Shown here piece after piece: positions 1 to 39,180 of a stretch of DNA of 39,180 nucleotides. A program made the translations under genes and the position numbers. Within the stretch, counting starts at the first letter, position 1. Each line of letters starts with the position of its first letter. Origin of the DNA: a virus. The stretch is taken from the IMG/VR virus record IMGVR_UViG_3300042891_000149, positions 1 through 39,180 of that record; one strand, 5' to 3'. The notes beneath the pieces are model-generated. The model did no database searches. It was not told the DNA's origin and saw nothing but the letters and a program-made list of their open reading frames with translations.

Positions 1-117
1 CTGTCTGAGTGGATGCGTAAACAAGCCAATAAAGGTAATACCGGAAGCACCGGAGCAAGCGAAGCCGCCCCAGTGTCCGGTAAAGTTGTGTCAGGAGCCG
101 AAACGGCCATCGTTCCT
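1..117. repeat. Left copy of 117-bp terminal redundancy
   Basis: These bases are identical to the last 117 bases of the window (39064-39180). The repeat lies in the middle of a spanin gene whose reading frame continues across the join. It is therefore best read as the overlap left when a circular or circularly permuted genome was linearised by assembly, not as physical phage ends. Confidence 0.97.
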
Positions 118-204
118 ATCAGCGACCTAGAGATCGTTGCTGACGCCTATGCGCAGTTGGATGCGCTTAGGGCATGGGCGTTGGAGGTTGGGAAGGTGGA
201 TTAA
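1..204 (+). CDS. Rz: Rz-like inner-membrane spanin, C-terminal part (5' end at the right edge of the window)
   Basis: This is the 3' part of the gene that starts at 38791. The 117-bp redundancy carries the frame across the join, giving a 158-residue protein. The part here starts in frame at base 1 (Leu-Ser-Glu-Trp) and ends at the TAA at 202-204. It holds a Gly/Ser/Ala-rich linker followed by a helical tail, as expected for the periplasmic part of an i-spanin that contacts the outer-membrane partner. The ATG at 13 is only an internal methionine. The 3' end overlaps the end of the leftward gene at 167-526 by 38 bases, so the two major operons converge here with no terminator that I can see between them. 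Confidence 0.85.
   Translation: MSEWMRKQANKGNTGSTGASEAAPVSGKVVSGAETAIVPISDLEIVADAYAQLDALRAWALEVGKVD
2..130 (+). CDS. Rz1: Rz1-like outer-membrane lipoprotein spanin, C-terminal part, embedded in Rz
   Basis: This frame lies +1 relative to the Rz frame and continues the ORF that starts at 39032. The first complete codons here read Cys-Leu-Ser-Gly-Cys, a lipobox (LSGC) at the end of a hydrophobic signal peptide. They are followed by a short, proline-rich mature region that ends at the TAG at 128-130. Lipobox, small size, proline richness and nesting in the +1 frame of Rz are the classical marks of the lambda-type o-spanin. The whole protein is 53 residues, about 38 of them after the lipidated cysteine. 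Confidence 0.85.
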   Translation, partial: CLSGCVNKPIKVIPEAPEQAKPPQCPVKLCQEPKRPSFLSAT

Positions 205-526
205 ATTCCCCACCAAATTCACAAATATTACTTTCCCAAAGACTAACAGCCCTTCCATGAACTGTTAGGTCTTTTGCCCTCGTCCAACCCAAGCATGTAA
301 CAATACCATCTTTGACGCCCCGACGGGGTATTACGCCCCATGCGCGGCCATCAGGCGGAGATGGAAGTTGAGGGTTTGCCTTTCTAACATCTTCTGTAGT
401 AAATTTAGAGTTCTTTTTGGCGTAATCTACAAAAGCATTATAGGCTATATTTTTCCATGCCTCACCAGCATGGTCACCAGCCATCTCAGCCATTTTATGA
501 CCAAGTTTCAATCCATTGCTTGTCAT
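167..526 (-). CDS. Conserved phage protein of unknown function (119 aa), last gene of leftward operon
   Basis: The start at 526 overlaps the upstream stop as ATGA and has a GGGAG about 8 bases upstream. A longer version from 592 would run through the previous gene. The N-terminal half is helical (a KMAEMAGDHAGEAW-like stretch). The middle carries a short segment, FTTEDVRKANPQLPSPPDGRAW followed by GVIPRR, that I recognise loosely from small proteins in many phages, where it resembles a winged-helix fold. No catalytic motif is visible. It is the final gene of the leftward operon and overlaps the convergent Rz gene at its 3' end. A DNA-binding or accessory role is only a guess. Confidence 0.7.
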   Translation of the reverse strand: MTSNGLKLGHKMAEMAGDHAGEAWKNIAYNAFVDYAKKNSKFTTEDVRKANPQLPSPPDGRAWGVIPRRGVKDGIVTCLGWTRAKDLTVHGRAVSLWESNICEFGGEFNPPSQPPTPMP

Positions 527-654
527 TTGCTTTGCTCCCGTTCCTTGCGGCGCTCTGCAAACGTCTTTCCGTCTGCACCGCGCAAAGGCCATGCGCTGTC
601 CGATGATACTCGGTGGCTCTTGCCCATTGGGGCTGCTTGTTGTGCCTTAATCAT
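523..654 (-). CDS. Small unknown protein (43 aa)
   Basis: This short ORF starts at the ATG at 654, overlapping the upstream gene's end by 8 bases (ATGATTAA). It ends in a TGA that overlaps the next gene's start as ATGA, so it is translationally coupled on both sides, which is the main evidence that it is real. The protein is hydrophilic and basic, with the end ADGKTFAERRKEREQ, likely a charged helix. No family is recognised. Confidence 0.6.
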   Translation of the reverse strand: MIKAQQAAPMGKSHRVSSDSAWPLRGADGKTFAERRKEREQSK

Positions 655-835
655 CTGCCAATACCTCCGGTGCTGGCTGCAAGCCTTCCATAAACTTGGC
701 CCAGACTGCCAAAGCGCCAACCATGAACGGACCATCGTCCTGCTCACCATTTCTGATCTGGCGAATAAATTCCACGTTGCCGTGCGTCATCTCAACACGA
801 TCTGCGACTATGTTTCTAAGTTCATTAAGTGTCAT
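647..835 (-). CDS. Small acidic unknown protein (62 aa)
   Basis: The protein opens with MTLNELRNIVADRVEMT and is mostly helical with an acidic C-terminus (EVLADD). It begins directly after the stop of the upstream gene and overlaps the following 43-aa gene by 8 bases, which fits the tight packing of this operon. I recognise no motif or family. Confidence 0.65.
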   Translation of the reverse strand: MTLNELRNIVADRVEMTHGNVEFIRQIRNGEQDDGPFMVGALAVWAKFMEGLQPAPEVLADD

Positions 836-836
836 A

Positions 837-1154
837 TCAAAATACCTTTGCTAGTTTCTGTTCCCAATGGCGCTTATCTTCGCCAGTTGTTCGCGCTGCG
901 TGATACTTAAACAGCGCAATCGCTAGTGGATCGTAACCACGGCCATCATGTGTGGAGACAGGCGGCGTCAGAGGAAGCGCGTCATCATCAGTATTCCTGC
1001 GCCTACTTGTAGCTGGAAAATAAGTGAGCGCATGGGTCAGGTCGCTCATTTTATACGAAGTGCCATAGTCCCGATTGATGTGCGCTAACACGGCGCTTCT
1101 GTCGGAAATATAGCTACAAAGATGGCGTACTTTATGTCGTATATCAGGTCTCAT
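837..1154 (-). CDS. Unknown basic protein (105 aa)
   Basis: I chose the ATG at 1154 because it forms an ATGA overlap with the stop of the upstream gene; the ORF could extend to 1187. The N-terminal part (MRPDIRHKVRHLCSYISDR then YKMSDLTHALTYFP) is basic and helical and could be a small nucleic-acid-binding domain. The C-terminal part ends in a charged helix. There are no catalytic motifs. It sits among small genes downstream of the recombination genes. Confidence 0.65.
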   Translation of the reverse strand: MRPDIRHKVRHLCSYISDRSAVLAHINRDYGTSYKMSDLTHALTYFPATSRRRNTDDDALPLTPPVSTHDGRGYDPLAIALFKYHAARTTGEDKRHWEQKLAKVF

Positions 1155-1528
1155 GATTGCACCTCTTGAATGTGCGTATCCATCCAATCGGCTAATTCAC
1201 GCAAAGCGTCCGAAACCAATTTTATTGCTTTTGGATGCCCAGTATATGGGGGGCCAACTTCATCAATGTATCCCGCAACTATATTTTTAAGTTCAAAATC
1301 ATAAACTGCATCATCGTAATTGCCGGGACCTAATGGCAAACTTAGGGATAGGGTTAATGGCCCACCGCCATAACATGATGTCAACATTATTGATGGCGGG
1401 GTTTCTTCAAACGCCTCTGTCACAACTTCGTTGACAGTTTTTGCAAAAGCAGCCTTAAAATCAGAGTTCATTTCAAACTCCCAACCAGACATTCTGATTG
1501 GTTCTCTACATATAATTTTATCAGTCAT
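1151..1528 (-). CDS. Unknown protein (125 aa)
   Basis: The ORF is open to 1615, but the ATG at 1528 is preferred. It has AAGGAT about 7 bases upstream and overlaps the stop of the nuclease gene by 8 bases (ATGACTGA). The extra upstream residues would be a hydrophobic artefact of reading through the nuclease gene. The protein is soluble and mixed alpha/beta, with a central glycine-rich patch (SCYGGGPLTLSLSLPLG) and a helical C-terminus. I recognise no family. Confidence 0.7.
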   Translation of the reverse strand: MTDKIICREPIRMSGWEFEMNSDFKAAFAKTVNEVVTEAFEETPPSIMLTSCYGGGPLTLSLSLPLGPGNYDDAVYDFELKNIVAGYIDEVGPPYTGHPKAIKLVSDALRELADWMDTHIQEVQS

Positions 1529-1874
1529 TTTTATAATCCTTAATATAATCAGATATTTGTATCTTGGCGTCTTCAGCGCCAGCACAAATAAAGCACACAT
1601 AACCAACAGACGCAAGATAATTTATCCAATCTTTTTGCTCTGTAGATAATCTGCCGCCTTTGACCCGTTTCATTTCGATCCACAGCTTGAGCGCAGGAAT
1701 GAAAAGGTCAGGGACGCCAGGGGCGACACCTTCGACCTTCAACTTGGCTGCAACTGCCTTTGATCGAAGGCCACCGTTCGGAATCGCAAATATCCGCATT
1801 GGTCGGTAGGTCTGGCGGAACCACATTACAACTTCGCGCTGTTCCTCATGCTCTGTTGGTATTCTATCGGTCAA
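1521..1874 (-). CDS. VRR-NUC family nuclease (TTG start)
   Basis: This is a small (117 aa) PD-(D/E)XK-fold nuclease of the VRR-NUC type. It has an N-terminal helix with a glutamate run (PTEHEEQREVVMWFR), then IPNGG, then the active site GVPDLFIP with IEMKR (Asp, Glu, Lys), and a C-terminal LSTEQKDWINYL helix and YVCFICAG strand. Phage members are thought to cut branched DNA, and standalone VRR-NUC proteins have been linked to Holliday-junction cleavage. I chose the TTG at 1874 because GGGAGGT lies about 7 bases upstream and it overlaps the previous stop as TTGA. The first ATG (1889) has no ribosome-binding site. A role in resolving recombination or packaging intermediates fits the neighbouring Sak4, Cas4-like and helicase genes. 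Confidence 0.85.
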   Translation of the reverse strand: MTDRIPTEHEEQREVVMWFRQTYRPMRIFAIPNGGLRSKAVAAKLKVEGVAPGVPDLFIPALKLWIEMKRVKGGRLSTEQKDWINYLASVGYVCFICAGAEDAKIQISDYIKDYKND

Positions 1875-2065
1875 AATGGAACCTCCCATGACCAAGCGGC
1901 ACACTGCCCTTGGCTATTAACGAAATCGGCTGGCGGATACATGTTAAAGGCAAAGCATTTTCCGTCCCCTGCAAAGTGGTCACAAGTGTGGCAACATTTA
2001 GGCGGACCTGCGTTCATCCATTGCTCATACTGCACCAAGAAATCCGGCTTAGGCAAACGCTTCAT
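1871..2065 (-). CDS. Small four-cysteine protein (64 aa), probable metal-binding
   Basis: The protein has C-H-T-C, then Cys after 8 residues, then Cys after 17 more, with an extra Cys just before the first pair. The motif has the look of a zinc or Fe-S site (CCHTCDHFAGDGKC, a Pro-Pro pair, then QGQCAAW). The start overlaps the end of the helicase gene by 17 bases, and the stop overlaps the TTG of the nuclease. A similar spacing occurs in the 9414-9602 protein and in the C-terminal part of the Cas4-like nuclease. No enzymatic motif is present. It may be an accessory subunit of the nuclease-helicase set, which is inference from position. Confidence 0.75.
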   Translation of the reverse strand: MKRLPKPDFLVQYEQWMNAGPPKCCHTCDHFAGDGKCFAFNMYPPADFVNSQGQCAAWSWEVPF

Positions 2066-3653
2066 TATTCCATTCCCTTCTTAAAACCCTATGATATTTA
2101 CCGTCGCGCTTATAGCTAATGACAATCGGCGGGTGAGCATCGTTCAGGCGCTGCGCCCAATCCTCAAGCAAACTTACGCCATCAAATGTTGCCCCTGCGC
2201 TTTGCGCTATCTTGACCAACTGCGTTATGGCCTTTTGTCCGGCGTATCCCTCATGCGTCACAGGCAAATATTCAGTCACACTTGGATCAGTCAACTCGCC
2301 ATAATATGACACGCAGAGCATATCTTTGCCACTGGTTTTGCTGGTGTGCTTGCGCCACAGCCAATCAGTGACCACCATCTCTGTGCCAGATACACCCATA
2401 ATGTCATCGTTGTGCAGCTTCAGAACAGCTTTCTCCGGCTCAGGAAACGCCATCCCGCAAGCCGGACATTCCTTGGCACTAATGGCGACCAGTTCGTCAC
2501 AGTTATCGCAGACCTTGACCGGAGCCTCACCCGCCCCTCGCCCTTCCTCACCCTTGCGCTGTGGCGGGGTGACAGCGATGATTGGCCCATGCGTCCGTAC
2601 AACCCCAGCGAAGTCAAGCACCAGGCAATGATCCGTATGTTCCTTCAGCCTCATGCCGCGCCCAGCCATCTGGACATACAGGCTGGCGCTCATGGTGGGG
2701 CGGAGCATGGCAATCAGATCGATGTTCGGCGCATCAAAGCCCGTGGTCAGAACATTGGCGTTGGTCAGCGCCCGTATCCGACCAGCCTTAAAGTCAGTCA
2801 ATATCCTCTCGCGCTCCTCCTTTGGCGTTTCCCCTGTCACACAGGCCGCACTAATGCCTTCGCGCCTGAGCGATTCCGCTATGGCGTGGGCATGGTGGAC
2901 GCCAGTGCAGAAGAACAGCCAAGACTTACGATCCTCTGCCAAGGCGATAACTTCCCTGACAACGGCATCGTTGTTCTCGTCGGTATCGACGGCAGCTTGC
3001 AGTTCGCTCTCAATGAACTCACCGCCACGCTTATGGACGCCTGACAGATCGTAATTAGTCTTGGTAACCTTGGAACTAAGCGGGGCAAGGAACCCCTTCT
3101 GGATCAGTTCCTCAATGGTCACCGGGTCGAGCAAATCATCAAAGATGGCTGGCTTATCCGTAATCAGCCCATGCCCCAGACGATATGGCGTTGCCGTCAG
3201 CCCAACCACTCGCATGGATGGATTGATAACCAGTAACGCATCCAGAAATGCGCGGTACATGCCAATTGCCTTGTGGTTGACCAAGTGGCACTCATCAATG
3301 ATGCAAATGTCGATGTGTCCTACGCGGCTGGCCTTGCTCCAGATCGACTGAATGCCAGCGAAGGTGATGGGTTCGCCAAGCTGCTTCCTGCGCATCCCAG
3401 CCGAATATATGCCCATAGGCGCACCAGGCCAATGCTGGCGCATCTTCTCGGCGTTCTGTTCGATCAGTTCCTTTACATGGGTCAGCATCATAATTTTAGT
3501 GTCAGGCCAATTCTGCACAGCATTCTTACAAAATGCAGCAACAATATGACTCTTGCCTGATCCTGTAGGCAGCACCAAGCATGGGTTGCCTTTGTTGTTG
3601 CCCATCCACTTATAAAGGTCATCTATGGCGCGTTGTTGGTATGGTCGCAGCAT
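2049..3653 (-). CDS. DEAD/DEAH-box (SF2) DNA helicase with C-terminal zinc finger
   Basis: This 534-aa superfamily 2 helicase resembles phage proteins of the UvsW/RecQ-like helicase-restriction-ATPase group. Motifs in order: Q-like motif RPYQQRAI (3-10), Walker A PTGSGKS (29-35), DECH (120-123), a TATP motif near 153, and motif VI QMAGRGMR near 330. A CDNC-x-CPAC pair after the second RecA fold is a probable zinc finger. It probably remodels branched DNA or unwinds origin or recombination intermediates. The start overlaps the nuclease stop as TAATG, with GGAGGTGG upstream, so the two are translationally coupled. The length is typical and all core motifs are present. Confidence 0.92.
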   Translation of the reverse strand: MLRPYQQRAIDDLYKWMGNNKGNPCLVLPTGSGKSHIVAAFCKNAVQNWPDTKIMMLTHVKELIEQNAEKMRQHWPGAPMGIYSAGMRRKQLGEPITFAGIQSIWSKASRVGHIDICIIDECHLVNHKAIGMYRAFLDALLVINPSMRVVGLTATPYRLGHGLITDKPAIFDDLLDPVTIEELIQKGFLAPLSSKVTKTNYDLSGVHKRGGEFIESELQAAVDTDENNDAVVREVIALAEDRKSWLFFCTGVHHAHAIAESLRREGISAACVTGETPKEERERILTDFKAGRIRALTNANVLTTGFDAPNIDLIAMLRPTMSASLYVQMAGRGMRLKEHTDHCLVLDFAGVVRTHGPIIAVTPPQRKGEEGRGAGEAPVKVCDNCDELVAISAKECPACGMAFPEPEKAVLKLHNDDIMGVSGTEMVVTDWLWRKHTSKTSGKDMLCVSYYGELTDPSVTEYLPVTHEGYAGQKAITQLVKIAQSAGATFDGVSLLEDWAQRLNDAHPPIVISYKRDGKYHRVLRREWNNEAFA

Positions 3654-4663
3654 TAGCCCACCACCTCCGCGTCAGGAAACATCGCCTTAATCGACAGAAC
3701 GACCTGGTCGTCTAGCGCCTCTGCGTTGGCAAGTATCTCGCGGCTCTTGTATCCGCCTTTGCCATTCACGATCCACTTGTCGCCAATCTTCCACTTGACG
3801 CTGTGACCATCGTCTGAGCCATCCATAGGCCAATGCACCATGTCTGGATGCAGGATGTGGTCATCGCAGCCTTCGTGCTGGAAATCCTCTGGGATGGCGT
3901 CGGCTTCATGACGCTCACACCGGAATGTGGAATCCGCCATTGCAGTGCTGTGCGCACAGGTGCGGCAGTTGACACGCTTGGTCGGCTCCTGCTTGTGGCA
4001 GAAGCTGTGTGCCGGACAGAACTTGCACTGATACCAGCTAGGGTCGGCACTGCACGGCTCAGGCATACGATCTGACATGGCGATGCGCTTGCCGCGTATA
4101 ATTGCGTTTTCGGCCACCTTCTTGTCGTACTTTACGCGCTCGGTGTAGATGCGGTCATCGTCCTTGCAGACGGCCAGATAAAGCGCACGGTTAATGCTGG
4201 TCCCGTGCATATAAACTTGCATCTGAATAAAGTGCATGGGTTTGGACTTCTCCACGCCGTTCTTGACCATGTCATCAAATGATTTCTTTGAGTGCGTCTT
4301 AAATTCGGCCACATGACGCGCCTTGGGCGCCTCTGGGACGCCCTTTTCGATCACGCCGTCAAGACTGCCGCTGACATGGTTGCCAAAGTCTACGCGCCTT
4401 TGGCTGGAGCGAATATCGATACCAATGTTGCGAAGGTCACGGATAATGGTGTCTTCCTCGCTGTGTCCACGACGGAACAGGCGCAGGATGCGGCCATCGA
4501 AATCCTCGACCACTGCCCAGCGAAAGTTAATCCAAAGCCACCTGTCGCAATGGTGTCCCAGGAGGCTGACGCCCATGTGTGGACGCGGCCTAGACTTCTT
4601 GCTTGCATGGTATTGATCTATCATCGTTGCGATGGTATTAACTGGGTCGGGCAACTTGCTCAT
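3653..4663 (-). CDS. Cas4/RecB-like PD-(D/E)XK exonuclease with Fe-S cysteines and an extra Cys module
   Basis: The 336-aa protein has the RecB-type nuclease core: SLDG (Asp102), AEFKT (Glu120, Lys122) and QMQVY (QxxxY, 147-151). It also has the Cas4/AddB arrangement of one N-terminal cysteine (Cys39) and three C-terminal ones (Cys213, 216, 222; C-x2-C-x5-C), which in that family bind a 4Fe-4S cluster. Phage Cas4-like nucleases resect DNA ends in recombination. There is no cas1 or cas2 and no CRISPR array nearby. After the core comes a second cysteine set (C-x2-C-x12-C-x16-C) that matches the small four-Cys proteins elsewhere in this genome. The gene is preceded by AAAGGAG and a strong stem-loop at 4690-4715. 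Confidence 0.88.
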   Translation of the reverse strand: MSKLPDPVNTIATMIDQYHASKKSRPRPHMGVSLLGHHCDRWLWINFRWAVVEDFDGRILRLFRRGHSEEDTIIRDLRNIGIDIRSSQRRVDFGNHVSGSLDGVIEKGVPEAPKARHVAEFKTHSKKSFDDMVKNGVEKSKPMHFIQMQVYMHGTSINRALYLAVCKDDDRIYTERVKYDKKVAENAIIRGKRIAMSDRMPEPCSADPSWYQCKFCPAHSFCHKQEPTKRVNCRTCAHSTAMADSTFRCERHEADAIPEDFQHEGCDDHILHPDMVHWPMDGSDDGHSVKWKIGDKWIVNGKGGYKSREILANAEALDDQVVLSIKAMFPDAEVVG

Positions 4664-4689
4664 TGTGTTATCTCCTTTCCTACAAACTT

Positions 4690-4720
4690 CCCCCGCCCTA
4701 GTGATAGAGCGGGGGTTTTT
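4690..4720 (+). terminator. Stem-loop with T-tract pointing rightward, inside the leftward operon
   Basis: A 7-bp GC stem (4690-4696 with 4709-4715, 12-base loop) is followed on the + strand by TTTTTGTTT. In form it is a rho-independent terminator for rightward transcription. The genes on both sides are leftward, so it could stop antisense readthrough. On the leftward transcript the same hairpin sits 27 bases before the Cas4-like start codon and could affect translation or message stability. Confidence 0.6.
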
Positions 4721-4722
4721 GT

Positions 4723-5202
4723 TTACTTAGCCCAAGGTGGCTTTACGCCGCCGACAGATGCGGTAGGCTCTGGAGAAGCTGTGACCTGTGGCAATGCGCC
4801 GGATGCTGACTTGAACCCGCTAACTTCATTACGGGCATCGTAACCATTTTCCGCTGGCCTAATCTTGACGCGGATGCAGATGCTGCCGCCGACCAGTTCG
4901 TCAGTGTCTTGGATTTTAGCCAAGCCAACAGCCCTCATGATCTCACCAAGTTGCTGGCGACCAATGGCTTCAGCCCGTTCGCTCTGGTTGCGGACATTGA
5001 CTGTGCCAAAGACCACACGGCCCTGCTGTGTCGGACCAGTGATATCATAGCGCATGTCAATCTTTTGACCTGTGCCAGCCTTGGTGTTGTTCAGTTCCGC
5101 CTTGGTAATGGTGGCGTTGTACCAGCCCTCTGGAATCAGATCATACGAACGATCCGAAACAGGAAGGCTGTCTGTCGAAAATGTTTCACCTAAAAATGCC
5201 AT
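4723..5202 (-). CDS. DUF669-type phage protein, probable single-strand DNA-binding protein
   Basis: The 159-aa protein has the DUF669 look: an early IPEGWYNATITKAEL strand pair, TGQKIDMRYDI and VRNQSERAEAIGRQQL, with a long flexible Pro/Ser/Ala-rich tail ending in GGVKPPWAK. An OB-like core with a disordered tail ending in a short hydrophobic-acidic or PPW tip is usual for SSB-like proteins that recruit partners. It is two genes downstream of the Sak4-like ATPase. Sak4-family proteins are known to work with SSB-like proteins, so ssDNA coating during recombination or replication is the likely role. The start has AAAGGAT upstream. Confidence 0.75.
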   Translation of the reverse strand: MAFLGETFSTDSLPVSDRSYDLIPEGWYNATITKAELNNTKAGTGQKIDMRYDITGPTQQGRVVFGTVNVRNQSERAEAIGRQQLGEIMRAVGLAKIQDTDELVGGSICIRVKIRPAENGYDARNEVSGFKSASGALPQVTASPEPTASVGGVKPPWAK

Positions 5203-5205
5203 GTC

Positions 5206-5580
5206 TTAATCCTTTTTAACGATAGTGAATGATGGACGCCCTGGTGTTGAGGTAATTGCGTCCAGTAGTGGGGTAGTGATTGCTGGGTCAGTTGACTTCC
5301 AGACTGCCGCATTGATCTCCGGCTTCCACCGAAACAGGCATTCTAGATGCGCCATCAACCCATGCTCTATCGCAATCTCTTGCAGCTTATCGCTGTTGAT
5401 CTTGCGATTGATGCGACCTTCGATCTTGACCTTGTAGCCGTCGGCTTCAAAGTTGGCCGTCTTGTCGAGGGTGGATGGGACGTTAAACTGCGCCACCATC
5501 TGATCCTCAATCTCACGGCGCTCTGCCGTTGCTTCAGCCTCTCTAGCTTTGGCATCCTGCCATTGTTGGTAGATGTTCAT
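5206..5580 (-). CDS. Phage protein of unknown function between Sak4 and SSB genes (124 aa)
   Basis: The N-terminal third is a charged helix (YQQWQDAKAREAEATAERRE-like), followed by a beta-rich middle (FEADGYKVKIEGRINRKINSDKL) and WKPEINAAVWKSTD. This pattern is common in short proteins that travel with DUF669 and YqaJ/Sak-type genes in phages. I cannot assign a function. The ATG at 5580 forms TGATG with the upstream stop; a GTG one codon earlier is an alternative. A role as partner of the recombination proteins is inferred only from its conserved position. Confidence 0.7.
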   Translation of the reverse strand: MNIYQQWQDAKAREAEATAERREIEDQMVAQFNVPSTLDKTANFEADGYKVKIEGRINRKINSDKLQEIAIEHGLMAHLECLFRWKPEINAAVWKSTDPAITTPLLDAITSTPGRPSFTIVKKD

Positions 5581-6257
5581 CACGACAGACCCCCAATCTT
5601 GCGGATGATTTCGCCAAGGTCAGGCGATTCCCAAGCATCAAGTTTGCCTGAGCGATCCTTAGCCAGCCACAGACCATCGCTGTCGCACATGATGGCGCGT
5701 TGGCTATTGCCGTCCGCATCACGCTCGACCCGTAAGGCAAGGACTTCGTCAAAGAAATAAGGCAAACCCTGCGTCAGCGACTTCCCCGGCATGGATGGGT
5801 TATAAAGCAACTTGCCCATCTCGTCGGTGGACTTCTCCAGTTTGGCGCTCATGTAGACATGCTTGTTTGGCAAATCACGGAACGCACGGATCAGTTCCTG
5901 CATGACCGTGTTGAGTTCGCCATAAGCAGCGCGGCCATCCTTGTTGGTGCGCAGTTCATGTTGAAGGACAACCTCGGCCACTTCACTGATACTGTCGAGT
6001 GCCACGCTCTCAAAGCCAGCCGCTTCTTCGCTGTCCTTGGCCCACGCATACGCCTCGCGTAAATCTTCCATGTTCTTAATTTCAATATAGGCAAGGTCAG
6101 CATCCTGAATGGACAGCAGTCCACCTTCAGCCGACAGAACCACAGGGTTCGGCAGTGTACGGATAAGAGATGTCTTACCAGCCCCAGCCTGACCATATAC
6201 AAGCAGTTTTACACCATTGGCGGTTAGACCTCCGGTCTTTTTTAGATTAATAGCCAT
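5580..6257 (-). CDS. Sak4-like RecA-fold ATPase (phage recombinase)
   Basis: The protein is 225 aa from the ATG at 6257, which has AAAGGAG 8 bases upstream; the ORF extends further but without signals. It is a single RecA-like domain with Walker A GQAGAGKT (22-29), a sensor-like VVLSAEGG strand, a Walker B-like ESVALDSISE, and HVYMSAKLEK. This is the make-up of phage AAA/NTP-binding proteins of the Sak4 group, which promote single-strand annealing together with an SSB. It is the first gene of the leftward operon, followed by the SSB-like, Cas4-like and helicase genes, so it probably heads the recombination module. Some annotators would call it only an AAA family ATPase. Confidence 0.85.
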   Translation of the reverse strand: MAINLKKTGGLTANGVKLLVYGQAGAGKTSLIRTLPNPVVLSAEGGLLSIQDADLAYIEIKNMEDLREAYAWAKDSEEAAGFESVALDSISEVAEVVLQHELRTNKDGRAAYGELNTVMQELIRAFRDLPNKHVYMSAKLEKSTDEMGKLLYNPSMPGKSLTQGLPYFFDEVLALRVERDADGNSQRAIMCDSDGLWLAKDRSGKLDAWESPDLGEIIRKIGGLS

Positions 6258-6373
6258 TGAAGGCTCCTTTCGTTTCAGCACAATTCGGACAATCCAGTTA
6301 GTGCGTAGAAATGCCTTTACAGCCAAATTTTGATATGTAAAGGAGAAAAATAACATTAAAAAGGAGATAGTCA
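6258..6373. promoter_or_regulatory. Divergent control region with 30-bp dyad
   Basis: This is the only divergent intergenic region of the genome, so it should hold the promoters of both the leftward recombination operon and the rightward early genes. A perfect 8-bp inverted repeat, CCTTTACA (6314-6321) and TGTAAAGG (6336-6343), is separated by 14 AT-rich bases, giving arm centres 22 bp apart (about two helical turns). This fits an operator for a dimeric HTH regulator, probably the product of the next gene. I cannot place the -35 and -10 boxes with confidence. Confidence 0.6.
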
Positions 6374-6550
6374 GTGGTTGAAATAAACTGGATTAAAGAA
6401 GGGCTGTTAGATAGACGCCCAAAGGTTGTGGCGGAACGCACTGGTCTGCATGTCAACACCGTTACCCGCATAAGGGATGGTAAAGAAGAAAACCCCAAGA
6501 TCGACACGCTTAATAGGTTGGCGCGTTATCTGATCGGGGAAGGGGAATGA
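6374..6550 (+). CDS. Small HTH (XRE/Cro-like) DNA-binding protein, GTG start
   Basis: This 58-aa ORF starts at GTG with AAGGAG exactly 7 bases upstream and ends in an ATGA overlap with the methylase-like gene. The sequence has a compact helix-turn-helix pattern: PKVVAERTGLHVNTVTRIRDG, then NPKIDTLNRLARYL. The second and third helices (VVAERTGL, NTVTRIRDG) are the recognition unit of XRE/Cro-type proteins. It is the first rightward gene and sits beside the dyad at 6314-6343, so it most likely regulates the divergent early promoters in a Cro-like way. No CI-like partner with a cleavage or dimerisation domain is visible. Confidence 0.85.
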   Translation: MVEINWIKEGLLDRRPKVVAERTGLHVNTVTRIRDGKEENPKIDTLNRLARYLIGEGE

Positions 6551-7155
6551 AGGTGCTGGTCGCTTGCGAATATAGCGCAACTGTTCGTGATGCGTTCCGT
6601 GCCAAGGGGCATGACGCATGGTCTTGCGATCTGCTGCCCACTGATGGTGACCCGCAATGGCATATACAGGGTGACGCCCTTGTTATGGCGCACGGACATG
6701 ATTGGGACTTAATGATAGCCCACCCACCCTGCACCTATATGACGAACGCTGGGGTCACATGGTTGCATAAAGACCCAACACGTTGGGAAAAGCTGGATGA
6801 GGGCGCTGCCTTTTTCAAGGCTCTTTGGGATGCGCCAATCAAGCGCATTGCCATTGAGAACCCTGTCATGCACAAGTATGCCAAAGAGCGGATTGGTGGT
6901 ATGCAGCAGACCCAAACTATACAGCCGTATCAGTTTGGTCATTTGGAACAGAAGGCAACGTGCCTTTGGCTCAAGGGATTAATGCCTTTGCGTCCTACCA
7001 CCGATCTCAAGGCAGAGACAAAAGCGTTGCCTGATAATCAACGCCAACGGTTACACTATCTTCCGCCATCTGCCGACAGGTGGAAGTTACGCAGTACTAC
7101 TTTTAAGGGAATAGCATCAGCTATGGCTGACCAATGGGGATTTAATAATGGCTGA
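6547..7155 (+). CDS. Minimal C5-cytosine-methylase-like phage protein
   Basis: The 202-aa protein has the order of key motifs of C5 DNA methyltransferases in shortened form: an N-terminal VLVACEYSATVRDAF (motif I-like), a conserved DLLP, HPPCT with the candidate catalytic Cys62, and AIENP (104-106; motif VI-like). A large target-recognition domain is missing, and the C-terminus (YQFGHLEQKATCLWLKG, DRWKLRS) is that of a widespread phage family usually named DNA cytosine methyltransferase without proof. It may protect DNA from restriction, but activity is uncertain. It is coupled to the HTH gene by ATGA and overlaps the primase gene by 8 bases. Confidence 0.75.
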   Translation: MKVLVACEYSATVRDAFRAKGHDAWSCDLLPTDGDPQWHIQGDALVMAHGHDWDLMIAHPPCTYMTNAGVTWLHKDPTRWEKLDEGAAFFKALWDAPIKRIAIENPVMHKYAKERIGGMQQTQTIQPYQFGHLEQKATCLWLKGLMPLRPTTDLKAETKALPDNQRQRLHYLPPSADRWKLRSTTFKGIASAMADQWGFNNG

Positions 7156-9166
7156 TCTAACAAACATTCTGGGCGGCTCATGGTCACCGCCAGCAGAGAT
7201 TAAAGCAGACCCACCGGAACTACAGCTTCGTGACGCCATAGAGAATAGTGGCATGACAGCGCCAAAGGACATTGTCCTTGACGGCAAGATGCACCGCTTT
7301 AACTCTGGAACCAAAGGCAAGGGCGGACACGATAAGTCCGGCTGGTATATTGCCTATGGCGATGGTGTTCCCGCTGGCCGCTTCGGTTGCTGGAGGGCTG
7401 GCATGGAAATGACATGGAGGGCGGACGTTGGCCGTAAGCTAACGCCATCTGAAGAGATGGCAAATGTCCGGCGCATGTCAGAGGCCAAGGCCGCACGGGA
7501 CATCGAACTGGCTAAATCGCGAGAGGTGGCATCGAACACCGTCGAGAAGATTTGGTCAGAGGCCACCGCTGCCCATCCAGATCACCCGTATCTTTCCCGC
7601 AAAGGGATTGGCGTCAATGGCGCGAGGGTCACAGGCGACGGACGGCTGGTGGTTCCCCTGTTTAGTCCCAACGGCAAATTATCATCGCTGCAATACATAG
7701 ATCGTGAGGGCGGTAAGTTATACCACGCTGGCGGACAGACAGGCGGCTGTTCTTGGATGGTCGGCACAATGGACGAACCTGGGGTTGTATATGTGGCCGA
7801 AGGTTTTGCCACAGCAGCCACTATCCATCAGGTAACAGGTCGCCCATGCCTTGTGGCCTATTCTGCGTCCAACCTTGTGCCTGTTACTGGTGAGGCGCGG
7901 GACAAATACGGCCCAACCCAAGAAATCGTCATCGTTGCGGACAATGATGCGTCCAACACAGGTCAGAAGTATGCCGACCAAGCATCAGCCAAGTTTGGTG
8001 CGCGGACCATAATGCCACCCTTCCAGGGCGATGCGAACGACTATGTGGCGTCTGGGGGCGACTTGTCTGTCCTGCTGATTCCACCCGTTTCGGATTGGCT
8101 CATCCCAGCCGACGAATTCTGCACTAAGCCAGCCCCGATCAAGTGGATGGTCAAGAACTGGATACAGGATGATGCCCTTATCATGATCCACGGGCCGTCA
8201 GGCGGAGGCAAGACCTTCGTGGCGCTTGATTGGTGTCTGCACATTGCCTCCAAACTGACCAATTGGAACGGACACAGGGTCAAGAACGGCACGGTGGTCT
8301 ATCTGGCTGGTGAGGGACATCACGGTCTGCGTTCGCGTATATCAGCATGGAAACAGCATCACGGCGTATCCAGCGTCAATATGTGGCTGTCGAAGGCTGG
8401 CTGCGATCTGAACACGCCCGAAGGCTACATGAAGGTGGTTGAGGCCATCAGGGCGCTACCGCATCCGCCCAGTGTCATTGTGGTCGATACCCTGCACAGG
8501 TTCCTGTCCGGCGACGAGAACAGCGCACAGGATGCCAAAACAATGATCGATGCCTGTGCTGCGCTCATGCGTGAGTTCGGTTGCAGCATCATCCTTGTGC
8601 ATCACACTGGCGTGTCGGACGAGGCCCAGCACCGTGCGCGTGGATCGTCGGCATGGAAGGGCGCGTTGGAGATTGAGATTAGTGTTGTCCCAGCTAAGGG
8701 CGACGGACCTATCCAGATCGTCCAGCGCAAGTCCAAGGATGCTGAAGAGGCAAAGCCTGTCTATGCTGTACTGGAACTTGTACAGATCAATGGCTGGTTC
8801 GATGAGGACGGGGAGCAAGTTTCCAGTGCGGTTATAATGCAAACTGAGGCTCCGCCTGAGACACGCAAAGAGGCAAAGCACAAAAGCAACTTCAAGATAT
8901 TTGATGGCGCTTGGCATAAGGCTGGGTGCGAAGTCAGGGATGACATGCCTTACCTATCTCGCTCTGCCTTGATAGATCATATCATGAAAGAGGGCTTGGC
9001 TAAGAATGAAGATGCGGCAAAGAAAATGTGTCAGGAGAGCCAGACCAATAGGCTTATTGGTACGCTTGTTGTGAGCGAAATGGTGAGCAGACATGAGCAT
9101 GGTTGGGTGGTTATTTGTCCCGATAATGCCTCGTCCATGATGATTTCAAGAAGTGACTATAAATAG
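7148..9166 (+). CDS. Bifunctional primase-helicase (Toprim primase + RepA-like AAA helicase)
   Basis: The 672-aa protein joins three parts. Residues 1-130 form an N-terminal region with KSGWYIAYGDG and FGCWRAG, as in phage and plasmid primases. Around 160-300 is a Toprim primase core with VYVAEGFATA (Glu near 216) and IVIVADND (near 262). From about 330 comes a RecA-like helicase with Walker A HGPSGGGKT (348-356), Walker B VIVVDTLHRF (near 447) and ILVHHTG. The C-terminal 100 residues may be a winged helix. It should unwind and prime DNA at the replication fork. No polymerase gene is present, so host polymerase III is the likely partner. The adjacent repeat-rich gap may be its origin. Confidence 0.9.
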   Translation: MADLTNILGGSWSPPAEIKADPPELQLRDAIENSGMTAPKDIVLDGKMHRFNSGTKGKGGHDKSGWYIAYGDGVPAGRFGCWRAGMEMTWRADVGRKLTPSEEMANVRRMSEAKAARDIELAKSREVASNTVEKIWSEATAAHPDHPYLSRKGIGVNGARVTGDGRLVVPLFSPNGKLSSLQYIDREGGKLYHAGGQTGGCSWMVGTMDEPGVVYVAEGFATAATIHQVTGRPCLVAYSASNLVPVTGEARDKYGPTQEIVIVADNDASNTGQKYADQASAKFGARTIMPPFQGDANDYVASGGDLSVLLIPPVSDWLIPADEFCTKPAPIKWMVKNWIQDDALIMIHGPSGGGKTFVALDWCLHIASKLTNWNGHRVKNGTVVYLAGEGHHGLRSRISAWKQHHGVSSVNMWLSKAGCDLNTPEGYMKVVEAIRALPHPPSVIVVDTLHRFLSGDENSAQDAKTMIDACAALMREFGCSIILVHHTGVSDEAQHRARGSSAWKGALEIEISVVPAKGDGPIQIVQRKSKDAEEAKPVYAVLELVQINGWFDEDGEQVSSAVIMQTEAPPETRKEAKHKSNFKIFDGAWHKAGCEVRDDMPYLSRSALIDHIMKEGLAKNEDAAKKMCQESQTNRLIGTLVVSEMVSRHEHGWVVICPDNASSMMISRSDYK

Positions 9167-9301
9167 GGGGTGGACAAGGGTGGACAAGGGTGGACAAAAC
9201 AGAACTTGTCCACCTAAAGTGACGCTTTTCTGCGGGTTTTAAATAGGGGTGGACAATTAACTGGACAAGGTAGGGGCAAGGTAGGCAGTACTGGACAGAC
9301 A

Positions 9302-9327
9302 GGACAACACACCTATAGGTGTTGTCC
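9302..9327. repeat. Inverted repeat around a 14-bp perfect palindrome
   Basis: GGACAACAC (9302-9310) pairs with GTGTTGTCC (9319-9327). At the centre is a perfect palindrome, ACACCTATAGGTGT (9309-9322). It can form a hairpin or act as a symmetric protein-binding site. There is no following T-tract, so it is not an intrinsic terminator. Confidence 0.7.
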
Positions 9328-9362
9328 AATTGTCCACCTGTCCTGCGGGGTGTCCTGACCAC

Positions 9363-9391
9363 TTGTCATTGGACCTCTGGTAATATAGAAT
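9363..9391 (+). promoter_or_regulatory. Candidate sigma70-type promoter
   Basis: TTGTCA (9363-9368) and TAGAAT (9386-9391) are separated by 17 bases and lie about 20 bases before the start codon of the 9414 gene, after a long gene-free stretch. The match is only fair; the position is the main support. Confidence 0.35.
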
Positions 9392-9413
9392 TAGGTATGC
9401 GGAAAGGAAGATT

Positions 9414-9602
9414 ATGAGTAAGAGTAATGATGAGTCTTGTGGGCAGTGTTTGTTCTTTCAGGGAAGCCCTTCAGGCTCTCATGGATTTTGCAAACGGTTC
9501 CCTCCTGTGTTCACGAACATAGACAATGAAGGTCGAGCCAAGTTTTTCAATCCAGTGACCTCACCGTTCAATTGGTGTGGTGAGTTCGAGGACACAGACT
9601 GA
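9414..9602 (+). CDS. Small four-cysteine protein (62 aa)
   Basis: The ATG has AAAGGAAG about 4 bases upstream. The protein reads C-G-Q-C-L-F-F, then Cys after 13 residues followed by KRFPP, then Cys after 28 more in a FNWCGEFE end. This CxxC-C-C layout with the aromatic and Pro-Pro spacing is typical of small phage proteins that probably bind zinc or an Fe-S cluster. It resembles the 1871-2065 protein and the tail of the Cas4-like nuclease. It is coupled to the gpZ-like gene by a one-base overlap (TGATG). The function is unknown. Confidence 0.8.
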   Translation: MSKSNDESCGQCLFFQGSPSGSHGFCKRFPPVFTNIDNEGRAKFFNPVTSPFNWCGEFEDTD

Positions 9603-10354
9603 TGTTAGCAATGCGGGTTGAGACTAGCAACTTTGACAGGGGCTTACGGGTTCTTGCCGAAACGCCTAATATGATCCGCAAAGCTGTTGTTGGTGCTTTG
9701 TCTGACACGGTGGACGATCTTTACACCCGTCAAGAGATGGAGATGAAAACCGTCTTCAATAAGCCGTCGCCATATGTGTTGAAGGGCTTGAAGAAAAGCT
9801 ACCCTGGTGGCCGTGAGGGTCAATCGAACAGGGCCAGATTTGGTCAGGGTGTATTGAAGGCTGGAACCTACTTTGAATATTTTGGCGGCACTGGTTCGCC
9901 TGAAAGCATCGTAAAGCCACATGTGTTTGGCGGGAACAGGTCGCGCAAGGCATCTGAAAGGCGCTTACAGGAGCGTGTGGCATTGCTTGGCGGACAGGAC
10001 ACTGTCCAGGGCAGGAACTATCCCCGTGGATCAGGCGGTGACATCAATGGCGCTAGGTACAGCGAAATGCTGGCGGCTGTTGGCGCATTGTCTGAGACTG
10101 CGCGTAAAGCTATGCCTAAAAGCAAACAGCGGGATCGCAAGAACGTCAGCTTCTTTGTGATAAAACGCGAAGGGACGCCTATCGGCATTGCAGAGCGCCG
10201 AGGCAAGGACATTAAAATAATGCTTGTAAATACCAAAAAGAAGGCGGTATACAAAAAACGTTATGATTATTTTGGCGTTGGACAGAAGCAAGTCGCTTAC
10301 AGTCTGCCGCTGCACTTTAACCGTATTATTAACCGAATGATTTCTAGGCTATAA
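9602..10354 (+). CDS. Probable minor tail protein Z-like (tail completion) protein
   Basis: The 250-aa protein has an N-terminal helical region (IRKAVVGALSDTVDDLYTRQE) leading to MKTVFNKPSPYVLKGL. It ends in a basic region with a SLPLHFNRIINRMI helix. The F-x-x-P-(S/T)-P-Y hallmark and basic character match phage proteins related to lambda gpZ, which completes the tail so that it can join the head. This call rests on weak similarity. Its place is odd: in lambda, Z lies between FII and U, whereas here it is about 10 kb upstream of those genes, before the terminase. Two further ATG codons lie near the start, and the first one gives the TGATG overlap. Confidence 0.6.
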   Translation: MLAMRVETSNFDRGLRVLAETPNMIRKAVVGALSDTVDDLYTRQEMEMKTVFNKPSPYVLKGLKKSYPGGREGQSNRARFGQGVLKAGTYFEYFGGTGSPESIVKPHVFGGNRSRKASERRLQERVALLGGQDTVQGRNYPRGSGGDINGARYSEMLAAVGALSETARKAMPKSKQRDRKNVSFFVIKREGTPIGIAERRGKDIKIMLVNTKKKAVYKKRYDYFGVGQKQVAYSLPLHFNRIINRMISRL

Positions 10355-10357
10355 CAT

Positions 10358-10546
10358 ATGAACGACAATATCGAACACGAAGGCCCGAAGCATTTGTTTG
10401 CTGCTGACCTGTTAAACTCTCTTATGGTGCTGATGGACAATGCCGCAAATGAAGGCCTGGATCGCCGCGATGATGAGGGATTGATTTACGATTGGGCATT
10501 CTGGTCTGGCGAATGCGCCAAGGCATTGGGCGTAAAGAAAATTTAG
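10358..10546 (+). CDS. Small acidic unknown protein (62 aa)
   Basis: The ORF starts 3 bases after the gpZ-like gene, in the same direction and with no strong ribosome-binding site, so coupling is likely. It is acidic and helical (AADLLNSLMVLMDNAANEG, then a Trp-rich YDWAFWSGECAKALG). No motif or family is recognised. It is the last gene before a repeat-containing gap. Confidence 0.6.
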   Translation: MNDNIEHEGPKHLFAADLLNSLMVLMDNAANEGLDRRDDEGLIYDWAFWSGECAKALGVKKI

Positions 10547-10868
10547 CCCATAAATCGTATGGGGGCAAATTTTGGCCCAGAAATCGTATGGGGGATTTTT
10601 GCTCCATAAACCGAGGGGGGGTCAATTTGGGCGTTCCCCGTCTGTTCCCGTTTCGCTGGCGCAATAATGTTGCGCGGCATTGGAACAATGTTGCCAGCGC
10701 GATAGGGCGCGGCAATCCGTCAATTTTATGCTTTATATATAGGGGGGCCACGCCATCCTGACGTTCGGCTGTTTGTTGACATTTGTTCACTTTTATATGT
10801 CAGCTTGTCGTGGTAGGGCTTGCCTGTCGGAGCGAAACGGCCCGATTTTTAAAATAAGGATTAATTGT
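10547..10868. promoter_or_regulatory. Gene-free region with tandem imperfect repeats and a possible promoter
   Basis: Three imperfect repeats of about 28-29 bp run from 10547 to 10630. The core AAATCGTATGGGGG is exact at 10552 and 10581 (29 bp apart), and a degenerate copy follows near 10608. Downstream is a hairpin with TTGCC and GGCAA arms (about 10691-10715). A consensus TTGACA lies at 10776-10781, but TATATG at 10794 is too close for a standard -10. This region probably controls the small-gene operon that begins at 10869. Overlapping ORFs in it lack start signals. Confidence 0.5.
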
Positions 10869-11054
10869 ATGTCTAATATCAATATCGGCTTACTTGTGAT
10901 TGCAACTTTCTTGGCGATTTTCGCGGCAGCACTAATGTTTGGTGTGAATGTTATGGAAGGTCACCAAGTCCTTGCTATCCTATGCGCTTCTATGTTTGGC
11001 ATGGGCCTAGGTGTTGCAATTATTGAGGGCGCACAAATCGGCGGGGGCAAGTAA
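10869..11054 (+). CDS. Small membrane protein (61 aa, two TM helices)
   Basis: I chose the ATG at 10869 because AAGGA lies about 8 bases upstream; a start at 10773 would add a non-coding-like extension. Two hydrophobic segments are visible: about residues 6-26 (IGLLVIATFLAIFAAALMFG) and 33-54 (VLAILCASMFGMGLGVAII), with a short loop between. It is first in the accessory small-gene operon and far from the lysis genes, so it is more likely a host-takeover or superinfection-type protein than a holin. That is a guess. Confidence 0.7.
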   Translation: MSNINIGLLVIATFLAIFAAALMFGVNVMEGHQVLAILCASMFGMGLGVAIIEGAQIGGGK

Positions 11055-11055
11055 T

Positions 11056-11397
11056 ATGACCATCACACTGAACCTTGACTATGCTCGCAAGAATGAGGGC
11101 TATTACTACGGCGAAGGCTCCGCCATGCTTGCTGAACGTGTGGCGCTTGCCGCTGCCAAGCGTAAAAGCCCCAAGGGCCGCGCTACCGCCGCCTATAAGG
11201 CCTTGTGCAGCTTCGCGGCTGACATTGGTTGCAAGCCTGAGGTCGAATGCTTCATGCGCCCTGAACGTGGCGGATGGCGCGTATCATTTGAAGCTGGCCC
11301 TTATTCGTGGGCGATGGTTGCCAGCGATGCCTTAGCGCAAGTCGGCATCTTCGCGGAGCCATATTACAGCTTCGACCTTTGTTTCTACCCTGAGTGA
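11056..11397 (+). CDS. Unknown protein (113 aa)
   Basis: The ATG at 11056 follows the previous stop by one base. The first half is helical and basic (ERVALAAAKRKSPKGRATAAYKAL), and the second half is beta-rich with many aromatics (GGWRVSFEAGPYSWAMVASDAL, then PYYSFDLCFYPE). I recognise no family. It belongs to a run of small rightward genes of likely accessory function. Confidence 0.65.
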   Translation: MTITLNLDYARKNEGYYYGEGSAMLAERVALAAAKRKSPKGRATAAYKALCSFAADIGCKPEVECFMRPERGGWRVSFEAGPYSWAMVASDALAQVGIFAEPYYSFDLCFYPE

Positions 11398-11420
11398 ATT
11401 AATTTTAGGAGTTTAATATT

Positions 11421-11684
11421 ATGACTGATATTTCATGCAACGGATGGCGCAACGCCGCCACTTGGACAGTGGGCCTATGGTTCAACGATATATGGGCAGA
11501 GATGGCAGAGGAAGGGCAAGGTATCACCGCTGACCTTTGCCGCGATATGGTGGAAGAGTATGTTTATGACCTAATCGGACGCGATAGCACCACGGCGGGT
11601 TTCATATGGGATATGCTTGACCTGAATGTTGTCGATTGGGACGCACTGGCAGATCATCATGCACCATTGGGAGATGACGCATGA
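11421..11684 (+). CDS. DUF7249-like small phage protein (87 aa)
   Basis: The start has AGGAG 9 bases upstream. The opening CNGWRNAATWTVGLWFND matches a recurring N-G-W-x-N-x-x-T-W-x-V-x-L-W motif of small proteins spread among phages and plasmids, often next to anti-restriction or accessory genes. The rest is acidic and helical. The biochemical role is unknown. It is coupled to the next gene by an ATGA overlap. Confidence 0.7.
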   Translation: MTDISCNGWRNAATWTVGLWFNDIWAEMAEEGQGITADLCRDMVEEYVYDLIGRDSTTAGFIWDMLDLNVVDWDALADHHAPLGDDA

Positions 11685-11845
11685 CCGACCAAAACCAAAC
11701 AACGCTACAGGAAATTTATTTCGACCTGTGCGACCTAATCGATAGCGGACAGGCAGACGGAATTGCTCTTGATCAATTCGCGGAATTCAAAACGCTGTCC
11801 GAATTTTTAATTGAGCAACGCGATAAAATCGCACTTTTCACATAA
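11681..11845 (+). CDS. Small acidic unknown protein (54 aa)
   Basis: The ATG at 11681 overlaps the upstream stop (ATGA). The ORF ends at TAA 11843-11845. The protein is acidic and all-helical (LQEIYFDLCDLIDSG, then EFKTLSEFLIEQRDKI). Its support is the coupling, the acidic composition shared with its neighbours, and the ribosome-binding site of the next gene placed just after it. No family is recognised. Confidence 0.55.
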   Translation: MTDQNQTTLQEIYFDLCDLIDSGQADGIALDQFAEFKTLSEFLIEQRDKIALFT

Positions 11846-11862
11846 ATAGAAGGAAATTGGAA

Positions 11863-12009
11863 ATGGATATTCAAGCGCAAGCAATGCGCGCACTTGACCT
11901 GTTAGAAAGCAGCGAAGTGATGCATGAATTTGATGACAGCCTATGGCTTAAGGTAGACCGCGATTTGTGGGAAGCGTTTATCGGCGATGATGAGGGGCAG
12001 GGAAAATGA
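11863..12009 (+). CDS. Small acidic unknown protein (48 aa)
   Basis: The ORF is preceded by AGGAAATTGGAA and ends in an ATGA overlap with the next gene. It is acidic and helical (MRALDLLESSEVMHEFDD, then DLWEAFIGDDEGQ). The acidity and size suggest a possible protein-binding or DNA-mimic role, but nothing specific can be shown. Confidence 0.55.
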   Translation: MDIQAQAMRALDLLESSEVMHEFDDSLWLKVDRDLWEAFIGDDEGQGK

Positions 12010-12236
12010 GCATGGTAGTGACAAGCAACAATCCGCAATCGTGGCTCGAAACCATCTGGGATGCTTTGCATATAGCAAGGGAAGATTGCATTCCTGAAAG
12101 CGACCCTGATTATGATAATCAGTGGAATGATATTTGCGAAGCGATGGCGTGGCTCACTGAGAGCTTAGGCTTAGAGCTTGATAACAACGGCGATTATATT
12201 CAGATCGGAAATGGACAAAATGAACATGGTATTTGA
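12006..12236 (+). CDS. Small acidic unknown protein (76 aa)
   Basis: The start overlaps the upstream stop as ATGA and has GAGGGGCAGGG just upstream. The protein is acidic, with WLETIWDALHIAREDCIPES and NDICEAMAWLTESLG helices. I recognise no family. The gene ends 26 bases inside the next one. Confidence 0.65.
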   Translation: MSMVVTSNNPQSWLETIWDALHIAREDCIPESDPDYDNQWNDICEAMAWLTESLGLELDNNGDYIQIGNGQNEHGI

Positions 12237-12750
12237 ACTTAACACTGAGGCAGAATTGACGAATGCTTTGTCGGATTATTGCTATAAGCATGAATTGCCC
12301 CATGTCTGCGCGAATGAGTTGCTGATGGCTTGCCATAGTCATGTGGTATGGCTGGCAGCATTTTGTGACCAATGGGAAAAGGTGCAGGGCGCAAATGGTA
12401 GGCTTGTGCAATCAATGTTGGAGCAGGGTTTTGAGGTGGAACAAGGTGGCGGTGGCTGCCATGTCTTATCTATCGACATGGAAAATGGCGCGTTTGTGTG
12501 GGCCACTTGCCTTGATGGGGGCGGATTGCCTGAGACTGACAACTGGATGGTCTGCGCCTATGGTGATGACATTGATGACATCATATTTGAATTGCGGAGT
12601 GACCAGAACGATGACGAATTGTCACTCACTCAGGCGGTGGCACTGGCCTTGGATGTTGCCAATGATTTTGAGCCAACACCTTGCACGAACTGGCATAGGC
12701 ATAGGGATAGCGGGCGCGGTCAGTGTGTGGATTGCGGGGAGTTCATATGA
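12211..12750 (+). CDS. Unknown acidic protein with C-terminal Cys/His cluster (179 aa)
   Basis: The start at 12211 is chosen over the longer ORF start at 12178; 12220 and 12226 are also possible. The protein is acidic (YGDDIDDIIFELRSDQNDDE). It ends in PCTNWHRHRDSGRGQCVDCGEF, where Cys, two His and a CxxC could bind zinc. A glycine-rich turn (QGGGGCHVLSIDME) lies in the middle. It is coupled to the next gene by ATGA. I recognise no family. An accessory role is inferred from the location. Confidence 0.65.
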   Translation: MDKMNMVFELNTEAELTNALSDYCYKHELPHVCANELLMACHSHVVWLAAFCDQWEKVQGANGRLVQSMLEQGFEVEQGGGGCHVLSIDMENGAFVWATCLDGGGLPETDNWMVCAYGDDIDDIIFELRSDQNDDELSLTQAVALALDVANDFEPTPCTNWHRHRDSGRGQCVDCGEFI

Positions 12751-13016
12751 CACAAGCCGAAAGGATAGCAGCCGCCTATTGTCAAATACTGGCCGAATGG
12801 CTTGATGAAAGGCAATTGACCAGCGTCATAAATGGGGAGGCTTGGCCTGATGACTATTGCGATGGTAACGTGGCAATGGAGGCAGCCTTTGAAAGCCTTA
12901 GCGTTCCCCTGTGGGATGATGCCGAAGAGGCTGTGCGTGATGATGCAATCATCATCTGGAATGATGCCTATGACATAGCAAGCGCAAGGCGTTTTAAGGT
13001 GGTGATCAATGACTAG
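12747..13016 (+). CDS. Unknown acidic protein (89 aa)
   Basis: The ATG at 12747 overlaps the upstream TGA (ATGA) and is preferred over the ORF start at 12723. It is acidic and helical throughout (AERIAAAYCQILAEWLDE, then WDDAEEAVRDDAIIIWNDAY). It overlaps the start of the following HTH gene by 8 bases. I recognise no family. Confidence 0.65.
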   Translation: MTQAERIAAAYCQILAEWLDERQLTSVINGEAWPDDYCDGNVAMEAAFESLSVPLWDDAEEAVRDDAIIIWNDAYDIASARRFKVVIND

Positions 13017-13167
13017 GGTCAAGGCGTGGCGCTTATCACGCGCACCAATGACGCAAGAACAAGCGGCTGTATTGCTTGGCCTATCGTGGCGTCAGTATCA
13101 GCGCATTGAAGCTGGTCAGTGCGCGGCGTCAGGCTCAGTCATTCGATTAATGGAGTTAATGAAATGA
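13009..13167 (+). CDS. Small XRE-family HTH protein (52 aa)
   Basis: This short ORF overlaps both neighbours (8 bases upstream, ATGA downstream). It shows a clear XRE helix-turn-helix: APMTQEQAAVLLGLSWRQYQ, then RIEAGQ, where TQEQAAVLLGLS and RQYQRIEAG are the paired helices, then SVIRLMELMK. It has no extra domain, so it may need a partner or act as a Cro-like autoregulator near the end of the accessory operon. Its position just before the terminators and the late genes would suit a switch to late transcription; that is inference. Confidence 0.8.
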   Translation: MTRVKAWRLSRAPMTQEQAAVLLGLSWRQYQRIEAGQCAASGSVIRLMELMK

Positions 13168-13337
13168 AACATATAGAGACAACAGTGACGCCAAGGCTTC
13201 GCGCACAAATAGCATTGCTGGCAATACAGATTGATGAAGGGCAAGCGCGGCTTGATGCTTACATCAAACAGCAGAACAAGCCACACCTTGTGGCTAGGCG
13301 GTGGCTAAGGATGCAACTCATTCGATTGTTCAACTAA
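13164..13337 (+). CDS. Small basic unknown protein (57 aa)
   Basis: The ATG at 13164 overlaps the HTH stop (ATGA). The protein is basic and helical (TVTPRLRAQIALLAIQIDEG, then LVARRWLRMQLIRLF). It is the last gene before the tandem terminators. I recognise no motif. It may be a partner of the HTH protein, by coupling only. Confidence 0.6.
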   Translation: MKHIETTVTPRLRAQIALLAIQIDEGQARLDAYIKQQNKPHLVARRWLRMQLIRLFN

Positions 13338-13361
13338 TCGCACCACGAATTAAAACTATCG

Positions 13362-13384
13362 GGGGCCACTGGCCCCTTTTTTTT
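13362..13384 (+). terminator. Strong rho-independent terminator
   Basis: GGGGCC (13362-13367) pairs with GGCCCC (13371-13376) around a 3-base loop and is followed at once by eight T. It lies 25 bases after the last accessory gene and would end that operon. Confidence 0.88.
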
Positions 13385-13390
13385 GCCCTT

Positions 13391-13417
13391 GCCCTTGCTG
13401 GCAGGGGCTTTTCTTTT
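13391..13417 (+). terminator. Second tandem terminator
   Basis: GCCCTTGC (13391-13398) pairs fully with GCAGGGGC (13401-13408, one G-T pair) and is followed by TTTTCTTTT. The nominal loop is only two bases, so the innermost pair probably opens. It backs up the terminator just before it. Confidence 0.65.
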
Positions 13418-13798
13418 CCCTATGGGAAGCCGGGAATTTGCCCGTTGCCAGCAATGCCATAAGCTTGATCTAAAGCCCGTTAAGGCTATGCCGTTGCGCT
13501 TGGCTATATAGGTAGCAAGGCCTCTCATATTAAGGCCATAGGGCCGCTCTGTGGCGCTCTAAAGGTCTATTTTCGACCATGCAGAAAGTAGGTTCTTCCA
13601 GCCAGATGCCCCGTGCGGGTGATTAGGAGCCCAAACAATTTCCAGAGAGAGCAATTTCCAGACCTATTCTTGAAATATTGTTTCGCAGATTTGGGCTAGA
13701 CAGGCTGTGGCCCTGATGTCACAATGTCAAAACGCATCCATAAAACCTGTTTTAAACTGAAACTGAAATGATATTTTCATACGAATTTAGGAACCATT
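13418..13798. other. Gene-free 381-bp region before the terminase, candidate cos and late promoter region
   Basis: No convincing gene lies here. Visible structure: an 11-bp direct repeat, CAATTTCCAGA, at 13636-13646 and 13652-13662 (16 bp apart), and a TGAAA/TTTCA inverted repeat near 13764-13780 just before the small terminase gene. In lambda-type phages the cos site and terminase-binding sites lie directly before the small terminase gene, so this is the best candidate. I cannot define the cut position. Confidence 0.45.
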
Positions 13799-14236
13799 GT
13801 GACAGCACAGCAGCGTAAACCTACTACTGGTGGGATTCTGATCGGCTCATCCTATGACGAGGCACGAACCCGCAAGGTAAATGCCGAAGCCGAAATCGCA
13901 GAACTGGAACTTGCCAAGATTCGCGGCACTTTGTGCATGACCAATGATGTTGTGGCGGCTTGGGAGAGCGTCCTTCACGCCTGTAAGGCAAAGTTTCTGG
14001 CCCTGCCTACTAAAGTCGCGCCAATTTTAGCCACAGAGACAGATGTTGTTGTCGCCAAGGATTATTTGGAGAACGCGATCCGCGAGGCGCTGACCGAATT
14101 GTCTAACTACCAGCCCAGCATCGATCCTGTCCGCACCGGATCGGTGACGCAGGAGGCCACAGAGGAAACGGCGGTTGTCGAGCAGCCAAAGCGCAAGGTC
14201 GGACGCCCGAAGAAGGGCCGGACGATAGTCGTATGA
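13799..14236 (+). CDS. terS: Terminase small subunit, GTG start, with AT-hook-like tail
   Basis: The GTG at 13799 has AGGA about 7 bases upstream. The 145-aa protein has a long helical core (EARTRKVNAEAEIAELELAKIRG, then a VVAAWESVLHACKAKFLALPTK segment) as in small terminase subunits of lambda-like and related phages. That subunit recognises the packaging site and helps load the large subunit. It ends in a basic KRKVGRPKKGR stretch that looks like an AT-hook (GRP core), suggesting minor-groove DNA binding. It overlaps the large-subunit start by ATGA. The position makes the call firm, although sequence alone would not name the family. Confidence 0.85.
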   Translation: MTAQQRKPTTGGILIGSSYDEARTRKVNAEAEIAELELAKIRGTLCMTNDVVAAWESVLHACKAKFLALPTKVAPILATETDVVVAKDYLENAIREALTELSNYQPSIDPVRTGSVTQEATEETAVVEQPKRKVGRPKKGRTIVV

Positions 14237-16089
14237 TCGAACAAGCCACCAGACAGGCCGCATTAGAGTTAATGGCGAAGGCCATGCACCAGATGACGCC
14301 GCCTCCGCGCATGAGTGTGGCGCAGTGGGCTGACCACGAACGAAGGCTGGACTCGCAGAGCAGTTCGGAGCCTGGTCGATGGGTCACGGCGAGGGCTGAG
14401 TATCAGCGCGGGATCATGGATGCCTGTTCGGACCCGCTCGTCAAAGAGGTTGTGGTGATGTGCGGTGCGCAGCTTGGCAAGTCTGAGATGTTGCTCAACA
14501 CAATTGGTTACCACATGGCCCACGATCCTGCGCCAATTCTAATGATGCAGCCAACCGTGGACATGGCTCAGTCGTTTTCGAAGGACCGCGTTACTGCGGG
14601 TCTTCTCCGTTCAACCCCTTGCCTTCGGGACAAGGTCAAAGACAGTAAGGCTAAAGATGCAAACAATACTACTCTACACAAAGTTTTCCCTGGTGGCGCT
14701 TTATCTCTTGTTGGCGCTAACTCTCCTAGTTCCCTTGCTTCTCGTCCGATCCGTGTTGTTCTTTGCGATGAAGTTGATAGATATCCTCCTTCTGCTGGGG
14801 AAGAAGGCGACCCTATATCTCTTGCCAAACGAAGAGCCGCTACATTCTGGAACAGGAAGATCATTCTAGTATCCACGCCTACAAATAAGGGTGGGAGCCG
14901 GATCGAGTCTGCATATATGGAAAGTGACCAGCGCAAGTTTATGGTTCCGTGCCACGATTGCGGCCATAAACAGGTTTTGGCGTGGTCGAACGTGACTTGG
15001 ACTGACGATAATCCCAGCACTGGAGCATATCACTGCTCCGAATGTGGGTCGGTCTGGTCCGATACGGAGCGGCACAGGGCTGTCCGGAACGGTGAATGGG
15101 TTGCTTTTGCGCCGTTCAATGGCGTGGCTGGGTTCCACCTGAACGCACTTTACTCGCCTTGGTCGGTCCTATCTGACGCCATCGAAGAGTTTCTGGCGGC
15201 TCGGAAGAACCCAATGCGGCTTAAAACCTTTGTAAACACCTTCCTTGGTGAGACATGGGAAGATGCTGGCGAGGGCGTTGATGATTATGCTGTGGCCCAG
15301 CGCAAGGAAGATTACGAAGGCATCCCTGATGAGGTGGTGCTGCTCACGGCTGGAGCCGACGTTCAGGATGACCGCGTCGAAGTCGAGATTGTGGGCTGGG
15401 GCGCTGGCGAAGAAAGCTGGCAAGTCGATTACCATGTGATTTACGGCGATCCGTCTACCACACAGCTATGGCACAAGGTCGATGAGGTCTTGCTGGCGAC
15501 CTATGAGCATCCGTGTGGTGAGCCAATGCTTGTCCGTGCCACCTGTATCGATACTGGCGGACACCACACACGCGCCGTTTACAACTATGCCAAGACTAGG
15601 GCTGGACACAGAGTGTTCGCCATCAAGGGTGTTGGCGGCGAGGGCAAGCCGATTGTCGGGCGTCCGTCCAAGAACAACATCGGCAGGGTTCCGCTCTACC
15701 CCATTGGCGTTGATACTGCGAAGGAAGTGCATTACTCGCGCCTAAAGATGGACGAGGCTGGCCCAGGCTATTGTCACTTTCCAGCCAAGCGGGATGACGA
15801 ATACTTTAAGCAGTTGACTGCTGAAAAGCAGATGATCCGATACCACAAAGGCTTTCCGTCGCGAGTCTGGGTTAAAACGCGAACAAGAAACGAGGCTTTG
15901 GACGTTAGAGTGTACGCAATTGCGGCACTTACAATCCTAAATGTAAATATGGATAGCGTGGCTCGTAAGTTTTATGCTAACATGGAAAAGCATAAATTGC
16001 CAAATGCGGAAGAAGCTGATAAACCCCATCCTTTAGCGGGTGGTAAAAAAGCTGTCCGCAGGGGTGGCTTTGCTAACAACTGGCGCTGA
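14233..16089 (+). CDS. terL: Terminase large subunit, lambda gpA-like
   Basis: The 618-aa packaging motor and nuclease has the gpA layout: a deviant Walker A CGAQLGKSE (77-85), a Walker B VVLCDEVDRYPPSAGEEGDP with the catalytic acid after LCDE (near 177-182), coupling motif VSTPT, two CxxC pairs (Cys240/243 and Cys268/271), and a C-terminal nuclease domain with AGADVQDDRVEVEIVGW and CIDTGGHHT. This family cuts at cos sites, so fixed cohesive ends are expected. It translocates DNA into the prohead through the portal. Codons near 14650-14850 favour T at third positions more than the flanks, which may mark a recombination join. Confidence 0.95.
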   Translation: MIEQATRQAALELMAKAMHQMTPPPRMSVAQWADHERRLDSQSSSEPGRWVTARAEYQRGIMDACSDPLVKEVVVMCGAQLGKSEMLLNTIGYHMAHDPAPILMMQPTVDMAQSFSKDRVTAGLLRSTPCLRDKVKDSKAKDANNTTLHKVFPGGALSLVGANSPSSLASRPIRVVLCDEVDRYPPSAGEEGDPISLAKRRAATFWNRKIILVSTPTNKGGSRIESAYMESDQRKFMVPCHDCGHKQVLAWSNVTWTDDNPSTGAYHCSECGSVWSDTERHRAVRNGEWVAFAPFNGVAGFHLNALYSPWSVLSDAIEEFLAARKNPMRLKTFVNTFLGETWEDAGEGVDDYAVAQRKEDYEGIPDEVVLLTAGADVQDDRVEVEIVGWGAGEESWQVDYHVIYGDPSTTQLWHKVDEVLLATYEHPCGEPMLVRATCIDTGGHHTRAVYNYAKTRAGHRVFAIKGVGGEGKPIVGRPSKNNIGRVPLYPIGVDTAKEVHYSRLKMDEAGPGYCHFPAKRDDEYFKQLTAEKQMIRYHKGFPSRVWVKTRTRNEALDVRVYAIAALTILNVNMDSVARKFYANMEKHKLPNAEEADKPHPLAGGKKAVRRGGFANNWR

Positions 16090-16095
16090 GGGATA

Positions 16096-16683
16096 ATGGC
16101 TAATCTTTTTGACGAGAACGAAGCACCAGAAGGCGAACCACTGAAAATCGTTGTTGGCGATTTTATTCAGTGGAAGAAATCGTCGCTTGCAGAGACATAC
16201 CCTCCTGCACTTTACTCTGCCAACTATGTTGCGCGGATCACCGCTGGTGGCACAAGTGAGATACAAATAGCAGCTACTGAAACAAGTAAATACTATTTGT
16301 TTACGGTCAGCAGCGCAACATCCGCTGCTTTTGTTTCAGGCTTTTACCATTGGCAACTTGAAGTTACGCAAACGTCAAGCGGCAACCGGATTGTGGTTGA
16401 GCGTGGCGAGTTTGAATTGGTTCAAGACCTTGACAATAATGGCGCTGATCCACGCACACATGCTGAGATCATGTTAGACAAGATTGAGTCCTTGCTACAG
16501 GGCCGCGCTGACAAGGATGTATCTTCCTACTCTATTCAGGGTCGCTCTATTGCGAAAATGTCCATTGTGGACTTGTTGCAGTGGCGCGATTATTATCGCA
16601 AGGAAGTTTTAAAGGAGCGGCGCGATAACGCTATTGCTCTTGGAAAGCCGACCAAGACCACGATGAAGGTACGTTTCCTATGA
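16096..16683 (+). CDS. Head-tail connector protein, gpW-like C-terminus with N-terminal extension
   Basis: The gene lies between terminase and portal, the place of W in lambda. The C-terminal 70 residues (MLDKIESLLQGRADKD, SYSIQGRSIAKMSIVDLLQW, RDYYRKEV) have the length and helical-hairpin pattern of gpW, which plugs the portal ring and helps join the tail. Unlike the 68-aa lambda protein, this one has about 120 extra N-terminal residues that look beta-rich (VARITAGGTSEIQIAATET, YHWQLEVTQT), perhaps an Ig-like or surface domain. It is coupled to the portal by ATGA. The gpW link is by pattern and position. Confidence 0.7.
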   Translation: MANLFDENEAPEGEPLKIVVGDFIQWKKSSLAETYPPALYSANYVARITAGGTSEIQIAATETSKYYLFTVSSATSAAFVSGFYHWQLEVTQTSSGNRIVVERGEFELVQDLDNNGADPRTHAEIMLDKIESLLQGRADKDVSSYSIQGRSIAKMSIVDLLQWRDYYRKEVLKERRDNAIALGKPTKTTMKVRFL

Positions 16684-18155
16684 GTTTGTGGCGTGAAGCA
16701 CTGGGCTTGCCCCAGAAAAAGAACAAGGTAGCGAAGCGTAATTATCACGCTGCGAACACAGGTCGGCTATTTGCCGACTTTATGGCATCTAGCCGCAGCC
16801 CAGACAGTGAACTGCGTCCTGACCTTGTCTTGATGCGTAACCGTTCGCGTGAACTGGCGCGGAACGATGTCTATGTTAAGCGTTTTCTGAACTTGCTGAA
16901 GACCAACGTGGTTGGTGAAAAGGGCATGACCCTGCAAGTTAAGGCGCGGAATACTAACGGATCACTGGACGCTATCGGCAACCAAATTATCGAAGACAGC
17001 TTCTACCAGTTTGCTCTAAAGGGCAATTGCACGGCAGATGGTCGCCTAAGCTGGATCGACTTGCAGAAATATGTGATGGAAGCAACGGCCCGTGACGGCG
17101 AAGCATTCTTGCAGATTGTCCGCAACCGTTCGTTTATTCACGGCATTGCATTTCACCCCATCGAATCTGACCAGATTGATGAGCAGAAAAACGAAAAGCT
17201 GCGTAACGGACGCGAAATCCGCATGGGCATTGAGGTCGATGAGATGCAGCGCCCTGTTGCTTACTGGGTGAAGAAGCGTCACCCCGGCGACTCTGAATTT
17301 TCTGCAATATCTATGAATGTTTCAGATCGTATTGACGCTAAGAATATTATTCACGTTTACGATCCGCTTCGCGCTGGTCAGACACGGGGTGAGCCTTGGA
17401 TGTCACCAGCTATAAGCCAGTTGAAGATGCTAAATGCTCACCGTGAGGCTGAGTTGGTCGCCTCGCGTATGGCTGCGTCCAAGATGGGCTTCTTTACCTC
17501 AGACACTGGCGAAGATGCCCCAGCCGACGATTACGACAATACTGTCCCGATCATCGATGCTGAACCCGGCACATTCCACCAGTTGCCAAACGGCGTTGAC
17601 TTTAAGCCATTCGATCCGTCGCATCCCGCCACCGCCTTCTCTGATTTCCAGAAGGGCATCATTCGCGGTATTGCGTCTGGTCTTGGCGTATCTTACGCTG
17701 CGCTGTCTAACGATCTGGAAGGGACATCCTACAGTTCCATCCGTCAGGGTGCATTGGAAGAGCGCGATTCTTACAAGATGATGCAGCAGTTCCTGATGGA
17801 GCATTTTGTCATCCCTGCTTACAACACTTGGTTACGTCACGTTATGGAGTTCGGTTTGATACCAATTCCGGTATCACGCTTTGACAAGTTTGCCTCTGCA
17901 TCAAGTTTCCGTCCACGCGGCTGGCAGTGGGTCGATCCGCAGAAGGAAATCAACGCAGCCGTCACAGCTATGCACAATGGCGTTATGTCTATGCAGGATG
18001 TTGCTGGTCAGTATGGCCGTGATGTTGAAGAAACATTTAGCCAGTGGCAGCGTGACAAAGAAATGGCGGATGCCTTTGGCTTAGAACTAGCATTCTTCCC
18101 GTTTGGCGGGAACGAGGCAACTAAGGGTATAGACGAAGAAGAACCGATTGATTGA
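16680..18155 (+). CDS. Portal protein, lambda-type (gpB-like)
   Basis: The 491-aa protein has the lambda portal family pattern: an early RNRSRELARNDVYVKRFLNLL segment, then VVGEKGMTLQ, DGEAFLQIVRN, HVYDPLRAGQTRGEPWMSPA, and the GLGVSYAALSNDLEGTSYSS block that is highly conserved in this family. It forms the dodecameric ring through which DNA enters and the connector attaches. The C-terminus is acidic. It starts by ATGA overlap with the connector gene. Confidence 0.93.
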   Translation: MSLWREALGLPQKKNKVAKRNYHAANTGRLFADFMASSRSPDSELRPDLVLMRNRSRELARNDVYVKRFLNLLKTNVVGEKGMTLQVKARNTNGSLDAIGNQIIEDSFYQFALKGNCTADGRLSWIDLQKYVMEATARDGEAFLQIVRNRSFIHGIAFHPIESDQIDEQKNEKLRNGREIRMGIEVDEMQRPVAYWVKKRHPGDSEFSAISMNVSDRIDAKNIIHVYDPLRAGQTRGEPWMSPAISQLKMLNAHREAELVASRMAASKMGFFTSDTGEDAPADDYDNTVPIIDAEPGTFHQLPNGVDFKPFDPSHPATAFSDFQKGIIRGIASGLGVSYAALSNDLEGTSYSSIRQGALEERDSYKMMQQFLMEHFVIPAYNTWLRHVMEFGLIPIPVSRFDKFASASSFRPRGWQWVDPQKEINAAVTAMHNGVMSMQDVAGQYGRDVEETFSQWQRDKEMADAFGLELAFFPFGGNEATKGIDEEEPID

Positions 18156-18208
18156 TTGTTGCGTAATTTGGTGTTATTGTTTCGCTGAAACGCTTTTTGG
18201 AGCAACTT

Positions 18209-20086
18209 ATGTCAGAAGTTGAAGATGTCGTAGAAACAGAGGCTGTCGAAGCTGAAGTTGCCGTAGAGGTTGAGGCCGTAGAGGCTGAAATCGTTGAAGA
18301 AGCGGCTGAGGAAGAGCGCAAGTCTCCGGTAGAAGTGCTTCACCGCGCCATCCACATGCAGCCAAAAGCGATCTCGGAAGAGAAGCGCACTGTTGAGATT
18401 GCCGTATCTTCTGAACTGGCGGTTGACCGCTCGTTTGGTCGTGAAATACTGGTCCACGAAAGCCAAGCCATTGATATGGGCTTTGTTGCTTCGGGCCGTG
18501 CGCCACTGCTTCTGGACCATGATCCAGAGCGTCAGATTGGCGTTATTGAATCCGTGGAACTCTCTGAGGACCGTGTTCTTCGAGCCAAAGTCAGGTTCGG
18601 GCGCTCGGCACTTGCTCAGGAAGTTTTTCAGGACGTTGTCGATGGTATCCGGTCGAATGTGTCGGTTGGCTATCGCGTCAACAAAATGGAGCGGTCAACG
18701 ACGAATAAAGATGAATATCTTGTTCGTTCTTGGTCGCCCCTTGAGGTATCTGTCGTTTCTATCCCTGCTGACCCGTCAGTTGGCGTGGGTCGTAGCGCGG
18801 CTGCTCTCGAACCCAAACCTACCATTGAACCATCCATCAAGAAGGAAGTCAAAATGACTGACGAAGTAAACTTGGATGCGGTTCGGGCCGAAGCTGCTGA
18901 AGCTGCTGCCAAGAACGCATCTGCAATCATCGAACTCGCCGCTCGTCACAACAAGCGTGATCTTGGCGATGCCGCTCTCCGTTCGGGCAAGAGCATTGAG
19001 CAATTCCGTGGTGAATTGCTTGACGTAATCGGTTCGGACAAGCCACTTGCAAACGAAGACATTGGTCTGACGAAAAAAGAAATCCGTCAGTTCTCGGTTG
19101 TTCGTGCAATTGCTGCTCTTGCCAACCCAACTGACCGTCGCCTTCGCGAAGCTGCTGCATTCGAGTTTGAAGTCTCGGAAGCTGCCGCACAGCGTTATGG
19201 CCGTGGCGCACAGGGCGTTATGCTCCCAACCGACATTCTCGGCGTTTGGAAGCGCGACCTGAACACCAGCGATGACAACGAAATCGTTGCAACGAATTTG
19301 CTTGCTAACGAGTTTATCGACGTTCTGCGCAACTCTTCTTCAGTAATGCAAGCTGGTGCGCGTATGCTCCCAGGTCTGCAAGGCAATGTAGCAATCCCTA
19401 AAAAGGCTTCTGCATCTGCTTCTGGCTGGATCAGCACCGAAGGTGGCGCTGCTTCTGAGTCGGAACCAACCTTCAGCACAGTTTCGCTGACACCAAAGAA
19501 CATCGGTGCGTTCACCGATATGACCCGTCAGTTGATCCTCCAATCGACTCCTGCCATTGAGCAGTTGGTCCGTGACGATTTGACACAGGCTCTGGCCTTG
19601 GCAATCGACAAGGGCGCATTGGAAGGTTCGGGATCGTCCGGTCAGCCAACAGGTATCTTGAACACCTCCGGTGTCAACAAGCCAACCGCGTTTGCTGCTG
19701 CTGTACCAACCTTTGCTGAAATGGTTGCGATGGAAACTGCTATCGCAGAAGACAACGCTCTGTTCGGCAACTTGGCCTACATCACGGACGCAGCCACTTA
19801 TGGCGGCCTGAAGACGAAGGTAAAGGACGCTGGTTCGGGCATGTTTGTCCTCGAAGGCGGTCAAGCTAACGGTTACAACGTAATCCGCACTCAGCAAGCA
19901 ACTGCTGGTAACGTTTACTTCGGTAACTTCGCTGACTGCATGATTGGTATGTGGGGTGGCCTCGACCTGACGGTTGATCCATACACCGCATCCACCAGCG
20001 GTACTGTCCGTATCGTTGCGCTTCAGACTGTAGACGTTGCACTTCGCAACGCAGTCTCGTTCGCATACAACAACGACACGGTATAA
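18209..20086 (+). CDS. Fused prohead protease and HK97-fold major capsid protein
   Basis: I chose the ATG at 18209 for the GGAG 7 bases upstream. The 625-aa protein begins with about 35 acidic, Val/Glu-rich residues. It continues with a HK97-type prohead protease: LLLDHDPE (His104), RSNVSVGYRV (Ser152) and LEVSVVSIPADP. From about residue 216 it carries a HK97-fold capsid protein: an Ala-rich helical scaffold-like delta region, then GWISTEGGAASESEP, QLVRDDLTQALALAIDKGAL and QPTGILN. The protease should free the capsid protein and trim its delta region during maturation. An in-frame ATG at 18854 with AAGGAAG upstream lies exactly at the domain join and could also make capsid protein alone. Confidence 0.92.
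   Translation: MSEVEDVVETEAVEAEVAVEVEAVEAEIVEEAAEEERKSPVEVLHRAIHMQPKAISEEKRTVEIAVSSELAVDRSFGREILVHESQAIDMGFVASGRAPLLLDHDPERQIGVIESVELSEDRVLRAKVRFGRSALAQEVFQDVVDGIRSNVSVGYRVNKMERSTTNKDEYLVRSWSPLEVSVVSIPADPSVGVGRSAAALEPKPTIEPSIKKEVKMTDEVNLDAVRAEAAEAAAKNASAIIELAARHNKRDLGDAALRSGKSIEQFRGELLDVIGSDKPLANEDIGLTKKEIRQFSVVRAIAALANPTDRRLREAAAFEFEVSEAAAQRYGRGAQGVMLPTDILGVWKRDLNTSDDNEIVATNLLANEFIDVLRNSSSVMQAGARMLPGLQGNVAIPKKASASASGWISTEGGAASESEPTFSTVSLTPKNIGAFTDMTRQLILQSTPAIEQLVRDDLTQALALAIDKGALEGSGSSGQPTGILNTSGVNKPTAFAAAVPTFAEMVAMETAIAEDNALFGNLAYITDAATYGGLKTKVKDAGSGMFVLEGGQANGYNVIRTQQATAGNVYFGNFADCMIGMWGGLDLTVDPYTASTSGTVRIVALQTVDVALRNAVSFAYNNDTV
18854..20086 (+). CDS. Possible separate capsid protein from an internal start (410 aa)
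   Basis: The ATG at 18854 is in frame with the fusion gene and lies 5 bases after AAGGAAG, at the start of the capsid part (MTDEVNLDAVRAEAA). Internal starts that make more of the structural product than of the protease are known in lambda (C and Nu3) and other phages. It would ensure an excess of capsid protein over protease. This is inferred from the sequence and is not proven. Confidence 0.45.
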   Translation: MTDEVNLDAVRAEAAEAAAKNASAIIELAARHNKRDLGDAALRSGKSIEQFRGELLDVIGSDKPLANEDIGLTKKEIRQFSVVRAIAALANPTDRRLREAAAFEFEVSEAAAQRYGRGAQGVMLPTDILGVWKRDLNTSDDNEIVATNLLANEFIDVLRNSSSVMQAGARMLPGLQGNVAIPKKASASASGWISTEGGAASESEPTFSTVSLTPKNIGAFTDMTRQLILQSTPAIEQLVRDDLTQALALAIDKGALEGSGSSGQPTGILNTSGVNKPTAFAAAVPTFAEMVAMETAIAEDNALFGNLAYITDAATYGGLKTKVKDAGSGMFVLEGGQANGYNVIRTQQATAGNVYFGNFADCMIGMWGGLDLTVDPYTASTSGTVRIVALQTVDVALRNAVSFAYNNDTV

Positions 20087-20094
20087 GAAATGTT

Positions 20095-20127
20095 GAGGGC
20101 TGATATTTGGAAGTCGTATCAGCCCTC
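20095..20127 (+). terminator. Strong stem-loop directly after the capsid gene
   Basis: An 11-bp perfect stem (20095-20105 with 20117-20127) and an 11-base loop begin 9 bases after the capsid stop. Only a weak T-stretch (CTTCTTT) follows. It may be a partial terminator or attenuator, or a structure that protects the capsid mRNA 3' end and so raises capsid output relative to downstream genes. Confidence 0.7.
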
Positions 20128-20146
20128 GACTTCTTTGGAGAATGCT

Positions 20147-20353
20147 ATGCAATACAAGTGCATCCGTGGCGTAATAACATCGCAAGGCCCACTAAGCGTG
20201 GGTGATGTTGCTACACTTCCACATGGCGAAGCCTTGGTGCTTATCGCTCAAAAGAAAATCGAAATCTTTGAAGAGGCTGTCCGCGTGGCTGAAGCCCCAA
20301 AGGTCGAGCATCGTGATCCTGTAATCAAGCGTAGTCCTAAGAATGGGCGTTGA
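20147..20353 (+). CDS. Small basic protein after the capsid gene (68 aa)
   Basis: The start at 20147 has TTGGAG about 8 bases upstream; an earlier ATG would read through the stem-loop. The protein reads YKCIRGVITSQGPLSVGDVA, then a hydrophobic LVLIAQKKIEIFEEA, and has a basic tail ending in KRSPKNGR. In lambda order this is the FI place. Short proteins of this kind after capsid genes are common, with unclear roles in DNA packaging or head completion. The identity is not established. Confidence 0.65.
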   Translation: MQYKCIRGVITSQGPLSVGDVATLPHGEALVLIAQKKIEIFEEAVRVAEAPKVEHRDPVIKRSPKNGR

Positions 20354-20654
20354 GAGCGCAAATGATATTCTCGACTTTTTTGAAGTCGATGATTTTGCAG
20401 ACACTGCCACTTACACTCCCGTAGGTGGCAGTGCTGTTTCTGTTAATGGCATCTTTGACGCCCCTCAAGCCAGCCGTAACGCAACAGACCTGATGGACGT
20501 TACAATCGCAGCAACGCAATTTGTTTGCCGCACCGCTGACGTACCTTTGGCTGCTGACGGCGATGAAATCATCATCCGCTCTGTCGCGTATAACGTGCGT
20601 GTTGTTTTAACTGATGGAACTGGCGTAAGTACCCTTATTCTCGAAAAGGTGTAA
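20343..20654 (+). CDS. Head-tail joining protein, gpFII-like
   Basis: The 103-aa protein has the pattern of lambda FII and its relatives: an N-terminal LDFFEVDDFADTATY segment, VNGIFDAPQ, a central beta region, and the end VVLTDGTGVSTLILEKV. FII proteins form the ring on the filled head to which the tail binds. The start overlaps the previous gene by 11 bases. Position after the capsid and before the gpU-like genes supports the call. Confidence 0.75.
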   Translation: MGVESANDILDFFEVDDFADTATYTPVGGSAVSVNGIFDAPQASRNATDLMDVTIAATQFVCRTADVPLAADGDEIIIRSVAYNVRVVLTDGTGVSTLILEKV

Positions 20655-20655
20655 C

Positions 20656-21171
20656 ATGAGCCACGTTCGGCAACAGATCAGAGATTATGCCGCTAACCTA
20701 TTGATTAGTTTTATCTATGATAGGTTTGGCATCGTGATACAGGACCGTTTCGGCGCGAATCTTTCACCAAGGGTAGGTGAAGATTTGCTTTCTACTGGCA
20801 CAATGTACAAATTCCGTAAGTATGCGCTTGATGATGCGCAGCTTCCTGCTTTGTGTGTTTACACCACAAACGATGTCACAAGATTAGCCACTATGGGTAA
20901 TCGCACCTTATCGCATAGCCTTGAGCTACGGGTTGATGTGATTAACAAGGGATCAAGCATTAACATATTCGAGAACATCGAAGGTTTCTGCGCTGAGTTA
21001 AATAGCGCGTTTGAAACTGATTACACATTCAGAGGTCTTGTCAAAAGCTGTGTGCTGACACAGGCAGATTTTAGCGTCAATACAACTGGCGAAAAGGCAA
21101 TCGGCACTGGCAAAATGATTTTTGACGTTAAGTACATGACCGCCATCGATAACTGCCAGGTGTCTATATAA
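20656..21171 (+). CDS. Tail terminator gpU-like protein, copy 1
   Basis: The 171-aa protein starts 1 base after the FII-like stop. Shared blocks with the following gene are MSH-x4-IRD, YKFRKYALDDAQLPALCVYT, INKGSS, LVKSC and TGEKAIGTGKM. The pattern and position fit gpU-like tail terminators, which form a ring that stops tail polymerisation and binds the head. It carries an insertion of about 25 residues near the N-terminus (FIYDRFGIVIQDRFGANLS) that copy 2 lacks. Confidence 0.68.
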   Translation: MSHVRQQIRDYAANLLISFIYDRFGIVIQDRFGANLSPRVGEDLLSTGTMYKFRKYALDDAQLPALCVYTTNDVTRLATMGNRTLSHSLELRVDVINKGSSINIFENIEGFCAELNSAFETDYTFRGLVKSCVLTQADFSVNTTGEKAIGTGKMIFDVKYMTAIDNCQVSI

Positions 21172-21614
21172 TGTCGCACATTAATAACCAGATACGCGAC
21201 AGAATCGCTGACATTATAGGCGCTCTGCCTTTCTTTTCTGGGCGCGTATATAAGATGCGATCCTACGCCTTGGATGATGCCAAGCTGCCAGCGGCTGTTA
21301 TATACACGAACAGTCAAAGCAGTTCATTGGCGACCATAGGCACAAAAACATCCATAGGATCACTGCAAGTATATGTTGATATTTTCATCAAGGGTTCGAG
21401 TTCAACAATCATAAACCAGATAGATGACGCCTGTGTTCTGATTGAGGACGCGATTGGCTCTGATTTCCAGTTGTCAGGATTGGTGAAAAGCTGTATTCTA
21501 TCTGAGTCTGACGTTGACATTGATGTTGAAGGCGAGAAGCCAGTCGCTAATGCGCGGTTGTCTTATGCGGTCCAATATGTTACGTTGCTTGCTGATCTGG
21601 AGACACCGCGATGA
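21171..21614 (+). CDS. Tail terminator gpU-like protein, copy 2 (tandem paralogue)
   Basis: The 147-aa protein starts by TAATG overlap with copy 1 and shares its whole layout (MSH-x4-IRD, YKMRSYALDDAKLPAAVIYT, IKGSSSTIINQIDDAC, LVKSC, EGEKPVANARL). It is closer to the usual gpU length. One copy may have become a different ring or a decoration of the tail end, or both may mix in one ring. The two proteins clearly arose by duplication, but the sequences have diverged well. Confidence 0.7.
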   Translation: MSHINNQIRDRIADIIGALPFFSGRVYKMRSYALDDAKLPAAVIYTNSQSSSLATIGTKTSIGSLQVYVDIFIKGSSSTIINQIDDACVLIEDAIGSDFQLSGLVKSCILSESDVDIDVEGEKPVANARLSYAVQYVTLLADLETPR

Positions 21615-21757
21615 AAATGGTCAAAGTTTACAACAAAACTGGCGATGAGATACTCGCCTGTGAGTGTGATCTAGAGCAATATCAGTCGAAGGGCTGGGAT
21701 GTTAAAAAGGCTGCAAAGCCAAAGGTTCAAGCAGAGAAAGTCGAGGAGTCTGAGTAA
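21611..21757 (+). CDS. Small charged unknown protein (48 aa)
   Basis: This ORF is coupled at both ends (ATGA with copy 2, TAATG with the first tail tube gene). The protein is MKMVKVYNKTGDEILACE followed by a charged, Lys/Glu-rich tail ending in EKVEESE. Short ORFs of this sort between tail genes are common. No function is known. Confidence 0.6.
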   Translation: MKMVKVYNKTGDEILACECDLEQYQSKGWDVKKAAKPKVQAEKVEESE

Positions 21758-22155
21758 TGGCTACGCATACCGGAAGTGAAGGCACAGTCCGCGTTGGACT
21801 TAATGCCATTGCAGAGATTCGTTCTTATTCTGTCGAAGAAACGGCTGATACCGTCGAAGACTCAAGCATGGGCGACGCATACCGCACTTTTAAAACCACG
21901 CTGAAGGGCTGGTCAGGATCGGTTGACGTATTCTGGGATGAGACTGACACCAATGGTCAGGTTGCTATGACCGTAGGCACAGAAGTAACCATTAACTTCT
22001 TCCCTGAAGGTGCAACGGCTGGTCAAACTGAAAAGTATTACTCTGGCACAGCTATTGTTACTGGTCGCACCGTTACTGGTAGCTTCGACGGCATGGTCGA
22101 ATCCACAATCACGCTTCAAGGCACTGGTGCTTTGACGCTGTCCACCTTGGCGTAA
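21757..22155 (+). CDS. Major tail tube protein, copy 1
   Basis: The 132-aa protein is a single beta-rich domain with the features of siphovirus tail tube subunits: SEGTVRVG, IRSYSVEETADTVEDSSMGD, TLKGWSGSVDVFWDE and TGSFDGMVESTITLQGTG. The tube subunit polymerises around the tape measure in hexameric rings. It is nearly the same length as the next gene and very similar to it. It precedes the gpG-like chaperone gene, as expected for the tube gene. Confidence 0.85.
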   Translation: MATHTGSEGTVRVGLNAIAEIRSYSVEETADTVEDSSMGDAYRTFKTTLKGWSGSVDVFWDETDTNGQVAMTVGTEVTINFFPEGATAGQTEKYYSGTAIVTGRTVTGSFDGMVESTITLQGTGALTLSTLA

Positions 22156-22165
22156 GGACACTTAA

Positions 22166-22558
22166 ATGGCTACTCACACTGGTTCTGAAGGCACTGTTCG
22201 CGTTGGCGCAACTAATGCTGTTCTTGAAATTCGCTCTTATTCGGTTGAAGAAACTGCCGATACCGTCGAAGACTCAAGCATGGGCGATGCCTATAGAAGT
22301 TTCAAAACCACTTTGAAGGGTTGGTCTGGTTCGGTTGATGTGTTCTGGGATGAGTTGGACACCACAGGCCAAGGCGCATTGGTCCCAGGATCAGAAGTCA
22401 ACGTCCGCTTCTACCCAGAAGGCACGACAACGGGCGATATTTATTACACAGGTCAAGCCATTGTAACGGGCAAGACTATCACAGGCAGCTTCGATGGTAT
22501 GGTGGAATCCACTATCACTGTTCAAGGAACAGGGGCTTTGACTAGCGCGGCTGTATAA
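22166..22558 (+). CDS. Major tail tube protein, copy 2 (tandem paralogue)
   Basis: The 130-aa protein is a close paralogue of copy 1. The first 14 residues are identical (MATHTGSEGTVRVG), as are long internal blocks including EETADTVEDSSMGDAYR and TLKGWSGSVDVFWDE. Most changes lie in the loop around residues 65-95, where copy 1 has ATAGQTEKYYSG and copy 2 has TTTGDIYYTG. That pattern suggests a recent duplication with change confined to a surface loop. Both may build a mixed tube, or one may be a minor decorated subunit. Confidence 0.85.
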   Translation: MATHTGSEGTVRVGATNAVLEIRSYSVEETADTVEDSSMGDAYRSFKTTLKGWSGSVDVFWDELDTTGQGALVPGSEVNVRFYPEGTTTGDIYYTGQAIVTGKTITGSFDGMVESTITVQGTGALTSAAV

Positions 22559-22573
22559 TTAGAAGGATAAAAT

Positions 22574-22912
22574 ATGAGTATTGCCAAGCGTATCGCAGAG
22601 CGGACATCGAATAAGCGTCACATCGACGTTGCAGAATGGGGTGATGAAGGCAAGCCAGAGAAGGTCTATTATGGCCCTCTGCTTGCTGGTGAACTGAACC
22701 GCATTCAGCGCAAGCACCCTAACTTTTTGGGTTCCGCATCATTTGATGCAATGGTTGACCTTATCATTCTCAAAGCTGAAAATGGTCAGGGCGAAAAGCT
22801 GTTTACGCTTGAGGACAAGGCTGTTCTGATGCGTGAAGAAGTATCCGTGATCTCGACTGTCGCCGCTGCATTTATGAGCGGAGATAGCGTCGAGGAGCAG
22901 GAAAAAAACTAA
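22574..22912 (+). CDS. Tail assembly chaperone, gpG-like
   Basis: The 112-aa protein follows the tube genes and precedes the tape measure, the place of lambda G. The opening RIAERTSNKRHIDVAEWGDEGKP and PLLAGELNRIQRKHP are typical of this group. Its last codons are GAA AAA AAC TAA, which form a slippery heptamer for -1 frameshifting into the T part. The free G form and the fused GT form bind the tape measure and tube subunits during tail assembly, and neither is in the finished virion. Confidence 0.85.
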   Translation: MSIAKRIAERTSNKRHIDVAEWGDEGKPEKVYYGPLLAGELNRIQRKHPNFLGSASFDAMVDLIILKAENGQGEKLFTLEDKAVLMREEVSVISTVAAAFMSGDSVEEQEKN

Positions 22913-23070
22913 GAAACGATCCGCTTAGGTATAATCTTATTACCTTGGCGGATCGGCTCGGCAAGACCATCGCAGAGATTGAACAAATCTCAATTGAAGA
23001 GTATAACGAATGGGTAGCATTCTTCAAAGTGAGTGAGGAAAACCAGAAGCGTGGCAGAGCAAAATCTTGA
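22574..23070 (+). CDS. gpGT-like fusion made by -1 ribosomal frameshift
   Basis: At A-AAA-AAC (22903-22909) a -1 slip would carry the ribosome past the TAA at 22910 into an open frame that reads from CTA at 22909 to TGA at 23068-23070, adding 53 residues (165 in total). The added segment LADRLGKTIAEIEQISIEEY, then NEWVAFF, is the usual T-domain signature of siphovirus chaperones. No start codon with a good ribosome-binding site could express it alone. It overlaps the start of the tape measure. Confidence 0.88.
22903..22909 (+). other. Slippery heptamer A-AAA-AAC
   Basis: This is a canonical X-XXY-YYZ -1 frameshift site in the correct phase, immediately before the zero-frame stop codon. I did not find a clear downstream pseudoknot by eye. 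Confidence 0.88.
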
Positions 23071-25156
23071 TTTCAATATCATTGCCCATACGCAGGGCAT
23101 GGAGCAAATCGCTAATCTGATTAATCGGGTTGGTGCGCTTGAGGCTGAAACCAAGAAATTAGCTGCTGCCAATACTGGCCTTACAAAGTCTACCGAAGCT
23201 GTTGTTGTCAATGGGAAGCGTTATAACACCGCCCTTGATGCTCAATCAAAGGCCTTGCGTAATGCGCGTCAGGGAACCCAGCAGCTTGGTATGCAAATCA
23301 ACGACTTTGCCACCAGTGTTTCAACTGGCGCAAGTCCTGTTCAAGCATTTAACCAACAAATTGGTCAGGTCGGCTTCGCCCTATCAATGATGGGCGGTAG
23401 GCTTGGCGCGGTTGGAAACTTCCTTGCTGGTCCTTGGGGTGCTGCACTTCTTATCGGAACAATGGCGGTAAGCTATTTAATTGAAACTCTTTCCGCTGGT
23501 AGTGAGGCTGCTGCTAAATTAGATGTTGCTTCATCATCTTTGGGTGAGGCGCAATCATCGCTTGGGGATATGTTTGATATATCTACAGGCAAGATCAAGA
23601 GCAACACAGCCGAAACGCGCCTCAATACGCTTGCCAAAATTGCAAATCTAAGGGTTATGGCGGCAGAAGCCCAAGCGGCTGCTGATGCGCGGTTTAATAA
23701 GATTGTTGACCCAGGTGTTTTTGAACGAGCCAAAAACATTGGAGCAGACGTACTGGGGATGGTATACACCCCTGGTGCGGGTATGTTCCCAGGCGTCTTC
23801 AACAAAGATTTTGTTGCTAACTTGGAGGACAGCCGCAAGGGCGCTGTGGCATTCTATTCGGTTGCAGACGCCGCGTTTAAGGAATTGGCTGCCGGATCAA
23901 AGACCGCTGGCGCAGAAATTGAAAACCTATTCAAGAAGGGTGACAAGAAGTTTCAGCAGTATCTTCTCGATAAGATGAAGTCTTACTCCTATGCAAAGGG
24001 CGCTGAATTAGGGCAGCAATCATTCGATCAAGGAGTTCTTGATTCTGCACTTATAAATCCAGATAAAACAAGGGAAAAAAAGCCCAAGGCTGTTTCAGAA
24101 GCTGATAAACTTCGCGCTGCTCAAGAGGCAGTAATTGCAGAGTATCAGTCAGGAGCCTTGTCGCTTGGTGAATTTGAAACTAAGTTGGTTGCAGTCACAG
24201 ATGCTTTTCAAGATGCTCAAAACCCAGCGCAAGATTGGTTAAAGCAATTCAAGGAAGCCAATGACAATGTTGAAAAGTTCAAAAAATCAACAAATGATCT
24301 GACAACAAAGGCGCTGCCAGATTACATAAACAAACTGCGCGACTTGGAAGCCCAGTATGAAGGTATCCAAAAAAGTGAGAAAATGACAAGCGATCTTCAG
24401 ATCGGCTTTATGAATGCAATTAAGGCTACTGCAACTGGCCCAATAGATACCCTTATTAAAAAGTATGAATCTCTTAATACTGGTATGACGCAGTTTGAGC
24501 AGGATCAGGCTGCGGCGAAAGCTGTGCTTGATGCATTAAGCGCGGAAACTGGCGAAGCCGCTGGCGTTGGTGCTGATGCCGCTAGGGAGGCTATCGGCAG
24601 ACTAGGTCAAGCAATGGAAGACGCTAAAATCAGAGAAAAAAATGAAGAAATAAAGAACTCATTTGAAGCAATTGGCAATGCTGTTGCCAACTCATTTAAG
24701 GGCATGATAACTGGCGCAATGTCTTTTAGGGACGCAATGAAAGGTATCATTGGTGCAGTCATTGATGAGTTGTTTAGGCTTTATGTTGTTCAACAGATTG
24801 TTGGCGTAGTAAAAGGCGCATTAGCAGGTATTGGCCTACCAGTACCTGCCTTACCAGGTAAGGCAGTGGGTGGATCAGTAACGGGCAATAAGCCCTACAT
24901 GGTCGGCGAACGAGGCCCAGAACTATTTGTTCCTGGCGGCAACGGCACAATCATTCCAAACCAAAACGTGCGTGGCGGTGGTGGGGGAAGCAACATCAGC
25001 GTCAATGTTGACGCTCGTGGCTCAAACGATCCGGCAGCAGTCCGCGCTCAGGTTCAACAGGGCATCCTTGAGGCTGCTCCGGCAATCATAGCGGCGGCAG
25101 AGTCACGCACAATCTCAAACCTTCGTAGGCCGCGCCTCGGTGGAGCAATGCAGTAA
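23051..25156 (+). CDS. Tail tape measure protein
   Basis: From the GTG at 23051 the protein is about 701 aa; a GTG at 23033 is possible. It has an N-terminal helical region, a hydrophobic segment near residues 110-150 (GAVGNFLAGPWGAALLIGTM), long coiled-coil-like stretches in the middle, and a second hydrophobic region near 580. It ends with GGSVTGNKPYMVGERGPELF, a signature common near the C-terminus of siphovirus tape measures. It sets tail length and may help DNA enter the cell. With roughly 0.15 nm per residue as a rule of thumb, the tail would be near 100 nm. Confidence 0.9.
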   Translation: MAEQNLDFNIIAHTQGMEQIANLINRVGALEAETKKLAAANTGLTKSTEAVVVNGKRYNTALDAQSKALRNARQGTQQLGMQINDFATSVSTGASPVQAFNQQIGQVGFALSMMGGRLGAVGNFLAGPWGAALLIGTMAVSYLIETLSAGSEAAAKLDVASSSLGEAQSSLGDMFDISTGKIKSNTAETRLNTLAKIANLRVMAAEAQAAADARFNKIVDPGVFERAKNIGADVLGMVYTPGAGMFPGVFNKDFVANLEDSRKGAVAFYSVADAAFKELAAGSKTAGAEIENLFKKGDKKFQQYLLDKMKSYSYAKGAELGQQSFDQGVLDSALINPDKTREKKPKAVSEADKLRAAQEAVIAEYQSGALSLGEFETKLVAVTDAFQDAQNPAQDWLKQFKEANDNVEKFKKSTNDLTTKALPDYINKLRDLEAQYEGIQKSEKMTSDLQIGFMNAIKATATGPIDTLIKKYESLNTGMTQFEQDQAAAKAVLDALSAETGEAAGVGADAAREAIGRLGQAMEDAKIREKNEEIKNSFEAIGNAVANSFKGMITGAMSFRDAMKGIIGAVIDELFRLYVVQQIVGVVKGALAGIGLPVPALPGKAVGGSVTGNKPYMVGERGPELFVPGGNGTIIPNQNVRGGGGGSNISVNVDARGSNDPAAVRAQVQQGILEAAPAIIAAAESRTISNLRRPRLGGAMQ

Positions 25157-25746
25157 TGGCTACAATTACATATCCTTCAACGCCAAGGCCACAGGGCATG
25201 GCATGGCGGCTGGTTATGCCAGCGCAGACCAACGTATCTGATTGGACGGGACGGCGTCAGACGCTTGCCTCTGGCCGTGGCTGGTGGGAAGCCCAGATTA
25301 CTTTCCCTCCAATTGTAGGCACACTTAGCATCAATGCTTGGCGCTCTTTCATTGCCAAATCGCGTGGTGCGGCAAACGACTTTCAGGTTCCCGTCGATCC
25401 TGTTGCGCAGTCGGCTGCAACAGCAACCCCACTGGTGAACGGCGCTGCTCAGACAGGCCGGACGCTGAACACTGATGGCTGGCCTCTGTCCACTACCGTC
25501 TTACAGGCGGGTCAGTTCGTGACCATTAACAACCAGCTTTTGCAGTTGACTGAGAACGTAACATCCAACGGCTCTGGCGTGGCTGTGCTGACGTTCGAGC
25601 CACCTGTCAGGGTTTCGCCCTCGGACAATGCTGCGATTGAATACAAGAACCCATATTGCCTAATGTATCTGGTAGAGGAGCCAACGCTTTCAGTTGAGAC
25701 AGGTTATGTGTATAGCCTCTCGCTGAACTTACGGGAGTCCTTCTAA
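25156..25746 (+). CDS. Minor tail protein, probable distal tail component
   Basis: The 196-aa protein is coupled to the tape measure end by TAATG. It is beta-rich, with an early MAWRLVMPAQTNVSDWTG, WWEAQITFPPIVG, RSFIAKSRGAANDFQVPV and a C-terminal LSVETGYVYSLSLNLRESF. Its place directly after the tape measure is that of distal tail (lambda M-like) proteins, which cap the tube and attach the tip. The exact family is not recognised. Confidence 0.7.
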   Translation: MATITYPSTPRPQGMAWRLVMPAQTNVSDWTGRRQTLASGRGWWEAQITFPPIVGTLSINAWRSFIAKSRGAANDFQVPVDPVAQSAATATPLVNGAAQTGRTLNTDGWPLSTTVLQAGQFVTINNQLLQLTENVTSNGSGVAVLTFEPPVRVSPSDNAAIEYKNPYCLMYLVEEPTLSVETGYVYSLSLNLRESF

Positions 25747-26378
25747 TGGTTGATGCAACCACACAGGCCGCGCTTGAAGCCACAGTCGTTAATTGGCGGG
25801 TGCTTATTTACGCTGACTTTGTTGGCGATGTCCTGCGCGGGACAAGCGGCATTTATAACAAAACAATATCAGGATCAGGTGATTCTGAACTGGATGGGAC
25901 TTATGAGGGCTTCGATCACAACCTGATACAAGTAAGTCCAGTAAAGCATAATGAGCAAGGTGCAGACACAGTCAGCATTTCCATGAGTGGCTTGATTGTA
26001 AATAATGCTGACTTTTTAGCTATTATTGGCGATAAATCAAAATGGCAGGGTCGTATTGCGCGTCTTTGGTTTTATTGCGTTGACCAAAACGAAAATCAAG
26101 TCGGCTCTATAATTCCATATTACACCGGATACATGAATGAAGTTGGCATAAACGGAAACTCCAGTACGCAGACAGTTACGCTTACAATAGAAAATTATTT
26201 AGTTAGCATCGCTGGCGCACAGAATAAAACTTACCTTATTCAAAACATCTTTGATGCTGGCGACCTAAGCGGTGAGGCATCTATCTCTGCTGCCAACGGT
26301 ATGGCGGAGGCTGGCAACTACGGCTACGGTGGTGGCGGTGGCGGTTACAGCGATGGAAGCAACGGAAACTATCGATGA
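25746..26378 (+). CDS. Minor tail protein (gpL/DUF2163-like position)
   Basis: The 210-aa protein opens with TTQAALEATVVNWRVLIYADF and continues beta-rich with VSPVKHNEQGADTVSISMSG, typical of tail-tip hub proteins in the place of lambda L. It lacks the cysteines that bind an Fe-S cluster in lambda gpL and has a glycine-rich C-terminus (YGYGGGGGGYSDGSNGNYR). It overlaps the peptidase-like gene by 4 bases. A hub or tip role is inferred from order. Confidence 0.7.
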   Translation: MVDATTQAALEATVVNWRVLIYADFVGDVLRGTSGIYNKTISGSGDSELDGTYEGFDHNLIQVSPVKHNEQGADTVSISMSGLIVNNADFLAIIGDKSKWQGRIARLWFYCVDQNENQVGSIIPYYTGYMNEVGINGNSSTQTVTLTIENYLVSIAGAQNKTYLIQNIFDAGDLSGEASISAANGMAEAGNYGYGGGGGGYSDGSNGNYR

Positions 26379-26773
26379 GAATATCTGCTTGGGAAGAAGC
26401 TTTAGCTGACTACATTGCCATCAAAAGGCATGAGCCGTTTGAGTATGGCGTAAATGACTGCTGTCTGTTCGCGGCTGGCGCTGTAATCGCGGTCACGGGT
26501 GAAGACCCTATGCCTGAGTTCCGTGGCAAGTACGACAGCCTTAAGGGCAGCCTTAAAGTCATCAAAGAGATTGGCGCAGGGACACTTGAAGCGACGATGG
26601 ATTCAAAGTTCTTGGAAATAGAAATAGGTCATGCCCAGCGCGGAGACTTGGCTTTCTTTGATGATAGCGTTGGTGTAGTAATGGGCAACTTCGCTTATTT
26701 TGTTTCAGACGATGGGCTAGAGCGCGTTAACCGATCCCTATGGGACAAATGCTGGGGTGTTGGCCGTGGGTAA
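26375..26773 (+). CDS. NlpC/P60-like or DUF6950 tail-tip protein (gpK-like)
   Basis: The 132-aa protein has an early FEYGVNDCCLFAAGAV, with Cys29 in the place of the NlpC/P60 catalytic cysteine, and HAQRGDLAFFDD further on, where His and the RGD turn fit the fold. Proteins of this kind lie between the L-like and J-like genes and may cleave peptidoglycan as the tail tip enters the cell. The catalytic triad is not fully clear, so activity is uncertain. It overlaps the next gene. Confidence 0.75.
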   Translation: MRISAWEEALADYIAIKRHEPFEYGVNDCCLFAAGAVIAVTGEDPMPEFRGKYDSLKGSLKVIKEIGAGTLEATMDSKFLEIEIGHAQRGDLAFFDDSVGVVMGNFAYFVSDDGLERVNRSLWDKCWGVGRG

Positions 26774-29700
26774 GGTTTTAAAAACAATTGCGATGGTTGC
26801 GGCAATAGGCGCTTTGATTGTTGCCACTGGCGGACTTGCGCTTTTTGGAACAACCGCAGGAATAACACTTTTTGGCATTAGTGCAGGGACGCTGACACTC
26901 GTAAGCCTTGGCGCTGGTATTATGGCAACCTTGCTGACGCCAAGGCCTAAGTTGCCGCCAACGCAAATTTCTAGGCTTAACGTCAGCCTTGATCCGTCCA
27001 CGCCGCGCAAGGTTGTGTTCGGCACAACAGCCATGCCGCTTGATATGCGCTACCATGAATCCAGTGGAACTGACCAAGAATATGTTGATTACATTGTTGC
27101 CTTGGCTGCACATAAAGTTACGTCAATTAGCGAAATATGGTTTGAAGAAAAGCAAGCATGGACACTGGCTAGCGGCGTTACAGGCACTTATTCTGGTTAT
27201 CTAAATGTTGACGTTCGCACTGAGGGAACTGCTGGCAATTACATTTCCATTAATGGTGGTGGTAAATGGGGTTCAAGCCGCCGCCTTACTGGTTGCGCTT
27301 ATTTGCATCTTCGCATCAAGCGTACTGGCAATGATAAAAAAGCAGAAAGTCCACTGGCAAACGGCTTACCTAGCCGCATAACTGTTATTGGCGATGGCGC
27401 TCTTCTTTACGATCCACGCAAAGATAGCACTGTCCCTGGCGGCTCTGGTACACACCGCGCCACAGACCAAAGCACTTGGGGCGCATACACAAATGCGGAT
27501 GACACCGATAACCCTGCCCTGCAACTGCTATGGTGGATGTTAGGCTGGGAAATTAATGGCAAATTATCAGTTGGATGCGGTGTCCCTTATACTCGCATCG
27601 ACATGGAGTCGTTTATTACGGCTGCAAACATTTGTGATGAAAACGTCACGCTGGCAATAGGCGGAACCCAAAAGCGTTATCGCACCAGTGGAACGGCGTC
27701 CGATACTGATGATCGTTTAGAAATTATTAATAACTTTCTTGCTTCGATGAACGGTACGCTTCGTGACAATGGTGGCAAGTTAACCGTAACGGTAATGAAG
27801 AATGATCTTGCTGATTATGTTCTGACCTTTAACGAGAACGACATTCTTGGTGAGTTTGATTGGCAGCAGACAGGTGGTCTGACAGAAAATTATAACGTGG
27901 CCCGTGGCCGATATGTTGATCCATCATCAAATAGTCTTTATCAAATGGTGGACTATCCAGAAGTAGGCTTTGCCTCACCGGATGGTGTTGAGCGCGTTAT
28001 GTCAGTTGATCTTCCATACATTGAGGATGGTCGCCGCGCCCAACGTATCGCCAACCAGATATTGCAGCGCAACCAATATCGTGGAATGCTGTCGATCACT
28101 TTTAACGCCAAAGCTTTGGGCTGTCAGGTTGGAGACATTGTGCGCATCAGCCTTGAGGCCCTTGGCTGGTCGAACAAGCTGTTTCGCGTTGTGACCCAAG
28201 AGATTCGCTTTGACGGCCAAGTGCCAATGAGATTGGTAGAAGAAAACGCTGCTATTTACGCATGGGATGCTGACGATGTTGCTCCGATAACACCGACTGC
28301 GCCGACCATTTACAATCCGCTTAACAGCCCATTTATTCTTGGGATTGAGCAGACATTCGATCTAATCGCAAAGCTTGACGATGATGGAATCATAACCATA
28401 GATGAGAAAATCCGTATTCTCATACCGAAGGCTGCTGAACTAGAAAGCTCATATCAGGCGCTGTTTTCAATAGCGACCACACGGGCTATTTCGACAACGA
28501 ATGTCAACGCGAAGAGGACCGCTTGGCTCAATCTGCTTGCTGCTATTACGCCAGATTGGGATGACACAACCGAAGATTCACCAGTTGTTCGTAACAGCTT
28601 AGACACTGCTTTGCAGGAATATGTAAACGAACTTGAGTTGCTGAATAAGGCTGTAGCGGAATATACCACACGAAACGTCAACAGGGGCGAGTGGTCAGGC
28701 TCGTCCGTGTCATACATTGTTGGCGATTTTGTGCAGCGCAACGGATCAAGTTATTCCGTAATCATTGCCCATACATCAACGGCTCTTAACGGCCCTCCTG
28801 GAGCAAACTGGGCGCTACTGGCTTCGCAAGGCACTGACGGCGCTCCTGGCGCTCCTGGTGCAGACGGTGCAGACGGTGCAGACGGTGCTGACGGCGCTCC
28901 TGGCGCGGACGGAACTCCAGCAATAACTGGCTACCTTACCAGCGAGGCTGTTCAGCTATTTGCTTATGCCAATGGCGGTGTTGTTTCCTATACACCAGCA
29001 TCCGGCAGCTTTAAGGTGTTTAGCGGCAATACGGATGTAAGTTCATCGTTTGCGCTTTCGACCCTGAGCAACCCACAGGCGCTGACCGTTGGGTATGTCG
29101 GACGTACCTATTCGGTCACGGCTGGCTTTGATGCCAACGAGGATACAGCCAGCCTTACGATCCGCGCCACCGGATCAGGAACCTATACTGGCGTAACAAT
29201 CGACAAGGTGTTCTCGCTGTCCAAGGCAAAGGGCGGTTATGAAATCGTTGCTACACTGCCTACGACAAACTTGTTTGAAGGCCGCGTTGTTTTCCTAACA
29301 TCAGACGACAAGCTGTATCGCTACACTGGGACTGCATGGACAGCGGCGGTTCCGGCGCTTGATATTACGGGAACCTTGGCCGATGCGCAGATTGCAGCCT
29401 TGGCTGCGTCTAAGATTACAGGACAGCTATCAGATAGCCAGTTGGCCGCGATAGCTGCCGCCAAATTGACGGGTCAGATTACCGGAACTCAGATCACTGA
29501 TGGGGCCATATCAACTGCAAAATTGATGGCTGGCTCTGTTACATCAAATGAAATTGCGGCAAATACGATTGTCGCTGCTGATATTGCGTCCGGCACTATT
29601 ACTGCCACGCAAATTGCTGCGGCAACAATCACGGGTGCAAAGATTGCGGCTGGTACAATCGCAGCTGGTAATATCGCGGCTAACACTATTACGGCAAACG

Positions 29701-29939
29701 AAATTGCTGCGAACACAATCACTGCCACACAGATTGCAAGCAACGCTATAACTGCGGATGAAATAGCGGCTGGTGCGGTAACGGCAGCGAAGATTGGCGT
29801 TACAGAACTCTCTGCCATCACAGCAACCGTTGGGACACTGCGGACGGCTACCACTGGGGCGAGGCTTGAGATTGCAAGCAATCAGATCAGGGTGTATGAT
29901 TCCAGCAACGTGCTGCGCGTTCGTTTGGGGATTTGGTAA
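26766..29939 (+). CDS. Tail tip / host-specificity protein J-like, with collagen-like and decapeptide repeats
   Basis: The GTG at 26766 has GGGG about 8 bases upstream; GTG 26757 is an alternative. The protein (about 1057 aa) begins with hydrophobic segments (about 5-60), then a J-like central part (PRKVVFGTTAMPLDMRYHES, DYIVALAAHKVTSISEIWF) up to about residue 510. Then follow a carbohydrate-binding-like NRGEWSGSSVSYIVGDFVQR, a collagen-like Gly-X-Y run at about 689-717, and 10-residue repeats at about 890-1020 (units such as ANTITANEIA, ANTITATQIA, SNAITADEIA). It should form the trimeric tip fibre that reaches the receptor. The 30-nt repeats could expand or contract. Confidence 0.9.
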   Translation: MGKVLKTIAMVAAIGALIVATGGLALFGTTAGITLFGISAGTLTLVSLGAGIMATLLTPRPKLPPTQISRLNVSLDPSTPRKVVFGTTAMPLDMRYHESSGTDQEYVDYIVALAAHKVTSISEIWFEEKQAWTLASGVTGTYSGYLNVDVRTEGTAGNYISINGGGKWGSSRRLTGCAYLHLRIKRTGNDKKAESPLANGLPSRITVIGDGALLYDPRKDSTVPGGSGTHRATDQSTWGAYTNADDTDNPALQLLWWMLGWEINGKLSVGCGVPYTRIDMESFITAANICDENVTLAIGGTQKRYRTSGTASDTDDRLEIINNFLASMNGTLRDNGGKLTVTVMKNDLADYVLTFNENDILGEFDWQQTGGLTENYNVARGRYVDPSSNSLYQMVDYPEVGFASPDGVERVMSVDLPYIEDGRRAQRIANQILQRNQYRGMLSITFNAKALGCQVGDIVRISLEALGWSNKLFRVVTQEIRFDGQVPMRLVEENAAIYAWDADDVAPITPTAPTIYNPLNSPFILGIEQTFDLIAKLDDDGIITIDEKIRILIPKAAELESSYQALFSIATTRAISTTNVNAKRTAWLNLLAAITPDWDDTTEDSPVVRNSLDTALQEYVNELELLNKAVAEYTTRNVNRGEWSGSSVSYIVGDFVQRNGSSYSVIIAHTSTALNGPPGANWALLASQGTDGAPGAPGADGADGADGADGAPGADGTPAITGYLTSEAVQLFAYANGGVVSYTPASGSFKVFSGNTDVSSSFALSTLSNPQALTVGYVGRTYSVTAGFDANEDTASLTIRATGSGTYTGVTIDKVFSLSKAKGGYEIVATLPTTNLFEGRVVFLTSDDKLYRYTGTAWTAAVPALDITGTLADAQIAALAASKITGQLSDSQLAAIAAAKLTGQITGTQITDGAISTAKLMAGSVTSNEIAANTIVAADIASGTITATQIAAATITGAKIAAGTIAAGNIAANTITANEIAANTITATQIASNAITADEIAAGAVTAAKIGVTELSAITATVGTLRTATTGARLEIASNQIRVYDSSNVLRVRLGIW

Positions 29940-30229
29940 TGCCACAGGGACTGCAAGTTTTTGATGCCTCTGGCAACATTCTTTTAGATACATCAACCAT
30001 AGTGATGAAGAGGATGATTTCTTATCCGGTAACTGTAACCAGCACATCACCCAACACTATAGCTTTGAGTGTTCCTGCAACAAACACGGTTTTGGGTGCT
30101 ATTGCAGTTCCGGTTTCGACAGGAGCGGCATCGGAAGTGATAGGAATAGAGTTAAGCGGCTCTAATCTTATTTGGACTGCGCGGGTAAACAATGGATTAA
30201 ATTATAGTTTGGATGTGTTGATAGCATGA
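29939..30229 (+). CDS. Small tail-tip or fibre-associated protein (96 aa)
   Basis: The start overlaps the J-like stop (TAATG). The opening MPQGLQVFDASGNILLDT is a phrase often seen in small proteins after J-like genes. The rest is beta-rich with Ser/Thr/Val repeats (YPVTVTSTSPNTIALSVP). It is probably a virion component at the tip. No exact function is known. Confidence 0.7.
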   Translation: MPQGLQVFDASGNILLDTSTIVMKRMISYPVTVTSTSPNTIALSVPATNTVLGAIAVPVSTGAASEVIGIELSGSNLIWTARVNNGLNYSLDVLIA

Positions 30230-30885
30230 CTGCTCTTTTTGAAGCCTATGATGATACAGGGAAATTGCAGCTTACTACGGAAGCTGTGACTTACTATGTA
30301 TCCAACTCCTACTCTGTAACCACTACTAGTATGGGTGGCGGTGGCTATGGTCAGGTGATTATTAGCATTCCTAATTCAACTGATCTGGTTGCCTTTCGCT
30401 GTACAAATGGGATCAACATTTCAGGATACCGTGAGTTATCAAGCTACAGGTTTATTACTCAGACACCAGTCTGCACCATCCAGATTAAGATACTTAGTCT
30501 TGTAAGAAACCTAAGCCCAACAGCAGACACCTTTGGGCTGCAATTGTTTGCGCCAGATGGTACGCTTCAATTCTCAGCAGCACGAAACATGTCCTTTTTC
30601 TTGGATAGCGTATCTGTTTTTGGCGAAGATGGAATCGGTGATGTTGGGGAAACAATGACCTTTGCTTCCGGCAGCAATCCCTATGCAATTATCGCTGGGA
30701 CTGAATATACAGGCTATACTGGCTGGGATGAGTTTGATAGTTTCCAACGCATAATCAATGTGGCTTATATGAACGCTACTACAATAGGCGTTGAAAGCGT
30801 GACCATAAATGATTGGCCCAGCTTGCCCGGTGGAAGTGGCGGTTATGGCGTTGGTGGGACTTATACTGTTTTCGCAGTCTCTTGA
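30226..30885 (+). CDS. Tail-associated protein of unknown function (219 aa)
   Basis: It is coupled to the previous gene by ATGA and also opens with an F-E-A-Y-D-D-T-G-K-L-Q-L phrase similar in style to its neighbour (VFDASGNILLD), which suggests a shared N-terminal domain. It is beta-rich, has a glycine patch (TSMGGGGYGQVIISIP) and a glycine-rich end (PGGSGGYGVGGTYTVFAVS). It may be a small fibre or tip decoration. Confidence 0.65.
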   Translation: MTALFEAYDDTGKLQLTTEAVTYYVSNSYSVTTTSMGGGGYGQVIISIPNSTDLVAFRCTNGINISGYRELSSYRFITQTPVCTIQIKILSLVRNLSPTADTFGLQLFAPDGTLQFSAARNMSFFLDSVSVFGEDGIGDVGETMTFASGSNPYAIIAGTEYTGYTGWDEFDSFQRIINVAYMNATTIGVESVTINDWPSLPGGSGGYGVGGTYTVFAVS

Positions 30886-30928
30886 ATACCCAGTTGGCAT
30901 CCAATCCATAAAATGATAGGAAGAAGTT

Positions 30929-31303
30929 ATGGCCTACATCTATGACCTAACTGACACTTGGAACAATGGCGGGACTTCGTTCAACGGCATCAAGATTAAT
31001 GTCACAGATACCGCAAGTGCGGCTGGGTCGAAATTACTTGATTTGCAGATCAATGCTAATTCTAAGTTGAGCATCAGTAAAACAGGCAAACTAACTTCTT
31101 CTGATGTCATAGAAAGCACTACTGGTGGCTTCAAATTTCCAGACGGTACAACCCAGACCGCAGCAAGCCCTAGAACTTTGGCTGACTTGGATGATGTAGA
31201 TTTATCAAATCTTGTTGATGGTAATGTTTTGTGTTACACAGCGTCAGTCAATAAGTGGCAAAATCAGGCGCGTGAAAATCTTGTTGACGGAGGAAACTTC
31301 TAA
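30929..31303 (+). CDS. Small tail fibre-like protein (124 aa)
   Basis: AGGAAG lies about 5 bases upstream. The protein contains SKLSISKTGKLTSSD and TGGFKFPDGTTQTAA, a FPDGT(V/T)Q motif often found in phage fibre proteins before a receptor or trimerisation region. It ends in ENLVDGGNF, similar to the DGGTF end of the next gene. It overlaps the next gene by one base. It is probably a structural fibre component. Confidence 0.7.
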   Translation: MAYIYDLTDTWNNGGTSFNGIKINVTDTASAAGSKLLDLQINANSKLSISKTGKLTSSDVIESTTGGFKFPDGTTQTAASPRTLADLDDVDLSNLVDGNVLCYTASVNKWQNQARENLVDGGNF

Positions 31304-32661
31304 TGGCTAATACACTGAGAATCAAACGTAGGGCAAGTGGCGGTGCTGGAGCGCCAGCCAGCCTACAGAATGCTGAATTAGCCTTTAACGAAGTTGATAA
31401 CGTACTTTACTACGGTAAGGGAACTGGCGGCGCTGGCGGATCAGCGACAACTGTTGAAGCTATTGCTGGTAGTGGCGCTTATGTTGCTCTTGCTGGCGAT
31501 CAAACAATTGCTGGCACTAAAACATTTTCCAGCACTATCAGTGGTTCAATTAACGGCAATGCCAACACCGCGACAACCCTTGCCACTGCACGAAACCTGT
31601 CTCTCACTGGTGATGCAACTGCGACCCTAAGCGGATTTAATGGTTCTGCTAACGTCAGCGCAACTCTTACACTGGCCACCTCTGGCGTAACTGCGTCAAC
31701 TTACGGCACATCAACTGCTGTTGGTCAATTTACGGTAGATGCAAAGGGTCGGATTACCGCAGCTTCGGCAGTCAACATTGCCTTCCCAGTTACCTCAGTA
31801 AACGGCTCAACCGGCGCAGTTACTCTTACAACTAGCAATGTCGCTGAAGGCACAAACCTTTACTACACGGACACTCGCGTCAGGGCTAACCGCCTTGACC
31901 AAATGGCAGTGCCAACGGCAGCAGTAAGCCTTAATAGCCAACGCATCACAAACCTTGCAGAGCCAAGCGCATCGACTGATGCTGCAACTAAGAACTATGT
32001 TGATAGCGTAGCGCAGGGCTTGGATGTCAAGGCATCTGTTGTTGCGGCTACAACTGCGAACATTACGCTCACTGCGCCACAAACCATTGACGGCATTTCT
32101 GTCATTGCTGGTGACCGTGTTTTGGTTAAAAACCAAACAACTGCTTCTGCCAACGGTATTTATGTTGTTGCGGCTGGCGCTTGGACACGATCCGTTGACG
32201 CCGATACTTGGGCTGAATTAATCAGCGCATTTGTGTTTGTTGAGCGCGGCACGATCAACGCAGACACTGGTTATGTTTGCACAGTCGATCCAGGCGGTAC
32301 GCTTAACTCAACTAACGTCACGTTTGCTCAATTCTCTGGCGCTGGCACATATGTTGCTGGCAACGGTCTTGCGCTTACAGGTAACTCGTTCAGCGTTACT
32401 GGCACTTCCAACCGCATTTCGGTTAGTGGCTCAGGCGTTGACATTGCTTCAACCTATGTTGGCCAAACATCAATCACCACGCTTGGAACGATTGGAACCG
32501 GAACGTGGAATGGCTCGACCATTGGCATCGCTTATGGCGGCATTGGTCTGACAACTGCTGTCAATGGCTTGTTGAAGGGCAACGGATCAGCTTATTCGGT
32601 GGCCGTTGCTGGAACTGATTATCTTGATCCAAACAGCACTATTGACGGCGGCACATTCTAA
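31303..32661 (+). CDS. Tail fibre protein 1
   Basis: The 452-aa protein has an N-terminal anchor (MANTLRIKRRASGG, LQNAELAFNEVDNVLYYGKG) shared in outline with the next fibre. Thr/Ser/Gly/Ala-rich beta repeats follow, with fibre phrases such as TDTRVRANRLDQMAVPTAAV and AATKNYVDSVAQGLDVKASV, which occur in many phage fibres. It ends in DPNSTIDGGTF. It should be a trimeric fibre that helps in host binding. The codons are repetitive but the frame is intact. Confidence 0.8.
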   Translation: MANTLRIKRRASGGAGAPASLQNAELAFNEVDNVLYYGKGTGGAGGSATTVEAIAGSGAYVALAGDQTIAGTKTFSSTISGSINGNANTATTLATARNLSLTGDATATLSGFNGSANVSATLTLATSGVTASTYGTSTAVGQFTVDAKGRITAASAVNIAFPVTSVNGSTGAVTLTTSNVAEGTNLYYTDTRVRANRLDQMAVPTAAVSLNSQRITNLAEPSASTDAATKNYVDSVAQGLDVKASVVAATTANITLTAPQTIDGISVIAGDRVLVKNQTTASANGIYVVAAGAWTRSVDADTWAELISAFVFVERGTINADTGYVCTVDPGGTLNSTNVTFAQFSGAGTYVAGNGLALTGNSFSVTGTSNRISVSGSGVDIASTYVGQTSITTLGTIGTGTWNGSTIGIAYGGIGLTTAVNGLLKGNGSAYSVAVAGTDYLDPNSTIDGGTF

Positions 32662-32701
32662 AAAATACCACCCTGCTATATAGCGAATAAAGGGAAGCCA
32701 C

Positions 32702-35700
32702 ATGGCAAATAAATTAAAGATTAAAAGGTCGGCAGTATCGGGCAGGGTTCCTTTGTCCACCGATCTTGAGCTTGGCGAACTTGCGATTAACACGTTCGAC
32801 GGCAAGCTCTACACCAAGAAAGACAATGGCACGGCGTCCGTTATTGAGATCGGCGCTGGTGGTGGTGGATCAGGGACGGTAACGTCTGTAGCTGCGTCTG
32901 GCGGCACTACTGGTCTGACGTTCACCGGATCACCAATCACTACAACCGGCACTTTGACGCTTGGCGGCACTCTGGCTGTAGCTAATGGTGGCACGGGTGC
33001 GACCACCGCAACTACGGCCCGTTCGAACCTTGGTGCTGCCGCATCTGGCGCTAATGCTGACATTACATCAATGACAGCCATTACAGGCGGAATCTCATCG
33101 CCTGACTTTGTGCAGTTTGATACCACGGCGACTGTCACCCCTGCCGCTGGACGCCTATATTTCAACGACGGTGAAGGTGGTCTGTCCTACATGCTCAAGG
33201 GCGGCAATGTCGTTCAAGAGGTAGGGCAATCACAACAAGTGCTGGTTTATAACGGCACAGGCGCGACTTTGAATAAAGGCCAAGTGGTTTACAGCAATGG
33301 CGCACAGGGCCAACGCCCTACGGTTGCGCTTGCATTGGCCACAAGTGACGCGACATCTGCACGGACGCTTGGCATTGTCGCTGAGAGCATTGCTAATGGC
33401 GCAGAGGGCTGGGTAACTAGCCTTGGCATTATTGAAAACATCAATACATCCGCATTTACTGCTGGCGCACAGCTTTACCTATCAGGATCGACTGCTGGTG
33501 GTTTGACCGCAACTAAGCCTGTTGCTCCGATCCACATGGTCTATGTTGCGCGTTGTATCAAAAGCAATGCTTCATCTGGCCGTCTGTTCGTTACTGTTCA
33601 AAACGGCTATGAGCTTGACGAGCTTCACGATGTGTCTGCGGTTTCGCCAACTAACGGCCAAACTATCGTTTATAACAGCACGACAAGCCTTTGGGAAAAG
33701 AACACTGTATCGCTGACGGCTGGCGTTAATGGAACGCTGCCGATTGCTAATGGCGGCACAGGGTCAACCACTGCGGCTAACGCCCTGACTGCACTTGGCG
33801 CTTATCCAGCCACAAATCCTAATGGCTATACATCCAACACTGGAACAGTCACTGGCGTTACAGGAACAGCGCCTATTGTTAGTTCTGGCGGAACTGCTCC
33901 AGCTATCTCCATAAGCGCGGCTACTACCAGTGCGGCTGGCAGCATGTCTTCTGCTGACAAAACCAAACTTGATGGCATTGCAGCGAGTGCGAACAATTAC
34001 GTTTTGCCAAAAGCTACTGCTACAGCTTTGGGCGGAGTTGAGGTGTTTGATGCGACAGTGCAGACTGTAGCTGCGAATGCTGTGACCAGCACGGCGTCAC
34101 GGACCTATGGCGTTCAATTAAATGCTGCCGACCAAATGGTCGTGAACGTGCCTTGGACTGATGCAAACTCTGGCGGCACAGTCACATCTGTTGCGGGTAC
34201 AGGAACCGTGTCTGGCTTGACACTATCTGGAACTGTAACGTCATCCGGATCGCTGACGCTTGGTGGTACATTGGCGGTAACAGCATCCAACTTTGCCTCT
34301 CAGACTGCCAACACTATTCTTGCTGCACCAAACGGCACGGCTGGTGTTCCTACATTCCGTGCGATTGTGGCGGCAGATATTCCGACTCTAAACCAGAATA
34401 CCACTGGCAACGCTGCGAACGTCACTGGAACTGTCGCTATAGCAAATGGCGGCACAGGATCGACGACTGCGGGTGCTGCCCGTACAGCCCTTGGCGCGAC
34501 CACCATCGGCGCAAATGTTTTCACGCTAACTAATCCAAGCGCAGTCACGTTCCCACGTTTTAACGCTGACAATACTGTGTCCGCTTTGGATGCAGCAACG
34601 TTCCGTTCAGCTATCGGTGCTGGAACTAGCTCTACTACAGGCACAGTCACATCGGTTAGCGGTACTGGCACTGTTAGCGGCCTCACACTCACAGGCAGCG
34701 TCACAACCTCTGGTTCACTGACCCTTGGCGGCACATTGTCGCTGACATCTGGTAACGTCACCACTGCGCTTGGCTACACGCCTTATAATGCGACCAACCC
34801 TAATGGCTATACAAGCAACGCAGGAACAGTAACTTCAGTTGCAACAGGCACTGGCTTAACTGGTGGTCCTATTACATCAAGCGGCACTATTGCACTGGCA
34901 AACACCGCTGTCACTGCTGGAAGCTATACCAACGCAAGTATCACAGTAGACGAGCAAGGTCGTCTTACTGCGGCATCAAGCGGGAATGGCGGCAGTGTAT
35001 CCTACCCGCAGAACATTCAGAGCGGTAACTACACGCTCGTTTTGGCTGATGCGGGCAAGCACATCTATTCAGCCAACACTGGCGCACAGACCCTTACAAT
35101 CCCAACGAATGCGTCGGTGGCGTTTCCTGTCGGCTCGTTGATTACGATTGTGAACATGGGTTCCAATAAAATCTTATTATCAGCTTCTGGTGTGTCGGTT
35201 ATTCCTAACGGCAGTATCACTGCCTTACCATCGGCGCAGATACCATCTGGAACATCGGTTCAGTTATTAAAGACGGCTACTAATACTTGGAAGGCAACCT
35301 TTGGCACTGTTGCTGCCAATACAGTAACCGCAAGCTACCTCGTCATTGCTGGCGGGGCTAGTGGTGGTCGGAGTAACGGTGGCGGTGGTGGTGCTGGCGG
35401 ATACCTTGAAAGCACGACAACACTAAGCTCAGGAACTACTTACACCATAACCGTCGGCGCTGGAGGCGCGGCTGTTTCGACCGCAACTCTAAGGGGTAAC
35501 GACGGCAACAGTTCCTCGCTGTCTGGCACTGGGGTAAGCGTAACAACAACTGGCGGTGGTGGTGGCGGCTCACAAGGCGGGACTGCGGCAGGACGCAACG
35601 GTGGTTCTGGCGGTGGTGGTGCTTACCCAAGCGGCGCGGGTGGAACAGCAACATCCGGTCAGGGTTTTGATGGCGGCTTAGGCGCGACTGCAAGCGGCAA

Positions 35701-36106
35701 TGGCGGCGGTGGCGGCGGTGCGAACGGTGTAGGTAGGACTGCGGATGCGGCAAGCCTCCCATGTTGGGGTGGTGGCGGCAAATCTTCTTCAATTACAGGA
35801 ACGTCAGTCGGACGCGGCGGGGGCGGCGGCGGTGGCGGTCTTGACAGGTCCGGCGCTGGCACAAGTGGTGGTGGCAACGGGGCATATACTACTAACGCAG
35901 AAGCAGGAACAGCCAACACTGGCGGCGGTGGCGGTGGAGGGAGCAGTGGCCTTGGCACAAGTAGCGGCGCTGGCGGCTCTGGTGTTGTCATCCTTTCAAT
36001 CCCGACTGCCGAATATTCTGGTGTAACAACTGGTTCTCCAACGGTTACGACAAGCGGCTCTAACACAATTCTGCAATTCAATTCATCGGGAAGCTACACA
36101 GCATGA
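32702..36106 (+). CDS. Tail fibre protein 2 with C-terminal glycine-rich adhesin domain
   Basis: The 1134-aa protein starts with an anchor resembling that of fibre 1 (MANKLKIKRSAVSG, LELGELAINTFDGKLYTKKD). It then has several similar modules of the type GTVTSV...TGLTF...GTLTLGGTLAV...NGGTG, at about residues 58-115, 345-395, 495-590 and 640-740. Residues about 880-1085 are very rich in glycine runs, and the end is SGVVILSIP...SGSYTA. Poly-glycine adhesin domains of this type bind receptors in several phages. The GGC/GGT runs could slip during replication, giving host-range variants. Confidence 0.85.
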   Translation: MANKLKIKRSAVSGRVPLSTDLELGELAINTFDGKLYTKKDNGTASVIEIGAGGGGSGTVTSVAASGGTTGLTFTGSPITTTGTLTLGGTLAVANGGTGATTATTARSNLGAAASGANADITSMTAITGGISSPDFVQFDTTATVTPAAGRLYFNDGEGGLSYMLKGGNVVQEVGQSQQVLVYNGTGATLNKGQVVYSNGAQGQRPTVALALATSDATSARTLGIVAESIANGAEGWVTSLGIIENINTSAFTAGAQLYLSGSTAGGLTATKPVAPIHMVYVARCIKSNASSGRLFVTVQNGYELDELHDVSAVSPTNGQTIVYNSTTSLWEKNTVSLTAGVNGTLPIANGGTGSTTAANALTALGAYPATNPNGYTSNTGTVTGVTGTAPIVSSGGTAPAISISAATTSAAGSMSSADKTKLDGIAASANNYVLPKATATALGGVEVFDATVQTVAANAVTSTASRTYGVQLNAADQMVVNVPWTDANSGGTVTSVAGTGTVSGLTLSGTVTSSGSLTLGGTLAVTASNFASQTANTILAAPNGTAGVPTFRAIVAADIPTLNQNTTGNAANVTGTVAIANGGTGSTTAGAARTALGATTIGANVFTLTNPSAVTFPRFNADNTVSALDAATFRSAIGAGTSSTTGTVTSVSGTGTVSGLTLTGSVTTSGSLTLGGTLSLTSGNVTTALGYTPYNATNPNGYTSNAGTVTSVATGTGLTGGPITSSGTIALANTAVTAGSYTNASITVDEQGRLTAASSGNGGSVSYPQNIQSGNYTLVLADAGKHIYSANTGAQTLTIPTNASVAFPVGSLITIVNMGSNKILLSASGVSVIPNGSITALPSAQIPSGTSVQLLKTATNTWKATFGTVAANTVTASYLVIAGGASGGRSNGGGGGAGGYLESTTTLSSGTTYTITVGAGGAAVSTATLRGNDGNSSSLSGTGVSVTTTGGGGGGSQGGTAAGRNGGSGGGGAYPSGAGGTATSGQGFDGGLGATASGNGGGGGGANGVGRTADAASLPCWGGGGKSSSITGTSVGRGGGGGGGGLDRSGAGTSGGGNGAYTTNAEAGTANTGGGGGGGSSGLGTSSGAGGSGVVILSIPTAEYSGVTTGSPTVTTSGSNTILQFNSSGSYTA

Positions 36107-36465
36107 GCCATTTTGCAAAAGTAGAAGGCGGCATCGTCACTGAAGTTCTTGTCATTGAGCAGGACGTTATCGATACAGGTTTGTTCGGTGATCCTGCACT
36201 ATTTATGCGGACATCATACAACACATACGGCGGTCAGCATCCAGAAGGCCGTCCGCTGCGCATGAATTACGCTGGCGTCGGTTACACTTATGACGCGGAT
36301 CGTGATGCGTTTATCCCACCACAGCCTTTTGCCTCATGGACGCTGAACGAAGATACTTGCCTATGGGAAGCGCCTACGCCTTACCCAAATGACGGCAAGC
36401 CATACACTTGGGACGAAGCAACGCTGGCTTGGGTAGAAATAACACTACCCAGCGAAGTCAAATAG
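36103..36465 (+). CDS. Conserved phage protein after the fibre gene (120 aa)
   Basis: The start is coupled to the fibre by ATGA. The protein reads SHFAKVEGGIVTEVLVIEQDV, GVGYTYDADRDAFIPPQPF, SWTLNEDTCLWEAPTPYPND, then YTWDEATLAWVE. This is a widespread phage protein in aquatic phage genomes, found near fibre genes and rich in Trp, Tyr and Pro. It may cap or assemble the fibre; the biochemical role is not known. Confidence 0.75.
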   Translation: MSHFAKVEGGIVTEVLVIEQDVIDTGLFGDPALFMRTSYNTYGGQHPEGRPLRMNYAGVGYTYDADRDAFIPPQPFASWTLNEDTCLWEAPTPYPNDGKPYTWDEATLAWVEITLPSEVK

Positions 36466-36480
36466 TGTTAAATAATTTTT
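36440..36480 (+). terminator. Weak terminator candidate
   Basis: TAACACTA (36440-36447) pairs with TAGTGTTA (36463-36470) around a 15-base loop, followed by AATAATTTTT. The AT-rich stem makes it weak. It lies at the end of the fibre operon, before the lysis genes. Confidence 0.4.
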
Positions 36481-36508
36481 CAAACATACCTCTATCTTGG
36501 GGCATACA

Positions 36509-36709
36509 ATGAGCGTTCATTCAATACTTAATCACTTGGGGGACAACGTGAAGCATATCGCTGATGGTTTAGCCGTAGCGGCTGCTTTTGGTACTTTGGT
36601 GCAGTTTCTGCCACCATTGGCATCCCTTTTGACGATAGTTTGGATGTCGCTTAGAATTTATGATTGGTTGGAAGCAAGGTTCTCAGGGGGGCACTTGCCA
36701 AGAGATTAG
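36509..36709 (+). CDS. Holin-like membrane protein (66 aa)
   Basis: The protein has a short polar N-terminus (LNHLGDNVKHIADG), a hydrophobic stretch of about 30 residues that can form one long or two short TM helices (LAVAAAFGTLVQFLPPLASL, LTIVWMSLRIYDWLEARF), and a charged C-terminus. The H-I-x-D-G-x-A-V-A and L-T-I-V-W-x-x-x-R-I pattern matches a group of small phage holins. It starts the lysis region. The ATG has TTGGGG about 8 bases upstream; a start at 36497 would use a TTG. Confidence 0.7.
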   Translation: MSVHSILNHLGDNVKHIADGLAVAAAFGTLVQFLPPLASLLTIVWMSLRIYDWLEARFSGGHLPRD

Positions 36710-36717
36710 GGTGTTTA

Positions 36718-37893
36718 ATGACTCCATTAAAAATAGACGAGAACCTGTACCAATATTGTACGCCTCGTCAGAGGGAAACCCTTGAAGCCATAGATCGTCT
36801 TGGCAGTGCTAGGGCGGCGTCCGTTGAATTGGGCATGAACATTGGCGGCGCAAGCGAGACTTATCTTGCCGTCAAGAAAAAGGCTGCGAAAAAGGGATAT
36901 GCCCCAGAGCATGACTTCACTCGGCCCGTCCCTGATGGGTATGTCGCCAAGGGCGTCAGCACCTACTACAATGCAGAAGGCAAGCCAGCCGGACAATGGG
37001 TAAAGGCGTCACTAAGCCATCAGGCTCTGGTAGACGCCATGCGAGAGGCTATAGACGGCTTCAAGGACGAGATACTGCCAGCCAGTGTTATCGCCGCCCC
37101 AGAAGGCTCTGAGGAGCATCTGTGCAACCTTTACACCTTCACCGATTACCACCTTGGCATGTTGGCGTGGCACAAAGAGGGCGGCAGCGATTGGAGTATC
37201 GCCATTGCTGAAAAAACGATTCTGGCTGCGCTGGTACAGATGGTCAATCAAAGCCCAAATGCACACACAGCAGTACTCAATATCCAAGGCGATTTTCTCC
37301 ATACCGACGGCAAGACGCCTGTCACGCCAGCGTCAAAGCACGTTCTAGATGCTGACAGTCGCTTCCCTAAGATACGCCGTTCCGCGATCCGGATCATCCG
37401 CTCACTGGTGGCGATATGCTTGCAACGCCATCAAGAGGTGCGCTTGATTATCGCTGAAGGCAATCATGACGAGGAAAGCGCAGGATGGCTGTCAGACCTG
37501 TTTGCGGTGCATTACGAAGAAGAGCCTCGCGTCACTGTCAACGATAGCGTCCTACCGTTCTATGTGTTTGAATGGGGCGCTACCATGCTTGGCATTCATC
37601 ACGGCCACAAGGTCAAGAACGAGTCCCTCCCGCTGCTGTTTGCGGCACAGTTCCCGCAAGAGTGGGGCCGCACTACCCGGCGCGAGATACATTGCGGACA
37701 TCGCCACCACAGGGACGAAAAAGAATATAATGGCGTAACGGTGGTGCAGCATCCAACACTGGCTGCTAGGGACGCTTACGCTGCGCGTGGAGGATGGATT
37801 GCGGATCGTGCCGCTTGGGCTATAACATACCACAAGAAGTACGGCGCTGTAGGGCGTGTAATGATTACAACTGAAATGCTGGAGATAACATGA
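36718..37893 (+). CDS. Calcineurin-like metallophosphoesterase with N-terminal HTH-like region
   Basis: The 391-aa protein starts at the ATG at 36718, with AGGGTG upstream. The N-terminal 50 residues (TPRQRETLEAIDRLGSARAA, ASVELGMNI) look like a helix-turn-helix. The phosphoesterase core shows the full set of metal motifs: FTDYHLG (near 140), QGDFLH (Asp192), EGNHDE (Asn249, His250, Asp251), HHGHK (His295, His297) and CGHRHH (His328, His330). Such enzymes cut phosphodiester or phosphomonoester bonds and could act on DNA, RNA or nucleotides. It is found in many phages near late genes with unknown exact role. Confidence 0.85.
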   Translation: MTPLKIDENLYQYCTPRQRETLEAIDRLGSARAASVELGMNIGGASETYLAVKKKAAKKGYAPEHDFTRPVPDGYVAKGVSTYYNAEGKPAGQWVKASLSHQALVDAMREAIDGFKDEILPASVIAAPEGSEEHLCNLYTFTDYHLGMLAWHKEGGSDWSIAIAEKTILAALVQMVNQSPNAHTAVLNIQGDFLHTDGKTPVTPASKHVLDADSRFPKIRRSAIRIIRSLVAICLQRHQEVRLIIAEGNHDEESAGWLSDLFAVHYEEEPRVTVNDSVLPFYVFEWGATMLGIHHGHKVKNESLPLLFAAQFPQEWGRTTRREIHCGHRHHRDEKEYNGVTVVQHPTLAARDAYAARGGWIADRAAWAITYHKKYGAVGRVMITTEMLEIT

Positions 37894-38105
37894 CTGACGC
37901 AATAAACCCACCGCACTACCAAGATCACCCATCGGGCGTTGAGTGCATCCAGATCACAGAACATATGAATTTCTGCCTTGGCAATGCCATCAAATATATT
38001 TGGAGGGCAGGGCTTAAAAATAATGCTATAGAGGACTTGAGAAAAGCGCGGTGGTATATTGACCGCGAGATAGCAAGGATAGATCATGAGCAATTTTCCG
38101 ATTAA
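37890..38105 (+). CDS. DUF3310 protein (71 aa)
   Basis: The short protein contains INPPHYQDHPSGVECIQITEHM, FCLGNAIKYIWRAGLKN and IEDLRKARWYIDREI, the full signature of the DUF3310 family, often labelled SaV-like or nucleotide-kinase-like. It is common in phages, usually near replication or nucleotide genes, and its function is not settled. It overlaps the phosphoesterase (ATGA) and the amidase (20 bases). Confidence 0.9.
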   Translation: MTDAINPPHYQDHPSGVECIQITEHMNFCLGNAIKYIWRAGLKNNAIEDLRKARWYIDREIARIDHEQFSD

Positions 38106-38550
38106 GCGCATTGTGGTCCACTGCACCGCAACCCGTGAGGGCCAAGATGTAAGTGCGGCCACAATCAAGGGCTGGCACTTGAAGCAGGGCTGGTCGGATA
38201 TTGGCTATCATTATGTGGTGCGGCTGGATGGTCGGGTCGAGAAAGGTCGCCCAGACACTGCTGTCGGCTCCCATGTCAAAGGCTGGAACAAGGGCAGCAT
38301 TGCCATTGTCTATGTTGGCGGTTTGGACAACGACGGTAAGGCCAAGGACACGCGGACGCCAGCGCAGAAGAAGGCGCTGAAGGAAATCATCACCCGCATG
38401 AGGGCGTTACACAAGAACGCACCAGTTATGGGCCACCGCGATCTGTCGCCTGACAAGGATGGCGATGGCGTGGTCGAGAAGCATGAGTGGCTAAAGGAAT
38501 GCCCCTGCTTCGATATGCCAGCGTGGTTTGCTCAGGGGATGCCAATATGA
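38086..38550 (+). CDS. Endolysin, N-acetylmuramoyl-L-alanine amidase (T7-lysozyme-like)
   Basis: The 154-aa amidase_2 enzyme cuts the bond between N-acetylmuramic acid and L-alanine. Zinc ligands are His12 (VVHCTAT), His117 (MGHRDL) and Cys139 (KECPCFD); the catalytic partners Tyr41 (IGYHY) and Lys137 match Tyr46 and Lys128 of T7 lysozyme. There is no signal peptide, so it needs a holin for export. It is followed by a membrane protein and the spanins, forming a full lysis cassette. T7-type residues that inhibit RNA polymerase cannot be judged here, and the phage has no polymerase of its own. Confidence 0.95.
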   Translation: MSNFPIKRIVVHCTATREGQDVSAATIKGWHLKQGWSDIGYHYVVRLDGRVEKGRPDTAVGSHVKGWNKGSIAIVYVGGLDNDGKAKDTRTPAQKKALKEIITRMRALHKNAPVMGHRDLSPDKDGDGVVEKHEWLKECPCFDMPAWFAQGMPI

Positions 38551-38801
38551 TTAGCTTGCTGTGGACACCAAACGGACGCAGGGCCGCTGCATTTGGAGCC
38601 TTGCTTGGCGGCTGCGTCATTATGACGATCTTCGCGGCTGTTGGCGTGTGGTTAGTGTCGGGAAACGCCGCGTACACCTTCTACCTAGCACTGGCTGCTC
38701 ATGCGCAGATTATGCTTGGCCTGACTGCGTTTACTGCACTGTTTGTGAAAAGAAGCATAAAGGCTGGCAAAGATGGAATTGAGATAACTGATGCTAACTA
38801 A
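38547..38801 (+). CDS. Small membrane protein in lysis cassette, possible second holin (84 aa)
   Basis: The ATG overlaps the amidase stop (ATGA). Two hydrophobic helices are visible, at about residues 13-37 (AAAFGALLGGCVIMTIFAAV) and 43-66 (AYTFYLALAAHAQIMLGLTA), with a short charged C-terminus. Position between amidase and spanin and the two TM helices fit a holin or antiholin. A holin-like protein is also present at 36509, so the roles may be split. Confidence 0.72.
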   Translation: MISLLWTPNGRRAAAFGALLGGCVIMTIFAAVGVWLVSGNAAYTFYLALAAHAQIMLGLTAFTALFVKRSIKAGKDGIEITDAN

Positions 38802-39180
38802 ATTTGTTCCGTATCTAAAGTTCGCGCCATACGCAGGGATTGCCCTGTTCGCTATAATGGCCGCTGTGCAGTACGGCAACGCTCGGCACTGGCAGAAGCA
38901 ATATGCTGCCTCTGAAAAGGTCGTGGCGCAGTATGAGGCCGCACAGGTCGCGGCCCAGGAATTAAACAAGGCAAAGGTCGCTCAGATCGAGCGCCAATAT
39001 GCCGCCATATCAGAAAAGGCAGAATCCGATTATGAAAGACGTATTGCTGATAACCGCTTGGCTCTGTCTGAGTGGATGCGTAAACAAGCCAATAAAGGTA
39101 ATACCGGAAGCACCGGAGCAAGCGAAGCCGCCCCAGTGTCCGGTAAAGTTGTGTCAGGAGCCGAAACGGCCATCGTTCCT
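38791..39180 (+). CDS. Rz: Rz-like inner-membrane spanin (i-spanin), 5' part
   Basis: The ATG at 38791 overlaps the previous gene by 11 bases. The N-terminus has one TM helix (APYAGIALFAIMAAVQYGNA), then a long coiled-coil region in the periplasm (QKQYAASEKVVAQYEAAQ, KVAQIERQYAAISEK). The frame runs off the window at 39180 and continues at base 118 of the left end to finish at 204, giving 158 residues. Together with Rz1 it should fuse the inner and outer membranes at lysis. Confidence 0.88.
   Translation, partial: MLTKFVPYLKFAPYAGIALFAIMAAVQYGNARHWQKQYAASEKVVAQYEAAQVAAQELNKAKVAQIERQYAAISEKAESDYERRIADNRLALSEWMRKQANKGNTGSTGASEAAPVSGKVVSGAETAIVP
39032..39180 (+). CDS. Rz1: Rz1-like o-spanin lipoprotein, 5' part, nested in Rz
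   Basis: In the +1 frame of Rz, the ATG at 39032 opens a 53-aa protein. It has a short charged start (MKDV), a hydrophobic segment (LLITAWLCLSGC) ending in the lipobox LSGC (Cys16 as the lipidated residue), and a Pro-rich mature part (PEAPEQAKPPQC). It ends at 130 of the left end. An in-frame ATG at 38999 is less likely since it would place charged residues before the signal. This is the classical nested Rz1 design. Confidence 0.87.
   Translation, partial: MKDVLLITAWLCLSGCVNKPIKVIPEAPEQAKPPQCPVKLCQEPKRPSF
39064..39180. repeat. Right copy of 117-bp terminal redundancy
   Basis: Identical to bases 1-117. See the left copy. The length is of the sort left by an assembler k-mer overlap and does not reveal the natural ends. 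Confidence 0.97.

Follow-up and report, generated by a model that had tools for sequence, protein, structure and literature searches.

Phage P4 couples its alpha protein, the helicase of which belongs to superfamily 3, to the iterons of ori and crr. RSF1010 (IncQ) employs RepA, RepB' and RepC together with iterons in oriV and the hairpins ssiA and ssiB as primase start (PMC4234260), and in pRN1, the primase-helicase ORF904 carries a C-terminal winged helix and the downstream origin contains a stem-loop that varies in sequence while its structure is kept (PMC4234260). For SaPI Rep and SCCmec Cch2, PMC7581432, which cites Ubeda et al. 2007, describes a helicase C-terminal domain that reads short repeats directly downstream of the gene. 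In the Vibrio cholerae PLE satellites, the DNA-binding domain of RepA and the origin covary and swap as a module, with escape from the Odn nuclease. Neither iteron origins nor recognition of the origin by a C-terminal domain is new, and the exchange of such modules has been described as well (PMC8263062 for PLE); we found no description of the repeat skeleton, word turnover, or helix coupling reported below in the open-access papers searched (subscription journals not covered).

The locus analyzed here lies in a complete IMG/VR record of 39,180 bases, hereafter the window, from a tailed phage; both terminase and tail genes are present. The gap of interest opens after the stop codon (9166) of a gene encoding 672 aa and extends to a small gene that begins at 9414. 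We consider it very likely that this gap is the phage replication origin and that its short repeats (words) are binding sites of the C-terminal winged helix of the primase-helicase encoded upstream, a reading reached without binding or replication data. The relevant features are as follows.

7148-9166, plus strand: primase-helicase gene, 672 aa, proposed initiator (Pfam, 1g8y match, AlphaFold)
8870-9163, plus strand: C-terminal winged-helix domain, residues 575-672, proposed word reader (AlphaFold; covariation with the word)
9008-9028, plus strand: predicted recognition helix, residues 621-627; K626 is the covarying position X
9171-9212, plus strand: first word block, with direct TGGACA at 9171, 9181 and 9191 and an inverted copy at 9207-9212; the order >>>< is common in relatives
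9250-9267, plus strand: two more direct words (9250, 9262)
9273-9281, plus strand: conserved GGGGCAAGG element
9285-9346, no strand assigned: imperfect inverted repeat/hairpin, with the palindrome at 9309-9322 and a TATA loop at 9314-9317
9351-9355, minus strand: outlying inverted core copy, TGTCC
9363-9391, plus strand: promoter-like TTGTCA-17-TAGAAT (consensus match only)

TGGACA occurs 30 times in the window, compared with 21 expected, and nine of these copies (six on the plus strand, three on the minus strand) fall within 9171-9336; any other 200-bp stretch holds at most two. In 20,000 random placements of 30 positions, the most crowded 170 bp contained five at most, against the nine observed in 166 bp. 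The initial annotation, made from the sequence alone, had reported six direct and at least three inverted copies in this gap at a density far above chance; the count and the clustering were both confirmed, and the motif is at chance level in the rest of the window, where that annotation had proposed checking its density. The true core of the repeats is GGACA/TGTCC rather than TGGACA, with 12 copies between 9172 and 9355. The 10-bp steps emphasized previously are exact at 9171, 9181 and 9191 but are not a conserved feature, because relatives often use 8 + 10. The 14-bp palindrome ACACCTATAGGTGT, also reported previously, is exact at 9309-9322 but is only the tip of the longer imperfect inverted repeat, which carries direct words in its left arm (9292, 9302) and inverted words in its right arm (9323, 9331, 9339) and folds as single-stranded DNA with z-scores of -3.1 (plus strand) and -4.4 (minus strand). 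The promoter-like site probably serves the gene at 9414, and no terminator-like sites were found. Just 3' of the putative origin, 9414-9602 encodes a small cysteine-containing protein (62 aa) that is kept in the nearest relatives and has weak matches to HiPIP (below cut-off) and PHROG 15838.

The primase-helicase matches Toprim_3 (residues 214-304) and AAA_25 (residues 321-490, E = 2.6e-37) in Pfam, with no match to an SF3 (P4-type) helicase model, and its family profile retrieved one solved relative, RSF1010 RepA (1g8y; residues 322-501, E = 8.9e-06). Judging from these profile matches, the helicase part is AAA_25 of the RSF1010 RepA-like kind, and the domain make-up matches that of initiator-helicase-primase systems. 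The likeness to RSF1010 comprises a RepA-like hexameric helicase and, by inference for the window, iteron recognition and hairpins at the primase start, but RSF1010 uses three separate proteins, whereas the window encodes one fused polypeptide with a different primase domain. By analogy, the window enzyme could work like P4 alpha, yet it is not a member of the P4 alpha family: the helicase type is different, and in this phage group, one word replaces another beside the gene while the skeleton stays fixed. SaPI Rep and SCCmec Cch2 also belong to a different helicase family, and pRN1 ORF904 is distinguished by its archaeal-type primase, SF3 helicase, and lack of iterons. PLE comprises two replicon types with ~30-bp semi-palindromic iterons, in contrast to about 20 short words and in-place switching here.

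The last 98 residues were modelled by AlphaFold as a winged helix (pLDDT 93) with the expected helices and wing. The nearest solved shapes are ArsR-type regulators and linker histones, with middling scores (VIA; Z up to 7.2); a Foldseek search against the PDB gave no match at E < 0.001, and no specific origin-binding relative is among the structural matches listed. That residues 621-627 form the recognition helix is read from the predicted fold and has not been shown. The gene that overlaps the primase start by 8 bp (6547-7155) is exchanged among near-identical phages, its versions being methyltransferase-like (202 aa), a 58-aa HTH protein, a DnaA-like domain, and PAPS-reductase-like. We rejected this gene as the word reader given that it is freely swapped while the word remains GGACA; between the readers suggested initially, the primase-helicase and HTH proteins, the former is therefore favored.

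We collected 211 usable loci, of which 154 are distinct, by searching IMG/VR five times at the protein level and phage genomes once. Nearly all relatives carry a repeat array behind the gene, but the word differs, with about 20 kinds found (GGACA, GTAAC, GGAAC, GTACT, GTACA, GTTCA, GAAAC, CCCCT, GACCC, TACCC, and others). In 114 of 150 cases, no other 6-mer array in the locus is as dense as that in the gap right 3' of the gene, and exactly one array, located after the primase-helicase gene, is present in Salicola phage CGphi29, Idiomarinaceae phage 1N2-2, and Alteromonas phages PB15 and XX1924. The relatives have a skeleton that typically consists of words in the order >>><, (G)GGGCAA, words >> or >>>, a C-TWWA-G hairpin, and two inverted words (<<) often trailed by GATGCG. 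In 90 of the 144 distinct regions, GGCAA precedes the hairpin loop by 37-43 nt, and 103 of the 144 have stems of 4 bp or more capped by a TWWA loop, compared with 16 of 1380 control windows; nearly all these stems (101/103) are closed by a C-G pair, and their sequences vary among relatives while complementarity persists. No array was found within reach in L055, L056, L185, L276, and L150. The enzymes of L055 and L056 have an altered helix, QKRITDAIKPD, with no word array in the available stretch.

Using a tree built on residues 1-560, that is, leaving out the winged helix, and 20 word classes (partly hand-assigned), we inferred at least 39 word changes. In a comparison of the 47 closest different-word pairs with 53 same-word pairs, residues 616-635 differ in 60% of the former and 9% of the latter, whereas for regions of residues 1-570, the respective values are 11-17% and 5-8%. 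Different-word pairs are somewhat more distant (0.139 vs 0.059), which accounts for the rise in the background but not for the concentration at 616-635. Residue 626 is among the top covarying columns: Q, M or L accompanies GTAAC and V or T accompanies GGAAC in 62 of 62 cases, and all six independent pairs on well-supported branches agree with this rule (sign test, p = 0.031, the lowest value that six pairs permit). The motif IEN is present in all 14 CCCCT enzymes and in no GTAAC enzyme, and K626 pairs with GGACA in three lineages, the distant Salicola phage included. The relation between helix and word is not one-to-one, as T-Y-A/S at 626-628 is also found with GGACA (L398, L144) and enzymes with Q626 can have GTACT, GTACA, or GTACC as their word. 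On comparative grounds, we regard the conserved skeleton, the turnover of words, and their coupling to the helix as demonstrated.

The coupling also held in blind tests. Four enzymes without an array in the adjacent gap have a helix that implied GTAAC (L212, L267, L269) or, with T626, GGAAC (L177); arrays of the implied words with the same skeleton were detected 220-920 bp further on, displaced by an inserted gene. The GTAAC hairpin DNA pattern was then run over IMG/VR with no protein used, and 107 of the 115 new loci have a matching winged-helix gene upstream. Residue 626 is Q or M in all 107 of these enzymes, compared with 40% across the family. Among the loci from this search, 79 share no 40-mer with earlier loci and correspond to 61 distinct domains, 58 with Q and three with M. 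No exact probability is claimed because the sequences are related. Potential hijackers, that is, origins without their own enzyme, were sought among the loci with the pattern. L331 and L388 were rejected on the strength of their AAA_25 genes alone, without alignment of their C-terminal helices with those of the family, and L390, L294, L314, L356, and L323 start too close to a contig end. In L371, no helicase gene was identified for the GTAAC hairpin array at about 8118, a possible origin without its own reader.

The GGACA hairpin pattern also retrieved AAA_25 genes with a PrimPol domain (L397, L398, L413) and AAA_25 genes without a recognized primase domain (L402, L405, L406). As AAA_25 genes with differing primase domains share the skeleton, the latter accompanies the helicase plus C-terminal domain rather than one primase type. 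Searches with the L034 protein found no relatives in bacterial genomes, and the GTAAC hairpin pattern was not found there either; plasmids gave only partial matches, none spanning 80% of the protein.

Words change by two routes, as pairs of closely related loci show. L194 (CCCCT) and L208 (GTAAC) have 100% identity until about 290 nt short of the stop. Across the winged helix and origin, identity falls mostly to 20-50%, and it recovers to 93-100% from 179 nt past the stop; this divergence confined between identical flanks implies exchange of a winged-helix-plus-origin cassette. L028 (GTAAC) and L035 (GGAAC) are 97-100% identical over most of the gene and the gene end, differing at 626 (Q/V) plus a few neighbors, and drop to 57-73% only in the origin, so the words changed in place, accompanied by substitutions at one or a few residues of the helix. 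Such near-identical intermediates (L028/L035, L179/L180, L194/L208) allow a direct comparison of single-residue change with whole-cassette exchange.

The gap was initially annotated as a candidate origin, and this assignment is supported by comparative evidence much stronger than its original basis. One hallmark of iteron origins is present: short direct repeats cluster beside a putative initiator gene and nowhere else in the genome. DnaA boxes and an AT-rich unwinding region are frequent in such origins but not found in all. Of the 144 relatives' regions, 65 contain exact DnaA boxes, compared with 0.018 expected per 360 nt, although the window has none, its own origin included. The gap is richer in AT than the genome in PB15 (63% vs 55%), XX1924 (60% vs 56%), CGphi29 (50% vs 44%), and 1N2-2 (54% vs 48%); the window's copy is at 50% vs 49% and has no AT-rich stretch. 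Cumulative GC skew, the check suggested originally, did not place the origin in the gap: the minimum is at 6295, a divergent-gene boundary 2.9 kb away. We discounted skew as origin evidence, this minimum marking a switch in gene direction; confounded in this way, it is uninformative on the origin. The origin assignment is supported by the DnaA boxes, one array per genome, position, domain content, and analogy to P4 alpha, RSF1010, SaPI Rep, and pRN1. Weighing against it are the absence of function data, the lack of an exact DnaA box and of an AT-rich stretch in the window's copy, the skew minimum outside the gap, and the few relatives without an array.

Other functions of the words have to be considered. 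As operators bound by the primase-helicase or by a repressor, they could serve to regulate transcription where early and late genes meet, given that the gap sits between the replication gene and downstream genes and contains a promoter-like site just before the next gene. However, no word overlaps that site, an inserted gene can shift the array by several hundred bp (L212, L267, L177), DnaA boxes are strongly enriched in the relatives' regions, and the proposed reader shares its polypeptide with a helicase and usually also with a primase, making transcriptional control improbable. The chance is slimmer still that the feature acts by base pairing, as a cruciform or a single-stranded DNA or RNA hairpin, with words changing only to preserve arm complementarity. 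Although the arms fold well (z of -3.1 to -4.9) and keep complementarity as the stem varies, the direct copies of the first block need not match the hairpin arms, coupling to residue 626 would have no reason, and an Rfam search gave no match.

We give almost no weight to host DnaA as the reader of the words as degenerate DnaA boxes (TTGTCCAC resembling TTATCCACA): TTGTCCA does resemble TTATCCA, and true DnaA boxes are nearby in relatives, but relatives with CCCCT or GGAAC words keep separate exact DnaA boxes alongside, and the word follows the phage protein, not the host. Terminase genes within about 5 kb downstream would fit a packaging signal (cos/pac), a possibility that is scarcely tenable when the word covaries with the primase C-terminus and a DNA search finds the skeleton behind AAA_25 helicase genes in very different contigs. 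A replication origin is, with high confidence though without function data, our preferred interpretation of the gap.

At such an origin, several protein copies would bind the words flanking the palindrome, AAA_25 (RepA-like) hexamers would load and open the DNA, and the exposed TWWA-loop hairpin would be the primase start or adjoin it, after which a host polymerase could take over. Binding, loading, priming, and the direction of replication are all inferred. A host polymerase is proposed because no other polymerase gene is annotated in four related complete genomes, the only such annotation being one small ORF in XX1924.

The matching of initiators and origins through change is poorly documented, and here, about 20 words are found on one conserved 670-aa enzyme, a co-change that provides a natural record of how replication proteins and start sites stay matched. 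We suggest tentatively, at somewhat less than even confidence, that the skeleton stays fixed while the word, akin to a password, is swapped repeatedly under diversifying pressure from origin exploiters (co-infecting relatives, satellites, origin-targeting defence), forming a readable natural code from one helix to a 5-6 bp word that is common to AAA_25 helicases with differing primase domains. That cross-use by co-infecting phages or parasites drives the turnover is a guess based on the PLE precedent. In practical terms, the DNA pattern alone can locate origins of uncultured phages, and orthogonal origin-initiator pairs become available for testing.

Two further sets of loci depart from the common pattern. 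L151-L155 encode near-identical enzymes with two C-terminal domains, neither resembling the common winged helix, and two words (ACCCCC and TGTTAG). L083 (about 3300), L108 (about 2745), L126, and L127 contain GGTTGGACA/GTTGGACA arrays near unrelated replication genes, that of L083 being VapE-like plus Toprim; the word arrangement may exist outside AAA_25 enzymes.
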